This document shows, one piece after another, positions 1 through 64,000 of a stretch of 64,000 nt of DNA. Made by a program: the position numbers and the translations under genes. This DNA comes from Opitutia bacterium ISCC 52 (GTDB lineage Bacteria > Verrucomicrobiota > Verrucomicrobiia > Opitutales > UBA2995): positions 2,809,894-2,873,893 of the forward strand of contig CP076040.1 in the NCBI GenBank assembly GCA_014529675.2. Direction: 5' to 3'. The notes under the pieces were generated by a model that was not told the origin of the DNA, searched no databases, and worked only from the letters and a program-made list of their open reading frames with translations. Positions within the stretch are counted from its first letter, which is position 1. Each line of letters opens with the position of its first letter.

Positions 1-274
1 TCCCCTGCTGAATAAAGGTGTCCGAAATATCAAAGCCAACACCCCTCGCGGCACCCAACTTCACCAGAGACATCACTTCCCGGCCATTATTGCAACAGAG
101 CTGAGCGATATGTTTACCTTCAATTCCCAGATGGTTAAAGGTCGCTAATTCGTATTCATCCAAGCACGACAATCCAAGGGTCTTTAATTCATATAAGACT
201 TTCTCGAATACGGCTTCCCTGTGATAGGGTTCACTTGCATTCCAAGCGAGGCGGTTGGCGTCATGATAATTCAT
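1..274 (-). CDS. Class I SAM-dependent methyltransferase, N-terminal part (cut by window edge)
   Basis: An ATG at 274 opens a frame that runs without a stop off the left edge of the window, giving 91 codons of the N-terminus. It starts MNYHDANRLAWNASEPYHRE and contains a segment of the form HIAQLCCNNGREVMSLVKLG followed by a G-V-G-F-D-I-S stretch. That is the layout of the glycine-rich SAM-binding loop and the acidic end of strand beta-2 in class I methyltransferases, with Cys-Cys-Asn-Asn replacing the usual D-x-G-C-G. It begins 18 bases after the stop of the upstream sulfatase on the same strand, so the two may be cotranscribed. The substrate cannot be inferred from this fragment. Confidence 0.75.
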   Translation of the reverse strand, partial: MNYHDANRLAWNASEPYHREAVFEKVLYELKTLGLSCLDEYELATFNHLGIEGKHIAQLCCNNGREVMSLVKLGAARGVGFDISDTFIQQG

Positions 275-292
275 TACGCCTTCGAAAATCGA

Positions 293-1846
293 TCAATGTG
301 CGTTTCGATTGATAGGTTCATCAACCACATGGGATGAAGGAAAATCAGAAGCATTCCAACCACTCCGACGACTATACCGCTTGTCCGCCTTGAATGCACC
401 CGGCTGGTTCAACGGAATAGCCATGCCTCCGGCATCATCCATCATTGCGTAGAGCTGATCCTCCATTTCACGGACAATTTCCTTATGCTCTGGACTATTG
501 ATCAGGTTGTTGGTTTCACCGGGATCTTCCTGTAAGTCGAACAACTCGTCCGTATCCCAAAGTCCATAGTAGGTGATATACTTGTAGCGATCCCCTCGCA
601 GGCAAAATACAGTCGGCGATTGGGGAAACGCTTTTTCCCAATAGTAAACGTAGAGAAAGTAGTCGCGCCACTTGATCTCCTTCTTCTGTCCAAGAGCGAT
701 AAAACTTTTGCCATCCATGTGCGCCGGTGTTTCCAGACCCATCGCATCCATGATCGTTGGGCCAATGTCGATATTCGCAACGACGTCTTCCACGACGGAT
801 CCACCTTTAAATAAATCCGGGCATTGCATGAGCATAGGCACTCGAATGGATGTTTCATAGGCCACTCGCTTATCGATGAGCCCGTGCTCACCAAACATGA
901 ATCCGTTGTCCCCCATATAAACTACGAGAGTATCATCATAGATCCCCATGTCCTTGAGCTGATCCATGATCCGAACGACCCCCTCATCCACCGCCCGAAA
1001 GGCTTCGCAGTAGCGTTTGTAGTAAAGCTCCACGTCGAGCTCACTGTGATATGGAAAGTCAATGCCATGCCAGCTGTTACGCTGATCGCGCAACCAGCGA
1101 GGCGTCTTCTCAGCTAGCTCGCGTGAAAGATTGCCACTATCAGGCACTTCCCAGGGTTCGTCTGTGTAGGAACCTTCGTGCCTATCAGCCGGGGTGAAGT
1201 TAGCATGCACCGCCTTGTGAGACAGGTAGAGGAAAAATGGTTTATCCTCAGAGTCCTGCTCCTTCAGCCAATCGATCGCATAGTCATTCAACTCGTCAGT
1301 GATATATCCCTTTTGCTTCACTCGCTCACCGTTTATATTGAGCGTGTAATCAGGACTCGGAGGCAAGTAGTGACCTTGGCCTTTAAAGCTGATCCAGTGG
1401 TCGAACCCTGGACGCGGTTCATCGTTTCCACCGCCCATGTGCCATTTCCCCATGTAAGCGGTGTTGTAACCAGCCTTTTGCAAATACTGAGAAAAATAAA
1501 CAATGTTACTTGGTGCGTCTCGGTTGTTATCAATCACCCGGTGCTTGTGGGTATATAAACCTGTCAGAATGGACGCACGACTAGGAGAACAAAGCGAGGT
1601 CGTCACGAAGGCGTTCTTCAAGTGGACGCCGTTCTCAGCCATGGAATCGAGTCCTGGAGTTTTCAGGAACGGATGTCCCATAAAGCCCATGGCATCATAA
1701 CGGTGATCATCGGTAAGGATGAAAATCACATTGCGAGGTTTTTCCCCACGTTGTTTTTCAATCTCAATACTGGTAGGAAATACGGTTCCAAAAACATAGG
1801 CGGGCAAGAAAGCCAGCACCAACAACAGGGTTAAACGACGGATCAT
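293..1846 (-). CDS. Secreted S1-family sulfatase
   Basis: This is a 517-residue arylsulfatase-type enzyme of the alkaline phosphatase superfamily. It hydrolyses sulfate esters, probably on a polysaccharide, in the periplasm or outside the cell. A Sec signal peptide covers about residues 1-20. The maturation motif C-S-P-S-R lies at residues 86-90, where Cys86 would become formylglycine. The expected metal and sulfate ligands are Asp46-Asp47, G-K-W-H at 133-136 and D-N at 313-314. The stretch after D-N (F-G-E-H-G, then D-K-R) is a common variant of the second half of the active site. The ATG at 1846 is a natural start. A methyltransferase follows on the same strand. The exact substrate is unknown, and no sulfatase-maturing enzyme is in the window. 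Confidence 0.93.
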   Translation of the reverse strand: MIRRLTLLLVLAFLPAYVFGTVFPTSIEIEKQRGEKPRNVIFILTDDHRYDAMGFMGHPFLKTPGLDSMAENGVHLKNAFVTTSLCSPSRASILTGLYTHKHRVIDNNRDAPSNIVYFSQYLQKAGYNTAYMGKWHMGGGNDEPRPGFDHWISFKGQGHYLPPSPDYTLNINGERVKQKGYITDELNDYAIDWLKEQDSEDKPFFLYLSHKAVHANFTPADRHEGSYTDEPWEVPDSGNLSRELAEKTPRWLRDQRNSWHGIDFPYHSELDVELYYKRYCEAFRAVDEGVVRIMDQLKDMGIYDDTLVVYMGDNGFMFGEHGLIDKRVAYETSIRVPMLMQCPDLFKGGSVVEDVVANIDIGPTIMDAMGLETPAHMDGKSFIALGQKKEIKWRDYFLYVYYWEKAFPQSPTVFCLRGDRYKYITYYGLWDTDELFDLQEDPGETNNLINSPEHKEIVREMEDQLYAMMDDAGGMAIPLNQPGAFKADKRYSRRSGWNASDFPSSHVVDEPINRNAH

Positions 1847-2003
1847 AGTGATTCTAATGGGTTGGAAGAAGTAGTGTGTTCTATATATTAGTTCTAAATT
1901 ACGATTGTTAAAACGCGATCTAAGCCAAAACTCTAGATAAAAATCTTACAGTCCCCACGGTTTTGGCGTAATATCGTCTACGAAGATTTCAGAATTACCC
2001 CCC

Positions 2004-2475
2004 ATGCCTATATCCATTTTTGATCTGCAAATCACTGATCCCCACCACCATCTATGGGATTTGTCAGCTCAATACTACCCCTGGCTGACCGATTCTTTCA
2101 AACCACGCGTTTGCGGGGACTACACAGCCATTCGCAAGGATTACCTATTGGAGGCTCTATCGCGACATCGGGGAACTTAATATCACACATAACGTTCACA
2201 TCGAAGCAGTCATTGATCCCCCACAAGCCGTGGAAGAAACCGCTTGGGTTCAGGCGATTGCCGATTCGAAAGAAAGCCATGGAAAACCCCATGGAATAGT
2301 AGCGCAGGCAGATTTTTCAGCTGATGATATCGAGTCCCTTCTAAATGAGCATAGTCAGTATGCTAATATCCGGGGCATTCGGGATGTGGTCCATGAAGGT
2401 TGGATTGACCCCGACCATTCAAAGCCATCATTAGAAACTAGCCTGAAAAAGAATACTCATTTACTCAATTACTAA
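2004..2475 (+). pseudogene. Decayed amidohydrolase (COG3618, L-fuconolactonase-like)
   Basis: The ATG at 2004 encodes a classic amidohydrolase-2 N-terminus (ITDPHHHLWDLSAQYYPWL) that carries the first metal-binding H-x-H and runs to a stop after about 58 codons. The homologous sequence continues in the next frame from about 2150: YRDIGELNITHNVHIEAV, then a segment with HGIVAQADFSADDIESLL and NIRGIRDVVHEGW, ending at 2475. One extra base near 2145-2150 would explain the frame change. The protein also stops after about 155 residues, whereas this TIM-barrel family usually has about 280, so the second half is missing. Relatives act on L-fucono-lactone or related sugar lactones. This copy is almost certainly non-functional. 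Confidence 0.8.
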
Positions 2476-2587
2476 TTCAGTTGGAAATGCAGCAACTCGT
2501 TTTCGGAAAAACCAGGGTAAACTGTTAGATATGCCAAAGCAGCTTTTCCCGTTGCCCGATAAATGACGCTGAGGTTGAGTTCGATCT

Positions 2588-3373
2588 ATGAGTATTTGGG
2601 ATACCCTCAAAGATCTGTTTCTACGAAACGATCCTATCGAAGTCGTATTCAAGGATGAGTGGATCTCCTTTCTTGAACACAACTTGCCCTTGTACGCCAA
2701 GCTACCTCCCGCTTTGCAACTCAGGCTTCATGAAAAAATCGGACAATTTGTGGCCACTACTTATTTTGAAGGTTGTGGGGAATTAGAGCTGACCGATGAG
2801 ATGATCATTTCTGTCGCTGGCCAAGCTTGCATACTCATTCTCAATCATGATGGACCGCCCTACCCTAATCTGAAAACCGTCCTACTCTACCCGAGTACCT
2901 TTCAATCCGTAGTCCGAGAAAGAGATCCTTTGGGCGTCGTCACAGAACGACAAGTGAGACGTCTTGGAGAATCCTGGAGCAACGGCACTGTCATTCTGGC
3001 TTGGGATTCCGTGCAACACGGAGCCCGTAATATTCAAGACGGACATAACGTGACTATGCACGAATTTGCACACCAGTTAGATCAGGAAAACGGAAATACT
3101 GACGGTGTTCCTTTCTTGGAATCCCACGAAGCCTACCGTACCTGGGGTTCCGTTTTAGGCGATGGGTATTCAAAATTAGTCGACCGAACCGAGCGTCGAG
3201 AAAAGACAGTTCTTGATAAGTATGGGGCCACGAATTTGGCAGAGTATTTTGCGGTCGCGACAGAAGCATTCTTTGAAAAGCCCAGGCAGATGCAGCGAAA
3301 ACGAGTCGACCTGTACGAGGAGTTAAAAGAGTATTACCAACTGGATCCTGCAGAATGGTTTAGCAAAGGTTAA
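2588..3373 (+). CDS. mtfA: MtfA-like zinc metallopeptidase (M90 family)
   Basis: This is a 261-residue protein of the MtfA/YeeI family. The zinc-binding motif H-E-F-A-H lies at residues 158-162 and is followed by Q-L-D, with a third ligand Glu226 in the downstream helix (E-Y-F-A-V-A-T-E). Length and layout match the family. In E. coli, MtfA binds and inactivates the repressor Mlc, which links it to PTS sugar control, and it has weak peptidase activity. Whether that role holds here is unknown. There is no signal peptide, so it is cytoplasmic. The uncharacterised gene at 3389 starts 15 bases after the stop on the same strand and is probably cotranscribed. Confidence 0.87.
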   Translation: MSIWDTLKDLFLRNDPIEVVFKDEWISFLEHNLPLYAKLPPALQLRLHEKIGQFVATTYFEGCGELELTDEMIISVAGQACILILNHDGPPYPNLKTVLLYPSTFQSVVRERDPLGVVTERQVRRLGESWSNGTVILAWDSVQHGARNIQDGHNVTMHEFAHQLDQENGNTDGVPFLESHEAYRTWGSVLGDGYSKLVDRTERREKTVLDKYGATNLAEYFAVATEAFFEKPRQMQRKRVDLYEELKEYYQLDPAEWFSKG

Positions 3374-3388
3374 TCGACCCCGCTCAAC

Positions 3389-4296
3389 ATGGACAAAGAA
3401 ACCATTGAACTGGTAATGGAAGCCCTACCCAAGGGACGAACGGTTTACTACCACTTTCCAGACCGATACGCACTTTTACTCCTCGAACAATTTGTAGGCG
3501 AATCCGGGAAACCCATCAGCGAAGTTAAAAGCTCCCCCTTCGCTTCATTGCTCAACAAGCCATGTGTAAAAGAAGTCCTTGCAGACTTAGGAGGAAAACA
3601 CCTGAAGGCGTGGGACCTAATGAAGGCCTGGCCACAGATTCAGGATGGTTATCGATTAACCTTGGGAACCTGGCCTGCGCTCGACGAAAAGCCGCAGCTA
3701 AATTGGCATCAGATAACCCGAAGCGGATGGAACCTCGTTCTCCAATTAAACTTTTCGTTTTCACATAACCGGGAACTACAAAAAACCGTGGGGAATTGGC
3801 AACGGCCGTTGGAATGGTCACCCCACCCCATAAACAAAGAAAGTGAAATTACGCTGGCTTGGGCACGCACCGATTTGGATCTAGAAACCGGTGAAGCGTT
3901 GATCGAGGAGATCCAATCCGATTGGGTACGGGATGTAAAAGACTATGCCGAAAAGCGATGGTATGATAACCACAACGACTGGAAGCGTTACTACGAAGAG
4001 GTCATGCACCCCAAAACGAGGCGTTGGCCGGAAACGATGCTCACCGCTAAACTGTGGTTCCTGTTAAACGAGCTTGGTATAAGGCAAATCTTCTACCACA
4101 CCGCAGACACCGGCGTGAAAATGAAGCATATAGAATGGACTCCTCCTCCAAGATCACTCTACACGGCTTTGCCGAAGAAGTTCTGCTTTCAAAAAACCCA
4201 TAAGGGGCCCAATTCATCCGCGATTGGAAAAACCGACAGCTTCGCAAACAATTCACAGATCCAGATACGACATGGTTCAACCTGGAATTCTATTGA
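3389..4296 (+). pseudogene. Conserved-looking hypothetical protein with a 3' frameshift
   Basis: I do not recognise this family. The frame from the ATG at 3389 reads as a soluble protein rich in Trp and charged residues for about 270 codons, up to the segment KKFCFQKTHKG. The frame then continues to 4375 as low-quality sequence ending in a Leu-rich tail. In the neighbouring frame, from 4210 to the TGA at 4294-4296, lies a convincing C-terminus (QFIRDWKNRQLRKQF, then TDPDTTWFNLEFY). One missing G or C in the GGGGCCC run at 4204-4210 would join them into a protein of about 302 residues. It follows the MtfA-like gene closely and precedes a methyltransferase. It is either a sequencing indel or an early pseudogene. 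Confidence 0.6.
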
Positions 4297-4317
4297 ATTA
4301 ATCTCGACGGCAGCGAT

Positions 4318-5106
4318 TTGCCTCCTTCTCCTAAAGCTAACTTGGACAACACAGATACAGCTCCCAAATACTTGAAAGGCGACGGTGTAGAAATCGGTGC
4401 CTACATCCGGCCCATTCCATGTATCAAACCCATCTACGTGGATCGCTATTCACACTATGCAGGCGAATATACGGGCGCGGAATATTTTGGAGACGCGTGT
4501 GATTTACCCTTTCACGATTCATCACTGGATTACGTAGCTTCCTCGCACCTTTTGGAACACTCAGCAAATCCGCTTCAAGCGCTGGCAGAATGGTTTCGTG
4601 TACTCAAACATGGAGGCATCATCTATGCAGTAATTCCCGATCGCAATTGCACCTTCGATCGACCCAGACCACTGACCGAAGTGGCGCATATGGTTGAAGA
4701 CTTTCGCAACGGCACCACCATGGCTGATCCCACCCACATTGAGGACTTTGCCATGGGCGTGGATTGGAAAGAGTTTTCACCCGACTCTGATCCTGAGAAT
4801 TACCAAAAGGAACGCGAAGCTTACGCCGCCATGTGCCACAAAAAGATAGAGACCCAGGGCGAAATCAACATTCATTTTCACACCTACGAAAGTCATACTG
4901 CAGTTGAGCTGATCAATGCCGGCAACCAAGAGCCCGCCTGGCAGGGTCGAATTGAAGCATTGGAGATCCAGGAAAAATTCCCCTTCCCCGATCACATGGG
5001 ATTTCTCATCGTGGCTAAAGTGTATAAGCATTTGGGTACACGCCTAAAATCCATATTCGGCCCGAAAGGGCTTAGAGACGATGCAAAGAAATTTGAGAAG
5101 TCTTAA
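4318..5106 (+). CDS. Class I SAM-dependent methyltransferase
   Basis: This is a methyltransferase of about 262 residues of the type-11 class. Motif I appears as K-Y-L-K-G-D-G-V-E-I-G-A. A conserved acidic strand end (Y-V-D-R-Y) follows. Then come the D-A-C-D-L-P-F patch and the S-S-H-L-L-E-H sequence that carries motif IV-like residues, followed by the E-W-F-R-V-L-K-H-G-G turn. These are the usual methyl-transfer landmarks. No in-frame ATG fits the N-terminus; a TTG at 4318 is the best start, 21 bases after the corrected stop of the upstream gene and in the same frame. There is no signal peptide. The methyl acceptor is unknown. Confidence 0.8.
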   Translation: MPPSPKANLDNTDTAPKYLKGDGVEIGAYIRPIPCIKPIYVDRYSHYAGEYTGAEYFGDACDLPFHDSSLDYVASSHLLEHSANPLQALAEWFRVLKHGGIIYAVIPDRNCTFDRPRPLTEVAHMVEDFRNGTTMADPTHIEDFAMGVDWKEFSPDSDPENYQKEREAYAAMCHKKIETQGEINIHFHTYESHTAVELINAGNQEPAWQGRIEALEIQEKFPFPDHMGFLIVAKVYKHLGTRLKSIFGPKGLRDDAKKFEKS

Positions 5107-5110
5107 TGGA

Positions 5111-5141
5111 CTGAAACTGTAAGCCCAATACACGGTTTCAG
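5111..5141. terminator. Stem-loop between convergent genes
   Basis: Arms CTGAAACTGT (5111-5120) and ACGGTTTCAG (5132-5141) pair over 10 bases with one mismatch around an 11-base loop. The hairpin sits between the convergent methyltransferase and aldo/keto reductase genes. There is no clear T run, so it may be a weak or Rho-assisted terminator. Confidence 0.4.
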
Positions 5142-5159
5142 AGGGCACTAAGTCACCTC

Positions 5160-6128
5160 TCAACGATAGTAGCGGAAATGCCCACCGCGAATGCGCTCCC
5201 AGACCTGATCACAGGCTTTGAGAACTTCCGCATCTAAACCACCCTCGAGCGACTTGAGGTTTTGTTCCATTTGCTCGCCGCGACTTGCTCCCAGGAGAAT
5301 CGAATCTACTAAGGGTTGTGCAGCGAGCCACCGAAGCGCCAGCTCGGCAAGGCTGATGCCTGCATGGTCTGCCACTTGGGACAAGGCCGCAATTGCCTGA
5401 AAGTTAGTATCGTTGAAATAACGATCGAAATACATTTGCGAGTAATCGAAGCGCGATCCCTCGACTGGCTTTTCCGCCTGATGTTTGCCTGTCAAAAGTC
5501 CCGCAGCCAACGCGTTGTATACAATAAGCCCAACCTTGTGAGTGTCACAATACTCAAGACACTCATCCTCTATACCACGTGTAATCAAGTTATAAGGTAA
5601 TTGAGTGATACACGGTCTGGAATAGCCGTGCTGGCCGCTCTTCAAATCTAGTTCCATCATCTTCCAAGAGGAATGATTAGAAGTGGCCATATAATGAACC
5701 TTACCTTGTTGCACCAACAAGTCGCAGGCTTCGAGTGCTTCTTCAACGGGTGTGCTTCGATCGGGACGATGCAGATATAGGATATCCAAACAGTCGGTCT
5801 TCAATCGTTTCAACGACTCCTCCACCCCTTTTAAAATATGCCACTTGTTCAAACCGCTGGTTCGGGGATTTTCATCTTCACTGGGAGAGCCAACCTTGCT
5901 CGCCAAAACAACCTGGTCTCGTTTTCCCTGCAAGATATTGCCAGTGATTGTTTCGGACTCGCCGTTTACATAAACATCAGCCGTATCGACAAAGTTAACA
6001 CCGCCATCCATGGCAATTCCCAAAATGCGATCAGCCTCTTTCTCGTCCACTTGCTGACCAAAGGTCATCGTTCCCAAACAAACCTGAGATACCGTGGCAC
6101 CCGTTCCTCGTAAAATTCTTTGTTTCAT
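5160..6128 (-). CDS. Aldo/keto reductase
   Basis: This is a 322-residue NAD(P)H-dependent (beta/alpha)8-barrel oxidoreductase. The catalytic tetrad is intact: Asp48 and Tyr53 in F-V-D-T-A-D-V-Y, Lys78 in L-A-S-K-V-G, and His120 in I-L-Y-L-H. The C-terminal segment S-I-L-L-G-A-S-R-G is the NADP phosphate-binding region. It resembles the general-stress/L-glyceraldehyde-3-phosphate reductase-like branch, which reduces sugar-derived aldehydes or ketones. It is cytoplasmic. A second, clearly distinct aldo/keto reductase lies at 53030. The physiological substrate is unknown. The gene stands alone between a convergent methyltransferase and a 374-base intergenic stretch. Confidence 0.9.
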   Translation of the reverse strand: MKQRILRGTGATVSQVCLGTMTFGQQVDEKEADRILGIAMDGGVNFVDTADVYVNGESETITGNILQGKRDQVVLASKVGSPSEDENPRTSGLNKWHILKGVEESLKRLKTDCLDILYLHRPDRSTPVEEALEACDLLVQQGKVHYMATSNHSSWKMMELDLKSGQHGYSRPCITQLPYNLITRGIEDECLEYCDTHKVGLIVYNALAAGLLTGKHQAEKPVEGSRFDYSQMYFDRYFNDTNFQAIAALSQVADHAGISLAELALRWLAAQPLVDSILLGASRGEQMEQNLKSLEGGLDAEVLKACDQVWERIRGGHFRYYR

Positions 6129-6502
6129 AATTTAGAAGGAGTTAACCACGAATGGACACTACCGAGCAATTCAATTGCGACCTGACCTCTAGAGCCCAAT
6201 GGACACGAATATTTTTTGTGTTCTGGGTGCGTTCTGTTAGGACCTCTCATGATATTACCATCCTAGGAGCCAATTTCGCCTGCGACTGATCCGGTGCTTT
6301 CATGGAGTCGAGGTGTCGTGCTTGACGAGTGATAGACGAGGAAGCGCACATAGGTGCGTGACTGAAGAATGAAAGAGGAACACACGGCAGATCGGACCAA
6401 AGATGATTGCAATTCAATTACCAATAATAGCCCTCCTATTCCAAGACACCAGATCACTTAAGAAAACCAACACTTATTCCACTCATCTGTTGAAAGTTCG
6501 GA
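6129..6502. other. Intergenic region with repeat-like sequence, no convincing gene
   Basis: Two degenerate copies of an ACGAATGGACAC-type string occur near 6147-6158 and 6200-6212. A hairpin-bearing element lies at 6338-6384. A 64-codon minus-strand frame here (6263-6457) has no recognisable features and overlaps the repeat, so I do not count it as a gene. Confidence 0.6.
6338..6384. repeat. Dispersed hairpin element, copy 1
   Basis: The segment starts GAGGAAGCGCACATAGGTGC and folds with CGCAC (6345-6349) paired to GTGCG (6354-6358) around ATAG. It aligns with the element at 26515-26562: both read GAGG-AGCG-A-AT, then CGTGAC, then GGAAC-CA. The inner stem differs by paired changes between the copies (see the finding at 26499). 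Confidence 0.5.
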
Positions 6503-8236
6503 TCAAAGGCGGGGTCTCGGCGGTTTGATAGGATCCAGAAACGGCAAAAAACCACTCGTGGATGTCTTTCTACGATACACTTTATCCGTGATGGTGATGT
6601 AGATGTAATTCATCTCCGGTCCGCCGAATACCGCATTGGACAACCAGCCAGATTGTGGCTTCTCCCAGATTTGATGAACACGCCCCGGTTGATCGCTAAC
6701 CTGGAGCCCCGCATGGGTGGTAAAATATACGCGTCCTTCAACATCGACGGTTAGACCATCCCCACCACTCTTAGTCTGATTGTCATCCCGGTGGAGGTGA
6801 TAGTATTTCTGTTTATAGGCCAACGACCCATCCGGCTGAATTTGATAGGAATATCCGTACCGATCGGAAGTATCCAAAATGATCAGCAAGGTTTGGTCAG
6901 GGGATACCATCACTCCATTCGGCTGCTCCAGACCTTCATCTACAACCTTCACTTTACCATCGAACGTGAAGTAATAGACCTTTCCTTCTCCTGGGGATGT
7001 AAAATATCCCCCCGTAGGAAGTATGACTAAATCATTACTCGGATGTCCGTTAACAATCGTTGTTTTTGTGCCGTCCATTTCATAGGCGACAATCTCTTTA
7101 TCCCCGTTGGCACAGGCATACAGTCTTCCATCTGCGCCAAACATCAACCCATTGGCTTTTGCTGTGTCCTTCGCAAAAAGACTCACCTTGCCATTTAGAT
7201 CGACTTTGAAGATTTCGCTAGTCCGAAGATCCGTAAAGAACAGTTCACCCTTCGTATTCACTGCCGGACCTTCGGTAAACTTATGCCCTTCGCTGACCAA
7301 CTCCCAGTCTTCACCTTCGATTAGAATTTGAGTGCGCCGATTGTCCATGGATCCAACCTTGATCGTCTTCGGTTTCCACAACCAGCGGAGCGCATCCGGA
7401 AGAATGGATCCGCCATGTTTAGAGTTATGACCTCCATCTCCCCAGGCATTCTTCACTTCGTAGTTGGAGAATTTGAGTGAAGCGAACATATCCAAGTTCG
7501 CTTCCCACCAACCCCCGCCATAGAGATTCAAGTCATTGGATCCATCTTGAAGAAACACACGCAAGGGCTTGGGTTCCGTTTTGCGAATTAAGGTCGGATA
7601 ACCGTCTCCGCCTCGTAATCCGACATAGGTGCCAATCGTGCTAAAAACGCGACGAAAAGCATCCGGTCTATTCCAGGCTACTCCGAATGCAGCAATGGCT
7701 CCTGAACTCGCTCCCGCAATCGCACGATCGTTAGGATCATCACTGATATTATACTTGGCCTCGACCTGAGGAATCATCTCTTCAATGAGAAAGCGAGCAT
7801 AGCGATCCCCCATGCTGTCGTATTCAAAACTTCGATTGTAGCGGGCAGTTGCATTCTCATGGGGAGCCGGAACCACACCCGGGTTAATAAACACACCCAT
7901 CGTCACCGGCATCTCCCCTTTATGAATCAAATTATCAAAGACAACGGGCACACGCCACTGCCCATTCCGAGTCACTCGACTACCCCCATCCTGCCAGACC
8001 ATCAAACAAGCAGGCTTCGAAGGATCATACTGGGCTGGCACGTAGATCCACCAATCTCGTTCAGTTCCAGGGTAGATCTTGCTGTCATTAAAAAACAGTT
8101 TTTCAACCGAACCTTCTGGTACGCCAGCTTGCGGCATCGAGTCCGGCCCAAGAACGTAATCATCCGCTGCGGACACATAAACCAGCGAAAGAACAAGGAG
8201 AATTAACAATCGTAAGCACAGGGGTAAGATTTGCAT
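6503..8236 (-). CDS. Secreted esterase fused to SMP-30/gluconolactonase domain
   Basis: This is a 577-residue two-domain protein. The ATG at 8236 is preferred over an upstream start at 8272 because it places a clean Sec signal peptide (MQILPLCLRLLILLVLSLVY) at the N-terminus. Residues about 40-300 form an enterochelin-esterase/esterase-D type alpha/beta hydrolase, with a G-A-S-S-G nucleophile elbow (Ser177) and a G-D-G-G-H-N segment for the acid/His region. Residues about 325-560 form an SMP-30-like beta-propeller with E-G-P, S-N-D and Q-P-N-G-V motifs, a lactonase fold that binds divalent metal. Esterolysis and lactone opening in one exported protein suggest action on esterified or lactonised sugars. 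The start lies about 150 bases from that of the divergent protease, so promoters are probably shared. Confidence 0.85.
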   Translation of the reverse strand: MQILPLCLRLLILLVLSLVYVSAADDYVLGPDSMPQAGVPEGSVEKLFFNDSKIYPGTERDWWIYVPAQYDPSKPACLMVWQDGGSRVTRNGQWRVPVVFDNLIHKGEMPVTMGVFINPGVVPAPHENATARYNRSFEYDSMGDRYARFLIEEMIPQVEAKYNISDDPNDRAIAGASSGAIAAFGVAWNRPDAFRRVFSTIGTYVGLRGGDGYPTLIRKTEPKPLRVFLQDGSNDLNLYGGGWWEANLDMFASLKFSNYEVKNAWGDGGHNSKHGGSILPDALRWLWKPKTIKVGSMDNRRTQILIEGEDWELVSEGHKFTEGPAVNTKGELFFTDLRTSEIFKVDLNGKVSLFAKDTAKANGLMFGADGRLYACANGDKEIVAYEMDGTKTTIVNGHPSNDLVILPTGGYFTSPGEGKVYYFTFDGKVKVVDEGLEQPNGVMVSPDQTLLIILDTSDRYGYSYQIQPDGSLAYKQKYYHLHRDDNQTKSGGDGLTVDVEGRVYFTTHAGLQVSDQPGRVHQIWEKPQSGWLSNAVFGGPEMNYIYITITDKVYRRKTSTSGFLPFLDPIKPPRPRL

Positions 8237-8387
8237 GACTAGCTTTGTGAAAGCTCCAATCGGCAAAGTCAAAAAGGGAATCCCAACAAATCAAACGGAG
8301 AGACTCAAAAATACGAATACCCGTGAACCATTAAAAGCCTTGAAGGAATTCAATCGTTCAAAGAGCCTTGGGTTTTCACCCTCTTTG

Positions 8388-10763
8388 ATGCAGAAAAAAA
8401 ACACCCTTTTATTCGCCTCATTAGTTTGTTTGGCATACTCTCTTGTCTGGTCAGCAAATGATATTGAAAACTTTTCTGACTCGACCCAACACGTTGTGGG
8501 AGGAGTCGATGCCGCAATCGAGGAATACCCCTGGATGGCTGCCCTCGTTTCGACAAGTATTGAAGGAAACACGCGACAATTTTGCGGCGCGACTGCTATC
8601 GCCCCTTATTGGGTTTTAACGGCAGGACATTGTGTGGATAAAGCCGCATCGCCGGAGAGCTTCAAAATAGTATTTGGAACAGCCGACCTCGAAAACGAGG
8701 AGACGGCCCAGGTATTTTACCCCAAATCCATTCTCATTCACTCCGACTACATCAATAGCTACACGAAGGATAATGATATTGCTCTGATCCAACTGAGAGA
8801 ACCTCTACCCGAATCGATTCCCAAAGTACCACTTTCCTCCGATCTATCTTTAGAAATGCCAGGAGTCACAGCCCGGCTGGTAGGCTGGGGAATTACAAAT
8901 TCCGATTTCCGAGACCGTCAGGACACCTTGATTCTACAGCAAGTAGATATGACAATCGTTAGCCAGGAGTTTGCAAACCTCCCTGAGTACTACGACGGAC
9001 GAGTACGTGAAAACGTGATACCCGCGGGGGATATCGAACCTTATCATTCGAGCGGCTCTGGTGACAGTGGTGGACCATTACTCTCCTTCAATGATACATT
9101 GGATCGATGGGAACAAATAGGTATTTCCAACTACGGTGCCGGATGTGCCAAACCTGAAAATCCAATTTCAGCCTATGCTAGAATCTCTACCCACATGGAA
9201 TGGATAAACAATATCCTGAATAATGATTTCCTGAGCTGGACGAACCGATTTGAGCTGACTGAACTCGGCTACAATGAGGGTGATGATAATAGCCCGCTCC
9301 TGGAATATATTTTTGATCTCGATCCAACGGTGATTGATCAACCCAAGACTGAATTGGCTATTACAAGATCCCATGGAGAGAGTTTGGCAGCAGGCACTCT
9401 CCGTCTCCGGAACACGGTTCCTCTCATTAACGTAAACCGGGAATGGTCGAGCGACTTACAGAACTGGGAAACGCTACAGCATGACCATGACGAAATCTCC
9501 AAAGAACCCGTTCAGGGCTCAAATTTAAGCCGATACAAGATCCCCATTATCATAAGCAATTCCGACCCCGGTTTCTACAGAATTTCTCACGAAGACAATG
9601 GCGGCATTATACACGGTCCCCATACCATACGAGTGGGCTCTTCTCTGAAAGGGCTTTTCAACCGAGGAATCGATGCTGCCGGACCGACCCATTTCGATTA
9701 CTTAATCGATACCATGGGCTCACTTAGATCCATTCGAGTAGCAGCAGAGTCGGATATTGATCAACCGATCTCAATCAAAGTGGTGGAAATTGAAACTGGT
9801 AGGCTCATGATCGATTGGTCGGGGGCCAGTAACCCTGATAGCTCGCCATACCCCTTCGGCGAAGGTTTCTGGCCAGAGGAAGGAAACCAATACCTGCTTA
9901 GGGTTTCATCCATCGACTACACCCTGCCTCAAAGCTTTGTAATCCATCTGGATCATGTTGAGGGCCTCATCAATTCTAGTTCATTTGAAATCTGCATGGG
10001 CGAACTCACAGCTGATGACTTCAGTTTCAAGCGCTTGAATCATTATGGAGATACATTCATATCTGATTTTGCTGCAAATTCTATTTTCAAAATCGAAGTA
10101 AGAACGGATGATCTAGATCAGCTCATCTTTTTGCAAGACGCGGCTACTGGGGAGCTAATTGAAGAAATAGATCAAAAGCCTTCAGGCGAGACTGAGTCCG
10201 TGCTAGTGCGTTTTGACAAAAACCGAAAACTCTTTGTCACCATCGCCTCTTTCGAAAGTAATGATACTGGCGCTTATGAGTATCAATTGAGTCACTTTAC
10301 AGAAAAAAAGTTTATTCAAGCAGACGAAAAAACCATTGGGCTCATTCACAGTGCCGATAAAACAACAGAACTCGGCGGCATTGAGTATTACTTAGAGGAA
10401 ATTGACCTACTTAACGTCCATAACCCGGCGGGAATCACAGTGAAGATCACGGGATATGGCAGTTATTATCCTTCTTACTTGATATACAACCTGACAACTG
10501 GTGAAACCATCCACAGTGCGGTAGCTCGTTGTGACGATCGATCCTACTACTTCAATCCAGTTACATCGAACAACTACCGAGTTGTCATACTCGCTTCCAA
10601 AAGCAGACTTGGAGATAATTACGAACTGGAAATAGTCAAAGGAGATATTCAGAACGAAGTTGATACAGAAGCAGCTATTTTAAGTTCAAAACAGGAACAA
10701 GATCTTCCAACTGAAGGTGATTTAGAATGGCATGTGATTCACCAAGTCTACCAGACCCCCTAA
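8388..10763 (+). CDS. Secreted trypsin-like serine protease with long C-terminal region
   Basis: With the ATG at 8388 the protein has 791 residues and a Sec signal peptide (MQKKNTLLFASLVCLAYSLV). An ATG at 8235 in the same frame would overlap the divergent gene and lose the signal peptide. Residues about 36-280 are an S1A trypsin domain: V-V-G-G at 36-39, T-A-G-H-C with His81, D-I-A-L with Asp130, and G-D-S-G-G with Ser227. The V-V-G-G is preceded by Gln-His, not Arg or Lys, so activation would need a different protease or does not occur as in trypsin. The remaining 500 residues carry a W-S-S-D-L-Q-N-W...Y-R-I segment common in secreted verrucomicrobial proteins and beta-rich repeats resembling pre-peptidase C-terminal domains, probably for adhesion or secretion. 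Confidence 0.88.
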   Translation: MQKKNTLLFASLVCLAYSLVWSANDIENFSDSTQHVVGGVDAAIEEYPWMAALVSTSIEGNTRQFCGATAIAPYWVLTAGHCVDKAASPESFKIVFGTADLENEETAQVFYPKSILIHSDYINSYTKDNDIALIQLREPLPESIPKVPLSSDLSLEMPGVTARLVGWGITNSDFRDRQDTLILQQVDMTIVSQEFANLPEYYDGRVRENVIPAGDIEPYHSSGSGDSGGPLLSFNDTLDRWEQIGISNYGAGCAKPENPISAYARISTHMEWINNILNNDFLSWTNRFELTELGYNEGDDNSPLLEYIFDLDPTVIDQPKTELAITRSHGESLAAGTLRLRNTVPLINVNREWSSDLQNWETLQHDHDEISKEPVQGSNLSRYKIPIIISNSDPGFYRISHEDNGGIIHGPHTIRVGSSLKGLFNRGIDAAGPTHFDYLIDTMGSLRSIRVAAESDIDQPISIKVVEIETGRLMIDWSGASNPDSSPYPFGEGFWPEEGNQYLLRVSSIDYTLPQSFVIHLDHVEGLINSSSFEICMGELTADDFSFKRLNHYGDTFISDFAANSIFKIEVRTDDLDQLIFLQDAATGELIEEIDQKPSGETESVLVRFDKNRKLFVTIASFESNDTGAYEYQLSHFTEKKFIQADEKTIGLIHSADKTTELGGIEYYLEEIDLLNVHNPAGITVKITGYGSYYPSYLIYNLTTGETIHSAVARCDDRSYYFNPVTSNNYRVVILASKSRLGDNYELEIVKGDIQNEVDTEAAILSSKQEQDLPTEGDLEWHVIHQVYQTP

Positions 10764-10792
10764 GTCCCGCAGTATGAATACCTGACCAACGA

Positions 10793-12283
10793 CTACTCTT
10801 TCACGTGACGTGTCCGTACCGTGAATACACTGTCGCCACTCAATATCGATCCACGACCAAAAAGGCGCCCGCTCTCCCAACTTGAAAGACCAAGCTCAGG
10901 CTTCTTAAGCGCATACTGTCCATCTACCCACCGGGTGAAATCATTTCCGATAAAGGGCGCGTTCAGGGTTGAATAAAATCTCTCCTGCTCCGAGGCATCG
11001 CCACTGATCAACGACCCAACAAAATGTGGGCTGTATTCATTGAACAACGACACTGCTTCGTCTATTGAACCAACGAGCACCAGAGTCACTTCGGGCGAAT
11101 CTTCCCACTCCCATTCATGACCGAGTTGATCACGAGCAATAGACTGAGCTTGCTTTTCTTCAACCAGGCCTTCGGCACGACCGATGGAAACCGTCTCATC
11201 GAAGAGTTCAGCAGGCAAGTGCGACTCGTCGCCCTCAACGACATGGAGCTTAAAATGGTGGCCGCGTTGCTGGCCCGCTTTTTCTAAACTCTCCAGAAAG
11301 ACTGGCACTAACTCCTCCGCCTGGCTCCGTTCGATACAACAAGTGTTCAAGGTATTGCAGACTTTCCGATCCAGAGACTTAAAGATAGCTTCGGCAAATT
11401 GCTCCTTATCTGCATGCTTCGATGCCATAATCCAAGCCCCACCTGTTCCATGCAAACTTGTGGAAACGCCAGCGCGACGCGCCAGGCTTCCAAGCGTGTC
11501 AACCGCCTGTCCTGATCCGCGCGCAACCGCTAACGATAATCGATCGTCGGAGAACATCGCCCATCCAGCTGCATGAGCGGCACTTTCGACCAAACTGGCT
11601 GCGCCCACCGGTAATCCGGATTTTTCCAGAGCGGGGTTCAGCGCCAAATCCATAATGGCTTTAGCCGTCTTAAGCGCGTCGCTGCCGATTCGAAATACAA
11701 CGGTGTTTCCTCCGCGTAGCACACCGCATGCATCCGCTAAGACATTGGGCCGACCTTCAAAAACGAAAGCGACAACTCCCAGGGCGGCGCCCACTAATTC
11801 CACGCGGAATCCTTCGTGCTGCACTGTCTCGATGATTTGCCCTCTTCGCGATGGTGCTAGGATCCAAACCCGGAGCCCATCAATCATACCACGACGTAGC
11901 TTTTCCGTAGCTTCTAACCGAGTCGTTGATCGACCACGAGCCTTGGCAGCTGCAACATCGTCTTCATTGATCTTCTGAATTTTCGCCCAGGTATCATCAT
12001 CATCCAAGGCATCGGCAAAAGAGGCAAAAAACTGACTAATCTGTTGGTCCGTCACAGAACCCATTTTGCCAAACGCATCCAAAGCTAGAGAAACGGCATG
12101 GGTGGCAATGTTCTGTTCGTTGGCTGGAATATGCAAAAGCTGTCCTGTCTTGGGAGCCACAGCAAGTGAATCGCCCGGTTGAAATGCTTCAGCCAAGGAC
12201 TGATCCACCCGGACCCATTTGTCACCACCCAGAAAGACCGGCATTCCGGCCTCCAGTTTACTAAATTGCTCAATTGCGCTCAT
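10793..12283 (-). CDS. ProA-like glutamate-5-semialdehyde dehydrogenase paralogue
   Basis: This is a 496-residue aldehyde dehydrogenase superfamily protein most like gamma-glutamyl phosphate reductase. ProA landmarks are visible: the E-G-R-P-N-V-L-A-D-A-C segment (cf. E-S-R-P-N-V-T-A-D-A), the G-G-N-T-V-V-F-R-I-G-S nucleotide loop, the catalytic-Cys region K-V-C-N-T-L-N-T-C-C, and the C-terminal N-D-F-T-R-W-V-D-G-Q block. ProA is normally about 415 residues; here an extra N-terminal stretch of roughly 65 residues precedes the homologous part. The ATG at 12283 is preferred over a TTG at 12298. No proB is nearby, so proline synthesis is plausible but unproven; it may act on another acyl phosphate or semialdehyde. 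Together with the PAS-SpoIIE gene it forms a minus-strand pair. Confidence 0.78.
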   Translation of the reverse strand: MSAIEQFSKLEAGMPVFLGGDKWVRVDQSLAEAFQPGDSLAVAPKTGQLLHIPANEQNIATHAVSLALDAFGKMGSVTDQQISQFFASFADALDDDDTWAKIQKINEDDVAAAKARGRSTTRLEATEKLRRGMIDGLRVWILAPSRRGQIIETVQHEGFRVELVGAALGVVAFVFEGRPNVLADACGVLRGGNTVVFRIGSDALKTAKAIMDLALNPALEKSGLPVGAASLVESAAHAAGWAMFSDDRLSLAVARGSGQAVDTLGSLARRAGVSTSLHGTGGAWIMASKHADKEQFAEAIFKSLDRKVCNTLNTCCIERSQAEELVPVFLESLEKAGQQRGHHFKLHVVEGDESHLPAELFDETVSIGRAEGLVEEKQAQSIARDQLGHEWEWEDSPEVTLVLVGSIDEAVSLFNEYSPHFVGSLISGDASEQERFYSTLNAPFIGNDFTRWVDGQYALKKPELGLSSWESGRLFGRGSILSGDSVFTVRTRHVKE

Positions 12284-12354
12284 AAATCGAACCCACAAGG
12301 TTTAAGGGCATCTCCAAAAAGGCAAGTCAGCTTCTAAGTTAGTCGAGGAACGAA

Positions 12355-14088
12355 TTACGAGTTATTGGGCTGCAGTCGAATGGCCACCAGACACACGTCA
12401 TCATCCAGGTGATCGCTCTCACAAGCAGAATGCAGCGCTTCGGTGACCAGCTTGAGCTGGTCCGAGAGAGGCTCGTCCTTCACGCGCTCCACCGTTTTCA
12501 CCAAATTGTCTACTCCCCACTCCTGGCCATCACACTGCTTTTGTTCAATCAGACCGTCTGTAAAAAACAGCAACTCCGTCATTTGGTCCAACTTAAGCCG
12601 AGTCGCCTTGAACTTCTCATCAGGAAACATTCCCAAAGCCGGCCCCATTTCACGAACCGGGCACCCTTCAAAATGATTTCCATGTTCATCACGAACATAC
12701 CAAAGAGGTTCAGGATGCCCCGCATTTGCAATCAAGATCTCTCCCTTGGACAGATTGAAAACCGTATAAACGGCGGTTACGAATCTGGGGAAGTTGGCAT
12801 CGTCGGCCAGAGGAATGATCTTATCATTCAAATGCTTTAATACCCGTGCCGGACTGGAAAGCGCAGTTGGAATCTCGAGTAACAACCCTCGAATTAACAT
12901 CGTAACTAGAGAAGCCTTAACGCCGTGCCCCATGACATCGCACACGAGGATGCCCACTTTGTCTTTGGTGATCGGAATAATGTAAAAGAAATCACCAGCT
13001 AGGTGGTGGCTGGGCGAATACAGATAGCTCGCCTCAAAAGACCATTCGTCACAACTGACTGAATACTTGGGTTCGCCATCGAAGCCACTCGCCATGAGGG
13101 TCTCTTGCAACTGCCTGGCTACCTGCAACTCCGTTTCCAATTGCTGGTTCTGCTTTTGCAACTGGGCATTCGCCCGACGCGCTTCTTCTTCCGCTTCTTT
13201 TTGCTCGGTAATATCCAGCGTCATTCCAACAACACCCTCTACTTTCCCTTCCGCGTCATGAAGAGGAACCTTGGAAGTCAGCACCCATCGTTTGTCCCCC
13301 ATCAGACTTTTATTGAAATCCATCTGATTATTGATCGCCTGGTCCTTTTGAATGATTTCTATATCGCGCGCTTCCAGTAACTCAGCACGCTCACCCGGCT
13401 TGATTTCAGAGATTCTCTTCCCAATCAACGCTTGATCCGACTCGACCCCAATTCCTTTTCGGTATTCTTCATTGACCAAAAGGAAGCGTTGCTCGGTATC
13501 GCGAACAAACACCCGACAAGGAAGGATTCGTACAATCGTCTGAAGCAGATGACGTTGATGCTCCAGCTCGATCTCCACTTTCTTACTTTCCGTGATATCG
13601 CGCGACAGGCCAAAGGTGCCTACAATTTTTCCCGACGCATCTTTCAGGGGGAGCTTGGTGGACAAAACCCATTTTTCACTCCCGTCGCTTTGTCGATCTC
13701 GCTCCTCTCGAAAGCTCCATCCTTCACCCGAACGAATAATCTCCTTTTCCGACTCAAATTTCACTTGGGCAAAACGTTCCTGAAAAATGTCAAAGTCAGA
13801 TTTCCCAATGACCTCTTCAGCATTTGCAAAGCCATTAAAAAGGGCATGCGCACGGTTCACACAAATAAATTTGCTATCCAGATCCTTGAAATACACATGG
13901 TCGGGCAAGGACTCCATCAAGCGCCAAAACAAATGGGAGGAATGATATCCCGGTTCAAGTGGAGAGTGCGTATCACTCGCTTTGCCAGCAGCATAGGCCG
14001 CGGAAAGAGCGGCCTTCAACTGACTTGGATCAGAGTTATCGCTTCGTCTTCGGAGTGCTGGAGATCCACATTCAGCGTCTCCAAGCAA
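12355..14088 (-). CDS. PAS-PAS-SpoIIE serine phosphatase (signal transduction)
   Basis: This is a 577-residue cytoplasmic sensor phosphatase. PAS domains cover about residues 52-170 and 180-295, each ending in the PAC-like G-L-S-R-D-I-T-E or G-M-T-L-D-I-T-E motif. A helical linker of about 295-335 follows, then a PP2C/SpoIIE domain at 350-575 with G-D-F-F (Asp366), D-V-M-G-H-G (384-389), T-D-G-L-I-E and D-D-D-V. Such proteins dephosphorylate anti-sigma-factor antagonists in partner-switching cascades; no partner is in the window. The start is uncertain: the frame opens with TTG at 14088, but an ATG at 14129 in another frame encodes a plausible leader (MTTPEPLPEDIRSICLETLN) that would join through one missing base near 14040. 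Confidence 0.88.
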   Translation of the reverse strand: MLGDAECGSPALRRRSDNSDPSQLKAALSAAYAAGKASDTHSPLEPGYHSSHLFWRLMESLPDHVYFKDLDSKFICVNRAHALFNGFANAEEVIGKSDFDIFQERFAQVKFESEKEIIRSGEGWSFREERDRQSDGSEKWVLSTKLPLKDASGKIVGTFGLSRDITESKKVEIELEHQRHLLQTIVRILPCRVFVRDTEQRFLLVNEEYRKGIGVESDQALIGKRISEIKPGERAELLEARDIEIIQKDQAINNQMDFNKSLMGDKRWVLTSKVPLHDAEGKVEGVVGMTLDITEQKEAEEEARRANAQLQKQNQQLETELQVARQLQETLMASGFDGEPKYSVSCDEWSFEASYLYSPSHHLAGDFFYIIPITKDKVGILVCDVMGHGVKASLVTMLIRGLLLEIPTALSSPARVLKHLNDKIIPLADDANFPRFVTAVYTVFNLSKGEILIANAGHPEPLWYVRDEHGNHFEGCPVREMGPALGMFPDEKFKATRLKLDQMTELLFFTDGLIEQKQCDGQEWGVDNLVKTVERVKDEPLSDQLKLVTEALHSACESDHLDDDVCLVAIRLQPNNS

Positions 14089-14129
14089 ATGGACCTGATA
14101 TCTTCAGGTAGCGGTTCAGGCGTTGTCAT

Positions 14130-14452
14130 AGCGGAATGCCGCGAGCACAAGAGGGATTGCGCTAGCAGATGCGACCATATTCAGGATTTTTTGGGCAAGG
14201 AATTGGTAAGGTAAATATCGAGAGAATCGTTCACAAAAGACCCTTTTTCTTCAAGCCTAATACCCATTCAGACGTCATTTTCTAACTCGTGTTGGAAATA
14301 AGTTTTACTTTTGCCTATTCCTAAGCAGACTTCTAGCTTGTAAAAGTCACCCAAGTTTCATTGACCGAATCATATACTAGGTCTAAGAGATCCATTATAT
14401 CTTCGAAATACCCATTGATCAGAATTTAGTTTAACCCAAAAAGCTTACCCAA
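14130..14452. other. Intergenic region between divergent genes
   Basis: This AT-rich stretch separates the PAS-SpoIIE phosphatase and the Gfo/Idh/MocA gene and should hold both promoters. I see no RNA gene or repeat in it. Confidence 0.5.
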
Positions 14453-15895
14453 ATGAAAAGAAGAACCTTCATTAAAACCTCAGCCCTCGCGGCCAGTGCC
14501 TTTTATATTGGCTCGTCCAGAGCTTATGCCGCCAGCGATGAACTCCGAATTGCCGTAATCGGACTAAACGGAAAAGGAAAGTCCGCCATCAAGGATGTGT
14601 TCCGCACAGACGGCGCAAGCCTCGTAACCATTTGTGACGCAGATACCGATGTGATGGCTAAACGTGCTGCCGAAATCGAAAAGGACCATGGAGTCAAGGT
14701 TCAGCAAGTGCAGGACTACCGCCGCGTGCTGGATGATCCAAACATCGACGCTATCACCATCACCACCCCGAATCACTGGCACGCCCTTATGGCTATCCAG
14801 GGATGTCAGGCTGGTAAGGACATTTATTGCGAAAAACCTGTTTGCCACAACATCTGGGAAGGTCGCCGCATCATTGAAGCGCAAAAGAAATACGGCCGCA
14901 TCGTACAGAGTGGTCTTCAGAATCGCTCCGACGATGGGCTTCTAGAAGCATTTCCTGCCATTATGAGTGGCGAGTTTGGTAAGATCCAAATGGCTCGCGG
15001 CCTCTGCTATAAAAACAGAAAAGGCATTGGCAAACGCTCAACCCCACTCATCCCAGGTAAAAACGTGGATTACGATTTGTGGCTTGGACCTGCTAAGGAT
15101 GAACCCATTTATCGTGATAAACTTCACTATGACTGGCACTGGAGCTGGAACACCGGTAACGGTGATATCGGTAACCAAGGGCCTCATGAGTTTGACCTGA
15201 TCCGTTGGGTACTCGGAGATCCAGGACACCCAAGTGAAGTGGTCAGTTTTGGCGGACGCTTTGGTTGGAAAGACGCAGGCGTAACCCCCAATATGCACAT
15301 CGCTTCTTTGAAGTTCGGTGACATCCCGGTGCTCTTCGAAGTGCGCGATCTTTACATCAATCCAGACACTCCTGCGGCCTCGAATTACAAAGGTCACCGC
15401 ATCGGTGTAGTCATCACTTGTGAAGGAGGCGAATTCCGCGGTGGCCGCGGTGGCGGTTCTATTTACGACGAAAACAACAAGAAGGTTAAGACCTGGAAAG
15501 GTGATGCTGGATTTGACCACTATCCGAACTTTGTGCGTGCTGTGAAATCCAGAAAACAGGATTCACTCCGTTGCCCAATCGAAACCGGATACATGTCCAG
15601 TGTGCTTCCACACATGTGTAACATTTCCTACCGCGCCGGTCAGGAAGTAGCTCCAAAGCGGGTTGAAAACTTCGTATCCAAAGACGACACATTGCAGGAA
15701 ACTTACGAGCGCTTTAACAAGCACCTCGGTGACTGGAACGTCGATTTCAAATCAGAGAAATGGAACATGGGCAAGAAGCTCCGCTTCGATGCCAATAAAG
15801 AACAATTCAAAGGCAATAACGAGTTGGCCAAATCCGCCAACTCTATGATTAAAGACAACTACCGGAGCAAATTTTCTGTTCCTACAGCGGTCTAG
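14453..15895 (+). CDS. Tat-exported Gfo/Idh/MocA family oxidoreductase
   Basis: This is a 480-residue NAD(P)-dependent sugar-type oxidoreductase. It begins with a twin-arginine signal (MKRRTFIKTSALAASAF), so it is exported folded, probably with its cofactor bound. A Rossmann fold starts at residue 32 (R-I-A-V-I-G-L-N-G-K-G). The family signature E-K-P lies at 127-129, with Lys128 the expected catalytic residue. A C-terminal substrate domain follows, with the W-H-W-S-W-N-T-G-N-G-D-I-G-N-Q-G-P-H-E block typical of planctomycete and verrucomicrobial exported members. The family oxidises or isomerises sugars and inositols; the substrate is unknown. The gene is monocistronic: 240 bases or more of upstream space and a strong terminator 20 bases after the stop. 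Confidence 0.92.
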   Translation: MKRRTFIKTSALAASAFYIGSSRAYAASDELRIAVIGLNGKGKSAIKDVFRTDGASLVTICDADTDVMAKRAAEIEKDHGVKVQQVQDYRRVLDDPNIDAITITTPNHWHALMAIQGCQAGKDIYCEKPVCHNIWEGRRIIEAQKKYGRIVQSGLQNRSDDGLLEAFPAIMSGEFGKIQMARGLCYKNRKGIGKRSTPLIPGKNVDYDLWLGPAKDEPIYRDKLHYDWHWSWNTGNGDIGNQGPHEFDLIRWVLGDPGHPSEVVSFGGRFGWKDAGVTPNMHIASLKFGDIPVLFEVRDLYINPDTPAASNYKGHRIGVVITCEGGEFRGGRGGGSIYDENNKKVKTWKGDAGFDHYPNFVRAVKSRKQDSLRCPIETGYMSSVLPHMCNISYRAGQEVAPKRVENFVSKDDTLQETYERFNKHLGDWNVDFKSEKWNMGKKLRFDANKEQFKGNNELAKSANSMIKDNYRSKFSVPTAV

Positions 15896-15915
15896 ATCAA
15901 TATTTTCATTCAACC

Positions 15916-15947
15916 AAAAAAGCCTCCCGATTCAGGGAGGCTTTTTT
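15916..15947 (+). terminator. Rho-independent terminator
   Basis: A 13-base stem pairs AAAAAAGCCTCCC (15916-15928) with GGGAGGCTTTTTT (15935-15947) around a six-base loop. It includes the T run and lies just after the Gfo/Idh/MocA stop. It is the clearest terminator in the window. Confidence 0.9.
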
Positions 15948-16001
15948 GATAAAGTTTGTTTACTTTAAATCGCAGTAATAGAAGACCAATGATTGTATCT
16001 T

Positions 16002-16331
16002 TTATCCTTTGCCACGACCTTTACCAACGAATTCCGATTCAGCAGCATTGAAAATCATGGCTACCTCGTTTTTGGTCATAATACCCGCACGGACGAAAGC
16101 GGCTAGATGCTTGGAAAGAACTTTTAGGGATTTGGTAGCCTGCTTGGTCAATGAATTAACCTGGCCTTTATTGAGAACACCATCCTCAAGGAATACTTGC
16201 AATATTTCCTCCAAGCTCAGCACTTCTTCTGGATTTTGAAACTCACACTCCTCAAGTATTTCCTTGATCGTAGGATTCCAAAAATTGTCAACGATCTCAA
16301 TAGTCCCCAAAACATTACCCGATTCCAGCAA
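16002..16331 (-). CDS. Small hypothetical protein, TTG start
   Basis: A 109-codon frame lies 33 bases after the hydroxyacid dehydrogenase stop on the same strand. I do not recognise it. The sequence is acidic and predicted helical, with Leu/Glu-rich stretches (EVLSLEEILQVFLEDGVLNK) followed by a basic second half (KSLKVLSKHLAAFVRAG), and has no signal peptide or membrane segment. The only N-terminal start candidates are TTG codons (16331, and one further in), since no ATG or GTG occurs before residue 84. It is probably cotranslated with the upstream gene, or is the remnant of a longer one. Amino-acid composition looks protein-like, so I count it as real with moderate confidence. Confidence 0.5.
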   Translation of the reverse strand: MLESGNVLGTIEIVDNFWNPTIKEILEECEFQNPEEVLSLEEILQVFLEDGVLNKGQVNSLTKQATKSLKVLSKHLAAFVRAGIMTKNEVAMIFNAAESEFVGKGRGKG

Positions 16332-16364
16332 AGTAGGCTATCGCAAAAGAAACAAGAAAGAATC

Positions 16365-17267
16365 TTACTCTTCGAACGCCAAGTCAGTATCAGCCAATTC
16401 TTCGAGCACTTTGGCAATAATGGTCGTATCCATGCTTTCCCAACCTTTATCGAGTGCAAGTTGACGTAGCTCCTGGACCCGTGGCGCAAGCGATTGCGGC
16501 ACGCCTAACCGTTCAGCCAGATCCAAGGCCAGCCCCGCGTCTTTAATCATCAGAGTCATACCAAATCCATCGTCGAAATCTCGTTTGATTATACGTCCAG
16601 GGACACTCCGATGCAGGTGGGCGTTATCGGCAGCCGTCCCGGAAAGCACTTCTCGCATGTCTTTAAATCTTAGCCCTGCTTTTCTACCCATCAGCAAGGC
16701 TTCAATCGCAGCCACTAAATTCACACCTGCCAGTTGATTATTAATCAACTTCATGGTTACCCCCGCACCCACCGGACCACAATGAACACATCGGCCTAGG
16801 TGACTTAGGAAATCTTTAGCGGCTTCATAAACGGCATCCGACGCCCCAACCATAAACAGAAGCTTTCCTGCGACTGCGTCCACGGTAAGTCCACCAATCG
16901 CAGTATCAATCATTTGGATACCTACGCCCTCACATTGAGCAGACATCTTTTTAGTCACTTCGGGATTGATTGTACTCATCTCGAGCCACATCAGATTCCT
17001 ACTTCCCGAAGCGAGAATCCCCTGCTCACCCTCAGCTACAGATTCTACATGAGGACCATTAGGTAGAATAGTCAGAAGAACATCGCATTGCTTCGCCACC
17101 TCAGCAGGAGAATCAGCCGCAACGGCTCCCCGTTCTACAAATTTATTTAACGCCGCTGGATCAATATCATAGGCAATAAGAGAAACGCCCTGCTCCAATA
17201 ATCTCTCTGCTATAGGGCTTCCCATTTGCCCCAAGCCAATGATGCCTGCTCGTAGTTCCTGTGCCAT
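16365..17267 (-). CDS. 3-hydroxyisobutyrate dehydrogenase-family oxidoreductase
   Basis: This is a 300-residue beta-hydroxyacid dehydrogenase. The Rossmann motif G-L-G-Q-M-G lies at residues 11-16, and the acid at the end of strand 2 is in Y-D-I-D-P. The substrate-binding D-T-A-I-G-G-L-T-V-D-A segment aligns with the usual D-A-P-V-S-G-G. The catalytic Lys173 is in the helix V-T-M-K-L-I-N-N-Q. Length is typical (290-300). The family oxidises 3-hydroxyisobutyrate, tartronate semialdehyde, 2-hydroxy-3-oxopropionate and related acids with NAD(P). The small hypothetical gene follows, and an SMP-30 lactonase gene lies 44 bases upstream on the same strand, so a sugar-acid route is plausible. It is cytoplasmic. 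Confidence 0.9.
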   Translation of the reverse strand: MAQELRAGIIGLGQMGSPIAERLLEQGVSLIAYDIDPAALNKFVERGAVAADSPAEVAKQCDVLLTILPNGPHVESVAEGEQGILASGSRNLMWLEMSTINPEVTKKMSAQCEGVGIQMIDTAIGGLTVDAVAGKLLFMVGASDAVYEAAKDFLSHLGRCVHCGPVGAGVTMKLINNQLAGVNLVAAIEALLMGRKAGLRFKDMREVLSGTAADNAHLHRSVPGRIIKRDFDDGFGMTLMIKDAGLALDLAERLGVPQSLAPRVQELRQLALDKGWESMDTTIIAKVLEELADTDLAFEE

Positions 17268-17311
17268 AGTATTGATAAAGAATGTGGACTAAGCTTAAGG
17301 TGGTAAAAAGT

Positions 17312-18319
17312 TCAGAACCCCACTCCAGTAACTGAGGTCTGGATGCGGCAGAGATACATGTCGCTTGTCAGGTAGAGCACACTTCCGTCATCCCCAAAGG
17401 CGCAATTGGCAATTCGCTCACCCGTCTCAATTTTTCCAAGCACATCCCCTTCCGGCGAAAATACATAGACGCCACCTGGACCTGTAGCCCACAAGTTGCC
17501 GTCCGTATCGCAACGAATGCCATCAGGCCCTCCGGGTTGTTTCTTGCTGTCCGCTGTCGCGTCGTAGAAACGTTTTCCCGTTCCAAGCAATCCGTCTTCC
17601 TTCACCGGGTAAGACATGTACCCAACCCAGTTATGATCCGCAACTGCTACATAAAGGGTTTTCTCATCAGGCGACAGACAGATACCATTAGGAGCCCGCA
17701 AGTTATCTAGAAGGAGGACCAGCTCCCCAGATTTGCGTAGCAGGAAAACACCGCAGTAATCCATATCTCGATTCGGATCGTCAAAACCTTGCGGCATGCC
17801 ATAGGCCGGATCGGTGAAATATATATCTCCGTTGCTCGCTACGCAGAGATCATTGGGGCTGTTGAAGCGCTTTCCCTTGTACTCATCGACCACCGTCTTT
17901 TTTCCTCCGACTTCCGTGAGCCTGGAAATGCGTCGATCTCCGTGCTCACACAGCAGCAATTGGCCATCGTTGTCAAAAGTAAGACCATTACTCCCCATCC
18001 CTCGGGGATGATGAGCCACGCCAGTGTAGCCAGACGGTTCCATCCATACGCTCTTACCCACTCCCTCTTCCCATTTATAAATCCGATTGGCATGCACGTC
18101 CGAGAATAAAAGGCAGTGATTCTCCTTGTCCCAGGTGGGTCCCTCCGACCAAAGGAAGCCCGCCGTAAGCACTTCAATTTCCGCATTTGGTGAAATTAAA
18201 CCATCCAGCCGCGAATCCAAACGCTTCACCTCACCGATCGTGGCAAAGTTCAACGAATCCTGAGCAGAAAGCATACTGATTGAGTATAGTGCAATAAGCA
18301 GGGGTAACAATTTCTTCAT
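17312..18319 (-). CDS. Secreted SMP-30/gluconolactonase-like protein
   Basis: This 335-residue six-bladed beta-propeller has the metal-site landmarks of SMP-30 lactonases: E-G-P in W-S-E-G-P-T-W, N in F-N-S-P-N-D, and D in G-G-P-D-G-I. The ATG at 18319 gives a Sec signal peptide (MKKLLPLLIALYSISMLSAQ); an upstream start at 18373 adds a polar tail that would spoil it. It opens sugar lactones such as gluconolactone in the periplasm. A close paralogue lies at 38435 and shares long blocks (S-G-Y-T-G-V, C-E-H-G-D-R-R, G-K-R-F-N-S-P-N-D, M-D-Y-C-G-V). It is upstream of the hydroxyacid dehydrogenase on the same strand. Confidence 0.9.
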   Translation of the reverse strand: MKKLLPLLIALYSISMLSAQDSLNFATIGEVKRLDSRLDGLISPNAEIEVLTAGFLWSEGPTWDKENHCLLFSDVHANRIYKWEEGVGKSVWMEPSGYTGVAHHPRGMGSNGLTFDNDGQLLLCEHGDRRISRLTEVGGKKTVVDEYKGKRFNSPNDLCVASNGDIYFTDPAYGMPQGFDDPNRDMDYCGVFLLRKSGELVLLLDNLRAPNGICLSPDEKTLYVAVADHNWVGYMSYPVKEDGLLGTGKRFYDATADSKKQPGGPDGIRCDTDGNLWATGPGGVYVFSPEGDVLGKIETGERIANCAFGDDGSVLYLTSDMYLCRIQTSVTGVGF

Positions 18320-18460
18320 ATCCAAATCATTGAGCGAAGATTCCTTCTGCCACAAATTAAAAAATACACCCACGAGTAACGAACCACTATTTTATCCCCA
18401 TCCGATTAGCCACGTGAATTAAAACTTCACAAAGCGACCTTCTACCTACAACTTCATCTT

Positions 18461-18655
18461 ATGCCTCTTGGAGTTAAAATATTCTGTGCCTTAATGGCGA
18501 TCGGTTCGCTAATTTGGCTTCGTTATGCCTGGTCAGGATTCGGTGGAAACGTCGAAGATCTGGAAGCCCACCGAAAGTCCGGTCTCATGCGTGTCCATTT
18601 CCTTTTTATCGGCCTTGTGGTCATCGTATGCACCCTGATGGCACTCTTTGCCTAA
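18461..18655 (+). CDS. Small two-helix membrane protein
   Basis: This is a 64-residue protein of unknown family. It has two hydrophobic helices, about residues 3-25 (KIFCALMAIGSLIWLRYAW) and 43-63 (VHFLFIGLVVIVCTLMALFA), joined by a polar loop with acidic and basic residues. It starts with ATG and ends 10 bases before the esterase gene, so the two are probably in one transcript. The hydrophobic pattern and close fit between neighbours support a real gene, but I cannot assign a function. Confidence 0.6.
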   Translation: MPLGVKIFCALMAIGSLIWLRYAWSGFGGNVEDLEAHRKSGLMRVHFLFIGLVVIVCTLMALFA

Positions 18656-18665
18656 CCAATACCCT

Positions 18666-19571
18666 ATGAATCTTAAATCCCCTATTACCCTACTCATTAG
18701 TTTGATTGCCGTTGGCGGACTGAATGCTCTAGAGGAGCCGTCCTGGCTCAAAAGCATGGAGAGTTTCCAATGGATCAATGAAGCTCCAGAACAAATGCAT
18801 CCGTCCGTGATTCATATGACCTTCTACTCGAAGGCAAATAAAACGGACATTGGTTTCTACATGCGCCTGCCTCGTGGCTACGATGCCACCGAAAACCGCG
18901 GAAAACGCTACCCTGTCATTTACTATCTTCACGGAGGACGTCCCGGCAGTGAGGTCAAATCAAGGAACGGGTTCAAAAACATGCTGCCCATGCTGAAATC
19001 CGAGGATTATCCGGCGGCCTTCATGATCGGCATCAATGGCGGAAAACTTAGCCATTATCAATACAAGGGATACCAAGGTATCTCTGCATTTCTCGAGCTG
19101 ATTGAACATATAGACAACACTTACCCCACCATCGCGGATCGCTCAGGCCGCGCCATCATTGGAAGCTCCCAGGGCGGACGAGGCACCAGCCGTTATATTT
19201 TTAGCCATCCAGAACTGTTCCAAACAGCTGTGGCACTCGCATCAGGTCATCAGCATGAAAAACGGATCCACGAGAATGACGGTTACGAGAGCGATTACCT
19301 CACCATTCCCGATGCCGGCAACAATGCCTTTAATAACTCGAGTTTATACGCTGCTCGAAAAAATGCCCCACCGATCAACCTTATGGCAGTCATTGGCACC
19401 AAAGACGACAACTACGTCGGCAACCTGCAATGGTCGATTCACCTACAGGAGCTCGGCATCAAGCACGAACTCGTAGTAGTCCCAGGCACAGGCCACGGAA
19501 TCGATTGGAGTATCGAAAACACCGATACGCGCATCTTTAATTTTTTAAAATCAGGATTAACCACAAAATAA
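18666..19571 (+). CDS. Secreted esterase (esterase D/enterochelin esterase-like)
   Basis: This 301-residue alpha/beta hydrolase has a Sec signal peptide (MNLKSPITLLISLIAVGG). The nucleophile elbow is G-S-S-Q-G, with Ser168 the catalytic serine. The acid is probably Asp247 or Asp248 in G-T-K-D-D, and His277 lies in G-T-G-H-G. The oxyanion region Y-L-H-G-G-R is at about 87-92. The ATG at 18666 follows the small membrane protein by 10 bases. Relatives hydrolyse feruloyl, acetyl or siderophore esters and S-formylglutathione; an exported form beside lactonases suggests sugar esters. A related catalytic domain forms the first half of the fusion protein at 6503. The specific substrate is unknown. 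Confidence 0.87.
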   Translation: MNLKSPITLLISLIAVGGLNALEEPSWLKSMESFQWINEAPEQMHPSVIHMTFYSKANKTDIGFYMRLPRGYDATENRGKRYPVIYYLHGGRPGSEVKSRNGFKNMLPMLKSEDYPAAFMIGINGGKLSHYQYKGYQGISAFLELIEHIDNTYPTIADRSGRAIIGSSQGGRGTSRYIFSHPELFQTAVALASGHQHEKRIHENDGYESDYLTIPDAGNNAFNNSSLYAARKNAPPINLMAVIGTKDDNYVGNLQWSIHLQELGIKHELVVVPGTGHGIDWSIENTDTRIFNFLKSGLTTK

Positions 19572-19582
19572 ATAAACTCACC

Positions 19583-19911
19583 ATGGCTACCACAGATACT
19601 TGCTGCACTATCGTCCCCTACTTCAAACCACACGAAGGAAAATATGAAGAATTTAAGGCCATGTGCCCCAGTTCGTTGCCCTCACCCAAAACAAAGAGAA
19701 GGCAATCTTCTATGGATTCTCCTTCACCGACGATCTGATTCACTGCCGTGAAGGCTATGCCGACGCGGAAGGTGCGCTGGCTCACCTAGAAAACGTAGGC
19801 GAACTTCTAGGTAAGGCCTTGGAAATCGTTGATCTCGTTCGTTTGGAAGTTCACGGCCCAGCAGAAGAGCTGGCCAAACTGAAGGAGCCAATGAAAGATC
19901 TTCCCGTTTAG
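19583..19911 (+). pseudogene. ABM-like small protein with single-base frameshift
   Basis: The ATG at 19583 starts MATTDTCCTIVPYFKPHEGK and the frame reads on to about 19668, after which it is nonsense to a stop. The neighbouring frame continues the same protein from 19663 (CPQFVALTQNKEKAIFYGF, then ALEIVDLVRLEVHGPAEELA) to the TAG at 19911. One extra C in the CCCC run at 19665-19668 would give an intact protein of about 109 residues. Size and pattern fit the antibiotic-biosynthesis-monooxygenase dimeric alpha-beta barrel group (quinol monooxygenase-like), a tentative assignment. It follows the esterase gene by 11 bases. It is a sequencing indel or a recent pseudogene. Confidence 0.7.
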
Positions 19912-19997
19912 TATTATACCCTCGAATACGGCTTCCGACGGTGACCTGAATGACAATGTTTAGCACAGCATCGGCAGAGTAAAACCCTCTAGCACTA

Positions 19998-21103
19998 ATG
20001 AAAACATATCCCTTCTCCAAGACTATCACTTTCATTAGCGTTTTGACCCTAAGTTCGATCTGTAGTGCAAAAGAAATCCCTTACTTGCCTCCCGAATCGG
20101 GCGAATGGGAAACCATAGATCCTGCAGAAGCTGGATGGAATAAAGCAAAGCTCAACCAATTGGTAAAAGCCATTGGAGAGCAAAAGTCCTCAGGCCTGCT
20201 CATACTTCAGAATGGAAAAATCCTGGTTGAGAAATACTATCCATCGGAGATGTACGATACAGATGGGGGAAAATTCTCCAGACGCCTTCACGGTAAAGCG
20301 GCATACGGGAGCACCATTGAAGATGTAGCATCAGCCCAAAAATCGATTGCAGTACTCATCGTGGGTATTGCCCAAGAAAAAGGACTACTAACACTAGAGG
20401 ACCCGTTACATAAACACCTGGGCGTGGGCTGGTCACGTGCCACTCAAGCACAAGAATCCAAGATAACTGTCCGTCATTTGATTTCCATGAGCTCTGGCCT
20501 AAAGGACGATCTCACCTTTGAAGCTCCAGCAGGAACTCGTTGGCGCTACAATACAACCGCCTATTCGCATTGTATGCACGTGGCGTCAGCTGCATCCGGA
20601 ATGAAAGCCAAAGAAATGGTAAAAGCATGGCTGTTCGATCCACTGAGCATGACTGACTCCGAATGGATCTTTCGCGAGGGCCAGGAACACGCTAATATTA
20701 AGAATAGCAATATTTTCGGATTGGCCACGACCACCCGAGACCTGGCTCGTGTAGGCATGATGGTATTGAACAACGGTATTTGGGATGGAAAAAACATCAT
20801 AGCAGACAAACAATTCCTACACGATACCACACACCCATCTCAGAAAATGAATCCATCCTATGGATACCTCTGGTGGCTCAACGGACAATCCATCGTAAAT
20901 GGAGGTGCCGGCCTCAAGCCACGAAAGGGACCACTCATCAAAGAAGCCCCTGCAGATCTATTTGCCGCCCAAGGTGCCCTGCAAAGAAAACTCTATGTCG
21001 TCCCCTCCATGAACCTCGTTGTCACTCGCCTCGGCACCAACCCCCCAGTGGCGACTTCAATAACCAATTCTGGAAACGCTTGATGGCTGCCGCGCCGAAA
21101 TAA
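19998..21103 (+). pseudogene. Beta-lactamase-family serine hydrolase with 3' frameshift
   Basis: This is a secreted class C beta-lactamase/penicillin-binding-like hydrolase. It has a Sec signal peptide (MKTYPFSKTITFISVLTLSS), the S-x-x-K motif S-A-Q-K at 112-115 and a Tyr184 region (R-W-R-Y-N-T-T) in the place of Y-x-N. The frame as given ends at 21083 with an atypical tail. The neighbouring frame supplies the expected ending, GDFNNQFWKRLMAAAPK, to the TAA at 21103. One C missing from the C run at 21041-21046 explains this, and the repaired protein has 368 residues. Only the last 25 or so residues are affected, so the frame as given may still yield a folded protein. Family members are esterases, D-aminopeptidases or peptidases more often than true beta-lactamases. 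Confidence 0.82.
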
Positions 21104-21152
21104 ACCATCCTCGTCCTCCTACTTAATCTCATACTTTTCTTTTCCTCAATCC

Positions 21153-21467
21153 ATGTCCCAGTCCCCTTTCCGCTCCATCCGCCAAAAACTCTTCAACGAA
21201 GGTAAACTCATCCGCTATCTGGGTTACGCCATCGGTGAAATCGCCCTCATCATCATCGGTATCATGCTTGCGCTTGAGCTGAACAACTGGAATGAAGACC
21301 GGAAGGCTCAGGTAGAGTTTGAGGTTTATGCGGATCAGCTGGAAGCGGATGTTCGGACAGCAATCGTGAATGTAGAAAAGTCCAAAGCTACGATGGAGGC
21401 TTTCCGAGCAAGAGTAAGCTACATCCCAATATCTCTTGAGCAGACCGAATCTAATGAGGACGAATGA
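21153..21467 (+). pseudogene. DUF6090-like membrane protein, truncated
   Basis: The 104-codon frame begins MSQSPFRSIRQKLFNEGKLI and has one transmembrane helix at about 22-42 (YLGYAIGEIALIIIGIMLAL) followed by E-L-N-N-W-N-E, the hallmark N-terminus of the DUF6090 family. These proteins are usually about 240 residues, with a periplasmic coiled-coil part. Here the coiled-coil begins (QVEFEVYADQLEADVRTAIV) and is cut off near 21465. It runs tail to tail into the start of another truncated gene on the opposite strand, which suggests a deletion joined the two 5' halves. Confidence 0.7.
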
Positions 21468-21640
21468 CCTGCAGCCAAAGCCGTCTTCCATTTTAGATTG
21501 GAATCCTGAATAAACGCCAAGGGTGGAGTTCCATCTTTGCCTACCCCACTGCCATTAGGACCACGAAACTGGGACCAATCTGCGGCCTGACTTTGGTACA
21601 CGAAAAAGAGACTCAACAACAAGAAGGCGAATATACGCAT
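21419..21640 (-). pseudogene. PQQ-like beta-propeller protein, N-terminal fragment
   Basis: An ATG at 21640 starts a Sec signal peptide (MRIFAFLLLSLFFVYQSQA) and the mature N-terminus A-D-W-S-Q-F-R-G-P-N-G-S-G. That is the diagnostic opening of secreted PQQ-repeat/outer-membrane-protein-assembly-BamB-like propellers, which usually run 400 or more residues. After L-K-W-K-T-A-L-A-A-G-H-S-S the homology ends, and about 15 unrelated codons lead to a stop. The break coincides with the end of the DUF6090-like fragment on the other strand (about 21455-21470). Confidence 0.75.
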
Positions 21641-21819
21641 AGGAGAACGGGTCGGATATTAACAGAGAAGATTAGAGGCCAGAATCGGAAGCATTACAGT
21701 GAAGCTCCCAATCCAAAGCAATCATTGGATTCAGATAATACGAATAGCATCAGTACTACATGCGCTGTTTCTGGCTCGGCGGTGTCAGGAAAAGAAACAG
21801 GCGATTGTATAAATTCCAC

Positions 21820-21882
21820 GGTGTCACCACAGTGGCTACAATTTAGAGCATATTAGCGGTTAGAAATAAACGTCGTTGCCAG
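21820..21882. repeat. Diverged direct repeat, copy 1
   Basis: Begins GGTGTCACCACAGTGGCTAC, contains ATTAGCGGTTAG and ends CGTCGTTGCCAG. It matches the copy at 22005 in the same order of blocks, with about 12 bases deleted in the middle. Confidence 0.7.
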
Positions 21883-22004
21883 CCTCTCCGTTACCTCCGT
21901 TATCTCCTGTTTAAAATCAATTCTTCAACAGAACACAGGCAGCGGAGAATCAGCTTTTTTGCCCCCCTATTTTTGCCCTTAAAAGAACTCAAGTCTCGGT
22001 CAAC

Positions 22005-22078
22005 GGTGTATCCACCGTGGCTACATTTTTGCGCGAATAAGCGTCAATTAGCGGTTTAATGAAACACGTCGTTGCTAG
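22005..22078. repeat. Diverged direct repeat, copy 2
   Basis: Begins GGTGTATCCACCGTGGCTAC, then carries a block GCGAATAAGCGTCAATTAGC, and ends CGTCGTTGCTAG. The outer blocks are shared with the copy at 21820. It probably belongs to a dispersed intergenic family. Confidence 0.7.
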
Positions 22079-22125
22079 AACTTCCCTTCCTAACCATTAG
22101 GCGGAAGTAGCTTGGTCGATCCATA

Positions 22126-22144
22126 CACAGGCAAGATGCCTGTG
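22126..22144. repeat. Short perfect hairpin at gene end
   Basis: CACAGGCA (22126-22133) pairs perfectly with TGCCTGTG (22137-22144) around AGA. It abuts the 3' end of the M1 aminopeptidase gene and may help end its transcript. The palindrome resembles the one at 31443 in design. Confidence 0.55.
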
Positions 22145-24775
22145 CTACTCTGCTGCTTCCTCGTCTTCGGCTTCGTCCTGGGCGTCGAGGCGTTTCTTCA
22201 TTTCCTCGAATTCCTGCTGCATTTTTTCGTTTGATTCCTGGATTTTGAGAAAATCTTCACGGAGAGACTTGATGTTAGCGTCTTGCTTATCGCTGCTCTT
22301 GAGCGAGGTGAGCGCTTTTTGCACGGCTTTGCGTTTATCACTGCCAGGCTTGCCTCCCTGGACGGCTTCCAGGGCTGCAATGGCTTTGGGATCATTTAAA
22401 ATCGCTAAGGCATTCACTGCCCCAATCATAATGCGGTCCTTGGGATTGCTCAGGTGGTTCACAATAAAGGAGCGAACGTCTTCTTTATTATCTTCCTCAG
22501 ATGCCAGAGTCGCAAGAGTAGCCAATCCGCCACCAAATTCGCGGCTCTCATATTTGTCCCCATCGCTTTGAAGACGAGCCATGATGGGCTCGATATAAGC
22601 AGGATCTCTTTGCTTCTGCATCGCACGCATGGCAGCGACCGACCGGTATTGAAACAGCGAGTCCGTTCCTAGCTCCCGGAGCAAAGCACTCTCGACCTCA
22701 TCAGAGTAATAAGGTGCCAGGCCACCGATCGCAGAGCTGGCAATCAAGGCATTGGGTTCGTTGGCCAATAAAGCGGTTAATTGAGATGGCACACTCTCGT
22801 GAAAATAGGCTCCCAGAGCTTCCACCACCGCATCACGAGCTCGTGCATCTTCCTGATCTAAAGAAGCCAATAAAGTTTCCCGCGCTTCTGCCGTTCCGAT
22901 TTCTTTAAGCGCATCGGCCGCGACCGTGCGGACTCCCCAGAAGGAGTCTCCATTTAAGACCTCATCAATCGCTTCGATGACCTTCTTGTCCGCATTCTTC
23001 TGCAGAGACTCGATGGCTACCACACGGCCCATCATGTCGTCCTCGTTCTCCAACTGAGCAAGCAACATCGGGCGGGGTGTTTTCACGTCCAGCCTGACCA
23101 GGAGTTCGAAGTCGGGATCGACGCGAATGATCTCCGGTTTCTTGGAGAGCGGCACATAGAAGTCTTCTTTGGTTTGAGAAACCTGAAGCGTCTCGGTCTT
23201 AACCGTATTTCCGGAAATGAAACGGACCTTCAAAGGCACAGAAAATGTAAGCACCGAATCCGATAGCTTCTGTTTCTGCTCCACACTGATCTTGGCCAGC
23301 TTGGTCTTCGCGTCCCAGTTGTAGCCCACTGACAGATTTGGCTGTTGGGCGTGAAAGACATATTGATCGAAAAATTGATCCCAGTCACGGCCGGACAACT
23401 CTTCAATGATCCCCATCAAGTCCTCAGTGCGGGCTACGTCGAAGGAAAAACGATCGAGATAAGTTTTCACTACCTTGCGATAAAGCTCATCACCCAATTG
23501 GCTACGCAGCATGTGGAGAATCCAACTGCCTTTGGGATAGGCCCGGTAATCAAACTGCTCTACCGCATCTTCGTATTCTTTGTAGACCATGGGTTTGATA
23601 TCATTCTTCTGACGGAGCACCGAGCTGGCATTACCTCGCATCTCCCACAAGAAGCGATCACGGCCGTATTCGTGCTCATGATACAAAGCATCATAGTAGG
23701 TAGCAAACCCTTCATTGAGCCAGATATGGCTCCAGTCCTTACAAGTAATCAAATCACCAAACCATTGGTGTGCCAGCTCGTGAGCGACTAAACCTTCAGC
23801 GGAACGGATCTTGCGCGTTTCTGCATCCTGAATCGCACGCGTAGTCATCGTGGATTGGCTAACATTCTCCATGCCTCCCCAGTTGAAATCTTCGACCACG
23901 ACCTGATCGTATTTGTCCCACGGGTACTCAACTCCGATGTAGTCTTCGAAAAACTTCATCATCCTCTTCGTTCCATCAAAATAGATCTCGGCGTGCTGGA
24001 TACGTCCCGGCGGCGTCCAAAAGGCCATGGGTATATCGCGGTAGGTATCCTCGATCTTTTCAAAGTAACCGGCACAGAGCGTGATGAGGTAATTGACGTG
24101 CGGTTGATTCTGTTTCCAATGCCACGCGACCAGACCTGTTCTGGAGTTTTTTTCCTCGGATACTTTTACACCACTGGAGAGTGCCACCATGCCTTCAGGC
24201 ACGTGGGCGATGACTTCGGAAGTGAATTGCTCATTGGGATAATCGTAACAGGGGAACCAGTGACGATGCTCGTGCATCTCACCCTGTGTCCAGATATGAT
24301 CTTCGCCCTCTTTGTACCCCATCTCCTCGGTACGGAAGTAGAGCCCAATTTCTGGCTCTGCCGAATAGCTCACTTCCACATAACTTTCCTTTCCAGCTGG
24401 AATAGGTTTCTTAAACGTGATGATTAACTTCTCACCGGTGTTTTGATGATCCTCAATCGAGGCGCTGGATTTGACGGAATCGATATAAAGGTCCACCGCA
24501 TCGAGACTCAGTTCTTCCAACGGCTTAGCAATGGGAGAAAAGTTGATCCGTACCGTTCCACTCACCGTGCGCTCGTCGAAGTGAGGAGTCACATTCAATT
24601 TCAAATGCAGGACATCGATTTCTCTGCTGGGAGCGTAGTGACGAATCGTGCTGATATCGCCATGTTCATGTGAATCCAATCGGCAATAATGCCCTTGGGA
24701 TACATAGGCCTGAACGGCGGATGTGGAACTGAGTAAAGACGCGAAGGCCAACAAGGGGAGAATTAGCTTGTTCAT
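22145..24775 (-). CDS. Secreted M1-family aminopeptidase with HEAT-like repeats
   Basis: This is an 876-residue exported zinc metallopeptidase. The signal peptide covers about 1-23. An M1 N-terminal beta domain leads to the exopeptidase motif G-G-M-E-N at 300-304. The zinc motif H-E-L-A-H lies at 332-336, with the third ligand Glu355 in W-L-N-E-G-F-A. From about 560 on there are HEAT-like helical pairs (residues about 590-810; R-T-V-A-A-D-A-L-K-E-I-G, R-D-A-V-V-E-A-L-G). The C-terminal 50 residues are a charged coiled coil rich in Glu and Lys (KMQQEFEEMKKRLDAQDEAE). It trims N-terminal residues from peptides outside the cytoplasm; the HEAT part may mediate protein contacts. The gene is isolated between repeat-rich spacers. 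Confidence 0.93.
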   Translation of the reverse strand: MNKLILPLLAFASLLSSTSAVQAYVSQGHYCRLDSHEHGDISTIRHYAPSREIDVLHLKLNVTPHFDERTVSGTVRINFSPIAKPLEELSLDAVDLYIDSVKSSASIEDHQNTGEKLIITFKKPIPAGKESYVEVSYSAEPEIGLYFRTEEMGYKEGEDHIWTQGEMHEHRHWFPCYDYPNEQFTSEVIAHVPEGMVALSSGVKVSEEKNSRTGLVAWHWKQNQPHVNYLITLCAGYFEKIEDTYRDIPMAFWTPPGRIQHAEIYFDGTKRMMKFFEDYIGVEYPWDKYDQVVVEDFNWGGMENVSQSTMTTRAIQDAETRKIRSAEGLVAHELAHQWFGDLITCKDWSHIWLNEGFATYYDALYHEHEYGRDRFLWEMRGNASSVLRQKNDIKPMVYKEYEDAVEQFDYRAYPKGSWILHMLRSQLGDELYRKVVKTYLDRFSFDVARTEDLMGIIEELSGRDWDQFFDQYVFHAQQPNLSVGYNWDAKTKLAKISVEQKQKLSDSVLTFSVPLKVRFISGNTVKTETLQVSQTKEDFYVPLSKKPEIIRVDPDFELLVRLDVKTPRPMLLAQLENEDDMMGRVVAIESLQKNADKKVIEAIDEVLNGDSFWGVRTVAADALKEIGTAEARETLLASLDQEDARARDAVVEALGAYFHESVPSQLTALLANEPNALIASSAIGGLAPYYSDEVESALLRELGTDSLFQYRSVAAMRAMQKQRDPAYIEPIMARLQSDGDKYESREFGGGLATLATLASEEDNKEDVRSFIVNHLSNPKDRIMIGAVNALAILNDPKAIAALEAVQGGKPGSDKRKAVQKALTSLKSSDKQDANIKSLREDFLKIQESNEKMQQEFEEMKKRLDAQDEAEDEEAAE

Positions 24776-25092
24776 AGGAAAGAACTCAAAGGGGTAGAAA
24801 CGGTGAGTGCAATGGTGGAGATGGGACTAGCAGTGATCCCTACTTCGCCAAAGCTTCGAAGGGCACGCAGTGGTCGCTACTTCGCCAAGGCTTCGCAGGG
24901 CAAGCAGTAATCAGTGAGCAGTGAGCAGATGCGTACAACAACGTGAGGAGAGAACTACTACCGAGAAAGGGCACCCCGCCAAAGACGCAGTTTACCTTAT
25001 CGCTGTTCTGGGAAACTGATTACAGATCACTGCTTGCCGATTACTGAAAATCCGGGAAGTAAGAGGACGAGGAGAAGTAGGAGGACGAACGG
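24776..25092. other. Intergenic region with tandem-like repeats, no gene seen
   Basis: This 317-base spacer lies between two same-strand genes. It contains a 31-base unit twice (24841-24871 and 24878-24908), then AGTGAGCAGTGAGCAG-type short repeats and GAGGACGAGGAGAAG-like purine-rich sequence. No coding frame is evident. Confidence 0.65.
24841..24908. repeat. 31-base unit present twice
   Basis: Unit 1 (24841-24871) and unit 2 (24878-24908) both read TACTTCGCCAA-GCTTCG-AGGGCA-GCAGT and differ at a few positions. A looser relative (ACTTCGCCAG, later GGGGCAAGC) occurs at 39465-39497, so this is probably a dispersed family. Confidence 0.7.
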
Positions 25093-26445
25093 TTATCCGT
25101 AAAGCTCCGACAAGTCCCCGGTGCTGTCGTTGAAGCCTCTATCGGTTACATCCATGCGGTTGAGCATGGTGAAGAGGAGGTTCGACATGGGTTTGTCTTT
25201 ATCGTCATCGCCTTCGTTGAAGATGTGATACTGATCGTGTTTGAAGCCCATATTGGATCCGCCCGCAAAAACGAGTGGGTAATTGTGATTGTTGTGGGTG
25301 CGGCTGTTGGACGTGCCCATGAGAACCATGGTGTTGTCCAACATGCAGCCTTCTCCTTCTGGTGTATGAGCCATCTTGCCAAGGAATCGGGCCAGACCAT
25401 CGATCAGGCATTTATTCCACTCACCTTGACGCGGGAATCCACCGGGTTTACCAGCTCCGTGAGCCAGCTCGTGTTGAGAGCCTAGACCGAGGGCTTTTGA
25501 AAATTGATTGGAGACGTTGCCGTTCATAGCACTCAGCATGTAAGTAGCAATCCGGGTCGAGTCGGTCTGGAAAGCCAGATACATGAGATCGTACATCGTA
25601 TCGATATATTCGATCGGTGCATCGGTAGAAACATCTAGATCCACACTCCCCTCTTGGACTTTGGGCTTGGGAATATCCAACCATTCCTGGCTACGAGCCA
25701 CACGCTGCTCAATATCGCGGACGGAGGTTAAATACTCGTCGTATTTTTCCCGGTCTTGTTTACCCAATTTCTTTCTCAGGCTCTGAGACTGATCCATGAC
25801 CTGATCGAGCATGCTGGCTTCGGTTCCCAAGCGTCGGCGATTTTCTTCAACCGTGTCCGTTCCGTCTCCAAAAAGGCGATCAAAAATCTGCTGAGGTTTA
25901 TCCAGCCCTGGAATCGGCTGACCGGACTGAGAAAACGATAAGGTCTTGGAACGAGTGGGCATTCCGATACCTCCATCACTGGAAAGCACTAGAGAAGAAA
26001 AGCGAGTCAGGTCTCCATGCTTCTCAGCCGCCAGCTGATCCATGGAAACCGTGTTTTTGAAATTCGCTCCACCAAAGCTGGCGCCGGTCAAAAAGATGTC
26101 TCCGGTATCGTGTCCACCGATATCGCGACCCGCTGGGTGAGATAGACCACCAATAACAGAAATGTGTTCGCGAAGCGGGTTTAACGCTTCCATCACCTTG
26201 GTGCAGCGGAAACTGTCTCCTTCGATCACTGGAAACCAACCCCAATCGCGATCTTCGTGATCGTTAGCCGGAACACTCGCTCCATAAGGAAAGAAAATAG
26301 TGCACAAGCGTTTTGGTAGGGTGCTCTTTGCGGTCGATGCCAAAGCGCTTCCACGCATGCAATCGAGAAAGGGTAAACTCATGGCCACACCCGTTGCACT
26401 ACGCAGGAAGGTACGGCGATTCATATGCCAGGATTTGGGTTTCAT
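25093..26445 (-). CDS. DUF1552 family protein, Tat-exported
   Basis: This is a 450-residue protein of the DUF1552 family, which is expanded in Planctomycetota and Verrucomicrobiota and has no firmly established activity. A twin-arginine signal is visible (M-N-R-R-T-F-L-R-S-A-T-G), and an alternative ATG seven codons in (26424) would place it at the very N-terminus. The body carries family blocks such as F-F-P-Y-G-A, G-G-H-D-T-G-D-I-F-L-T-G and the C-terminal M-G-T-S-N-S-R-T-H-N-N-H-N-Y-P. It is usually encoded next to a DUF1592/DUF1588/cytochrome c-like protein. That partner lies upstream at 26718-29144 on the same strand, separated by 272 bases that hold a hairpin. The pair probably acts together in the periplasm. 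Confidence 0.92.
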   Translation of the reverse strand: MKPKSWHMNRRTFLRSATGVAMSLPFLDCMRGSALASTAKSTLPKRLCTIFFPYGASVPANDHEDRDWGWFPVIEGDSFRCTKVMEALNPLREHISVIGGLSHPAGRDIGGHDTGDIFLTGASFGGANFKNTVSMDQLAAEKHGDLTRFSSLVLSSDGGIGMPTRSKTLSFSQSGQPIPGLDKPQQIFDRLFGDGTDTVEENRRRLGTEASMLDQVMDQSQSLRKKLGKQDREKYDEYLTSVRDIEQRVARSQEWLDIPKPKVQEGSVDLDVSTDAPIEYIDTMYDLMYLAFQTDSTRIATYMLSAMNGNVSNQFSKALGLGSQHELAHGAGKPGGFPRQGEWNKCLIDGLARFLGKMAHTPEGEGCMLDNTMVLMGTSNSRTHNNHNYPLVFAGGSNMGFKHDQYHIFNEGDDDKDKPMSNLLFTMLNRMDVTDRGFNDSTGDLSELYG

Positions 26446-26717
26446 GTCTTTTATTAGCTATTGTTTCTAAAAATTGAGATGTGATGAGTAGCAAGGCGCA
26501 AACGACAGTCTTGTGAGGGAGCGTAGATTCCTACGTGACCAAACAAGATGTCGTTTGGAACGCAGCTAATCGCGCATGTCGCTTTTAACCTTCGAATGGA
26601 CTCTCGAGAACAGCCAAGTATTGCTAACGAACTAACCTTATTTCTAGAAAGATTCATACGATCCAATTTCTAAATTTAAATATTCTGTCCATTCGACGGT
26701 GATTGAGACAATAGAGG
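26446..26717. other. Intercistronic spacer carrying a hairpin repeat
   Basis: The 272-base gap between the DUF1592 and DUF1552 genes contains the element at 26499-26557. No gene is recognisable here. Confidence 0.6.
26499..26557. repeat. Nested hairpin element, copy 2
   Basis: Outer arms CAAACGACAGTCTTGT (26499-26514) and ACAAGATGTCGTTTG (26543-26557) pair almost fully. Inside them CGTAG (26522-26526) pairs with CTACG (26531-26535). The region from 26515 aligns with 6338-6384, where the inner stem is CGCAC/GTGCG. Confidence 0.7.
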
Positions 26718-29144
26718 TTAGCGGGTAAGAAACAACTTGGACGTTACTATCGAATCGATCAAGTCGTCCAGCCGATAGTCATCCTTTTTAAAGTCTTTTG
26801 TCAGGTGATCAATTTGCTCGCGATCCGTAAATTCAAGCGACCTGCCGAGGGCGTAGGTGGTTAATTTCCGCACGAGAGCCTCTGCAAATTGGTCTTCTTT
26901 CTCAGATAAAAGATAGGCCTTTAAAGCTTCAGGACCTTGAATTTCATGTCCGTCCGGCATCACATCCGAGGCTTCAACGGCAGCTAACTCTTTCTTGTCA
27001 CGCGTTTGCCCCTTCTTCTCAGCCACCAAGCGAATGGCTTCTGAACGGAAGAGCCCCACAGCATCAAAATTCTCCAGCGGGATACCCCAGGGATCAATGT
27101 TTTTATGGCAATCACCGCAGGCAGGATCTAAACGGTGAATCTCCAATTGCTCCTTCAATGTCATCTGAGCGAATCCCGGAGTCTCAGGATCCAGCGATGG
27201 CACATTGGCTGGCGGTGGAGAAGGAGGATCATCGAGTAAACGTTCCAAGATCCACACCGCTCGATCAATCGGATGCGAATCCTCACCGGTGGAATTGCCG
27301 ACCAACATACTCGCCTGAGTAATTAAACCACCGCGACGATGCTCGGGAAGCAAAGGTACCCGAATCATAGCATTCCCCGTAACGCCCTCGATGCCATAGT
27401 GGTTAGCCAGGATCTCGTTGAGCATGGTAAAGTCAGAATCAAGGAAGTTAAGTGCCGAGAGATCATTGTAGAGAATCTCGGAAAAGAAGGCCTGCGATTC
27501 TTTCCGCATAGCTGGCACCACTCGCTCATTGAAGTCGGGGTAAAACTGCGGATTCACCGCCACCCGTTCCAAGGCCTGCAGATCCAACCATTGATCGGTA
27601 AACTGCTCAATGAAGCGTTTGGCCTGAGGAGCTCCTAACATGCGCTGTACCTGCTTCCTCAATACCGAGGCACGAAGGATCTTTTTATTTTTGGCCAACG
27701 ATAGAAGCTCATCGTCAGGCATCGAACTCCACAAGAAATAAGAAAGACGTGAAGCTACTTCATAACCATCCAACTTCCTACTCCCCTCTCCTTCCTCAAG
27801 AGGCTCGACCAGATAAATAAACTGAGGCGAGATGAGCACCATGGACAATGCCTGTCGCATAGCGTCAATGAAAATTGGATACACAGGACGCACTTCTTTG
27901 TAGAAAGACAGAATGTCGTTCACTTCACCTTTGGTTGGAGGTCGACGATAGGCCCGGGTCATAAAACGCTTCAGCACTTCCTTCGCGTAGGCGGTTTCGT
28001 TCTTTGGAACCTCGAGCCCTTTATACAAAATGTCGGTGTGATGCTTGGGTGGCCAACTATCAAATTCGTTCACGACCAAACTGACGGACTCAACGACCAA
28101 CCAGGGTTGTTCAGGATCAGGATCGTTCAATTCTCGATACTGCTCATTGATACGCAGGCGAAAGATGTCCATGGCTTCACCGCCATCGTCGTAGATGTTA
28201 TGCACATTCACCAGGAAGCCTGGAAAGTTGGGAGTCACGCTCAGCATGGGATAATGTTCGAGCCGGCCATGGAACGTGTAGAGTCCTGGTTCCTCGGCTG
28301 TATCCCAGATGTCGATGTCCTCCCCGACTGAACCACCTGTCACATAAGTGTCCGGCCGCAGACCTACCCGGACACGCATCCTCGGAGGACCTTTCCCCTC
28401 AGGAATCACCGCGTGGGCCTTTACCTTAACCGTCACAGGTCCTGTGGTCGGGTAATCCATCATGCGCAGCCAGAAGCTGTTACCCGGCTGAATGTTGCTG
28501 GTATTAACTACCGGATCAGGTCGATCGGCACGGCGGGGCGCATTGGTCGTAGTGAAAGCTTCGTAACGTTTGGGTTGCTCGCCATCGACCAGGGCAACAC
28601 TCAGACCATATTGGGCGGCCTTGAGGTAATACTCCAGTTGCATCGACGACATGCCCATAACGGAACCGTTATTTTGAAAGCCATCGTGACTGGCGGTTTC
28701 CGGCGGGAGGTTGGTCGCGTAATCCAACTCTACCCCGAGCAGGTCGGACATGGTGTTGTTGTATTCATAACGTGTCATTCTACGAAGCACACCGAGCCCA
28801 TTGGTAGAACGACGAATCTCGGAAGCTTCGGTCATTTCTTCCGTAATCCAGTCAACTAGCGTTCGACGTTCCTCATCACTCGGTTGAGCCTCATCCTCAG
28901 GCGGCATATCTCCGAGGTGGAGCAGATCCAGAATATCGTGCCAGGTTTCCCGATCGCGACCGCCTACAAAATCCAGGTCCAGGTTATCCACCCGCACATC
29001 GTTCTTCTGTTTGTCCGGTCCGTGGCAATCCACACAGTACTTGGTCAATAAAGGAGCCACTTCCTTTTCATAGGTAATCGTACGTGCCTCCAACAATGCA
29101 ACTGCAGTAAGGGAAATAAGACAACTTAGGGATATAACTTTCAT
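26718..29144 (-). CDS. DUF1592/DUF1588/DUF1587/DUF1595-type protein with cytochrome c motif
   Basis: This is an 808-residue secreted protein of the planctomycete/verrucomicrobial cytochrome c-like group. A signal peptide covers about 1-20. The N-terminal heme-binding motif C-V-D-C-H is at 37-41, inside Y-C-V-D-C-H-G-P-D. It is followed by the arrangement known for these proteins: DUF1587 (R-M-T-R-Y-E-Y-N-N-T near 126), a carbohydrate-binding-like module, DUF1595, DUF1592 (S-R-L-S-Y-F-L-W-S-S-M-P-D), DUF1588 and DUF1585. A second C-G-D-C-H sits at about 675-679, in D-P-A-C-G-D-C-H-K-N-I-D-P-W-G. The family co-occurs with DUF1552; its chemistry is not established, though a periplasmic redox role is inferred from the heme motif. 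It precedes DUF1552 on the same strand. Confidence 0.93.
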   Translation of the reverse strand: MKVISLSCLISLTAVALLEARTITYEKEVAPLLTKYCVDCHGPDKQKNDVRVDNLDLDFVGGRDRETWHDILDLLHLGDMPPEDEAQPSDEERRTLVDWITEEMTEASEIRRSTNGLGVLRRMTRYEYNNTMSDLLGVELDYATNLPPETASHDGFQNNGSVMGMSSMQLEYYLKAAQYGLSVALVDGEQPKRYEAFTTTNAPRRADRPDPVVNTSNIQPGNSFWLRMMDYPTTGPVTVKVKAHAVIPEGKGPPRMRVRVGLRPDTYVTGGSVGEDIDIWDTAEEPGLYTFHGRLEHYPMLSVTPNFPGFLVNVHNIYDDGGEAMDIFRLRINEQYRELNDPDPEQPWLVVESVSLVVNEFDSWPPKHHTDILYKGLEVPKNETAYAKEVLKRFMTRAYRRPPTKGEVNDILSFYKEVRPVYPIFIDAMRQALSMVLISPQFIYLVEPLEEGEGSRKLDGYEVASRLSYFLWSSMPDDELLSLAKNKKILRASVLRKQVQRMLGAPQAKRFIEQFTDQWLDLQALERVAVNPQFYPDFNERVVPAMRKESQAFFSEILYNDLSALNFLDSDFTMLNEILANHYGIEGVTGNAMIRVPLLPEHRRGGLITQASMLVGNSTGEDSHPIDRAVWILERLLDDPPSPPPANVPSLDPETPGFAQMTLKEQLEIHRLDPACGDCHKNIDPWGIPLENFDAVGLFRSEAIRLVAEKKGQTRDKKELAAVEASDVMPDGHEIQGPEALKAYLLSEKEDQFAEALVRKLTTYALGRSLEFTDREQIDHLTKDFKKDDYRLDDLIDSIVTSKLFLTR

Positions 29145-29386
29145 CAGTCGGGTAGACTTTGGGTAAATACCCCTTCACTTCTCTACGTTTCAGCGCTTGG
29201 GTCAATGAAGAATACCCAGAATTGGCGGGATTGGAAAACAAATGATTTTTCCACCTCAGAGGTTCAGGCATTCGTAAATGGCACCCTCGAGGGAAATGCA
29301 AATAACCCGCACTTCTTTCATTCTCTGGTTTTCAGGCAGGTCTTTTTCTGATTCTTTTAAGATCAATTCTTTCCATACATATCGTC

Positions 29387-31348
29387 ATGAACCATTGGGT
29401 ACGTCATTCTCTCACAACGCTGTTGTTAATTCTATCTGCATCGGCGTATGCGCAAAAAGCCCAGCATCCGCTGGACCCACTTCGCTGGGAGGAGTATTGG
29501 ACCGTATCAAAATCGCTCCATGAAGCGGGACACTATGACAAAGATACCATCCTATCCTCGATCAATTTGCTGGAACCGAAAAAGGACGTTGTATTGAAGT
29601 GGAAACCTGGCAAATCGATTCCTCGATCAGCCATGGTCATCGTACGCAAAGAGGAGAAAACCTATAGAGCCATTGTTGATCTTAATAAGGCAGCCGTTAC
29701 CGAATGGACTTTATTGGAACGTATCCAACCCATGTGGAATGGGTCGGACTACGGTTCGATGGAGGATAAACTGATGGAACACCCAGAAGTTGTTGCCGCC
29801 CTGGAAAGACGGGGATACAGCGACTTAACTTTCATCAGCTCGTCGACCCTGCCCTTGGGGCCCATGGGCATTAAGGAGGAGGAAGGTCGCCGTATTGGTC
29901 ACGCTGTGTTTTTTGAATATCGCGGGGAACGTACTGGCTGGCATCGTGAGATCGATGGTCTGGTCGCAGTGGTTGATTTAAATTCTGAAGAGATACTTCG
30001 CGTGGATGACGAGGGAGCGGTACCGACACCCGATATATCCATGGATTATGACCGAGGCAGCATCGGTAAGGCCAGGGAAGTTCCGGGGCCAATCTTTATT
30101 CAGCAACCGCTTGGGCCTGGATTTAAAATCGATGGTCACATTATCGAATGGCAGAACTGGAGATTTCACGTAAGGCCCGATGTACGCCTGGGTATGATCC
30201 TATCCGATGTCACTTACCAAGACGGGGATGATATGCGAAAGGTCATGTATCAGGGGAGTTTGTCCGAGATCTTTGTTCCTTACATGGATCCCGCGATAGG
30301 ATGGTATAACAAGAACTATATCGACTCCGGCGAATACACAGACTCGGGGCTCGTAAAGCCTATGATTGCCGATGTCGACTGCCCGCCTCACACCCATTAC
30401 ATGGACGCCACATTTGCGGACAATCAGGGACGTCCCCAGTTACACAACCGGATGATTGGTATCTTCGAACGCGAACCGGGAGATCCTTCCTGGCGACATT
30501 ATAAAGGCCCTGAAGAAGGGGGTCCGGTTGGACGAGTCAAAAGAGACTTGGTTGTCCGAACTGCAGCGGTGTTGGCAAACTACGACTATATCTTTGATTG
30601 GGTCTTCCAGCAGGATGGTTCAATCGTTGTAAAGGTGGGGGCTACTGGGATGGTAGCTGTTAAGCAAGTGGCTGAGAAGACAGTTCATGAATCGATCAAT
30701 GGAGATCCCGATGCCTACGGTCGCATAATTGATGAACGGGTGGTTGGGGTGAATCACGATCATTACTTTAATTTCCGGCTCGATCTGGACGTGGACGGTA
30801 CGGACAACAGCCTTTCCGTTGACAAACTGAGAATCCAACGCCTGCCGGATGATCATTCTCGACGCAGTGTGTGGACCGCTCAATCCCACATCGCCCAAAC
30901 GGAATCGCAAGCCAAGATGAATATCAATCTGGAGAAGCCAGCCATGTGGCGCTTCATGAGTGCCACACGCGAAAACAAGGTGGGACACCCTACCAGTTAT
31001 CGCATCAAACCGGGTATGACCGGTGCAGCTTTGATTAGTGAAGACGATTCCCCCCGGAAACGAGCAGGCTTTATCAATCATCATTTGTGGGTAACACCCT
31101 ATGAACAGGACGAATTGTACGCCGCAGGTGAGTTCCCTACCCTGAGCACTCCAGGGATGGGCCTTTCTATGTGGACTATGGACGACCGTGCGATAGCCAA
31201 CACCGATATTGTGGCCTGGTATACCGTTGGCATGCATCATGTCGTCCGCTCCGAAGATTGGCCGGTCATGCCGGTTGCCTGGCACTCGTTTGAGATTCGT
31301 CCGTTTGACTTTTTTGATAAAAATCCGGCGCTGGACCTGCCGAAGTAA
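29387..31348 (+). CDS. Copper amine oxidase (topaquinone type)
   Basis: This 653-residue secreted enzyme oxidises primary amines to aldehydes with release of ammonia and hydrogen peroxide. The Sec signal peptide is MNHWVRHSLTTLLLILSASA. The topaquinone precursor is Tyr399 in A-N-Y-D-Y. The copper ligands are His457 and His459 in N-H-D-H-Y-F and His633 in A-W-H-S-F-E. The catalytic Asp lies in Y-I-D-S-G-E-Y, and the Y-M-D-P-A-I-G-W-Y stretch before it matches the family. All key residues are present, so it should be active. It is divergent from the DUF1592 gene across a 240-base spacer. The physiological amine is unknown. Confidence 0.94.
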   Translation: MNHWVRHSLTTLLLILSASAYAQKAQHPLDPLRWEEYWTVSKSLHEAGHYDKDTILSSINLLEPKKDVVLKWKPGKSIPRSAMVIVRKEEKTYRAIVDLNKAAVTEWTLLERIQPMWNGSDYGSMEDKLMEHPEVVAALERRGYSDLTFISSSTLPLGPMGIKEEEGRRIGHAVFFEYRGERTGWHREIDGLVAVVDLNSEEILRVDDEGAVPTPDISMDYDRGSIGKAREVPGPIFIQQPLGPGFKIDGHIIEWQNWRFHVRPDVRLGMILSDVTYQDGDDMRKVMYQGSLSEIFVPYMDPAIGWYNKNYIDSGEYTDSGLVKPMIADVDCPPHTHYMDATFADNQGRPQLHNRMIGIFEREPGDPSWRHYKGPEEGGPVGRVKRDLVVRTAAVLANYDYIFDWVFQQDGSIVVKVGATGMVAVKQVAEKTVHESINGDPDAYGRIIDERVVGVNHDHYFNFRLDLDVDGTDNSLSVDKLRIQRLPDDHSRRSVWTAQSHIAQTESQAKMNINLEKPAMWRFMSATRENKVGHPTSYRIKPGMTGAALISEDDSPRKRAGFINHHLWVTPYEQDELYAAGEFPTLSTPGMGLSMWTMDDRAIANTDIVAWYTVGMHHVVRSEDWPVMPVAWHSFEIRPFDFFDKNPALDLPK

Positions 31349-31648
31349 GGAGTAGTAATTACCGTATAGGTTATTAGAAATTTTGTAGGACTAGTTGATA
31401 GCAACTCAGCCTCGATGAGATCCGGAAACGAATAAAAAGGCATCGATGCAAGCATCGAGCCCTACGTATTAAATGGGATTCTACTGAGATTGCCCTGCAA
31501 CGAGCGATCGCGGCGTTACCGATGAGCAAAGCGAAGACACATCTACAAGCCAAGCGCAGTTTCGACGTAAGAGTTGCAAAGCTGTTGATTGGCGTTCCCA
31601 GGTATTTGCTGGTTGATCTGTCTTCACGCTCTTTCCACACTGGGGCCA
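31349..31648. other. Intergenic region with palindrome, no gene seen
   Basis: The 300-base spacer holds a 16-base palindrome-type hairpin (31443-31458). A 64-codon plus-strand frame (31522-31716) overlaps the sulfatase start and has no recognisable features. The promoter of the sulfatase should be here. Confidence 0.5.
31443..31458. repeat. Short palindromic hairpin
   Basis: TCGATGC and GCATCGA pair perfectly around AA. The surrounding GGCATCGATGCAAGCATCGA suggests a member of a small palindromic intergenic family. It is similar in size and loop to the hairpin at 22126. Confidence 0.5.
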
Positions 31649-33142
31649 ATGAATTCTATTCGATCTACCCTATTGTTCCTTTGTTTTCTATTTGTTGCAT
31701 CCTGGTCCCAGGCTGAAGCGCCCAATATCATCCTAATGATGGGTGATGATCACGGCTGGGATGAGGTAGCTTATAATGGGCATCCACATTTGAAAACTCC
31801 GGTTCTGGATGAAATGGCAGCAACGGGGCTACGTCTGGATCGGTTTTACTCAGGACACCCTTCCTGTTCACCGACACGTGGCAGTTTCTTAACCGGGCGT
31901 CATCCGAATCGTTATGGTACCTTTAGCCCAAACTGGTCGATGAGACCGGAGGAGATCACCATTGGCCATCTCATGAAACAAGCCGGGTATCGGACCGGAC
32001 ATTTTGGGAAGTGGCACGTGGGACCAGTAAAGAAAGCGTCCCCCACGAGTCCCGGAGCGATGGGATTCGATGAGTGGTTGTCGCACGACAATTTTTTCGA
32101 ACTGGATCCAGTCTTGGTTCGCAACGGTGGAAAGCCTAAGAAGTATCCGGGAGAAAGCTCGGAGATCGTGATCGATGAAACCATTCGCTTCATCGGGGAT
32201 GCGCAAAAGAAGAAACAACCATTCATGGCCGTGGTATGGTTTGGTTCTCCACATGAACCCTACATGGGGCTTCCAGAGGACCTGGCATTGTATGATGACC
32301 TACCGCAAAAATACGCGAAAAAGAAGGTCAAACTAACCAGCGTCGAAACGGGCCAATCGTCGACTCAGATTTTACGCGATGTGCTGCAAGTGCGTTATGC
32401 CGAGATAACAGCCATGGACCGGGCTATTGGCAAACTTCGGGATCACCTCGAGAATGAAGGTCTACGCGACAACACCATCGTATTTTATTGCGGCGACAAT
32501 GGTGTACCTTCAAGCGGCAATGGTGCAACCAATCCTTTCCGAGCACTCAAGGGCTCGGTCTATGAAGGTGGCGTCCGCGTACCCGGCGTACTCGAGTGGC
32601 CGGCCATGATATCCCAACCTCGTAGTTCTGATCTGAATACCGTTACCAGTGACCTACTCCCTACCCTGGCAGAGCTAGTTGGCCAACCCTTACCCGATCG
32701 ACCTATAGATGGCGTAAGCCTAACTCCGCTGCTAAGCGGCGAAATGAAGGAACGCCCGTCACCAATCATGTTTTGGAATTTCGACACAGGCCCGGAAGAG
32801 GCCAACAGCGACAAACCCTACATTGATCCCAAGCTCCAGGAAGGCACTACCCCACTCATAAAAATGATGGCCGGCAAATACACGCGCACCTTCCGTAACT
32901 ATCATCATTCAGAAATAAAGGACACCGATTACAATGGATCCCGCACTCTCCTTCATGAGCGCTACAAACTGGTGATCGATGGAGAGAAGGACAATGGAGT
33001 TGAACTCTTCGATGTAGTCAGAGATCCCTATGAGACTACCAATCTGGCAGAAGAATTACCGGCCATCACCGCTAGCTTACAGGATCAAATGAAGAACTGG
33101 CAGGACTCGGTAATCAACAGCCTGACAGCGGCTGACTATTAA
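31649..33142 (+). CDS. Secreted S1-family sulfatase
   Basis: This is a 497-residue sulfatase. The ATG at 31649 is chosen over one at 31589 because it starts a proper signal peptide (MNSIRSTLLFLCFLFVASWS). The metal ligands Asp33-Asp34 sit in M-M-G-D-D-H-G-W. The maturation motif is C-S-P-T-R, with Cys73 the formylglycine precursor. G-K-W-H and C-G-D-N-G complete the active site. The C-terminal F-D-V-V-R-D-P-Y-E-T-T-N-L is the usual sulfatase ending. It hydrolyses sulfate esters outside the cytoplasm; the substrate is unknown. It follows the copper amine oxidase on the same strand but after 300 bases, so a separate transcript is likely. Confidence 0.93.
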   Translation: MNSIRSTLLFLCFLFVASWSQAEAPNIILMMGDDHGWDEVAYNGHPHLKTPVLDEMAATGLRLDRFYSGHPSCSPTRGSFLTGRHPNRYGTFSPNWSMRPEEITIGHLMKQAGYRTGHFGKWHVGPVKKASPTSPGAMGFDEWLSHDNFFELDPVLVRNGGKPKKYPGESSEIVIDETIRFIGDAQKKKQPFMAVVWFGSPHEPYMGLPEDLALYDDLPQKYAKKKVKLTSVETGQSSTQILRDVLQVRYAEITAMDRAIGKLRDHLENEGLRDNTIVFYCGDNGVPSSGNGATNPFRALKGSVYEGGVRVPGVLEWPAMISQPRSSDLNTVTSDLLPTLAELVGQPLPDRPIDGVSLTPLLSGEMKERPSPIMFWNFDTGPEEANSDKPYIDPKLQEGTTPLIKMMAGKYTRTFRNYHHSEIKDTDYNGSRTLLHERYKLVIDGEKDNGVELFDVVRDPYETTNLAEELPAITASLQDQMKNWQDSVINSLTAADY

Positions 33143-33181
33143 GGAGAAGGAGGAAGCGAGAAGAACTCACTAATGGGATGG

Positions 33182-34045
33182 TTAATTCACACTATCCGGA
33201 TCTTCGCTATCGATCACTTCAACCTCGCCTATCTTCACATTCGCTTCTTCATTAAAGCGTTTTGTGATGAGGCCCTTCATGTTTTGGCCGTAATAATCGC
33301 CTGCTACTTCATTCATCTGCCCAATGGCTGCGGTAAATGACTGTCCTAACGCTCGCATGCTGTACCGTGTTCTCCATAGCATAACCGTCTCACCTTCCTT
33401 AAGCTTCTGATAATCATAGGCCATGAGGATAATGAAATAGCGTTCCTCATCGATCATGCGTTTTAGCTGCTCTTCCTCGTAGCGACTTCCAATCAAATCA
33501 AAAGCTTCTTCCATCCCAAGTAGTTGAGATTTGTAGTAAGCGTTTCCTTCATTGGCCTCAGAAATAGAAAGCGAGGCGTTGTAGTTAAACTCCAACTCGG
33601 AGGAGATATTACTGGGATTATCAAATGCGATGCTTTTGTCAGGTGTGAGGCCACCCATATCATCGAGTGAAGTGTAACCGTGCAGGTCCTGCAGGGAATC
33701 CTCAGCTGGTCGCGTTCTTCCCCAGTGAACAACGATAAGCAGATCCGTATTCTCAGGGTCAGGGTCCGGGATAAAATTGTTTTTGCCCAGGTTTAGAGCG
33801 ACGTCCTGGACGATATCATTAAAGGAAAGATCTTCCATCGATGGATCTGATACTGACCCTGGGTGATAATTACCCTTCAAAAACCTATAAGTCAGGATTT
33901 TCTTATCCGGATCTCTAGCACGCTCTTTGGTGAACTCATCCCAGGCTTCAGCTCGAACAGAGACGCGATTGACGGCCAACAAACCGGTGGTGGCGAGGCA
34001 TAGGAACAGGAAATAAGTGAAGGCAGTTCTTATATTAAGGGACAT
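33182..34045 (-). CDS. Secreted protein of unknown family, paralogue A
   Basis: I do not recognise this 287-residue protein. The ATG at 34045 gives a signal peptide (MSLNIRTAFTYFLFLCLATT), and a longer start at 34126 is unlikely. Shared with the gene at 34233 are L-L-I-V-V-H, E-F-N-Y-N-A-S-L-S, L-L-G-M-E-x-A-F, E-E-R-Y-F, Y-D-x-Q-K-L-x-x-G-E, L-W-R-T-R-Y, and a C-terminal G-E-V-E-V-I-D. Both end within a few residues of the same point. There is no metal or catalytic motif that I can name; the exported, mixed alpha/beta pattern suggests a periplasmic or outer-membrane-associated role. Tandem duplication, possibly cotranscribed with paralogue B. Confidence 0.7.
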   Translation of the reverse strand: MSLNIRTAFTYFLFLCLATTGLLAVNRVSVRAEAWDEFTKERARDPDKKILTYRFLKGNYHPGSVSDPSMEDLSFNDIVQDVALNLGKNNFIPDPDPENTDLLIVVHWGRTRPAEDSLQDLHGYTSLDDMGGLTPDKSIAFDNPSNISSELEFNYNASLSISEANEGNAYYKSQLLGMEEAFDLIGSRYEEEQLKRMIDEERYFIILMAYDYQKLKEGETVMLWRTRYSMRALGQSFTAAIGQMNEVAGDYYGQNMKGLITKRFNEEANVKIGEVEVIDSEDPDSVN

Positions 34046-34232
34046 GATAATAAAAATAACGGAGGTTTGTAAAAGAGGGTTACATACAAGAGAGACAACA
34101 CCAAGGACTTCAGGATCCCTCCACAATTTTCAAAAGGAATCTAAACAAAACTGGCCTATTCTCAAGCTCTGATTGAATCACATCCCACGGCCATTCATAT
34201 ACAAGATTTAGCTGTGTATGGACTGATCTAAA

Positions 34233-35189
34233 TTAATTCAGACCTGCTTCAGGTTCATCAAGAACTTCAATCTCACCCACCTTGACTCGTGAATCGTCGG
34301 TAGCGCGTTTCATAACCAATTCCTTTTGATTGGTGCCGAAATAGTCACCAGCAATCTGGTTCATACTCCGAATCGCTTCATCAAATGGTTGCCCGGTGGA
34401 GCGAATATTGTAGCGCGTCCGCCAAAGCAGAACCTTTTCCCCTTTTCGGAGTTTTTGAAAGTCGTAGACATTGAGGACCACGAAATACCGCTCCTGATTG
34501 ATCAGTGTGTTAAGTTCCCACTGCTGCCTGGGAGACCCATGGAATTCAAATGCCTGCTCCATACCCAGCAACTGCGCTTTCTTGAACGAGGCTGCGTTGT
34601 GCGCTTCCTCCACAGACAGACTGGCGTTGTAGTTAAACTCTACCCCCGGATCGACGGTATTCGGGACATCGAATACAGGTCCCGTGTCGTTTGGCTCATC
34701 AAAGAGTTCGTTGGAGTGGTTTCCGTCCAATCGATCCACATCCGTTGTATCTTCCCAAATGTATCCAGTATTTCCAAAGGGATCGTTCATCTCCTCGATC
34801 GAGTTGTAGCCCATGCTCTCGGTCAGCGAATCAGGTCGACCGCCCGTCACCCCGTAATGGACCACAATAAGTAAATCGCTTTGATCTTCATCGCCTTCAC
34901 TCTCTGGAAAGAATTGCTGATACTTTAGATTTGCCGCCAAGTCTTCGACCAGCTCCTCAAAGCTCACATCACTCATGCTGGGATCCGCTATGCCTCCCCC
35001 ATAATATTTACCCTTCATGAAGAGATAGGTCTGCACCTTCTCCTCCAGATTGCGGGCACGTTCAGTTAAATATTCACCTAGTGCTTCGGCATTTACCACT
35101 ACCTGATTGGCGCCATTGGCAGCGGCAAAGCTAGTTAGAATAAAGGCGAAAATGATAGCCAAGATCTTTTCAATTTGAGCAAACTTCAT
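34233..35189 (-). CDS. Secreted protein of unknown family, paralogue B
   Basis: This 318-residue protein has a signal peptide (MKFAQIEKILAIIFAFILTS) and is clearly related to the gene at 33182. It shares R-A-R-N/D-blocks near the N-terminus, D-P-S-M-x-D-x-S-F, L-L-I-V-V-H, E-F-N-Y-N-A-S-L-S, L-L-G-M-E-Q-A-F, E-R-Y-F-V-V-L, K-L-R-K-G-E, L-L-W-R-T-R-Y, I-A-G-D-Y-F-G and a V-K-V-G-E-I-E-V-L ending. It differs by a 30-residue acidic insert near 125-160. Function is unknown. It stands upstream in the minus-strand pair, with 187 bases between the two coding regions. The conservation across paralogues shows these are real, selected genes. Confidence 0.72.
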   Translation of the reverse strand: MKFAQIEKILAIIFAFILTSFAAANGANQVVVNAEALGEYLTERARNLEEKVQTYLFMKGKYYGGGIADPSMSDVSFEELVEDLAANLKYQQFFPESEGDEDQSDLLIVVHYGVTGGRPDSLTESMGYNSIEEMNDPFGNTGYIWEDTTDVDRLDGNHSNELFDEPNDTGPVFDVPNTVDPGVEFNYNASLSVEEAHNAASFKKAQLLGMEQAFEFHGSPRQQWELNTLINQERYFVVLNVYDFQKLRKGEKVLLWRTRYNIRSTGQPFDEAIRSMNQIAGDYFGTNQKELVMKRATDDSRVKVGEIEVLDEPEAGLN

Positions 35190-35349
35190 GTGAAGGACGT
35201 TTGCTGCACCCTACTAATAAAAAGAGATTAAACAAGCTACTTCGCTCTATCCATGTGTGAACAAGAAACGTTGCGGTGCCATTTATTCCAAACAGATGGG
35301 TAAAGATTCAAAGAAGGAATTTTGTATCGCCTATCTGGAGCCTGAATAC

Positions 35350-35622
35350 ATGATAATGACCATGGTAAGGATTACGATTATTAGCTTGTTAGTTCTACTA
35401 CCCGCAGCTTTTAAAGCTGCAGATCGAACAATCGGAGAGCTCTTTGCCACCCGGTCGGAAGTGATCGCACAGCATGGCATGGTCGCCACCAGTCAACCGC
35501 TCGCAACACAGATAGGCTTGGATATTTTGAAAAAGGGTGGCACCGCCGTGGACGCGGCTATCGCGGCCAATGCAGCCATGGGCCTTATGCGACCTAACAG
35601 CAATGGCATCGGAGGAGATCTT
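35350..35622 (+). pseudogene. Gamma-glutamyltransferase, N-terminal fragment
   Basis: A signal peptide (M-V-R-I-T-I-I-S-L-L-V-L-L-P, best start 35350 or 35362) is followed by a sequence typical of gamma-glutamyltransferase: G-M-V-A-T-S-Q-P-L-A-T-Q-I-G, then G-L-D-I-L-K-K-G-G-T-A-V-D-A-A-I-A-A-N and G-I-G-G-D-L. That is where the substrate-binding part of the heavy chain begins. The match stops at 35622, about 90 of an expected 550 or more residues in. The sequence after that is a fragment of a different gene. Confidence 0.8.
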
Positions 35623-35761
35623 CAGAAGCCAACTTGTCCAAAGCCTCATTCAGATCAATGACATGCTCATCATTATTCATCGATTCAGGTAATCCCACCA
35701 AATCATCAAATTCTGCCCGCTGATGGTCGCCGCCATGCCGAATCGCCTGCCGAAGCCGTTG
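35618..35761 (-). pseudogene. ECF sigma factor, internal fragment
   Basis: On the minus strand the frame reads RLRQAIRHGGDHQRAEFDDL, then P-E-S-M-N-N-D-E-H-V-I-D-L-N-E-A-L-D-K-L-A-S-E-D. This resembles the region 2-to-4 linker of the ECF group common in Planctomycetota and Verrucomicrobiota, where a basic R-G-G stretch precedes an L-D-E-A-L-x-x-L motif. The ends coincide with the gamma-glutamyltransferase and amidohydrolase fragments. Only about 46 codons survive, so it is inactive. The assignment rests on this short resemblance. Confidence 0.55.
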
Positions 35762-36417
35762 GCAGCAATGTGGAAGTGCCAGAGGATGCCCGAAGATGGG
35801 ATCTAACGGACAAGATAGTCTATGCTGGATTTATTGACGCATACTCTCAATACGGCATGCCGGAAGGCTTGAAGACTTTCAAGTCCGGGGGTGGATCCGA
35901 AGGACCCGCTAGAAGGATGAATCCAACGCCTTCTACTCAGGGTGCCTATGCCTGGAATCCTTTAGTAACACCAGAACGAGATGCCTTCGAGGTTTTTAAA
36001 CCTAATGCGAAAGATGCTGAAAGCTTGAACGATGCCGGATTCACAACCGTGGCTACCTACCCTGCAAGAGGTATTTTCCGTGGGCAAGGCCTCCTGGTTC
36101 ATGCGGATGGCTCATCCATCAAGGATGCCACGATCAAAAGCCAAATATCGCAGCACATTTGGTTTGATACCTGGAATCAATCCAGGACGGAACGCCCCAA
36201 TGATTCCTGGATCTATCCAGTGTCTTTGATGGGAAGTATAGCCCAAGTCCGACAGACACTTTATGATGCTCAATGGTATGAAAAGGTCCTACAGGCTTAT
36301 GACAAGAACCCCGACAAAATGGAGAAGCCAGTTGAAGATTCCGCTTTGGCTTCCCTCCAAGGCCTCATCAACCAAAAGCAATGGGCACTATGGCGTGATG
36401 AAGCAGCGCGCTGGTAA
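35762..36417 (+). pseudogene. Amidohydrolase (COG1228-like), internal fragment
   Basis: The frame runs from about 35762 to 36417. It begins G-S-N-V-E-V-P-E-D-A-R-R-W-D-L-T-D-K and Y-A-G-F-I-D-A-Y-S-Q-Y-G, the region where imidazolonepropionase-like amidohydrolases have P-G-F-I-D followed by H-x-H. Here H-x-H is replaced by Tyr-Ser-Gln, as in the inactive half of some duplicated members. A long helical part follows (QISQHIWFDTWNQSRTERPN). The homology ends near 36375, where the frame passes into the antisense of the universal stress protein gene. Both ends are missing, so it is a remnant. Confidence 0.65.
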
Positions 36418-36802
36418 CACTACCAACTACCAGATTGAAGAGTGCCCCATGTCCATGGGAACCTGTTACGATCATGTCGTAATCATTTTCTTCAATCTCG
36501 CTCAACAGCGAATCAACAATAGGACCTTCTAAAAGCAAGGTACTGGCTTCCACTCCCCGTTCTTCAATTCGCTCGGCGAGTTTTTCCAATTTTTTGGTTT
36601 CAAGAACCATTGTTTTTTCACACACATCCACGTTGTAGACCGGTGTTGAGCCGTAACCTACAAAGTCAGGCTCTGGCGAACAAACATGGATAATTTTCAT
36701 TACACCACGAGAAGCAGTCGCTTGGTCGTATGCGGCCTCAACAACCGTATTAGTTACATCTGAGAAGTCAACGGCTACGAGTATTGTTTTGATGGTACCC
36801 AT
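36368..36802 (-). CDS. Universal stress protein (UspA family)
   Basis: This is a 144-residue single-domain Usp. The ATG at 36802 gives M-G-T-I-K-T-I-L-V-A-V-D-F-S-D, the usual first strand with the nucleotide-contacting Asp. The ATP-binding signature G-S-H-G-H-G-x9-G-S lies near the C-terminus (G-S-H-G-H-G-A-L-F-N-L-V-V-G-S), followed by the last strand V-P-I-A-F-G. Members of this subtype bind ATP and are induced by stress or growth arrest. It is cytoplasmic. Its 3' end overlaps the tail of the amidohydrolase fragment on the other strand by 50 bases, and the NhaC gene follows after 57 bases of downstream... upstream spacing on the same strand. Confidence 0.9.
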   Translation of the reverse strand: MGTIKTILVAVDFSDVTNTVVEAAYDQATASRGVMKIIHVCSPEPDFVGYGSTPVYNVDVCEKTMVLETKKLEKLAERIEERGVEASTLLLEGPIVDSLLSEIEENDYDMIVTGSHGHGALFNLVVGSVTSALLHHAIVPIAFG

Positions 36803-36882
36803 AAGGTACACTGCTAACCGAATGCCGCAACCGATCTACCGGGTCATTAGCTAGGCTATTACCGCGATTAATAACCCTTATC

Positions 36883-38307
36883 CTAATCAAGATCTGAGCT
36901 TGGATTTTTCACCGATGCTTCTTCCGTTTTTTTCTTATCCATAGTCCATCCAGTAAATCCATAAATGATAGAGATAACAGGATTTATTAGATTAAGAAAT
37001 GCGAAAGGAAGATAGGCGAGCGGGTTAACCATCAATGCCGCCATCATCGTAGCACCACAAGTGTTCCAGGGAATGAGTGGCGAAGTGAGCGTACCCGCAT
37101 CTTCAAGACAGCGAGAGAGGTTCTTTGCCGCTAGGCCAGATTGTTCAAAAGCATCCTTGTACATTCTCCCCGGGACAATGACAGAGAGATATTGATCCGG
37201 CGCCAGGACGTTCATACCGATACAGGTTGCCACCGTTGAGGAAACCAAGCGCCCAGTAGTTGTAGCAAACCTTAGGACAGCATTCGAAATGGCAGCCAAC
37301 ATCCCAGTGCCTTCCAGCATTCCACCAAAAGCCATGGCACATAAAATCAACGACACCGTCCACATCATGCTTTCAATACCACCCCGCGAAAGAAGTTCGT
37401 CGATTTGAGCTGTTCCCGTCTCCGAAGCATAGCCGGATTGCATAACCGATATCATGTCATTAATCGAAGCCCCTTGAAGCAACACACCTAAAAGCGCTCC
37501 AGCAAATCCTCCTCCAAGTAGCGCGGGTAAAGCGGGAACGCGCATGATAATAAGAGCCAAAACAACAGCGGGCGCCAAAAGCAATAGAGGTGAAAAATTG
37601 AACAATCCTGCCATGGACGTACTGAGGGCTTCGACTTCTTCCATGCTAGCAGATCCTTCTTTTAAGCGAAGCCCAAGAAGGCCATAAAGGATGAGAGAAA
37701 TCAGTAAACTAGGAACTGTGGTAAACAGCATGTGCTTGATATGTTCAAACAACTCAGCACCCGCAACAGCCGGAGCCAGATTCGTGGTATCTGAAAGAGG
37801 CGAAAGTTTGTCCCCGAAATAGGCACCCGATACAATGGCTCCTGCCACCATGGGTAATGGTAGCTGCAAGCCCTGCCCAACCGCAATCAAAGCCACACCC
37901 GCTGTTCCAGCCGTTGACCAGGAACTGCCGGTGGCAAAAGAAACAACGCTGCATATCAAACAGGTAGCGATCAGAAAGATCCCTGGAGTGAGTATCTTTA
38001 ATCCATAAACTATAAGCAGCGGAACAACGCCGCTGGCTACCCAGGTTCCGATCAAAATCCCGATGGCTACCAAGATAAGAACTGCCGGCATGGCGATCGA
38101 AATACTATGAACAATCGAATTCTGTAATTTCTTCCATGGGACTCCAATCGAATAACCAATGATAGCCGTAATCGCGGCGGCCAGAATGAGCGGAATATGA
38201 GGGTCTGCTCCAAACACCTTGATGCCCACAAAAAGTAGCACAATCATGGAGATAACTGGAACGAGTGAAAGACCAAGTGAAGGAGTTTTACTTTCGGGAG
38301 TAGACAT
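36883..38307 (-). CDS. nhaC: NhaC-type Na+/H+ antiporter
   Basis: This is a 474-residue integral membrane protein with about 11-12 hydrophobic segments, typical of the NhaC family in length and layout. Conserved blocks include S-F-A-T-G-S-S-W-S-T-A-G-T-A-G near 120-135, A-Y-F-G-D-K-L-S-P-L-S-D-T-T-N-L-A in the central part, and P-L-I-P-W-N-T-C-G near the C-terminus. The last matches the P-W-N-x-x-G block of the family. It exchanges cytoplasmic Na+ for H+, consistent with a marine or saline habitat. The universal stress gene lies downstream on the same strand. There is no sign of truncation. Confidence 0.9.
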   Translation of the reverse strand: MSTPESKTPSLGLSLVPVISMIVLLFVGIKVFGADPHIPLILAAAITAIIGYSIGVPWKKLQNSIVHSISIAMPAVLILVAIGILIGTWVASGVVPLLIVYGLKILTPGIFLIATCLICSVVSFATGSSWSTAGTAGVALIAVGQGLQLPLPMVAGAIVSGAYFGDKLSPLSDTTNLAPAVAGAELFEHIKHMLFTTVPSLLISLILYGLLGLRLKEGSASMEEVEALSTSMAGLFNFSPLLLLAPAVVLALIIMRVPALPALLGGGFAGALLGVLLQGASINDMISVMQSGYASETGTAQIDELLSRGGIESMMWTVSLILCAMAFGGMLEGTGMLAAISNAVLRFATTTGRLVSSTVATCIGMNVLAPDQYLSVIVPGRMYKDAFEQSGLAAKNLSRCLEDAGTLTSPLIPWNTCGATMMAALMVNPLAYLPFAFLNLINPVISIIYGFTGWTMDKKKTEEASVKNPSSDLD

Positions 38308-38434
38308 GCTTAATGGACTACCATGCGGGTCAGCTAGCTATTGTCGAGGCTCGGCCCTTACCAGCGCTTAGGCTTTGACCCATTGGTAAATCTTTTTCTA
38401 CCCTTCTAGTTCAATAAAAACTCAAGATTCAATT

Positions 38435-39451
38435 ATGCAGACCCGTTTCTTCATCACTTTTCTCAGCCTGATCATTACCCTTAGCCTGAGTGCACAGGAT
38501 TCAACGAACTTCCCTGCTCTGGGTCAGATCAAACAACATCATCCGGATCTGGCAAAATTGCTCGATCACAACGCGCCCATTCAGGTGATCACATCGGGAT
38601 ACGTTTGGACAGAGGGTCCAGCCTGGAATCAGGAGGGACAGTTTCTCGTATTCTCCGAAATCCCCAGCAACACGGTTTACAAATGGGTCGAGGGCGAAGG
38701 AGCTGGCAAGTGGTTCTCTCCATCAGGTTACACTGGGGTCACCGACTATGGGCGCGAACCTGGCAGCAATGGATTGATGTTTGATCCGGAAGGACGGCTC
38801 ATTTCCTGCGAACATGGTGACCGTCGCGTTTCAGTCATGCTAAAGAACGGTGGAAAGAAAACCCTGGCTGATAACTATAACGGCAAACGCTTCAATAGCC
38901 CCAATGATGTTACCCGTGCCTCCAATGGAAATTACTACTTCACCGATCCTCCTTACGGGCTTCCTGATCGATTCACAGATCCCCGCAGAGATATGGATTA
39001 CTGTGGCGTATACCTGCTCCGTCCATCTGGTGAAGTAGATCTCCTGACAAAGGAAATCGAACGCCCCAATGGCATAGCACTTTCACCTGACGAAAAGACG
39101 CTCTATGTAGCACAGTCCCACCCGGACGAACCGACCATTACAGCCTTTCCAATCAAATCGAACGGCACCGTTGGCAAAGGCAAAACCCTCTACGACGCCA
39201 CTGAATTAAAAGGACCTGGTAGAAAAGGAAATCCCGATGGCCTCAAAGTCGACAAGCAAGGGAATCTCTGGGCATCCGGTCCGGGCGGTATCATGATAAT
39301 CAATCCTGAAGGAACGCTCTTGGGCCATATCCTAACCGGCGAGCAAACCAGTAACTGTGCATTTGGAGGTTCGGATGGATCGATCCTATATATGACAGCC
39401 GATACTTATCTGCTTCGTGTTCAGACGAAAGTGCAAGGGTTGGGGTTTTAA
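38435..39451 (+). CDS. Secreted SMP-30/gluconolactonase-like protein, second paralogue
   Basis: This 338-residue beta-propeller has a signal peptide (MQTRFFITFLSLIITLSLSA) and is a clear paralogue of the protein at 17312. It keeps the lactonase metal-site pattern: E-G-P in W-T-E-G-P-A-W, S-P-N-D in F-N-S-P-N-D, and N-P-D-G-L in place of P-D-G. Shared blocks include S-G-Y-T-G-V, C-E-H-G-D-R-R and M-D-Y-C-G-V. It opens sugar lactones in the periplasm. It differs in the loop around D-P-R-R and the last blade, so it may have another lactone as substrate. It stands alone between the divergent NhaC gene and a convergent membrane-protein gene. Confidence 0.9.
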   Translation: MQTRFFITFLSLIITLSLSAQDSTNFPALGQIKQHHPDLAKLLDHNAPIQVITSGYVWTEGPAWNQEGQFLVFSEIPSNTVYKWVEGEGAGKWFSPSGYTGVTDYGREPGSNGLMFDPEGRLISCEHGDRRVSVMLKNGGKKTLADNYNGKRFNSPNDVTRASNGNYYFTDPPYGLPDRFTDPRRDMDYCGVYLLRPSGEVDLLTKEIERPNGIALSPDEKTLYVAQSHPDEPTITAFPIKSNGTVGKGKTLYDATELKGPGRKGNPDGLKVDKQGNLWASGPGGIMIINPEGTLLGHILTGEQTSNCAFGGSDGSILYMTADTYLLRVQTKVQGLGF

Positions 39452-39464
39452 AAAGGTTTCCCAA

Positions 39465-39560
39465 CTTCGCCAGCTTGCAGGCTGCGTGGGGCAAGCGGGT
39501 TTCAGAGGTCAGGTGTCAGGTCTAACTGTTAAAGGTTCCGAAACCTGACAACTGTAGTCC
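39465..39560. repeat. Dispersed repeat fragments
   Basis: The short spacer carries an ACTTCGCCAG...GGGGCAAGC string, a looser copy of the 24841 unit, and TCAGAGGTCAGGTGTCAGG and CCGAAACCTGACAACTG strings. The latter resemble those around the fumarase gene at 50961 and 52937. It reads as remains of several intergenic repeats. Confidence 0.45.
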
Positions 39561-39568
39561 TTGCCTTT

Positions 39569-40255
39569 CTACCTGGGCAGTTCAACACTGACAGGAGCAT
39601 CCTTGATTCCCATGGTGGATTCAATCTCCTGCTCGATGTAAAGAGCCTGATCTGGATTCCCGAGCCCGGATACCATTTTAGTTTCATTCCCTTCGTGATC
39701 CTGAAAATGAACTTCATAGGTATAGGAAGTACCATTCTTGTTTCGATGCATCTTTTCCTTGGTGAAAATTTGTATTATATCACCCAGTGCAATGCTCTTT
39801 CCTCCAAACCAAGGTAATGGTCTATGACTGATGGCTATGTCCTTGAAAGATATTTTGATGTAGGTCCGGTTGATGAAGCCAGCGACACACAAATAAGTGA
39901 GGCCAATTCCAACCGATGCATGGATCGTTCCAAAGGCCGCCATGGCCCATTGTTTTTGCGAGATTGCGATGCCAAACCATACGACCATAAAGCCATCCCA
40001 AAAGAGGCAGAAAATAAGTAGTCCGATCGTCTTGCCAGAAAACCATTTTCGTACGATTTCTAATCCGTCCATGGTTGTCTGAAGCTCGATTCCTTTGGGT
40101 GCTTCCAATACCCAACGTTTGTGAGCCTCCACTCGCGTGACCTGATCACGGAAATCAAAGACCGCATCGCAACTGGAGCACTTGGCCATGTGGTTGTCCA
40201 AATGAACGTTTTCAGAAGGAATGGGTTCGTTACAGCGTTTGCAGTGAATATCCAT
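39569..40255 (-). CDS. Zinc-ribbon membrane protein of unknown function
   Basis: This 228-residue protein starts best at the ATG at 40255. The N-terminus is a small zinc ribbon with Cys5/Cys8 and Cys26/Cys29 (C-K-R-C and C-S-S-C). Two transmembrane helices follow at about 75-95 (GLLIFCLFWDGFMVVWFGIA) and 105-127 (MAAFGTIHASVGIGLTYLCV). The C-terminal 100 residues are a soluble beta-rich domain with K-I-S-F-K-D-I-A and Y-T-Y-E-V-H-F-Q. The zinc ribbon plus two helices resembles families of small bacterial membrane sensors, but I cannot assign one. It is convergent with the SMP-30 gene and divergent from the cupin gene. Confidence 0.7.
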   Translation of the reverse strand: MDIHCKRCNEPIPSENVHLDNHMAKCSSCDAVFDFRDQVTRVEAHKRWVLEAPKGIELQTTMDGLEIVRKWFSGKTIGLLIFCLFWDGFMVVWFGIAISQKQWAMAAFGTIHASVGIGLTYLCVAGFINRTYIKISFKDIAISHRPLPWFGGKSIALGDIIQIFTKEKMHRNKNGTSYTYEVHFQDHEGNETKMVSGLGNPDQALYIEQEIESTMGIKDAPVSVELPR

Positions 40256-40362
40256 AGATGAGACCTTTAAGCCGTTCATTTAGGAGATTCAATGAAGACC
40301 TGTAAACCGGATAGTCATTTCCCGGTTTGCCCTAACAATTATTTTTCATTGTAAAGATAAAC

Positions 40363-40848
40363 ATGGATAAAATCAACGAGTCACAAGTCCCGGAAGAGCA
40401 TCGATCCTCCCCTAAAGGAGCATTTGAAATGAATCGGAAGCACATCTCCGTTGAGATGCGAGGCGGAGAATCTTATCCGACTGGCCCCTGGGAAGGTGGT
40501 CCCCCTTTCGATGTGGAACTAACCACACTACCTCCAGGAAAAAAGAACTATCCCTATCACGTCCACGCATGCGCTTGGGAGTACTACATTTTTCTATCCG
40601 GAACGGGTAAGTTTAGAGATGAAAACAATGAGTGGCATGAAGTCAAAGCCGGTGACCACGTGCAATGTGCCAGCGGACAAGCTCATCAGATAATGAACGA
40701 CTCGGATGAAGATCTCACCTTTTACGTCATCGCGAATAATACAGAAGTGGAGATAGCCGAATATCCGGACACAGGAAAAGTCCTCATTTTACCGCAACGT
40801 AAGCTTGGTTTCATGCATGAGGCGGAGTATTACGATGGAGAGGAGTAA
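40363..40848 (+). CDS. Cupin-domain protein
   Basis: This is a 161-residue single-domain cupin. Motif 1 reads Y-H-V-H-A-C-A-W-E-Y-Y-I-F-L-S-G-T-G, with His-x-His and Glu metal ligands, and motif 2 has A-G-D-H-V-Q-C-A-S-G-Q-A-H-Q-I. This is the cupin-2 layout used by small sugar isomerases, dioxygenases and binding proteins. There is no signal peptide. The N-terminal 30 residues are polar and extend from the cupin fold. The gene is divergent from the zinc-ribbon membrane gene and stands upstream of a truncated PEGA-type gene. The ligand is not evident. Confidence 0.82.
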   Translation: MDKINESQVPEEHRSSPKGAFEMNRKHISVEMRGGESYPTGPWEGGPPFDVELTTLPPGKKNYPYHVHACAWEYYIFLSGTGKFRDENNEWHEVKAGDHVQCASGQAHQIMNDSDEDLTFYVIANNTEVEIAEYPDTGKVLILPQRKLGFMHEAEYYDGEE

Positions 40849-40933
40849 TCCTCCAAACAAGGCTGAAGCCCTCTAAATTACCGGGTCGAGTTCAAAAATT
40901 AGTAAAAAGGATTGGGGTTTCATAGCTCCCCTT

Positions 40934-41653
40934 GTGGACGCCCTATGTACTGGTAGCCCTTTAGGAAGCTTAAAAACAGCAACAGTCCCAGATGTTTTGG
41001 AAGGTGAATATGACATTCAATTCACTCGGGCAACTTGGGAAGACTATTCAGAACCTGTAGTAGTTCGACATGCGGAAGTTTCACGTGTTGATATGATATA
41101 CCCAGAAGGCTGGGTTATGATTACTTCTAATCCAGACCAAGCGTCTGTCTTTGAAAAAGGAACTTTCATGGGCAAAACACCTTTACGCTTAAAAGGCTTA
41201 AAGGAAGGCACCAAACACTACACACTTCGAATGGAAGGCTACGAAGACTTGGAAGTAGCCACCGAAGTTGTCGCTCAATCTGAGAAAAAGCTGGAAGGTG
41301 AACTTCTAAGCTGGGATCGAGAAGTAAACTACAGCCAACTCGACATTCCTCCAACCCAAACCAAACGAGGATTGAGTAATACGCAGCGTCTGATTGGCAA
41401 GAATGCACATCGCTTCTTGGTGGATTTCGTAATCAATAAGGAAGGCGTTCCTGAACAAATTGAAGTTCTCGAAACGACTAACCTCCGAGCCCACGATCGC
41501 CTTTTAAAAGATATTTCCAAATGGGTTTTTGAACCCGGTATGCGAAAAGACCATGCGGTTAAAACTCGGGTTCGTCTCCCCATCATTCTGGGCGAAGTGA
41601 GCAAACTTCCTCCCACAGTTGAGCTCGCACGCGTCGACAATGAAGATGAATAA
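40934..41653 (+). CDS. PEGA-domain/TonB-like protein lacking its N-terminus
   Basis: The 239-codon frame has a PEGA domain at about 58-115 (W-V-M-I-T-S-N-P-D-Q-A-S-V, then G-K-T-P-L-R-L-K-G-L-K-E-G) preceded by what looks like the tail of another PEGA repeat (L-E-G-E-Y-D-I-Q-F). A TonB-C-like domain follows near 165-230 (K-E-G-V-P-E-Q-I-E-V-L-E-T and W-V-F-E-P-G-M-R). No signal peptide, membrane anchor or strong start is present; the frame upstream of the GTG at 40934 is open only to a stop at 40874. Full-length relatives are membrane-anchored with several PEGA repeats, so this is probably an N-terminally deleted gene. A bidirectional hairpin follows at 41686. Confidence 0.6.
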   Translation: MDALCTGSPLGSLKTATVPDVLEGEYDIQFTRATWEDYSEPVVVRHAEVSRVDMIYPEGWVMITSNPDQASVFEKGTFMGKTPLRLKGLKEGTKHYTLRMEGYEDLEVATEVVAQSEKKLEGELLSWDREVNYSQLDIPPTQTKRGLSNTQRLIGKNAHRFLVDFVINKEGVPEQIEVLETTNLRAHDRLLKDISKWVFEPGMRKDHAVKTRVRLPIILGEVSKLPPTVELARVDNEDE

Positions 41654-41685
41654 ACTTTATAGTTAAAAGCACAAAGCGGTTCTAT

Positions 41686-41722
41686 AAACGTCTGTCCGGT
41701 TCGCCGGGCAGGCGTTTTGCTT
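41686..41722. terminator. Bidirectional terminator with UUCG loop
   Basis: AAACGTCTGTCCGG pairs with CCGGGCAGGCGTTT through two G-U wobbles, closed by a TTCG tetraloop at 41700-41703. It is flanked by an A-rich left side and a TTTTGCTTTT right side. It lies between the convergent PEGA-type gene and the SDR gene and can serve both strands. Confidence 0.85.
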
Positions 41723-42427
41723 TTACCATTCGGTTGATTCGCGATCACGAAGAAACTGTCCTGTTAGATCCGGGGATGCTTCCGTAGCCAACCAAAGAAT
41801 GGTATCGGCCCCCTCTTCCAGAGTTCCAGTTGCATCCGCCCCTCCCATCTCCGTCTTGATCCAACCTGGGCTGACTGAATTAACCGTAATTCCTTCAGAT
41901 GAGAGTTCATTCGAAAGCAAACAAGTGACAGCATTGAGCGTCGTTTTAGACATGCTGTATGCCGGTGCCCAACTTCCCATACTCGATAATTGTCCCGCCA
42001 AGCTGGATACATTTATTACTCGAGCGTCCTGGCTCTTCCTCAGGTACGGAAGGAACGACTTAGTTACTCTCAAAGGCCCCAGAGAATTTGTATCGATCGT
42101 TTGCTCAATCACTTCCTGAGAAACGGATAAAATGGATTCTGAAGCATCGAGCAGAATACCGGCATTATTGACCAAGACATCAAGACGCTCAAAAAGCTTA
42201 CCAAACTGCTCCGCAGCTTGAACAACCCGGTTACTATCTGATACATCGAGCTCCAAAAAGTTGAGATGCTCCAAAAGAGAACCCCATGCTCTAGTAGCCT
42301 CCCTTCCCTGTTCTACTTTCCGGCAGCTTAAAACTACCTCGAAATCGGCATGTAGCAGTTCCTTCACAACCTGGAGTCCAATACCTCGATTGCCACCCGT
42401 TACCAAAGCAATGTTGCGATCACTCAT
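41723..42427 (-). CDS. Short-chain dehydrogenase/reductase
   Basis: This is a 234-residue SDR. The ATG at 42427 is preferred over 42448 because it places the nucleotide-binding T-G-G-N-R-G-I-G at the N-terminus. Further motifs are N-N-A-G near 90, the active-site Ser in N-V-S-S-L, Tyr in Y-S-M-S-K (Y-x-x-x-K), and the P-G-W-I-K-T turn. The NADP-type loop (C-R-K after strand 2) points to carbonyl reductase-like members. The start overlaps the RND gene stop by 8 bases, so it is the last gene of the efflux operon and may be translationally coupled. Its role beside an efflux system is unclear; reducing a reactive carbonyl drug is possible. Confidence 0.87.
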   Translation of the reverse strand: MSDRNIALVTGGNRGIGLQVVKELLHADFEVVLSCRKVEQGREATRAWGSLLEHLNFLELDVSDSNRVVQAAEQFGKLFERLDVLVNNAGILLDASESILSVSQEVIEQTIDTNSLGPLRVTKSFLPYLRKSQDARVINVSSLAGQLSSMGSWAPAYSMSKTTLNAVTCLLSNELSSEGITVNSVSPGWIKTEMGGADATGTLEEGADTILWLATEASPDLTGQFLRDRESTEW

Positions 42428-45400
42428 AGCTACGATCTGGCCTGTCACTTTCCGACGTAGTCGTTGTTAGCTTTGGTGCATATATACCAAACACCCATCC
42501 AAAGAACTTGCGGAAGAATCGTTTTAAGTCTTCAAGAATCAAATATAGAGCTGGAACCAATAGCAGTGTAATGAATGTGGCAAACAGGACACCGAAAGAA
42601 AGTGAAGTTGCCATGGGGATCAAGAATTGAGCCTGTAAAGAACGCTCCAAAAGAATCGGAACTAACCCGACAAAAGTCGTCAAAGAGGTTAGGATAATGG
42701 GGCGAAACCTGGCAATACCTCCCAGATGTACCGCTTTTATCAGAGGAACTCCTTTCTCTCGAAGCTTGTTGATATAATCTACAAGGACCAACGAGTCATT
42801 TACAACCACTCCAGACAGAGCGATAATACCTAACATTGAAAGCATGTTCAGATCCTGAAACGTGCCCAAATTCTGAAAGTTTAGCAGATGGCCAAAAATG
42901 GCCCCTGCCACTCCAAAGGGAATCGCCGATATCACGAGAATAGGTTGCACATAACTCTTAAAGGGAATTGCAAGCAGCGTGTAGATGATGATTACCACAA
43001 AAATCATTCCGCCAACTAGAACAGGAATCAGCTCCTCAAAATCCTTTGCCTCTCCATCCTTTAACGCCTCAACGCCAGGATAATCGGCCAAGATTTCATC
43101 TAGAATGGAGGGCTCTATTTCCATGCCAGCCAACTGCATAAATCGCTTTTGTATGGGATGAACTGGATACAGCGCCCGATTGATGTCGGTAGGATTTGCA
43201 ATTTCTTTATCCGCATCGGCCTGCACATTGATGACCCGCTTACGGTCAATTCTCGTTACACTTGAATAACCAATTCCAAAATCAATGTCCGCAACTTCAG
43301 AGATAGGAACGGAGGTTCCAGTGGGCGTTCGGACGTACATATTCTCCAAGTTACCAATGGATCCACGCTCACTCTTAGGATAACGCACCATTACCCGGAC
43401 GTCGTCCTGGTCTCGCTGAATTCGTTGAGCTTCCCCTCCATAAAATGCCTGCCTTACTTGCCGACCTAGATCCGCTGAATTAAGCCCCAATGTTCTAGCG
43501 TTATCCTTCAACCGAATTTTCAACTCTGGTTTCCCTTCGCCATTAGTATCCCGAATATCTTTCAAGCCAGCGTATTGACGAAGATGCTCCTGAATCGCCA
43601 TGGACGCTTCCTTCATTTGATCCAGATCAGAACCTGTTAAGCGAATATTAATAGGCAACCCAACGGGACCGGAAGCACTCGCCTGGAAGGTGAGCAACCT
43701 GGCACCAGGAATTTGCCCTACCTTATCACGCCACGCATCAACCACCTGAAAGGCATCTGAATCGCGTACTTCGCTTTTTGCCAGCTCCACAATCACTGAA
43801 CCTATATTACTTCCAACAGAGGTACTCTCAGGATTTGGACCACCCGTCATAGTAAAATACCCAATCGACACACTCTTATGAAGGACAGGATCAATTTCTC
43901 CACGACCTAACGCATCTCGCGACACTTCATTGAGGGAATCATCAATCCGCCGAATGGCTCGTGCCGTTTCCTCTGATGAAGTACCTTCGGGCATCATCAA
44001 TTGAACCAAGATAAAGTCACTTGGCACATTGGGAAATTGAACGAAGCGTATCCAACCACCTGCGACAATTCCGATACTAACAATCAGGATGGCTATAAAT
44101 CCGCCTAGGGTTGCATAACGATACACTAGGACTTTCTCAACAAGAGGATCATAAACATTTTTTATGAACCGCTCCAGCCCGTCAGAGAAATTACGCTGAA
44201 ACCGGGAAAAGAAGTTAAGCTGATCACGGTGCTGACGATCTCCAACATGGCAAAGCGACAAGTGATAAGGCAGCACGAGTTTACTTTGAACCAACGAAAA
44301 CAAGAGGGTCGGAATTACGACTAATGGAATGGATGCAAAAAACTTTCCCATTAATCCTGGAAGAAATAGTACAGGCGTAAAAGCAACGATCGTAGTTAAA
44401 ACGGCAAAGGTAACCGGTGTAGAAACTCGATGTGTTCCCCGGATGGCAGATTGCACTCCCGGCCCACTCTGTTGAAATTCAGAAAAGACACTTTCGCCAA
44501 CCACGATAGCGTCATCAACGACGATACCCAGCACTAGGATAAAGGCAAAGAGGGAGATTAGATTGATGGTTAGGCCAAAGGTAGGTCCGACAAGAAATGT
44601 AGCTAAGAAACTGACTGGAATTCCTGCAGACACAAAGAAAGCCAAAGACGGACGCAAAAATAGGGAAAGAGAAAGTAACACCAGAACGAAACCAATCGCT
44701 CCGTTCTCAAGAAGCAGGCTTAAGCGATCCTCTAAATAAAAAGACGAGTCTCCCCACCCTTCCATGCTGATCCCCTCCGGCAGCCAAGTCTCTCGTGATT
44801 CTTCGACATACTTTTGAACCTGTTCACTTATATGAATTGGGTTTTCATTTCCAACTTCCCTAACAAGAACCAGGGCCGCAGGCCTTCCATTAAAATCTGT
44901 GGATACACTAACGTCTTCGAATCCATCCACAATCTCAGCCACATCTCCTAGCCGTATATCGGTACCATCCGGTCTACTGATTAGGACAAGCTCTTCAAAC
45001 TCACTTCCCCGATAAGCCTGCTCCTTCGTTCGAAGTAAAATTTCACCGCCGCTCGATTTAATCTGACCGGCTGGCAGGTCCAATGAGTTCCCTCGAACCA
45101 CCTGCATCACGTGGTCAAATGTCAGACCATACTCTCGTAATTGCTGCTCGGATACCTCTATGGACATCTCATAATCACGCATGCCACGGACAAAAACCTG
45201 ACTCACGCCATCGAGCTGTACCAAATCGTCGCGTACTCGCTTAGCCAATCGTTTAAGCGTATGCTCATCAGTGTCCCCATAAATACCGATCCAAATGGTG
45301 TCCTTCTGAATCAGAAACTCTTCTATGATGGGCCGTTCCGTTTCATTCGGAAAGGTGGTGATGGCATCTACGCGAGTCTTAATATCCTCTTTGAGCTTAC

Positions 45401-45698
45401 GAATATCGTACCCTTTCTCAACCAAGACCGACACAGATCCAAAATTCTCTACGCTATTGGACTGCAGCTCTTTAATTCCCTCCAACCCCTGAAGTGCCTC
45501 TTCAATGCGGATAACCACTCCTTCTTCCACTTCCGCAGGAGAAGCACCCAGATAGGGAACACGAATCACAACCGTATCTAATGAAAACTGAGGGAATAGC
45601 TCCTTCTTCATAAAGAAGAGAGAAATACCTCCCCCGACTACCATCAGGAGCATTGTTAAATTGGCAGCAACGCCGTTGCGTGTAAACCAGGCGATCAT
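42420..45698 (-). CDS. RND-family efflux transporter permease
   Basis: This 1092-residue inner-membrane protein has the AcrB-like architecture: a first transmembrane helix at the N-terminus (MIAWFTRNGVAANLTMLLMV), a large periplasmic loop, six helices in the middle, a second loop and a final bundle. The conserved Asp-Asp pair of helix 4 is present in L-G-I-V-V-D-D-A-I-V-V-G-E, as needed for proton coupling. The N-terminal helix ends in K-K-E-L-F-P-Q-F, typical of the HAE-1/multi-substrate branch. It exports drugs or other toxic compounds with the adaptor and outer-membrane factor encoded next to it. Its start overlaps the adaptor stop by 4 bases. Confidence 0.93.
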   Translation of the reverse strand: MIAWFTRNGVAANLTMLLMVVGGGISLFFMKKELFPQFSLDTVVIRVPYLGASPAEVEEGVVIRIEEALQGLEGIKELQSNSVENFGSVSVLVEKGYDIRKLKEDIKTRVDAITTFPNETERPIIEEFLIQKDTIWIGIYGDTDEHTLKRLAKRVRDDLVQLDGVSQVFVRGMRDYEMSIEVSEQQLREYGLTFDHVMQVVRGNSLDLPAGQIKSSGGEILLRTKEQAYRGSEFEELVLISRPDGTDIRLGDVAEIVDGFEDVSVSTDFNGRPAALVLVREVGNENPIHISEQVQKYVEESRETWLPEGISMEGWGDSSFYLEDRLSLLLENGAIGFVLVLLSLSLFLRPSLAFFVSAGIPVSFLATFLVGPTFGLTINLISLFAFILVLGIVVDDAIVVGESVFSEFQQSGPGVQSAIRGTHRVSTPVTFAVLTTIVAFTPVLFLPGLMGKFFASIPLVVIPTLLFSLVQSKLVLPYHLSLCHVGDRQHRDQLNFFSRFQRNFSDGLERFIKNVYDPLVEKVLVYRYATLGGFIAILIVSIGIVAGGWIRFVQFPNVPSDFILVQLMMPEGTSSEETARAIRRIDDSLNEVSRDALGRGEIDPVLHKSVSIGYFTMTGGPNPESTSVGSNIGSVIVELAKSEVRDSDAFQVVDAWRDKVGQIPGARLLTFQASASGPVGLPINIRLTGSDLDQMKEASMAIQEHLRQYAGLKDIRDTNGEGKPELKIRLKDNARTLGLNSADLGRQVRQAFYGGEAQRIQRDQDDVRVMVRYPKSERGSIGNLENMYVRTPTGTSVPISEVADIDFGIGYSSVTRIDRKRVINVQADADKEIANPTDINRALYPVHPIQKRFMQLAGMEIEPSILDEILADYPGVEALKDGEAKDFEELIPVLVGGMIFVVIIIYTLLAIPFKSYVQPILVISAIPFGVAGAIFGHLLNFQNLGTFQDLNMLSMLGIIALSGVVVNDSLVLVDYINKLREKGVPLIKAVHLGGIARFRPIILTSLTTFVGLVPILLERSLQAQFLIPMATSLSFGVLFATFITLLLVPALYLILEDLKRFFRKFFGWVFGIYAPKLTTTTSESDRPDRSYE

Positions 45699-46909
45699 CT
45701 GGCTGCCTCCGAGGTATTCGTAGTATCTACAACAACATCCATTCCATCGACAACAATTCCCAGTTGGGTCAAACAGAGTCGGTCGCCATCTTCGAGACCT
45801 GCCGTTACAAAGACCGTTTCAACACCGGCTTGAGCGACTTGTATTGAAGTAACCTGCAATCGATCAAACTCATCAATTACATGAACAACATCTCCCGGCT
45901 TAAGCGCTGCCCTTGGAATCACAAATCCTTCTCCTAAAGACCTGCCTTGGATTTCTGCCGCCACAAACTGCCCTACCTTCAATGGCGGCTTGGAAGGCTC
46001 ATCGCTGACACCGTAGGGATCATCCACCTTGGCGACCAGGAACAGCTGCCGAGTGGAGGCGTCCATGACTCCTTCTGCTCGATCAATAATGCCCTTCCAG
46101 GTCCACGTTTTGTCACCCATGGTAGTTGAAAGAATGACGGAAGGCTTTGCTGTTTGAGACTCTCCATCTCGATAGCGTTCAGGAATTTCAATATACCCTG
46201 CCTGCTTGGTGGAAATGGGCAATCTGACTTCGGCCACATCCACTGAGAATATACGCACCAGCTGTGTCATTCTCGCATTCACAGTCTGGCCAACATCTAC
46301 CATTTTTGCCTGAACTCGACCGTCATAGGGTGCTCTCACCGTGGTCTTAGACAAGTTGCGTTGAGCTACTTCTAATGCTGCCTCAGCAGCTAGCCTGTCG
46401 GCCTGCGCTTTTTCCAACTGCGGTTTACGTAAGGCCAAATCATTGGGTTCGCCACGCCCCATTTCTTTCCAGTCAAGCAGTGCTTGTTGACTCAAGTTCT
46501 CCTCCTGAGCATAGGCCAATTTCGCTGCAGCTAAACGCCCTTGGGCATTTGCAATCGCAGCCTCGTATTCGATTTTTTCAATCTCCAGAAGTACATCTCC
46601 CTCTTTGAAAAAACTACCGGGAAGAAGCTTGGGTGATATCCGTTCAATCACACCTGATACTTCCGTGGTTAAAATGGTTTCCGTACGAGGCTGAACCGTT
46701 CCCTGCGAATTCACCTTCAGAACCAAAGGCTCAGACTTAAGTGCCTGAACCTCCACGCGTGGGTAAATCTTAACCACCTCCGCTTGCGGCGGCTCACTCT
46801 TCAGCAAGAGCACCACAACCGTAAAAATGACCGCAAAGAGTATAAACACAATCGGCAGTAGAGCCTTGAGCAAGATGTTACCTTTTTTGAAATCACTTCG
46901 AGTATTCAT
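45695..46909 (-). CDS. RND efflux adaptor (membrane fusion protein)
   Basis: This 404-residue periplasmic adaptor has one N-terminal transmembrane helix at about 15-36 (ALLPIVFILFAVIFTVVVLL), a lipoyl-like/barrel-sandwich half near 65-90, an alpha-helical hairpin at about 110-180, then the second lipoyl half (V-R-A-P-Y-D-G-R-V) and a beta-barrel domain. These are the features of HlyD/AcrA-type proteins that bridge an inner-membrane pump to an outer-membrane channel. The gene lies between the outer-membrane factor (3 bases upstream) and the RND permease (4-base overlap), so the three are one operon. Confidence 0.92.
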   Translation of the reverse strand: MNTRSDFKKGNILLKALLPIVFILFAVIFTVVVLLLKSEPPQAEVVKIYPRVEVQALKSEPLVLKVNSQGTVQPRTETILTTEVSGVIERISPKLLPGSFFKEGDVLLEIEKIEYEAAIANAQGRLAAAKLAYAQEENLSQQALLDWKEMGRGEPNDLALRKPQLEKAQADRLAAEAALEVAQRNLSKTTVRAPYDGRVQAKMVDVGQTVNARMTQLVRIFSVDVAEVRLPISTKQAGYIEIPERYRDGESQTAKPSVILSTTMGDKTWTWKGIIDRAEGVMDASTRQLFLVAKVDDPYGVSDEPSKPPLKVGQFVAAEIQGRSLGEGFVIPRAALKPGDVVHVIDEFDRLQVTSIQVAQAGVETVFVTAGLEDGDRLCLTQLGIVVDGMDVVVDTTNTSEAAR

Positions 46910-46912
46910 AGT

Positions 46913-48313
46913 TTACTCCTCTTCTTCTAAATTGATACCTCCACCTAACGCTACGTAGAGGTCGATACGGTTTTGAATGACACGGTTAATGGATGAAATG
47001 CTTTGGCTCTGCGTTTCGAAGGAGCGACGCTCGGCATCGAGCACACCTGTTATATCGAGCACCCCGCGCTCATACAAGAGCCAGGCTTGCTCGAGCGCTT
47101 TATTACTTTGCTCTGCTGCGACGCTCAACTCGTCTACCAGATTTACCAGATAGCCTTGATTGGCCAGGGCAGTTTCCACTTCGCGGAATGCATTTAGAAT
47201 GGCTGATTCGTAATTAGAAACTTGTTCATTGAGTTGGGCTTCTGCCTGTCGACGCTGAGCACTCAACTGCCCTCCCCTGAATAGGGGTGCGGTTATATTT
47301 CCTGCAATCGACCAAACGGAACGGTCGGAATCGAGGAGATCGTCCAAGTCACTTGAGGCCTGCCCAAGAGTTCCTGTCAGTGTGATGTCGGGCAGACGAT
47401 TTTTCTTTGCTAAATCAAAGTTAGCGCCCAGGGCAGCCAGTCGACGCTCAGCTGCTCGAAGATCAGGACGTGCTTCCAACAAGGATGCCGGCATTCCAGC
47501 AGGAATGGGTTTTCCTGCAGCCGGTAATTCCTTAGTCACTGCAATATTTCTTCCAGGATAATCGCCTACCAAAGTTTCCAGTAGGCGAATAGCTTGATCC
47601 AGCGCACCCTCACTAATACTTACCTGAGACCGCACGACTGCAGCCTGGGATCTTGAAAGGCGGAGATCGAAGGCCTGCACTAAACCACTTTGATAACGGT
47701 TTTCCAGGATCTTCAAATTCGAATCAAAGCTCTCCGCGCTTCGCTTAGCCAGGTCTCGTTGATACAGTAATTCCTTAGCGTTATACCAGGCTTTCGCTAT
47801 CTGAGAAATGATGGTCAGTCTGAGCGCGGAAGCATCGTAGCCAGATGCTTCAAGCAAGGCGATCGTTGCACTATGTTGATCGCGCACCTTTCCCCAGACA
47901 TCGATCTCCCATTGAGAAGATAGAGCCAGATTGTAGTTCGTAGTTTCAAATGAACCAAAGGGATTAAACAGTTGCTTTTGCTTATTCCCAGAAAGACCCG
48001 CCCCTAAACTCGGATAACGGATTGCCCCGGTAATCTGTGCGCTGGCCTCCGCTTGTTGAAGACGGAACATAGCCGCTTGCAAGGAAGGATTTTGCTGAAA
48101 TGCATTATCAATCAATGCAATCAATTGTGGATCATCAAAGTCAGATAACCAACCTTCTTCCAGATTTCCGGAAACGACAGATTGGCTCCAATTATCCGGA
48201 ACATGCTTCTGAATCTGCGGCAGTCCATTTTGAGATTCCGGACTAGTAGTCACACAGCCTGAAAACATGGCGAGGGAGGCGAAGAGACTTAAGCTGCGAA
48301 GTGAGGAGTTCAT
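46913..48313 (-). CDS. Outer-membrane efflux lipoprotein (NodT/TolC family)
   Basis: This 466-residue outer-membrane factor has a lipoprotein signal: a hydrophobic stretch ending in the lipobox F-S-G-C, with Cys20 as the acylation site. The rest is mostly helical and shows the repeated half structure of TolC-like channels, with NodT-family blocks such as R-P-D-L-R-A-A-E-R-R-L-A-A-L-G-A-N near residue 280. It forms the outer channel for the adaptor and RND permease encoded directly downstream. Its start overlaps the TetR gene stop by 4 bases (ATGA), so it is translationally coupled to the regulator. Confidence 0.92.
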   Translation of the reverse strand: MNSSLRSLSLFASLAMFSGCVTTSPESQNGLPQIQKHVPDNWSQSVVSGNLEEGWLSDFDDPQLIALIDNAFQQNPSLQAAMFRLQQAEASAQITGAIRYPSLGAGLSGNKQKQLFNPFGSFETTNYNLALSSQWEIDVWGKVRDQHSATIALLEASGYDASALRLTIISQIAKAWYNAKELLYQRDLAKRSAESFDSNLKILENRYQSGLVQAFDLRLSRSQAAVVRSQVSISEGALDQAIRLLETLVGDYPGRNIAVTKELPAAGKPIPAGMPASLLEARPDLRAAERRLAALGANFDLAKKNRLPDITLTGTLGQASSDLDDLLDSDRSVWSIAGNITAPLFRGGQLSAQRRQAEAQLNEQVSNYESAILNAFREVETALANQGYLVNLVDELSVAAEQSNKALEQAWLLYERGVLDITGVLDAERRSFETQSQSISSINRVIQNRIDLYVALGGGINLEEEE

Positions 48314-48942
48314 TGAGTTACATGCACCGGGGCAGATTCAATCCCGGTGGCGATAAAATCGATATATTGGTCAAGAAACTGATCGAAATCGGATCCACTC
48401 ATGCCTCTCCCAATAAATTGCAACCGAGGGAAGTGCATCATGAATCCGACCATAGAGCAGATAATGAAGTGCAATTTGTTCATGACCGCCGCCATATCAA
48501 GTTCAGGCAGGGCTTTTTGAAAGGCTAGCAGGAAGGTTTGAAAGATTTCCTGAAAAATCTCTTCGTCCAACTCGCACATAAAATCGAGCGGCTCTGACAT
48601 ACACCGCGCAATTGCCTGAGCAAAACGACGCCCTTCCTTTGACATCAGTTTAGATACCGCAGGCCTTACCAGGATATCAACTAACTCACTTACAGGCACA
48701 AGACCATCGATTGTTTTCTCCTGGGCCTGACGCAACATCGCGAGTCGTTGATCATTCAGCGGTGTTATACGATAGATGAAGAGCTGCTTAATTAATTCTT
48801 CCTTCGAACCAAAGTGGTAATTGATGGAGGCAATATTTACACCCGCGCGTTGCGTGATGTTCCGAATAGACGCACCCGCGAAACCACAGTCAGCGACTTC
48901 CGACTCGGCCGCATCCAGGATCTTTATCTGCGTCTCATTCAT
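48310..48942 (-). CDS. TetR-family transcriptional regulator
   Basis: This is a 210-residue TetR protein. The N-terminal HTH covers about residues 5-50 (KILDAAESEVADCGFAGASI, then I-T-Q-R-A-G-V-N-I-A-S-I-N-Y-H-F-G-S-K-E-E-L), and a helical ligand-binding domain follows. It is the first gene of the efflux operon and overlaps the next gene by 4 bases, the classic layout for a local efflux repressor relieved by the exported compound. A perfect 12-base palindrome lies immediately upstream of its ATG, so autorepression is likely. The ligand is unknown. Confidence 0.9.
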   Translation of the reverse strand: MNETQIKILDAAESEVADCGFAGASIRNITQRAGVNIASINYHFGSKEELIKQLFIYRITPLNDQRLAMLRQAQEKTIDGLVPVSELVDILVRPAVSKLMSKEGRRFAQAIARCMSEPLDFMCELDEEIFQEIFQTFLLAFQKALPELDMAAVMNKLHFIICSMVGFMMHFPRLQFIGRGMSGSDFDQFLDQYIDFIATGIESAPVHVTQ

Positions 48943-48972
48943 TCAAACGTTTGATTTAAACGATCATTTGAA
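48943..48972. promoter_or_regulatory. Probable TetR operator
   Basis: TCAAACGTTTGA (48943-48954) is a perfect palindrome touching the TetR start codon. A related imperfect site, AAACGATCATTTG (48958-48970), follows immediately. The spacer to the cytosine deaminase ATG (49065) is short, so the site may also affect that gene. Binding by the TetR protein is inferred from position. Confidence 0.6.
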
Positions 48973-49064
48973 TAAATGGAGATTTTCTGTAATTGCAACC
49001 CAAATCGCGAATTTTCTTTAACCTTCTAGGGCGATGCCCAAAAAAGAAATTCCCATCAAGACTC

Positions 49065-49514
49065 ATGAATAACGATCCATTTATGGAAGCCGCCATTGAA
49101 GAAGCCCGCAAAGGACTCGTGGAAGGAGGTATACCCATTGGCTCTGTGATTGTTCATGACGGGAAGATTATAGGCCGAGGGCACAATCGCTGTATTCAAA
49201 GCGGAAGCGCTATTCTTCATGGAGAAATGGATGCCTTGGAAAATGCGGGACGCTTACCGGCAAGCATTTACAGGGAATGCACACTCTACGCCACCCTCTC
49301 CCCTTGCTCCATGTGCACAGGAGCCATTCTACTCTATGGGATTCCCAAGGTGATCATCGGCGAAAACCAGACCTTTATGGGCGAAGAAGATCTTCTTCGT
49401 TCCAAAAGAGTCGAAACAGTCGTGATACAAATCCAGGAATGCATCGACATTATGACTAGCTTTGTAGAAAACAATCCAAGCTTGTGGAACGAAGACATCG
49501 GCACCACACCCTGA
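49065..49514 (+). CDS. Cytosine deaminase, yeast (Fcy1) type
   Basis: This is a 149-residue zinc-dependent deaminase of the cytidine/deoxycytidylate deaminase fold. The ATG at 49065 fits the family start; a longer frame from 48993 extends into the operator region. The zinc site is H-G-E at 52-54 (His52, proton shuttle Glu54) with P-C-S-M-C at 80-84 (Cys81, Cys84). Flanking sequence closely follows yeast cytosine deaminase: the block G-S-A-I-L-H-G-E-M-D-A-L-E-N-A-G-R-L, then T-L-S-P-C-S-M-C-T-G-A-I, Y-G-I-P and the W-N-E-D-I-G C-terminus. It would convert cytosine to uracil. Many bacteria use the unrelated amidohydrolase CodA. The phosphatase gene follows after 7 bases. Confidence 0.9.
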   Translation: MNNDPFMEAAIEEARKGLVEGGIPIGSVIVHDGKIIGRGHNRCIQSGSAILHGEMDALENAGRLPASIYRECTLYATLSPCSMCTGAILLYGIPKVIIGENQTFMGEEDLLRSKRVETVVIQIQECIDIMTSFVENNPSLWNEDIGTTP

Positions 49515-49521
49515 GAACCCT

Positions 49522-50952
49522 ATGAATAAAACGACCATATTCTTATCTTTCCTAGCACTGACAATTGGATCTTCAGTCCACGCCACTTACTTTGGAAACG
49601 GCATGAAGATTGGCGAGGTCGATCAAGAGTCTGCCATTATTTGGACCCGCCTCACTCGAGATGCCGAATTCAACATGCAAGGGCACATGTGGATTGAATA
49701 CGAGGTGCCCCCAGAAAGGGGCAGAAAGGAATATGCCAGCCGCATGCCAGAAGGAGCCACCCTCAATGACATGGCATTCAGTATGCCTGGAATCGAAGGC
49801 GAAGTAAGACTCATTTACTGGCCTGAGGACGATACCAGCAACGTTGTTCAGAAAGACTGGACACCGGTTAATCCGAACCAGGATCACACAACGCAAATCC
49901 AGATAGATGGACTCGAGCCAAATACTCAATACGAGATTGTTTTAGCGTCTCGCAACACCGATGGAAAACTGGAGGCATCTGTCACCGGAGAATTTAAAAC
50001 GGCTCCTGCGGTTAGTCAGGAAGAAGAAGTAACCTTCACCGTGGTCACCTGCCACGACTTCATCCGTCGGGACGATCTTGTAAATGGACACAACATCTAT
50101 CCTTCGATGGCCCGTATGGTGAAGCCCGACTTTATGGTGCATGCCGGAGACATCGAATATTATGACAAACCAGATCCTTGGGCCCGTAGCGCCGAACTAG
50201 CACGCCACAAATGGAATCGCCTTTTCGCCCTCCCCTACCAAGTTGATTTTTATCGTCAGTTCGCTTCCTATTTCATCAAGGATGATCACGAGACCTTGAA
50301 GAACGATGCCTGGCCCGGACAGAACTACGGCGACCTCACTTGGGAACAGGGATTAGCCATTTACCGTGAACAAGTACCCATGGGCGAAAAGACCTATCGT
50401 ACTATTCGCTGGGGAAAGGACGTTCAAATCTGGATGGTTGAGGGCCGTGATTTTCGCAGCCCTAATACCATGCCAGATGGTCCAGGGAAAACCATCTGGG
50501 GTGAAGAACAGAAGGCCTGGTTATTCAACTCGATGAAAACATCGGATGCTTCTTTCAAAATACTGATTAGTCCCACTCCCATAGTAGGTCCTGACCGTGG
50601 CAGCAAAAACGACAACCACGCAAACGAAGGATTCACCTGGGAAGGTGATCAGGTCCGTGAATTTCTCAGCACCTTGGACAACACCTTTGTACTTTGCGGG
50701 GATCGCCATTGGCAGTATGCCACCGTTCATCCAGAGACGGGAGTTCGTGAATACTCGGCTGGATCGGGATCGGACCTACACGCCGGAGGTTTTAAATATT
50801 CACTACGCACAGAAGCCCATAAATTCCTTCGTATCGAAGGAGGATTCTTGAGTGTGAATGTTCAACGCGAGGAAGGTGTGCCACAGGTCACCTTTACCCA
50901 TCACGATGTGGATGGAAACCCGGTTAATGTGGAAGTTTTTAAGGCAGAGTAG
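49522..50952 (+). CDS. Secreted PhoD-like phosphatase
   Basis: This is a 476-residue exported phosphoesterase with a signal peptide (MNKTTIFLSFLALTIGSSVH). An N-terminal fibronectin-like beta domain (residues about 25-155; L-E-P-N-T-Q-Y-E-I) is followed by a metallophosphatase domain with H-A-G-D-I-E-Y-Y (near 210), K-D-D-H-E, and C-G-D-R-H-W for the metal ligands. These are the landmarks of the PhoD/alkaline phosphatase D family, which uses Fe and Ca to release phosphate from mono- or diesters. It starts 7 bases after the cytosine deaminase stop, so they are probably one transcript. The real substrate is not known. Confidence 0.85.
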   Translation: MNKTTIFLSFLALTIGSSVHATYFGNGMKIGEVDQESAIIWTRLTRDAEFNMQGHMWIEYEVPPERGRKEYASRMPEGATLNDMAFSMPGIEGEVRLIYWPEDDTSNVVQKDWTPVNPNQDHTTQIQIDGLEPNTQYEIVLASRNTDGKLEASVTGEFKTAPAVSQEEEVTFTVVTCHDFIRRDDLVNGHNIYPSMARMVKPDFMVHAGDIEYYDKPDPWARSAELARHKWNRLFALPYQVDFYRQFASYFIKDDHETLKNDAWPGQNYGDLTWEQGLAIYREQVPMGEKTYRTIRWGKDVQIWMVEGRDFRSPNTMPDGPGKTIWGEEQKAWLFNSMKTSDASFKILISPTPIVGPDRGSKNDNHANEGFTWEGDQVREFLSTLDNTFVLCGDRHWQYATVHPETGVREYSAGSGSDLHAGGFKYSLRTEAHKFLRIEGGFLSVNVQREEGVPQVTFTHHDVDGNPVNVEVFKAE

Positions 50953-50960
50953 ATTCTAGT

Positions 50961-50983
50961 AGGTGTCTGTGTTCAGGTGTCAG
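50961..50983 (+). repeat. Short repeat upstream of fumarase
   Basis: AGGTGTCTGTGTTCAGGTGT followed by CAG. The reverse complement occurs with two mismatches in its first 19 bases at 52937-52959, just after the fumarase stop, so the two copies flank that gene in opposite orientation. Confidence 0.55.
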
Positions 50984-51008
50984 AAAACAGATCTCACATC
51001 AGATCCGC

Positions 51009-51086
51009 AACGGTCGCCTCGGCGATGCGACCCTACCATTAAATCGTTATAAAATTCGGTAGGGCCCGATCGCCGAGCGGGACGTT
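51009..51086. repeat. Long inverted repeat (hairpin element)
   Basis: A left arm of about 29 bases (51009-51037, ending CGATGCGACCCTACC) pairs with a right arm (51058-51086, starting GGTAGGGCCCGATCG) around a 20-base AT-rich loop. Pairing is about 80% over the arms. It looks like a REP- or MITE-like element. Confidence 0.7.
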
Positions 51087-51235
51087 GCAGAGACATAGGA
51101 AGAAACGGAGCTAAATTCAATAAACACTTACACCTCCCGCCTCTCGTCTCGTTTTCTTTGTCCCTTGAATTGACTCAGGGGTTTGACCGCTCCATGTAAG
51201 GTGAGTCTATTAATCGGCAATCAATAGAAAAAGTC

Positions 51236-52891
51236 ATGGCCACACCCGAATTCCATTACCAAAACCCATTCCCTTTAACAGGAGACAGAACCGAGTATAA
51301 TTTACTCTCCTCAGAATACGTCGAAGTATCTGAATTTGAAGGAAAACCCATCCTCAAGGTTCACCCCGAAGCCTTGGCCATGGTCGCTCAAGCAGCCATG
51401 CGTGACATAGCATTCTTTCTCAGACCCGAGCACCTGGAAATGGTATCCGCCATTCTGGAGGATCCGGAATCCTCTGATAACGACCGCAACGTAGCACTCA
51501 CATTGCTGAAAAACGCCGAAGTTTCCTCCCACGGCATCCTACCATTTTGCCAGGATACCGGCACCGCGATCATCATGGGTAACAAGGGACAACAAGTCTG
51601 GACTGACAGCAATGATGCGGAAGCACTTTCTAAAGGTGTCTATAATACCTACACGAAGGAAAACCTTCGCTACTCGCAGAATGCCCCACTCTCGATGTAC
51701 GAGGAAAAGAACACCGGCACTAACTTGCCGGCCCAGATCGATCTTTATGCGACAGAAGGCATGGAGTACAAATTCCTCTTTGTGGCAAAAGGCGGAGGCT
51801 CGGCTAACAAAACCTATTTTTATCAAAAAACGCGGGCGGTATTGAATCCCGTTGCCTTGCAAAAGTTTCTGCTGGAACAAATGGGGACTCTAGGCACGGC
51901 CGCTTGCCCACCCTACCACGTAGCATTCGTCATTGGCGGGACCAGCGCAGAAGCGAACCTGAAGCACGTCAAATTGGCTTCGACCAAGTATTACGACGAG
52001 CTACCGAAAGAAGGAAACGAACATGGTCAGGCTTTTCGCGATGTTGAACTGGAAAACCAACTCCTCGAACAATCACGAAAGCTCGGTTACGGAGCCCAGT
52101 TTGGAGGTAAATACTTTGCATTAGACGTTCGCGTGATTCGCCTACCGCGCCATGGAGCTTCCTGCCCCATAGGCATGGGTGTCTCTTGTTCGGCCGACCG
52201 AAACATGAAGGCTAAGATCAACAAGGACGGCATCTGGCTAGAAAAACTGGAAACGAATCCTGGCCGCTTCATTCCGGATCACTTGCGCGAAGCCGACTAC
52301 CAGGGTGTGGTCAAAGTCGATCTCAATCGTCCGATGACCGAGATTCTGGCACAGCTTAGCGAACTCAAAGTTGAAACCCAGTTGAGCCTCACCGGCACGA
52401 TCATCGTCGCTCGGGATATCGCTCACGCCAAGCTCTTAGAGCGCCTGGAGAAAGACGGGGATCTACCCGATTACTTTAAGAATCACCCTGTTTATTATGC
52501 GGGTCCAGCGAAGACTCCAGAGGGTCTACCTTCCGGGTCATTCGGCCCGACTACTGCCGGTCGTATGGACAGCTACGTCGAACCCTTCCAAGCGGTTGGA
52601 GGCTCCATGATCATGCTGGCCAAAGGTAACCGCAGTCAGCAGGTCACCGATGCATGTCAAAAGCATGGTGGATTTTACCTGGGCTCCATTGGAGGACCAG
52701 CGGCCATCCTTGCTCAAGACAACATCAAGAAAGTGGAGCTGGTCGAATACGAAGAGCTAGGCATGGAAGCCGTATGGAAAATCGACGTTGAAGACTTTCC
52801 GGCCTTCATTCTGGTAGATGATAAAGGAAATGATTTCTTTCAGGGTATTCGTAAGAGTTGCGAAGCCTGTGTGGCGGCTGTAGGCGTATAG
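51236..52891 (+). CDS. fumA: Class I fumarate hydratase (iron-sulfur type)
   Basis: This 551-residue protein is class I fumarase in the long single-chain form. It converts fumarate and malate in the TCA cycle. The three cysteines expected to bind the [4Fe-4S] cluster are at 105 (F-C-Q-D-T-G), 224 (A-A-C-P-P-Y-H) and 318 (V-S-C-S-A-D-R), the same numbering as E. coli FumA. The C-terminal half carries the fumarase beta-domain block [10 protein letters not shown] and [11 protein letters not shown]. It is cytoplasmic and not part of a visible operon. Short repeats flank it on both sides. The protein is complete, with an ATG at 51236. Confidence 0.95.
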
Positions 52892-52936
52892 GAAACCAAG
52901 CTGTCTGGTTTCAAGCGTCAGGAAGATTCTTCCTCT

Positions 52937-52959
52937 ACGACAGCTGAACACTGACACCT
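52937..52959 (-). repeat. Short repeat downstream of fumarase (inverted copy)
   Basis: CGACAGCTGAACACTGACAC followed by CT. This is the reverse complement of the element at 50961-50983 with a few mismatches. Confidence 0.5.
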
Positions 52960-53029
52960 ATTAAGTCCTCGACCCGTTTAGTTAAAAATAACAGGCTGAC
53001 AAAAACCTCTTAGTCATACCCCCCCTGTT

Positions 53030-54064
53030 ATGGAATATAGAAATATTGGCCGCACAGGCCTGAAAGTCTCCGAAATTTGCCTAGGCTCAATGACCTTCGG
53101 TCTCTACACGGACGAAACGGAAGCCGACCGCATGCTCGGTCTCTCCATAGATGCCGGTGTCAATTTCGTGGATACGGCCAACGCTTATATCGGTGGAAAG
53201 TCGGAAACCATTCTCGGCAATATCATGGGCAAGCGCAGGGAAGACCTGGTCTTAGCTACGAAATTCTTTAACCCGATGGGAAAAGGCCCCAATGATTCCG
53301 GCTGGTCTCGGTCACACTTAATGAAATCAATTGAGGACAGTCTCAAGCGATTGAAAACCGACTACATCGATATCTTCTATATTCACCACGTAGACATTCA
53401 AACGCCCATTGAGGAAACACTTCGCGCACTGAACGATCTGGTGAGCCAAGGCAAAATCCGCTATCTGGCATGCAGTAACTTTGAAGCCTGGCGCATGATG
53501 GACGCCCTCTGGATCAGCGACCACCACGACTGGTCCCGCATAGAGTGCTACCAACCTCAATACAGTCTCTTAGTTCGGGACATCGAAGATGAGCTCATTC
53601 CTCTTTGCCAACACAAAGGCGTTGGAGTGGTGGTTTGGGCGCCGCTCGCAGGTGGATTTCTCACGGGAAAGTATCGACCAGGTGCAGAACGTAATCTTGA
53701 GGGAACACGTTCAGCCGATGGATGGTGTTTTCCAGATCCTTTTTACGCGGCTAATTCAGAAGACATCTTAACCACCTTGCTGGAAGTCGAAGAAGACCTG
53801 GGTCGCAGCCCAGCTCAGGTTGCACTTCGTTGGGTGGTAGAGCAGCCTGCGATCACATCCGCCATTGTGGGCGCCCGAAACTGCGAGCAACTGAAAGACA
53901 ATCTCCTCGCTGGCTCATGGAAGCTCGATGATGCTTCTCGGGTGAAATTGACTAAAGTATCCGAGCCTCGGGTACGCTACCCGAAATCCATGGAAACACC
54001 CATGCTTCCTCGCCGACAGGATGCCATCGACATGCCAAGCCTGGCAGACCCTAAATCCGAATAG
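53030..54064 (+). CDS. Aldo/keto reductase
   Basis: This is a 344-residue NAD(P)H-dependent aldo/keto reductase. The tetrad is present: Asp and Tyr in F-V-D-T-A-N-A-Y, Lys in L-A-T-K-F-F, and His in Y-I-H-H-V-D. The cofactor phosphate-binding block A-I-V-G-A-R-N-C-E-Q-L is near residue 280. The overall pattern, with M-T-F-G-L-Y near the N-terminus and W-A-P-L-A-G-G-F-L-T-G-K-Y, matches the AKR11/12-like or YhdN-type bacterial branch. It differs from the enzyme at 5160 throughout. The small DUF4282 gene follows 19 bases after its stop. The substrate is unknown. Confidence 0.92.
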   Translation: MEYRNIGRTGLKVSEICLGSMTFGLYTDETEADRMLGLSIDAGVNFVDTANAYIGGKSETILGNIMGKRREDLVLATKFFNPMGKGPNDSGWSRSHLMKSIEDSLKRLKTDYIDIFYIHHVDIQTPIEETLRALNDLVSQGKIRYLACSNFEAWRMMDALWISDHHDWSRIECYQPQYSLLVRDIEDELIPLCQHKGVGVVVWAPLAGGFLTGKYRPGAERNLEGTRSADGWCFPDPFYAANSEDILTTLLEVEEDLGRSPAQVALRWVVEQPAITSAIVGARNCEQLKDNLLAGSWKLDDASRVKLTKVSEPRVRYPKSMETPMLPRRQDAIDMPSLADPKSE

Positions 54065-54083
54065 TTCTCAAAAACCCATAAGC

Positions 54084-54329
54084 ATGAAAGACTACCTTCT
54101 CTTCAAAAAATTCATTATGCCGAAGGCTCTTCAATTCTTATTCTGGGCTGGCATTGGAGGAACCCTTTACGGAAGTTGGTGGTTATATGCGCACAACAAC
54201 TGGGCGTGGATCATGTCACTGGTTTTTGGGCCACTCGCTACACGCCTCATATTTGAGAGTTTCATTCTTCGCTACCAAACTTACCTTTGCCTAACAGAAA
54301 TCAGGGACAAGCTTCATGAATCGGAGTAG
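54084..54329 (+). CDS. DUF4282-like small membrane protein
   Basis: This 81-residue protein starts best with the ATG at 54084. It has two hydrophobic segments, about 14-33 (ALQFLFWAGIGGTLYGSWWL) and 38-57 (NWAWIMSLVFGPLATRLIFE), followed by a conserved F-I-L-R-Y-Q-T-Y-L-C-L-T-E-I-R-D-K-L tail. The pattern F-K-K-F-I-M-P...F-W, two helices and R-L-I-F-E-S is that of the DUF4282 family, for which no function is established. It overlaps the next gene by 14 bases, so the two are probably translationally coupled. Confidence 0.72.
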   Translation: MKDYLLFKKFIMPKALQFLFWAGIGGTLYGSWWLYAHNNWAWIMSLVFGPLATRLIFESFILRYQTYLCLTEIRDKLHESE

Positions 54330-54756
54330 CTTCATAGCCCTATTTGTTTTCTCATTACTGTGCACCTCTGTACCCTGTGTGGCCGACGAAGGAACTTTGA
54401 TCCTCACGGTTAAGGTAAAAGGAGCCTTGCCTGATACAGGCCAAATATTTCTTTCACTCTTCGCATCCGAGGATGACTACCTCAAGGAACCCTTGAAGTA
54501 CAAAGAAATTAAAGTCGATGATTCCGGAGAGGTTCTTTGGTCCTTCAAAGATCTTCAGGCGGGCACCTATGCAGTCAGTGCAATCTACGATAAAAATTGA
54601 AATGGAAAACTGGATACAGGATTTCTAGAAATCCCCAAAGAGCCCATCGGCATATCCAACGACGCAAAAGGAACCTTCGGACCTCTCTTTTTTAAGAAAA
54701 CATCCTTTCCACTAGATCATTCGACCGAGATCACCGTAAACCTGACTAAAGTATAA
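54316..54756 (+). pseudogene. DUF2141-like secreted protein interrupted by an in-frame TGA
   Basis: The ATG at 54316 gives a signal peptide (MNRSSFIALFVFSLLCTSVP) and a DUF2141-type beta-sandwich. The frame stops at a TGA at 54598-54600. The same frame then continues sensibly as N-G-K-L-D-T-G-F-L-E-I-P-K-E-P-I-G to a TAA at 54754-54756. DUF2141 proteins have the signature D-x-N-G-N-G-K-L-D at this place; here the first Gly of it (GGA) appears as TGA, giving D-K-N-stop-N-G-K-L-D. A single G to T change explains it. Without the stop the protein has 146 residues, typical for the family. It is either a recent nonsense mutation or a sequencing error. Confidence 0.75.
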
Positions 54757-54767
54757 GACTGAAAAAC

Positions 54768-56288
54768 CTACTTCAGTTTTGCCAAGTTCCTCGTCTTCTT
54801 GAGCGTCATATCAAAGCCTTCCTTCGAAAGACCAGGTTCGTTCTTCGGCAACTCAGGAGCAAGGTCGGTAGGAACAAAGCTCTTGAGCTGAGCGAGCACT
54901 TGAGCCGCTACTGGGTTATCACTTCGGATAAGGTTTTTATGCTCATAAGGGTCAGACTTGAGATGATAAAGTTCATTCACTCCATCTCTTCGTTGAATGT
55001 AGTGCCAATCTTCATACACCACAGAGTGGTTTCCATAACCTTGCGTTGTTACAGTCGGGTAAGGCCAGTCTTGAGTTGGATTCTCCAGCAAGGGAACAAT
55101 GCTACGTCCATCAATATCGGGTCGAGCAGGAAGGCCACAGAGATCAATCACCGTAGGATGCAAATCAAGCAGGTTAACCGCATGCTCACAATCCTGAGCT
55201 TTGTCCATACCGGGCAAACGAATCATTAGAGGAGCACGAGTAGACTCCGCCCAGAGAGAGCCTTTCCGGTAGCGCAGCTTTTCACCCAAATGCCAACCAT
55301 GGTCTCCCCAGATCACGACGATGGTGTTGTCTCGATGCGGACTCTTGGCAAGTCCATCAAGCACAACACCCACGCAATCGTCGGCAAATGAGCTGGAGGC
55401 CATGTAAGCTCGGGCAGCGCGTTTGTAAAGTTCATCAGATTGCGAAGTCCACAAATAATCAAGGGATGCTTCGTAGGCAGGCTCACCTTTGGCGTTGAGC
55501 ACATCGTCGAAGTCGTTCTCGTCTACCACAGGGGCGATCACTTGGTCCAAAGGATAGCGGTCAAAATACTTTTGAGGAACATACCAGGGCAAATGCGGTT
55601 TGGAAATTCCCACGGCGAGGAAGAAAGGTTTCTCGCTAGGCTCTTGCAAAAGATCTGCAGCCCATTGCGCGGTCTGATAGTCCGACATTTCTTCCTTTCC
55701 ACCAATAGTAGGCCCCCAGCCAAATTCAGATCCTCGTGGATCCGCGTAAGGTGAATCTTTCATCTTTTTCCCTCCATAGACTCCTTCCCGTCGGGAGTAA
55801 TATTTCGTTTTATCCACCGGCGCTCCACCCTCTCGAGGCAACCAGGTATCCCACGCCCACTGGCCACGATCGAGCCCATGCTCGCTGGCATGAGCATGAA
55901 ATATCTTTCCTTTATTGATCGTGGTATATCCGTTTTTGGAAAAATACTCCGGCAAGGTGGCATACTCCTGAACCAAAGCAGATTTAAGCATATTATGGCT
56001 GTTACCGTAGGCACCGGTTCGATCGGGCATGAAGCCAGACATCATGGCGGATCGCGATGGGCCACAAACAGGACCTGCACAATGCGTGTTTTGAAACACC
56101 ACGGCCCCCTTTTCAGCAAAACGATCCAAGTGAGGCGTTAACATCTGGGGATTGCCATTAAACTTCCCCGCCCAGTCGTTCAGGTCATCAATGGAAATGA
56201 GGAGGACGTTGGGACGAGAGTCCTGAGCAATAGACAAACATCCAATACACGAAATGAAGAAAAAAAGGGTAACCCGAAAGAAAGTCAT
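54768..56288 (-). CDS. Secreted S1-family sulfatase (iduronate-2-sulfatase-like)
   Basis: This 506-residue sulfatase starts best at the ATG at 56288, which gives the signal peptide (MTFFRVTLFFFISCIGCLSI). The metal ligands Asp34-Asp35 lie in L-L-I-S-I-D-D-L-N-D-W, and the maturation motif is C-G-P-S-R with Cys75. G-K-I-F-H-A replaces the usual G-K-W-H, and the second half has W-G-D-H-G-W-H-L-G-E-K, where Asp-His stands for the more common Asp-Asn. This pattern (I-D-D-L, G-K-I-F-H, W-G-D-H-G-W) is that of iduronate-2-sulfatase-type members, so a 2-O-sulfated uronic acid or related sugar is a reasonable guess. Confidence 0.93.
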   Translation of the reverse strand: MTFFRVTLFFFISCIGCLSIAQDSRPNVLLISIDDLNDWAGKFNGNPQMLTPHLDRFAEKGAVVFQNTHCAGPVCGPSRSAMMSGFMPDRTGAYGNSHNMLKSALVQEYATLPEYFSKNGYTTINKGKIFHAHASEHGLDRGQWAWDTWLPREGGAPVDKTKYYSRREGVYGGKKMKDSPYADPRGSEFGWGPTIGGKEEMSDYQTAQWAADLLQEPSEKPFFLAVGISKPHLPWYVPQKYFDRYPLDQVIAPVVDENDFDDVLNAKGEPAYEASLDYLWTSQSDELYKRAARAYMASSSFADDCVGVVLDGLAKSPHRDNTIVVIWGDHGWHLGEKLRYRKGSLWAESTRAPLMIRLPGMDKAQDCEHAVNLLDLHPTVIDLCGLPARPDIDGRSIVPLLENPTQDWPYPTVTTQGYGNHSVVYEDWHYIQRRDGVNELYHLKSDPYEHKNLIRSDNPVAAQVLAQLKSFVPTDLAPELPKNEPGLSKEGFDMTLKKTRNLAKLK

Positions 56289-56313
56289 AATTCCAGCGTA
56301 CTTCTTTAAAAAA

Positions 56314-56375
56314 TGTAGGAGCAAATTTATTCGCGACCCATTGCAGTACGCGTCGCGATTAAAATTGCTCCTACA
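56314..56375. repeat. REP-like inverted repeat
   Basis: Left arm TGTAGGAGCAAATTTATTCG-CGAC (56314-56337) and right arm GTCGCGATTAAAATTGCTCC-TACA (56352-56375) pair almost fully around a 14-base loop. It resembles known bacterial REP sequences with a TGTAGGAGC start. It lies between the dehydrogenase and sulfatase genes and can form a stable RNA hairpin. Confidence 0.75.
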
Positions 56376-56402
56376 GATATCAAATAAAAGGACGGAACTT
56401 GG

Positions 56403-57980
56403 CTACTTAGTGTATTCCCCATTCACCATGCGCATGATGCCTGATGGATTACCATCTTTGAGCTCATCAGGCAGCAGTGACTGAGGACTGCTTTGGTAAG
56501 CGACCAAGCGAATAAAACGTTCTATGGCGTGGGTACCGACAGAGGTACTTCGTCCATCGGAAGTTGCTGGGAATGGCCCGCCATGAACCATCGATGGGCA
56601 TACTTCGACACCCGTTGGAAAGCCATTGTATACTATCCGGCCAACCTTGCGTTCCAGAATGGCCACCAAATCGGCATAGTTTTCTAAATCCTGTTCCGTA
56701 CCGTGGATCGTAGCGGTTAGTTGTCCATCGAGCTCTTCGGCTACGGCCAGCAAATCTTCTTTGGTGTTCCAACGAACCAAGGTCGTTTCAGGACCAAAGA
56801 TCTCCTCACTGAGTGACTCGTCCTCGAGAAAGGTATCAGCACTCACTTCGAATACCGCGGCTACGCCAGGACAACCAACGCCATCGTCATCGTTCACGAC
56901 CAGGGTATTCACTTTCTCGTTGCCACTCCTGGAAGCGACTCCACCTGTATAGGCACTGTGAATACTCGGATTGAGCATGATAGCAGAAGGCGCTTTGGAC
57001 ATTTCTTCTGTAAAGGAAGAGACAATAGCATTACCCGTCTTGGAAGACTCGACTAACACGACCCCTGGATTGGTGCAGAACTGCCCGACTCCCATGGTTG
57101 CAGATACCTGAAGCCCACTGGCCAAGCCTGGACCGTTAGAAGCGGCAGCACCCGGTAAAATAAAGACAGGGTTTACACTTCCCATTTCTGCGTAGACCGG
57201 GATCGGCTGAGGACGGCTGGAAGCCAATTTCATTAAGGCCGTTCCACCAGCAGTCGAACCGGTGAATCCTACTGCCTGAATCGCAGGGTGCGTTACCAGA
57301 GCTGAACCCACCACTCTTCCACTACCATGAAGTAAGCTAAAGGTGCCTTCTGGCATACCCGTTTCTGCGATGGCGGCCAGAATGGCTTGGCCCACGAGTT
57401 CAGAAGTACCTGGATGAGAGGAGTGAGCCTTTACAATGACAGGACAACCTGAGGCTAATGCTGAGGCTGTGTCACCTCCGGCTACCGAAAAGGCTAAAGG
57501 AAAATTGCTGGCTGCGAATACAGCAACCGGACCCGAGGGACGTTTCATCGAACGAATATCCGGCTTTGGAATAGGCTGGCGATCTGGTAAGGCGGTATCG
57601 ATCCGAGCTTCCACCCAGGATCCTTCTTCAGCCACCGTTGCAAAAAGCCTTAACTGGCCCGTGGTTCGACCTGTTTCACCTTGGATGCGTCCTTCTGGAA
57701 GGCCTGTTTCAGCCATGGCACGCTGAGTAAGCGTATCGCCTAAGGCTTCAATCTGATCAGCGATTGCTCTTAGAAAATCAGCGCGTTCAGCTCCTGTCTT
57801 ACGGCTGTAATACAGAAAAGCATTGTTAGCCAAATCAGCGGCCCTATTGGTTTCGTCGGCTGAAGCTGCGTAAAAAGGCGGCTCAATCTCGTTGGCAGTG
57901 GAAGGATCAATCGCGTTGAAGGACGAATCGCCCAGCGCTCCCGTAGAGGATCCAATCAATGATAGTCCATTTATTTGCAT
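56403..57980 (-). CDS. 2,5-dioxovalerate (alpha-ketoglutarate semialdehyde) dehydrogenase
   Basis: This is a 525-residue aldehyde dehydrogenase of the ketoglutarate-semialdehyde class. The catalytic Cys302 is in G-Q-F-C-T-N-P-G and the general base Glu265 is in Y-A-E-M-G-S-V-N-P. The motifs P-S-G-P-V-A-V-F-A-A-S-N-F-P-L-A-F-S and T-G-S-T-A-G-G are those of this class. The enzyme makes 2-oxoglutarate from 2,5-dioxopentanoate, the last step of the non-phosphorylative oxidation of pentoses, hexarates and hydroxyproline. It lies 25 bases downstream of a U32-like gene on the same strand, probably in one operon. It is cytoplasmic. It ties the sugar-oxidising genes in this window to the TCA cycle. 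Confidence 0.92.
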   Translation of the reverse strand: MQINGLSLIGSSTGALGDSSFNAIDPSTANEIEPPFYAASADETNRAADLANNAFLYYSRKTGAERADFLRAIADQIEALGDTLTQRAMAETGLPEGRIQGETGRTTGQLRLFATVAEEGSWVEARIDTALPDRQPIPKPDIRSMKRPSGPVAVFAASNFPLAFSVAGGDTASALASGCPVIVKAHSSHPGTSELVGQAILAAIAETGMPEGTFSLLHGSGRVVGSALVTHPAIQAVGFTGSTAGGTALMKLASSRPQPIPVYAEMGSVNPVFILPGAAASNGPGLASGLQVSATMGVGQFCTNPGVVLVESSKTGNAIVSSFTEEMSKAPSAIMLNPSIHSAYTGGVASRSGNEKVNTLVVNDDDGVGCPGVAAVFEVSADTFLEDESLSEEIFGPETTLVRWNTKEDLLAVAEELDGQLTATIHGTEQDLENYADLVAILERKVGRIVYNGFPTGVEVCPSMVHGGPFPATSDGRSTSVGTHAIERFIRLVAYQSSPQSLLPDELKDGNPSGIMRMVNGEYTK

Positions 57981-58005
57981 AGTATCTGAGTGTGATAAAA
58001 ATGTG

Positions 58006-58938
58006 TTAGCTTACAACAGGAACTCCAAGATCTTTGTGATTTATTCCTGTTTTAGACATCACGGCCTCCGGGAACTCACGCTGAATGAGGTCGTAAACCA
58101 GTTTACTGCGACGAACTCGCTCTCGACTGAGGTTCAGGGCTGTGGTTTCGAGGTGTTTTCCGGATGGATAAATATCGGGCGAATTGCGTAGCCCGAGCTT
58201 CACATAAATAGGCGCGGAAAACTTGATCATATCGGGTGTTTCAAAGTGGCGTAGAAATCCACCAATCCCGTCGGGTGCTTCAATGTAGATATCCAAGGGC
58301 TTGGTCACGACTTGCCGGATGGCACTGAGCTGAGCCACCGAAAGATCGGTGGATACATTCACAGTATCAGAGCCAATATCCTCCATCAGTTTTGCCGAAG
58401 CAGGATTGGCCGGCATCATCACGGCGGATGACTTCACAATAAGATCAGCAGGCAAGTCGCCACTGTCGCGCAGGTCTTTAATCATTTTGATCAAACCCAC
58501 GTCCGCGATCAGGACACTTCGTATACCTAGCTCAACAGCCCGATAAATATCATCAAGACTGTAGCGCAACTGATCAGCTCCACGAACCTGCCACTGGATA
58601 AATTTCCCAACCGGGGCATTCCAGGCACCTCCGATATCAAACCCGGCTCTTGGGGTAGTAAAAAGACAAACTTCAATATTTCGGTCGGCACCGATTTGAG
58701 CCATCTCGCGAATCTCATCGTCACTGAGCATCTGAATCCCGCTGCCCTGACTAATGCGGTGGACAGGACAATCCAGCTTATCCGCTTCTTCAAGCACGGT
58801 TCGAAAAGCCTGAGGACCTTCCGTGCTTGGAATTTCGATACGGTATTGAGCTCCATCTTCAAAGGTCGATAACGAAGGAGTGGAAGCATCCACCAAAGGG
58901 AGATTGAGTTTCTTAAGAGCGTCTTCGGATGACTTCAT
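58006..58938 (-). CDS. U32 peptidase-like TIM-barrel protein
   Basis: This is a 310-residue cytoplasmic protein. Several stretches recall the U32 peptidase-like TIM barrel: H-R-I-S-Q-G-S-G-I-Q-M-L-S-D near 60, V-R-G-A-D-Q-L-R-Y-S-L-D-D-I near 118, G-I-R-S-V-L-I-A-D-V-G near 138, and Y-I-E-A-P-D-G-I-G-G-F near 215. There is no classical protease motif, and members of this broad family have several roles, including carbohydrate and RNA-modification enzymes. It is directly upstream of the ketoglutarate-semialdehyde dehydrogenase, which suggests a role in the same acid-sugar or amino-acid oxidation path. The family call is moderate; the function is inferred only from its neighbour. Confidence 0.6.
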   Translation of the reverse strand: MKSSEDALKKLNLPLVDASTPSLSTFEDGAQYRIEIPSTEGPQAFRTVLEEADKLDCPVHRISQGSGIQMLSDDEIREMAQIGADRNIEVCLFTTPRAGFDIGGAWNAPVGKFIQWQVRGADQLRYSLDDIYRAVELGIRSVLIADVGLIKMIKDLRDSGDLPADLIVKSSAVMMPANPASAKLMEDIGSDTVNVSTDLSVAQLSAIRQVVTKPLDIYIEAPDGIGGFLRHFETPDMIKFSAPIYVKLGLRNSPDIYPSGKHLETTALNLSRERVRRSKLVYDLIQREFPEAVMSKTGINHKDLGVPVVS

Positions 58939-59149
58939 AACTGAAAAAGGGGAAGTGTGTGTTTAGTAAGGTAATGAAACTTAGAAGCTGAAGTTACGAG
59001 GCCAGTAATATGTAAACCCCAGAACTACGATGAATGATCTGAGGCTGAAATGGGCCGAGCAAGCACTTTTGATCCTCCAGAAGCCCAGCCAGCCCATATA
59101 AATTTATTACAGTAAAGGGACTAAATGCAACACTAATGCTATATAAACC

Positions 59150-60532
59150 TCAACGGGGCACACTACGTTCTGCATTCACCAGGTAGAGATGCGCCAACAA
59201 GCGATTGAGAAGAGACTCAACGAGGGCCGGATATTTGTCCGTGACTTCATTTCCTTCTTCAGTGGGATTAGGGTAGACTTTGTAGAGCTCATGGTTAGCC
59301 AGTGTGCCATCTTTGTTCCAGTAGACCATGAGCTTAAAATCGTTTTGGCGAATGGCAGACATAGCTCGACGCGGACGGTGAAAGAAGAGGGCTTGTTGAG
59401 GGCGTTGAAATTGACCCGCAGTTTTATCGGATAAGAGAGCCTGGATATTCACGCCATCCACTTCATGAGTGAGTTGATCGGGTTTTCCACCAGCCAAAGC
59501 ATGAAAAGTGGGTAGAAAATCATATCCAGCAACCGGAGTCCTGCTTAAAGATCCAGCTTCTACCCCAGGGCCTACCACAAAGAATGGTACCCGAATTCCG
59601 CCTTCTAACAAATGGTGCTTGGCTCCGGACAAGGGATGATTGGGAGCCATCGCTTTATTATCTCCTCCTGGCACAGTACCACGGCCGCCATTGTCAGTTG
59701 TGAAGAAAACATAGGTGTTATCCTTGATTCCCATATCGTCAACTGCATCGAGCAAGCGACCTACCCCATTGTCTAGTTCTTCCAGCATCGCTGCCCAGGC
59801 CTGAGTATAGCCTCGGTCCGGTGACCCCTTCTTTTGGTATTTCTCCAGGAGGCTTTCACGAGTCACTACAGACAAGTGCTGGGCGTAATAACTGACCTGC
59901 ACATAGAATGGCTTTTCGGCTCCAACCTGCTCATTCATGAAATGTATCGCATGATCCGTGACGGTAACGGTTCGTTTGGGGTCTTCGTTGTCAATAAAGT
60001 GAGGCGGACCTTCGGCGTGATTCCCCGATGCAATCCCCAACGACTTGGGCATGCCTCCTGTCATATTCCCAGTCATCCCATCGCTGGCATCATAGCCACA
60101 TTCCTCAGGCGTGGAAATCATCTGCTCACCCCATTTTCCAAAATGAGCGGCTCTGTAATCAGGGTTCGCAGCCTTCAGTGCCTTCGGAATCGTCAAATGT
60201 TCAGCAGGAATCCAATTGGGGCTGGCGAACTCCGTCCCACTCCTCACCGCAGTCGTGCCGCAGAGAATCGCCCTTCTTGTGGGTGTGCACAATGGAGCTG
60301 GTGAGTACCCACTGGTAAAGCGGCGCCCCTCATCCATCATGCGCGCCATATTGGGAGCCTCCAAATAATCGGACTTGGAGGAACTCACCTTGGGGTCCAT
60401 GAGATCAGATAACTGGCTCCAGCCCTGATCATCGGTAAGAATGAGAATGATATTGGGCGCAGCCCAACTGGATGCAGTGAAACCTCCAATCAGAAGACAC
60501 AGGGTAACGAGACGACTTAAGGATAGAAACAT
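59150..60532 (-). CDS. Secreted S1-family sulfatase
   Basis: This is a 460-residue sulfatase. The ATG at 60532 gives the signal peptide (MFLSLSRLVTLCLLIGGFTA); the frame upstream starts with TTG and adds a polar extension. Metal ligands Asp34-Asp35 (L-T-D-D-Q-G-W) and C-T-P-T-R with Cys82 are present. The motif usually written G-K-W-H reads G-K-W-G, so a His that contacts the sulfate in most members is missing there. T-T-D-N-G-G and A-K-H-H-L-L-E-G-G are intact. The enzyme may be active on an unusual sulfate ester. The TIM-barrel gene is divergent from it over 62 bases. Confidence 0.92.
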   Translation of the reverse strand: MFLSLSRLVTLCLLIGGFTASSWAAPNIILILTDDQGWSQLSDLMDPKVSSSKSDYLEAPNMARMMDEGRRFTSGYSPAPLCTPTRRAILCGTTAVRSGTEFASPNWIPAEHLTIPKALKAANPDYRAAHFGKWGEQMISTPEECGYDASDGMTGNMTGGMPKSLGIASGNHAEGPPHFIDNEDPKRTVTVTDHAIHFMNEQVGAEKPFYVQVSYYAQHLSVVTRESLLEKYQKKGSPDRGYTQAWAAMLEELDNGVGRLLDAVDDMGIKDNTYVFFTTDNGGRGTVPGGDNKAMAPNHPLSGAKHHLLEGGIRVPFFVVGPGVEAGSLSRTPVAGYDFLPTFHALAGGKPDQLTHEVDGVNIQALLSDKTAGQFQRPQQALFFHRPRRAMSAIRQNDFKLMVYWNKDGTLANHELYKVYPNPTEEGNEVTDKYPALVESLLNRLLAHLYLVNAERSVPR

Positions 60533-60594
60533 AAGCGTAAGCTTAAGGTCGAATTGAAGTTGATCAACTCCTCTGTTTTCTAACAATCAAAGCT

Positions 60595-61512
60595 ATGGAC
60601 ACCCCAAGACATACCCGCAGACACTTCATTCAAACAGCCGCAGCCTTAGGCGCCGGCACGATGCTCCCATCCATTCTCCAAGGAGCAGGTCATGCCAATG
60701 CGTCGAATCCAATGGCGGGACGACTCTACAAAACCCTCAAGATTGGCATGATCAAAGTGGAGGGATCTTTGACCGATAAATTTAAAGCAGCCAAAAAGGC
60801 CGGATTCATGGGCGTTGAGATGAACTCGCCCGGTATGGACATCGCGGAAACGAAAAAAGCAATCCGCGAAAGCGATTTTCCGGTAGATGGAACGGTGGGC
60901 AGCACACATTGGAAAATTCGCCATTCCGATCCAGATGTAGAGACGCGTAAAGAAGCGCTTAAGCTTCTCAAACAAGCATTACGCGACACGCGAGCCGTCG
61001 GGGGGCATACTTGCTTATTAGTGGTAGGAAAAGGCGAAGACGGATCAGTCAAGGAGGTGAACGATCGGTCAATTGAGAATATCCATAAGGCTCTGCCCTT
61101 GGCCGCAGAACTTGGTGTATCCATTTGCATCGAGAATGTCTGGAATCAGATGCACTACGATCATGGTGGCGATTCCAATCAAACAGCAGATGAACTAGTC
61201 CGCTATGTGGACGCATTCGACTCTCCCTGGGTCGGGATGCAATTCGATATCGGCAATCACTGGAAATACGGATCGATGGGCGACTGGATTCGCACACTTG
61301 GCAAACGTATCATCAAGCTCGACGTCAAAGGTTTCTCACGCGCACAAGGTAAGTTCATGGCCATCGGTGAAGGTGACATCGACTTCGCAGACGTTCGTAA
61401 AGCACTGCACGAAATCAACTACCATGGTTGGTGCGCTGCCGAAGTAAAAGGTGGAGATTTCGAAGCCTTAAAGACGATCTCTGGACAAATGGATCGCGTC
61501 TTTGGATTGTAG
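60595..61512 (+). CDS. Tat-exported sugar isomerase/epimerase-like TIM-barrel protein
   Basis: This is a 305-residue protein with a twin-arginine signal (T-R-R-H-F-I-Q-T-A-A-A-L-G-A-G) and the xylose-isomerase-like/AP-endonuclease-2 TIM-barrel fold. Landmarks are G-V-E-M-N-S-P-G near 74, C-I-E-N-V near 178, D-I-G-N-H near 218, K-L-D-V-K near 243, and C-A-A-E-V near 283; these hold the metal-binding Glu, Asp and His residues of sugar phosphate isomerases/epimerases. Export suggests it acts on free sugars or sugar acids outside the cytoplasm. It is divergent from a sulfatase gene, so it fits the sulfated-sugar theme. The substrate is unknown. Confidence 0.87.
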   Translation: MDTPRHTRRHFIQTAAALGAGTMLPSILQGAGHANASNPMAGRLYKTLKIGMIKVEGSLTDKFKAAKKAGFMGVEMNSPGMDIAETKKAIRESDFPVDGTVGSTHWKIRHSDPDVETRKEALKLLKQALRDTRAVGGHTCLLVVGKGEDGSVKEVNDRSIENIHKALPLAAELGVSICIENVWNQMHYDHGGDSNQTADELVRYVDAFDSPWVGMQFDIGNHWKYGSMGDWIRTLGKRIIKLDVKGFSRAQGKFMAIGEGDIDFADVRKALHEINYHGWCAAEVKGGDFEALKTISGQMDRVFGL

Positions 61513-61523
61513 GGATGTAGGTC

Positions 61524-62567
61524 CTACTGAGATCGAACGACCCTCAGGGATGACACGGTGTCATTCCAGTTCCCAGGAAAGCTCTTCATGGTCGGTTGAT
61601 GAATATCGAGGGTGATAGACTCGCCTCCAAAATCCTTGGCCTGATAAAGGATAATTTTAAAGCCACGCTCCACCATCACCGAGGATAACTTATCGTTCCA
61701 GCGCTTATCCCTTAAGTTGGAAACTTGCTGCCCATCATAGAGTGCCATGTATCCTCCTTGAAAATTGGCATCCTCATAAATCGTCCCTGCATAGCGCGGT
61801 TGTCCTTTGGAGTACAAACCTTCCCCATTTTTAGAAATGATCTCAAAAGAGGAAACAGCGTCATTCCAATTCCGCTTCTCAGGATCCCGACGACGAAGAT
61901 CGTTAAGATTGGAAACTGACTCGTCGATCCGCAGTGAATGTCCCTTAAAGTTGGCATCTTGAAATAAGATGACCGAATAATCACCCTTGATGTAAATGGA
62001 AGAGATACGGTCATTCCATCTTCCTCGCGATTGTGCGACTCGATTCAAGTCACCCACAATTTCCAATTTGTCGTAAGTCAAAGACTGGCCACTGAATCCG
62101 CCATTTTCATACATCCTGACTTCTCCCACCTTGATACTTGTGGTCGGTCTCGCTTGAGAAACAGAAGCCTGAGATGGTGGAGAAGCATACACCCCCGCCG
62201 TGCGCAACAATCGCAGCGATCCAACAGGTCGGTTACGAATGCGTCTCATGTCAGAGATGCTCTGAGAAACCTTCATCAAGTTTCCTTGAAATCTCGAGTC
62301 ATTGTAGAGGTGCAAAACAATGTCCCCATAAATTTCCACAGAACCGACCATATATTCCTGAGACGGCCAGAGTCCTGTGCTGTCCAATTGGCTTATAGCA
62401 CCCATTTCTTCGCCCGGCACTAAGCGGTAGGAGGCCCCTGAGTAATTTTGCCCCGAATAAAGCACCGCATACCCATTCTCGATATTAGTTTGCGCTAGGC
62501 TTGAGGTCGTAAGAAACGACAGCATAAGCAGCAAAACAACGGAATAAATAGGACGAGAATGATTCAT
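61524..62567 (-). CDS. Secreted multi-domain beta/gamma-crystallin protein
   Basis: This 347-residue protein has a signal peptide (MNHSRPIYSVVLLLMLSFLT). It consists of tandem beta/gamma-crystallin-type Greek-key motifs, recognisable by Y/F-x-x-x-x-F-x-G before each turn (N-Y-S-G, R-F-Q-G, G-F-S-G, N-F-K-G, N-F-Q-G, D-F-G-G). The Ca-binding signature N/D-D-x-x-S-S occurs four times as W-N-D-R-I-S-S (184-190), W-N-D-A-V-S-S (234-240), W-N-D-K-L-S-S (290-296) and W-N-D-T-V-S-S (334-340). The two N-terminal motifs have lost it. About three two-motif domains fit. Bacterial members bind calcium and are thought to act in stress or cell-surface stability. Confidence 0.88.
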   Translation of the reverse strand: MNHSRPIYSVVLLLMLSFLTTSSLAQTNIENGYAVLYSGQNYSGASYRLVPGEEMGAISQLDSTGLWPSQEYMVGSVEIYGDIVLHLYNDSRFQGNLMKVSQSISDMRRIRNRPVGSLRLLRTAGVYASPPSQASVSQARPTTSIKVGEVRMYENGGFSGQSLTYDKLEIVGDLNRVAQSRGRWNDRISSIYIKGDYSVILFQDANFKGHSLRIDESVSNLNDLRRRDPEKRNWNDAVSSFEIISKNGEGLYSKGQPRYAGTIYEDANFQGGYMALYDGQQVSNLRDKRWNDKLSSVMVERGFKIILYQAKDFGGESITLDIHQPTMKSFPGNWNDTVSSLRVVRSQ

Positions 62568-62596
62568 AAGCGGAATCGAAAAGCCAAGATACTAGA

Positions 62597-63970
62597 TCAA
62601 GGTTGCCAAGTACCTAAAGGATCAAATGCGGGTTCTATCAATTCGCTTTTCCAAGCCTCAAACGCTTTGTTTAAGCGGTTTACCTCCTCTGGATGACCTG
62701 CAGCAACATCTGTTTTTTCACCAATGTCTTTAGAAAGTTGATACATCGAAGTACTATTTTCATTCTCCAACACCACCAGTTTGTAATCTGCTACTCGTGC
62801 GGCTCCTTGACCGGCATCCCATTTCAGCCAGAAGAGAGACTCGTGGGGCCTTCCTTTATTTTTGCCGGTTACAAAAGGCATCAAGTCCACACCGTCGAGC
62901 GGACGATCAGTGGCAATTTCAACACCCGTCAGCTGGACCATGGTGGCCAGGATATCCAGTGAGCTGATCGGATAGTCGTAATCGATTCCCGCAGGAACCT
63001 TCCCCGCCCAACGGAAAGCAAACGGCACTCGCATACCACCTTCGTAGATCGAACCTTTCCGATCACGCAGTGGTGTATTGACCGAACCGTTGTTGGACGC
63101 TCCTCCGTTATCAGACAGAAAAAACACCAGGGTGTTTTTATCTAGATTCAGCTCGTCCAATTTATCGAGCACCCGCCCTACCCCGTCGTCCACTGCGCTG
63201 ATCATGGCCGCATAAGTCTTACGGAGTGGATCTTCAATATGATCAAATCGACTCAGGTATTTCTCCGTCGCCTGCATCGGCGTATGCGGGGCGTTGTAAC
63301 TCAGGTACAAAAAGAAGGGTTTTGTAGAATTTCGCTCAATGAAATCGACCGCCTCATTCGACAGCTCATCGGTTAAATATTCATCTGTCTCGATGCGCGT
63401 CTCATTTCGCAAGAGCTTCGTATTGTACCAACCACCTGCTCGATCAACCGATTCGATGTCCGGATAAATTAGGTCCTCGGGGAAGTAGCGGTGTCCTCCA
63501 GCAACAAACCCGTAGAACTCGGTAAAACCGCGCACATTGGGACGAAAGCGTGGATGCGTACCCAAATGCCACTTACCGATAACCCCCGAGTGGTAATTCA
63601 CCTTCTTTAGAATCTCAGCTATGTTCTCCTCTTCGACAGGGAGTCCCGCTTGCGAATCAAATGGATTGAGAGTCGGATTCCGTTGATAGCCAAATCGACC
63701 TTGATAACGACCGGTGATCAGCCCTGCTCTACTCGGTGAACAAACAGGATAAGTCACATAACCATTTGTGAACCGTACTCCTTCATTAGCTACTCGATCG
63801 ATATTTGGAGTCGGGATGTCAGTGCAGCCATTGAATCCTACATCCCAGTAGCCCTGGTCATCCGTAAGGATGATAACCAAGTTCGGATTGGGGTTTTGAG
63901 CAAAGCTACCCACACTCCCAATGAGAATAAGAATCAGCGCAGCAAAAGAAAATCGTTTCCCATAAAGCAT
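62597..63970 (-). CDS. Secreted S1-family sulfatase
   Basis: This is a 457-residue sulfatase. The ATG at 63970 follows a TTG at 63976 in the same frame; either is possible. The signal peptide covers about 1-23. Metal ligands Asp37-Asp38 (L-T-D-D-Q-G-Y), C-S-P-S-R with Cys77, G-K-W-H-L-G and L-S-D-N-G-G are all present, as is the E-G-G-M-R-V-P stretch. It belongs to the compact arylsulfatase A-like type. It lies upstream of the beta/gamma-crystallin gene (29-base gap), so the two may be one transcript. The substrate is not evident. Confidence 0.93.
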   Translation of the reverse strand: MLYGKRFSFAALILILIGSVGSFAQNPNPNLVIILTDDQGYWDVGFNGCTDIPTPNIDRVANEGVRFTNGYVTYPVCSPSRAGLITGRYQGRFGYQRNPTLNPFDSQAGLPVEEENIAEILKKVNYHSGVIGKWHLGTHPRFRPNVRGFTEFYGFVAGGHRYFPEDLIYPDIESVDRAGGWYNTKLLRNETRIETDEYLTDELSNEAVDFIERNSTKPFFLYLSYNAPHTPMQATEKYLSRFDHIEDPLRKTYAAMISAVDDGVGRVLDKLDELNLDKNTLVFFLSDNGGASNNGSVNTPLRDRKGSIYEGGMRVPFAFRWAGKVPAGIDYDYPISSLDILATMVQLTGVEIATDRPLDGVDLMPFVTGKNKGRPHESLFWLKWDAGQGAARVADYKLVVLENENSTSMYQLSKDIGEKTDVAAGHPEEVNRLNKAFEAWKSELIEPAFDPLGTWQP

Positions 63971-64000
63971 AAGCAAAATTACATAGCAGATTTGGCTGAA

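Follow-up and report, generated by a model that had tools for sequence, protein, structure and literature searches.

The genome of Opitutia bacterium ISCC 52 is a single contig of 4.8 Mb, of which we analysed a stretch of 64,000 nucleotides (positions 2,809,894-2,873,893), called the window below. It contains two adjacent genes, both of them complete, each with an ATG start, a stop codon and a hydrophobic stretch at the N-terminus of its product (Table 1). The initial annotation had described two adjacent exported proteins of 287 and 318 residues, and both the coordinates and the lengths proved right, the export signals having been recognized by eye. The two products, P0001 and P0002, are identical at 126 of 298 aligned positions (42%) and similar at 186 of 298 (BLASTP, E 3e-84), a likeness that, judged on the sequences, is far beyond chance. 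The blocks LLGMExAF, LWRTRY and GDY[YF]G, which had been reported as shared by the C-terminal halves, are indeed found in both proteins, but the likeness extends into the N-terminal halves as well, the alignment beginning at residue 12 of P0001. P0002 carries 28 additional residues in a variable middle region.

Table 1. Features of the gene pair (window coordinates)
Feature	Position	Strand	Basis
Paralogue 1 (P0001), 287 aa	33182..34045	-	stop codon 33182-33184; translation
Putative export signal, paralogue 1, ~residues 1-25, without lipobox	33971..34045	-	by eye from sequence
DUF4136-like N-terminal half, paralogue 1, ~residues 48-112	33710..33904	-	alignment with paralogue 2; profile matches
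Conserved C-terminal half, paralogue 1, ~residues 198-271	33233..33454	-	paralogue alignment; conserved columns
Paralogue 2 (P0002), 318 aa	34233..35189	-	stop codon 34233-34235; translation
Putative export signal, paralogue 2, ~residues 1-26, without lipobox	35112..35189	-	by eye from sequence
DUF4136-like N-terminal half, paralogue 2, residues 50-116	34842..35042	-	hhalign A1 vs A2; shuffle control
Variable middle insert, paralogue 2, residues 117-229	34503..34841	-	alignment blocks
Conserved C-terminal half, paralogue 2, residues 230-302	34284..34502	-	alignments; hhalign C-half vs intermediate family

Conserved columns and export signals

The C-terminal half of P0001 carries ERYF, YD, LWRTRY and GDYYG, while that of P0002 includes W256, invariant in two family alignments, and G285; the conserved LLGME block lies near the end of the variable middle insert of P0002. 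In an alignment of 90 family sequences, one of which is a broken copy (L141), and with the start methionine set aside, the columns conserved at 90% or more are, in P0002 numbering, Y55, G60, L88, G113, G209, R234, Y235, 241, D243, W256, R259, G266, G285, V302 and G305, position 241 being Ala in 99% of the sequences and Val in P0002. Cysteine and histidine are absent from the columns conserved at 75% or more, and the conserved columns look more like a structural core than like an active site; columns of Arg, Asp, Tyr and Thr are conserved, and these may be compatible with an enzyme.

As regards the mode of export, 85 of 100 members have no cysteine beyond residue 45. A crude test found a hydrophobic N-terminus in only 73 of 100, the failures being ascribed to putatively mis-called starts. 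Of 100 members with 230 aa or more, 4 show a lipobox-like pattern, and among these only L163 is convincing by eye; on inspection L038, a further member, also resembles a lipoprotein. There is no lipobox in either window protein, and neither has the lipoprotein signal typical of the DUF4136 proteins discussed below.

Copies, spread and arrays

Searching the genome with P0002, and then with a profile of 89 members (A6; all 18 first-look candidates were scored), revealed nine family copies, eight of them open and one with an in-frame stop. Besides the window pair there are a triplet at 4406.8-4409.8 kb and single copies at 907, 3420, 3865 and 4097 kb, the last being the one split by the stop. Single stops were also reported for the 907-kb copy and for one copy of the triplet, but each of these has an uninterrupted reading frame, so that the stop is apparently the terminator of the gene itself; a tenth match to A6 (E 2.87) is noise. 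The original observation of two tandem paralogues was thus correct and understated, since the pair accounts for just two of nine copies.

Used alone as a query, P0002 detects relatives in 20 of 132 genomes, its own included, and A1, a profile of 39 members, does so in 24 of 286 genomes of the class, a single and weak match (E 9.5e-4) falling outside the order. With A6, 32 of 387 genomes of the phylum match, all 32 of them in the same order, and so do 52 of 273 sampled genomes of that order at E 1e-5, a count to which G020 and G052 contribute; both have proteins of the intermediate family described below, and since that family matches A6, a few of the 52 genomes may owe their match to it. The other 221 gave no match at this threshold, some of these genomes being incomplete. 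A single-protein scan of genome contigs, which sees close relatives only, found just the metagenome-assembled genome (MAG) of a sister species. In the sampled genomes the family is all but confined to one order of Verrucomicrobiota, and the suggestion that these proteins are lineage-specific holds. A mobile origin was considered and set aside, no relative having been found by tblastn with P0002 in 72,556 plasmid and 50,697 phage records, nor among 11 pattern matches obtained when viral contigs were scanned with A1.

The 82 arrays that we examined comprise 110 genes, and 17 of them hold more than one gene. In the largest, with nine tandem genes (L115:2019-11127, genome G335), eight of the nine form one clade in a tree of 98 members, and this array therefore expanded locally. 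The same tree puts P0002 together with its orthologue as the sister group of the P0001-type genes (support 100/95), which means that the window pair predates the split of this species from that of the sister MAG. Both the tree and A6 took members of 230-420 aa, so that P0001, reduced to 218 aa by a mis-called start, is missing from them and is represented by its orthologues L150:6770 and L145. Neither A6 nor the tree includes the broken copy L141; L027, which is the same contig as L150, was excluded from the tree and the array counts.

Some loci are of interest in themselves. The first six predicted genes of the L115 array overlap their neighbours by four bases, in an operon-like manner. In genome G254 a predicted protein of 537 aa (L120:5128-6741) matches more than one family unit, in the order C-terminal half, then N-terminal half with part of a C-terminal half, and is a probable fusion of neighbouring copies. 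In the relative G003 (3.1 Mb) all four family loci found (L141-L144) are broken or truncated; the family can therefore be lost.

Selection on the window pair

Conservation after duplication had been taken as a sign of selection, but synonymous sites between P0001 and P0002 are saturated, so that the paralogue comparison is no proof of it; it is the orthologues that reveal selection. Those in the sister MAG are 94% identical for P0001, with a dN/dS of 0.032, and 89% identical for P0002, with a dN/dS of 0.027 (Nei-Gojobori, first 30 aligned codons omitted), dS between the two species being about 0.8 for both genes. A third locus gave 0.013, but at a high dS (2.05). This codon comparison shows the intact copies in the window to be real genes under strong purifying selection.

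Probable relation to DUF4136 through intermediate lipoproteins

Searches of Pfam and NCBIfam at E 10 returned nothing for P0001 or P0002, and for the 39 members of A1 NCBIfam gave single scattered matches only. When members were scanned one by one, DUF4136 (PF13590) was the only family matched by more than one of them, namely by 5 of 39 (best E 6.2e-4) and by 10 of 89 (at E 0.1; best 1.1e-4). Conversely, PF13590 run against 53 genomes picked up a family member at E 6.6e-4 and 21.6 bits, which falls below the Pfam gathering cut-off of 32.8 bits, and no family member is known from our scans to score above that cut-off.

Two further sets of proteins were assembled from the PF13590 matches. The first (A2) consists of 17 of the 18 matches above the cut-off, L062 being omitted as near-identical to L061, and the second (A3) of 6 of the 10 matches below it, picked for looking alike. 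The latter are lipoproteins of 238-294 aa from the same order (L071, L072, L073, L074, L081 and L082), and all six match both PF13590 (best 3.9e-7) and the family profile A6 (E between 2e-11 and 2e-6, with the database size fixed at 10,000). In the same kind of single-profile search A6 matched 0 of 17 canonical DUF4136 proteins and, as controls, 0 of 5 sulfatases and 0 of 5 TonB receptors. When the profiles of the family and of A3 were aligned with each other (hhalign), the two halves were spanned co-linearly with a probability of 96.7-97, the N-terminal halves scoring 50.8 (60 shuffles reached at most 17.7) and the C-terminal halves 35.3 (at most 22.0, again in 60 shuffles), whereas crossed halves and unrelated profiles score at background. 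In direct comparison with DUF4136 the N-terminal half still aligns (E 3.7e-7, probability 92.9; score 34.9, the highest of 60 shuffles being 15.7), while the C-terminal half scores 15.0, exactly the shuffle maximum of 15.0; for this half the profiles suggest a relation to DUF4136 only via the intermediate family. Taken together, the profiles indicate that the family is very probably a remote homologue of DUF4136 in both halves, mainly through the intermediate lipoproteins. No A3 match was found in the Opitutia bacterium ISCC 52 genome at E 1, in a search run without a positive control.

The initial annotation had stated that the proteins match no known family. This holds for curated families, and is to be qualified by the profile link to DUF4136 via the intermediates. 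A confident match to a characterized family was not found, and the match to DUF4136 does not overturn the claim, because DUF4136 itself is described in PMC5192318 as being of unknown function. We regard the family as best filed as a divergent, anchor-less branch of DUF4136-like envelope proteins that scores below the line for formal Pfam membership. As judged by titles and the beginnings of abstracts, the open-licence full texts on DUF4136 included none on Verrucomicrobiota, and open-licence papers on paralogue expansion in Opitutales/Opitutaceae, or on paralogous secreted families together with TonB receptors and sulfatases, do not describe the family.

Structure searches and models

Against the PDB sequences, P0002 gave no match and P0001 a single chain at a meaningless E of 1.4. 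The only match of the 89-member profile at E values up to 10 was 4f54, at an insignificant 0.21; the 39-member profile found two unrelated chains (E 0.49 and 0.5) and not 4f54, and A3 only one unrelated chain, at 0.5. The DUF4136 profile A2 does find 4f54 (E 3.2e-5), together with 4l8n. AlphaFold models, built on alignments of four rows that held the window proteins and one related locus, were poor (pLDDT 39.5 and 37.2). Foldseek with the first model returned nothing at E 0.001 or better, and its best matches, HpaA and peroxiredoxins, were discarded, their query-normalized TM-scores being below 0.2. Both poor models place a helix and a strand, and then two strands and a helix, around the conserved blocks, which may be taken as a hint only.

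Gene neighbourhood

The gene upstream of the array is co-directional in 55 of 77 arrays and the gene downstream is opposed in 52 of 75, according to a simple gene caller on which all our neighbour counts rest; thus, family genes tend to end a transcription unit. In 7 of 77 arrays the gene immediately upstream is on the same strand and encodes a TonB-dependent receptor. Within the taxonomic family of the window this is so in 6 of 24 co-directional cases against 4 of 162 other genes of the same loci (p 3.7e-4), and a sulfatase lies directly downstream in 10 of 28 cases, as compared with 12 of the 162 other genes (p 2e-4). The test was chosen after the data had been seen, and its counts treat orthologous arrays separately, the six TonB cases amounting to about three arrays by the tree; five of the neighbours themselves had also served to build the local TonB model. 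The reverse sides give no such signal, a sulfatase being upstream in 0 of 24 cases and a TonB receptor downstream in 2 of 28 (p 0.22). Outside the window's taxonomic family neither association is seen, a TonB receptor being found upstream in 1 of 31 cases against 4 of 349 background genes and a sulfatase downstream in 2 of 47 against 5 of 349.

Pfam scans were carried out for 50 of the 77 upstream neighbours (those more than 700 bases away or on the other strand being excluded) and for 65 of the 75 downstream ones (more than 700 bases excluded). Upstream, a Plug domain was found in 5 of 50; across the genome Plug is matched 22 times, one gene accounting for two of these matches. Matches to the sulfatase family (PF00884) number at least 150 in the 4.8 Mb of the genome, where 150 of 312 candidates were scored, and for this reason sulfatase neighbours lose weight as a specific sign. 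The association of the family with TonB receptors and sulfatases is suggestive only. As for the pair in the window, it is flanked by a sulfatase and, on its opposite side, by remnants of genes, and no TonB receptor adjoins it.

Other neighbours are fewer. A histidine kinase domain occurs in 4 of 50 co-directional upstream neighbours and TctA in 3 of 50; there are also genes that we take to encode TRAP-like transporters, and by our reading both transporter types follow orthologous arrays. L026 and L124 share the same order of a tripartite tricarboxylate transporter (presumably with TctC and TctB genes), one or more family genes and a DksA/TraR zinc-finger gene, the latter assigned by Pfam in L026 and by clustering in L124. 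The PadR regulator family was matched by 2 of 65 downstream neighbours, which by sequence look like the co-directional genes L183:7684-8046 and L191:6061-6393.

The pair is immediately preceded in the sister MAG by intact genes for an ECF sigma factor and a Ser/Thr kinase. The corresponding side of the pair in the window, at 35257-36417 on the plus strand, is a region of gene remnants, including what we presume from a motif to be a gamma-glutamyltranspeptidase-like 5' fragment. Within it, a remnant of 139 bp (35614-35752) is 93.5% identical to part (L150:10663-10801) of the sister-MAG sigma gene at L150:10517-11080, and another stretch matches L150:12693-13031.

Discussion

The explanation that we put forward, tentatively and as falling somewhat short of probable when taken as a whole, is that these are DUF4136-related, soluble, accessory binding proteins of the cell envelope. 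The pair would belong, as tandem members, to an Opitutales-centred and repeatedly duplicated family of Sec-exported soluble proteins, sharing, as the profile comparison indicates, common ancestry with DUF4136-like envelope lipoproteins. Its two conserved halves would probably form the DUF4136 alpha/beta core, with the long variable insert between them. Because most copies have no lipid-anchor motif, they would be free in the periplasm, and the N-terminal signals make such a soluble periplasmic location likely. Each copy would act as an accessory binding protein of the envelope rather than as an enzyme, the conserved core docking to an envelope partner that the copies share, and each copy owing its own ligand or partner to the variable insert. 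Finally, and more speculatively, several copies in the window's taxonomic family might serve TonB-dependent uptake of sulfated glycans; it is the gene neighbourhood that points to an accessory binding role tied to uptake, and we hold this part to be possible and rather doubtful.

Other explanations have to be considered. The family could have a new fold unrelated to DUF4136, the similarity reflecting convergence on a helix-strand pattern common in exported proteins. The window proteins do indeed have no Pfam match at E 10, the direct match of the C-terminal half to DUF4136 is at shuffle level, none of the 17 DUF4136 proteins is found by a single profile, and the 39-member profile found no DUF4136-like PDB chain; but convergence would have to account for six intermediates out of six that match both sides, and for two halves that are co-linear with those of the intermediates at scores above all 60 shuffles, which the crossed halves do not reach. 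We therefore regard it as improbable. A further possibility is that the family is dispensable, being born and dying by duplication and decay with no essential role common to its members, some lineages retaining it while in others it decays. The four broken or truncated places in G003, the in-frame stop in one of the nine copies of the genome studied here, and the 221 of 273 genomes of the order that gave no match at E 1e-5 (some of them incomplete) would all be expected on this view, which is nevertheless quite unlikely given that a dN/dS of 0.03 for both window genes denotes strong constraint.

It may also be asked whether the proteins respond to envelope stress, or sense it, under the control of signalling genes and apart from any uptake. 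This would fit with the genes for an ECF sigma factor and a Ser/Thr kinase that immediately precede the pair in the sister MAG, with the 139-bp piece of that sigma gene kept in the window and with the histidine kinase domain in 4 of 50 co-directional upstream neighbours, and there is a parallel in a Burkholderia biofilm two-component operon which, according to PMC5192318, has DUF4136 as its last gene. However, no intact sigma factor or kinase adjoins the window pair, and 4 of 50 is a small number with its background not measured, so that a signalling-controlled role seems unlikely, if less so than the two preceding alternatives.

Whichever role applies, a conserved and multiplied family that has no Pfam or NCBIfam match is now placed beside the functionally blank DUF4136 superfamily, and its expanded set of paralogues, in arrays of up to nine, offers a handle on the function of that superfamily. 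If the link to TonB receptors and sulfatases were true, the family would point to a component that has so far been lacking from the picture of how sulfatase-rich Verrucomicrobiota take up sulfated polysaccharides.

Comparison with known systems

The closest known proteins are the DUF4136 lipoproteins. Family members would likewise be exported envelope proteins, and their conserved halves are co-linear with those of DUF4136 via the intermediates, most strongly in the N-terminal half. They differ in that most have no lipobox, whereas the cysteine is invariant in the 17 A2 rows, in having a variable middle insert of about 100 residues, in their tandem multiplication, and in a longer C-terminus that ends in a V.xGExEV motif; they also remain below the Pfam cut-off. 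The intermediate lipoproteins of A3 resemble the family over the full length of the profile alignment, both halves included, and are unlike it in that all six keep a lipobox-type cysteine and all six match PF13590.

The other system that comes to mind is that of the SusD-type partners of TonB receptors. SusD is a larger lipoprotein, and the only likeness is one of gene order, 7 of 77 arrays following a TonB receptor; no SusD family is among the 17 families listed for the 89 members (E 0.1), and, with only 7 of the 77 arrays having an upstream gene showing a TonB-dependent receptor there, the pairing is not a constant one. In PMC8857213, the Verrucomicrobiota MAGs of one bloom study are described as having no SusCD genes in their polysaccharide loci, and this leaves room in such loci for a TonB-receptor partner of their own. 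Opitutales might conceivably, although we give the idea little credence, have built a periplasmic partner of this kind from a DUF4136-type lipoprotein, by stripping it of its anchor, inserting a variable ligand loop and multiplying the result, with each copy serving a different sulfated glycan.
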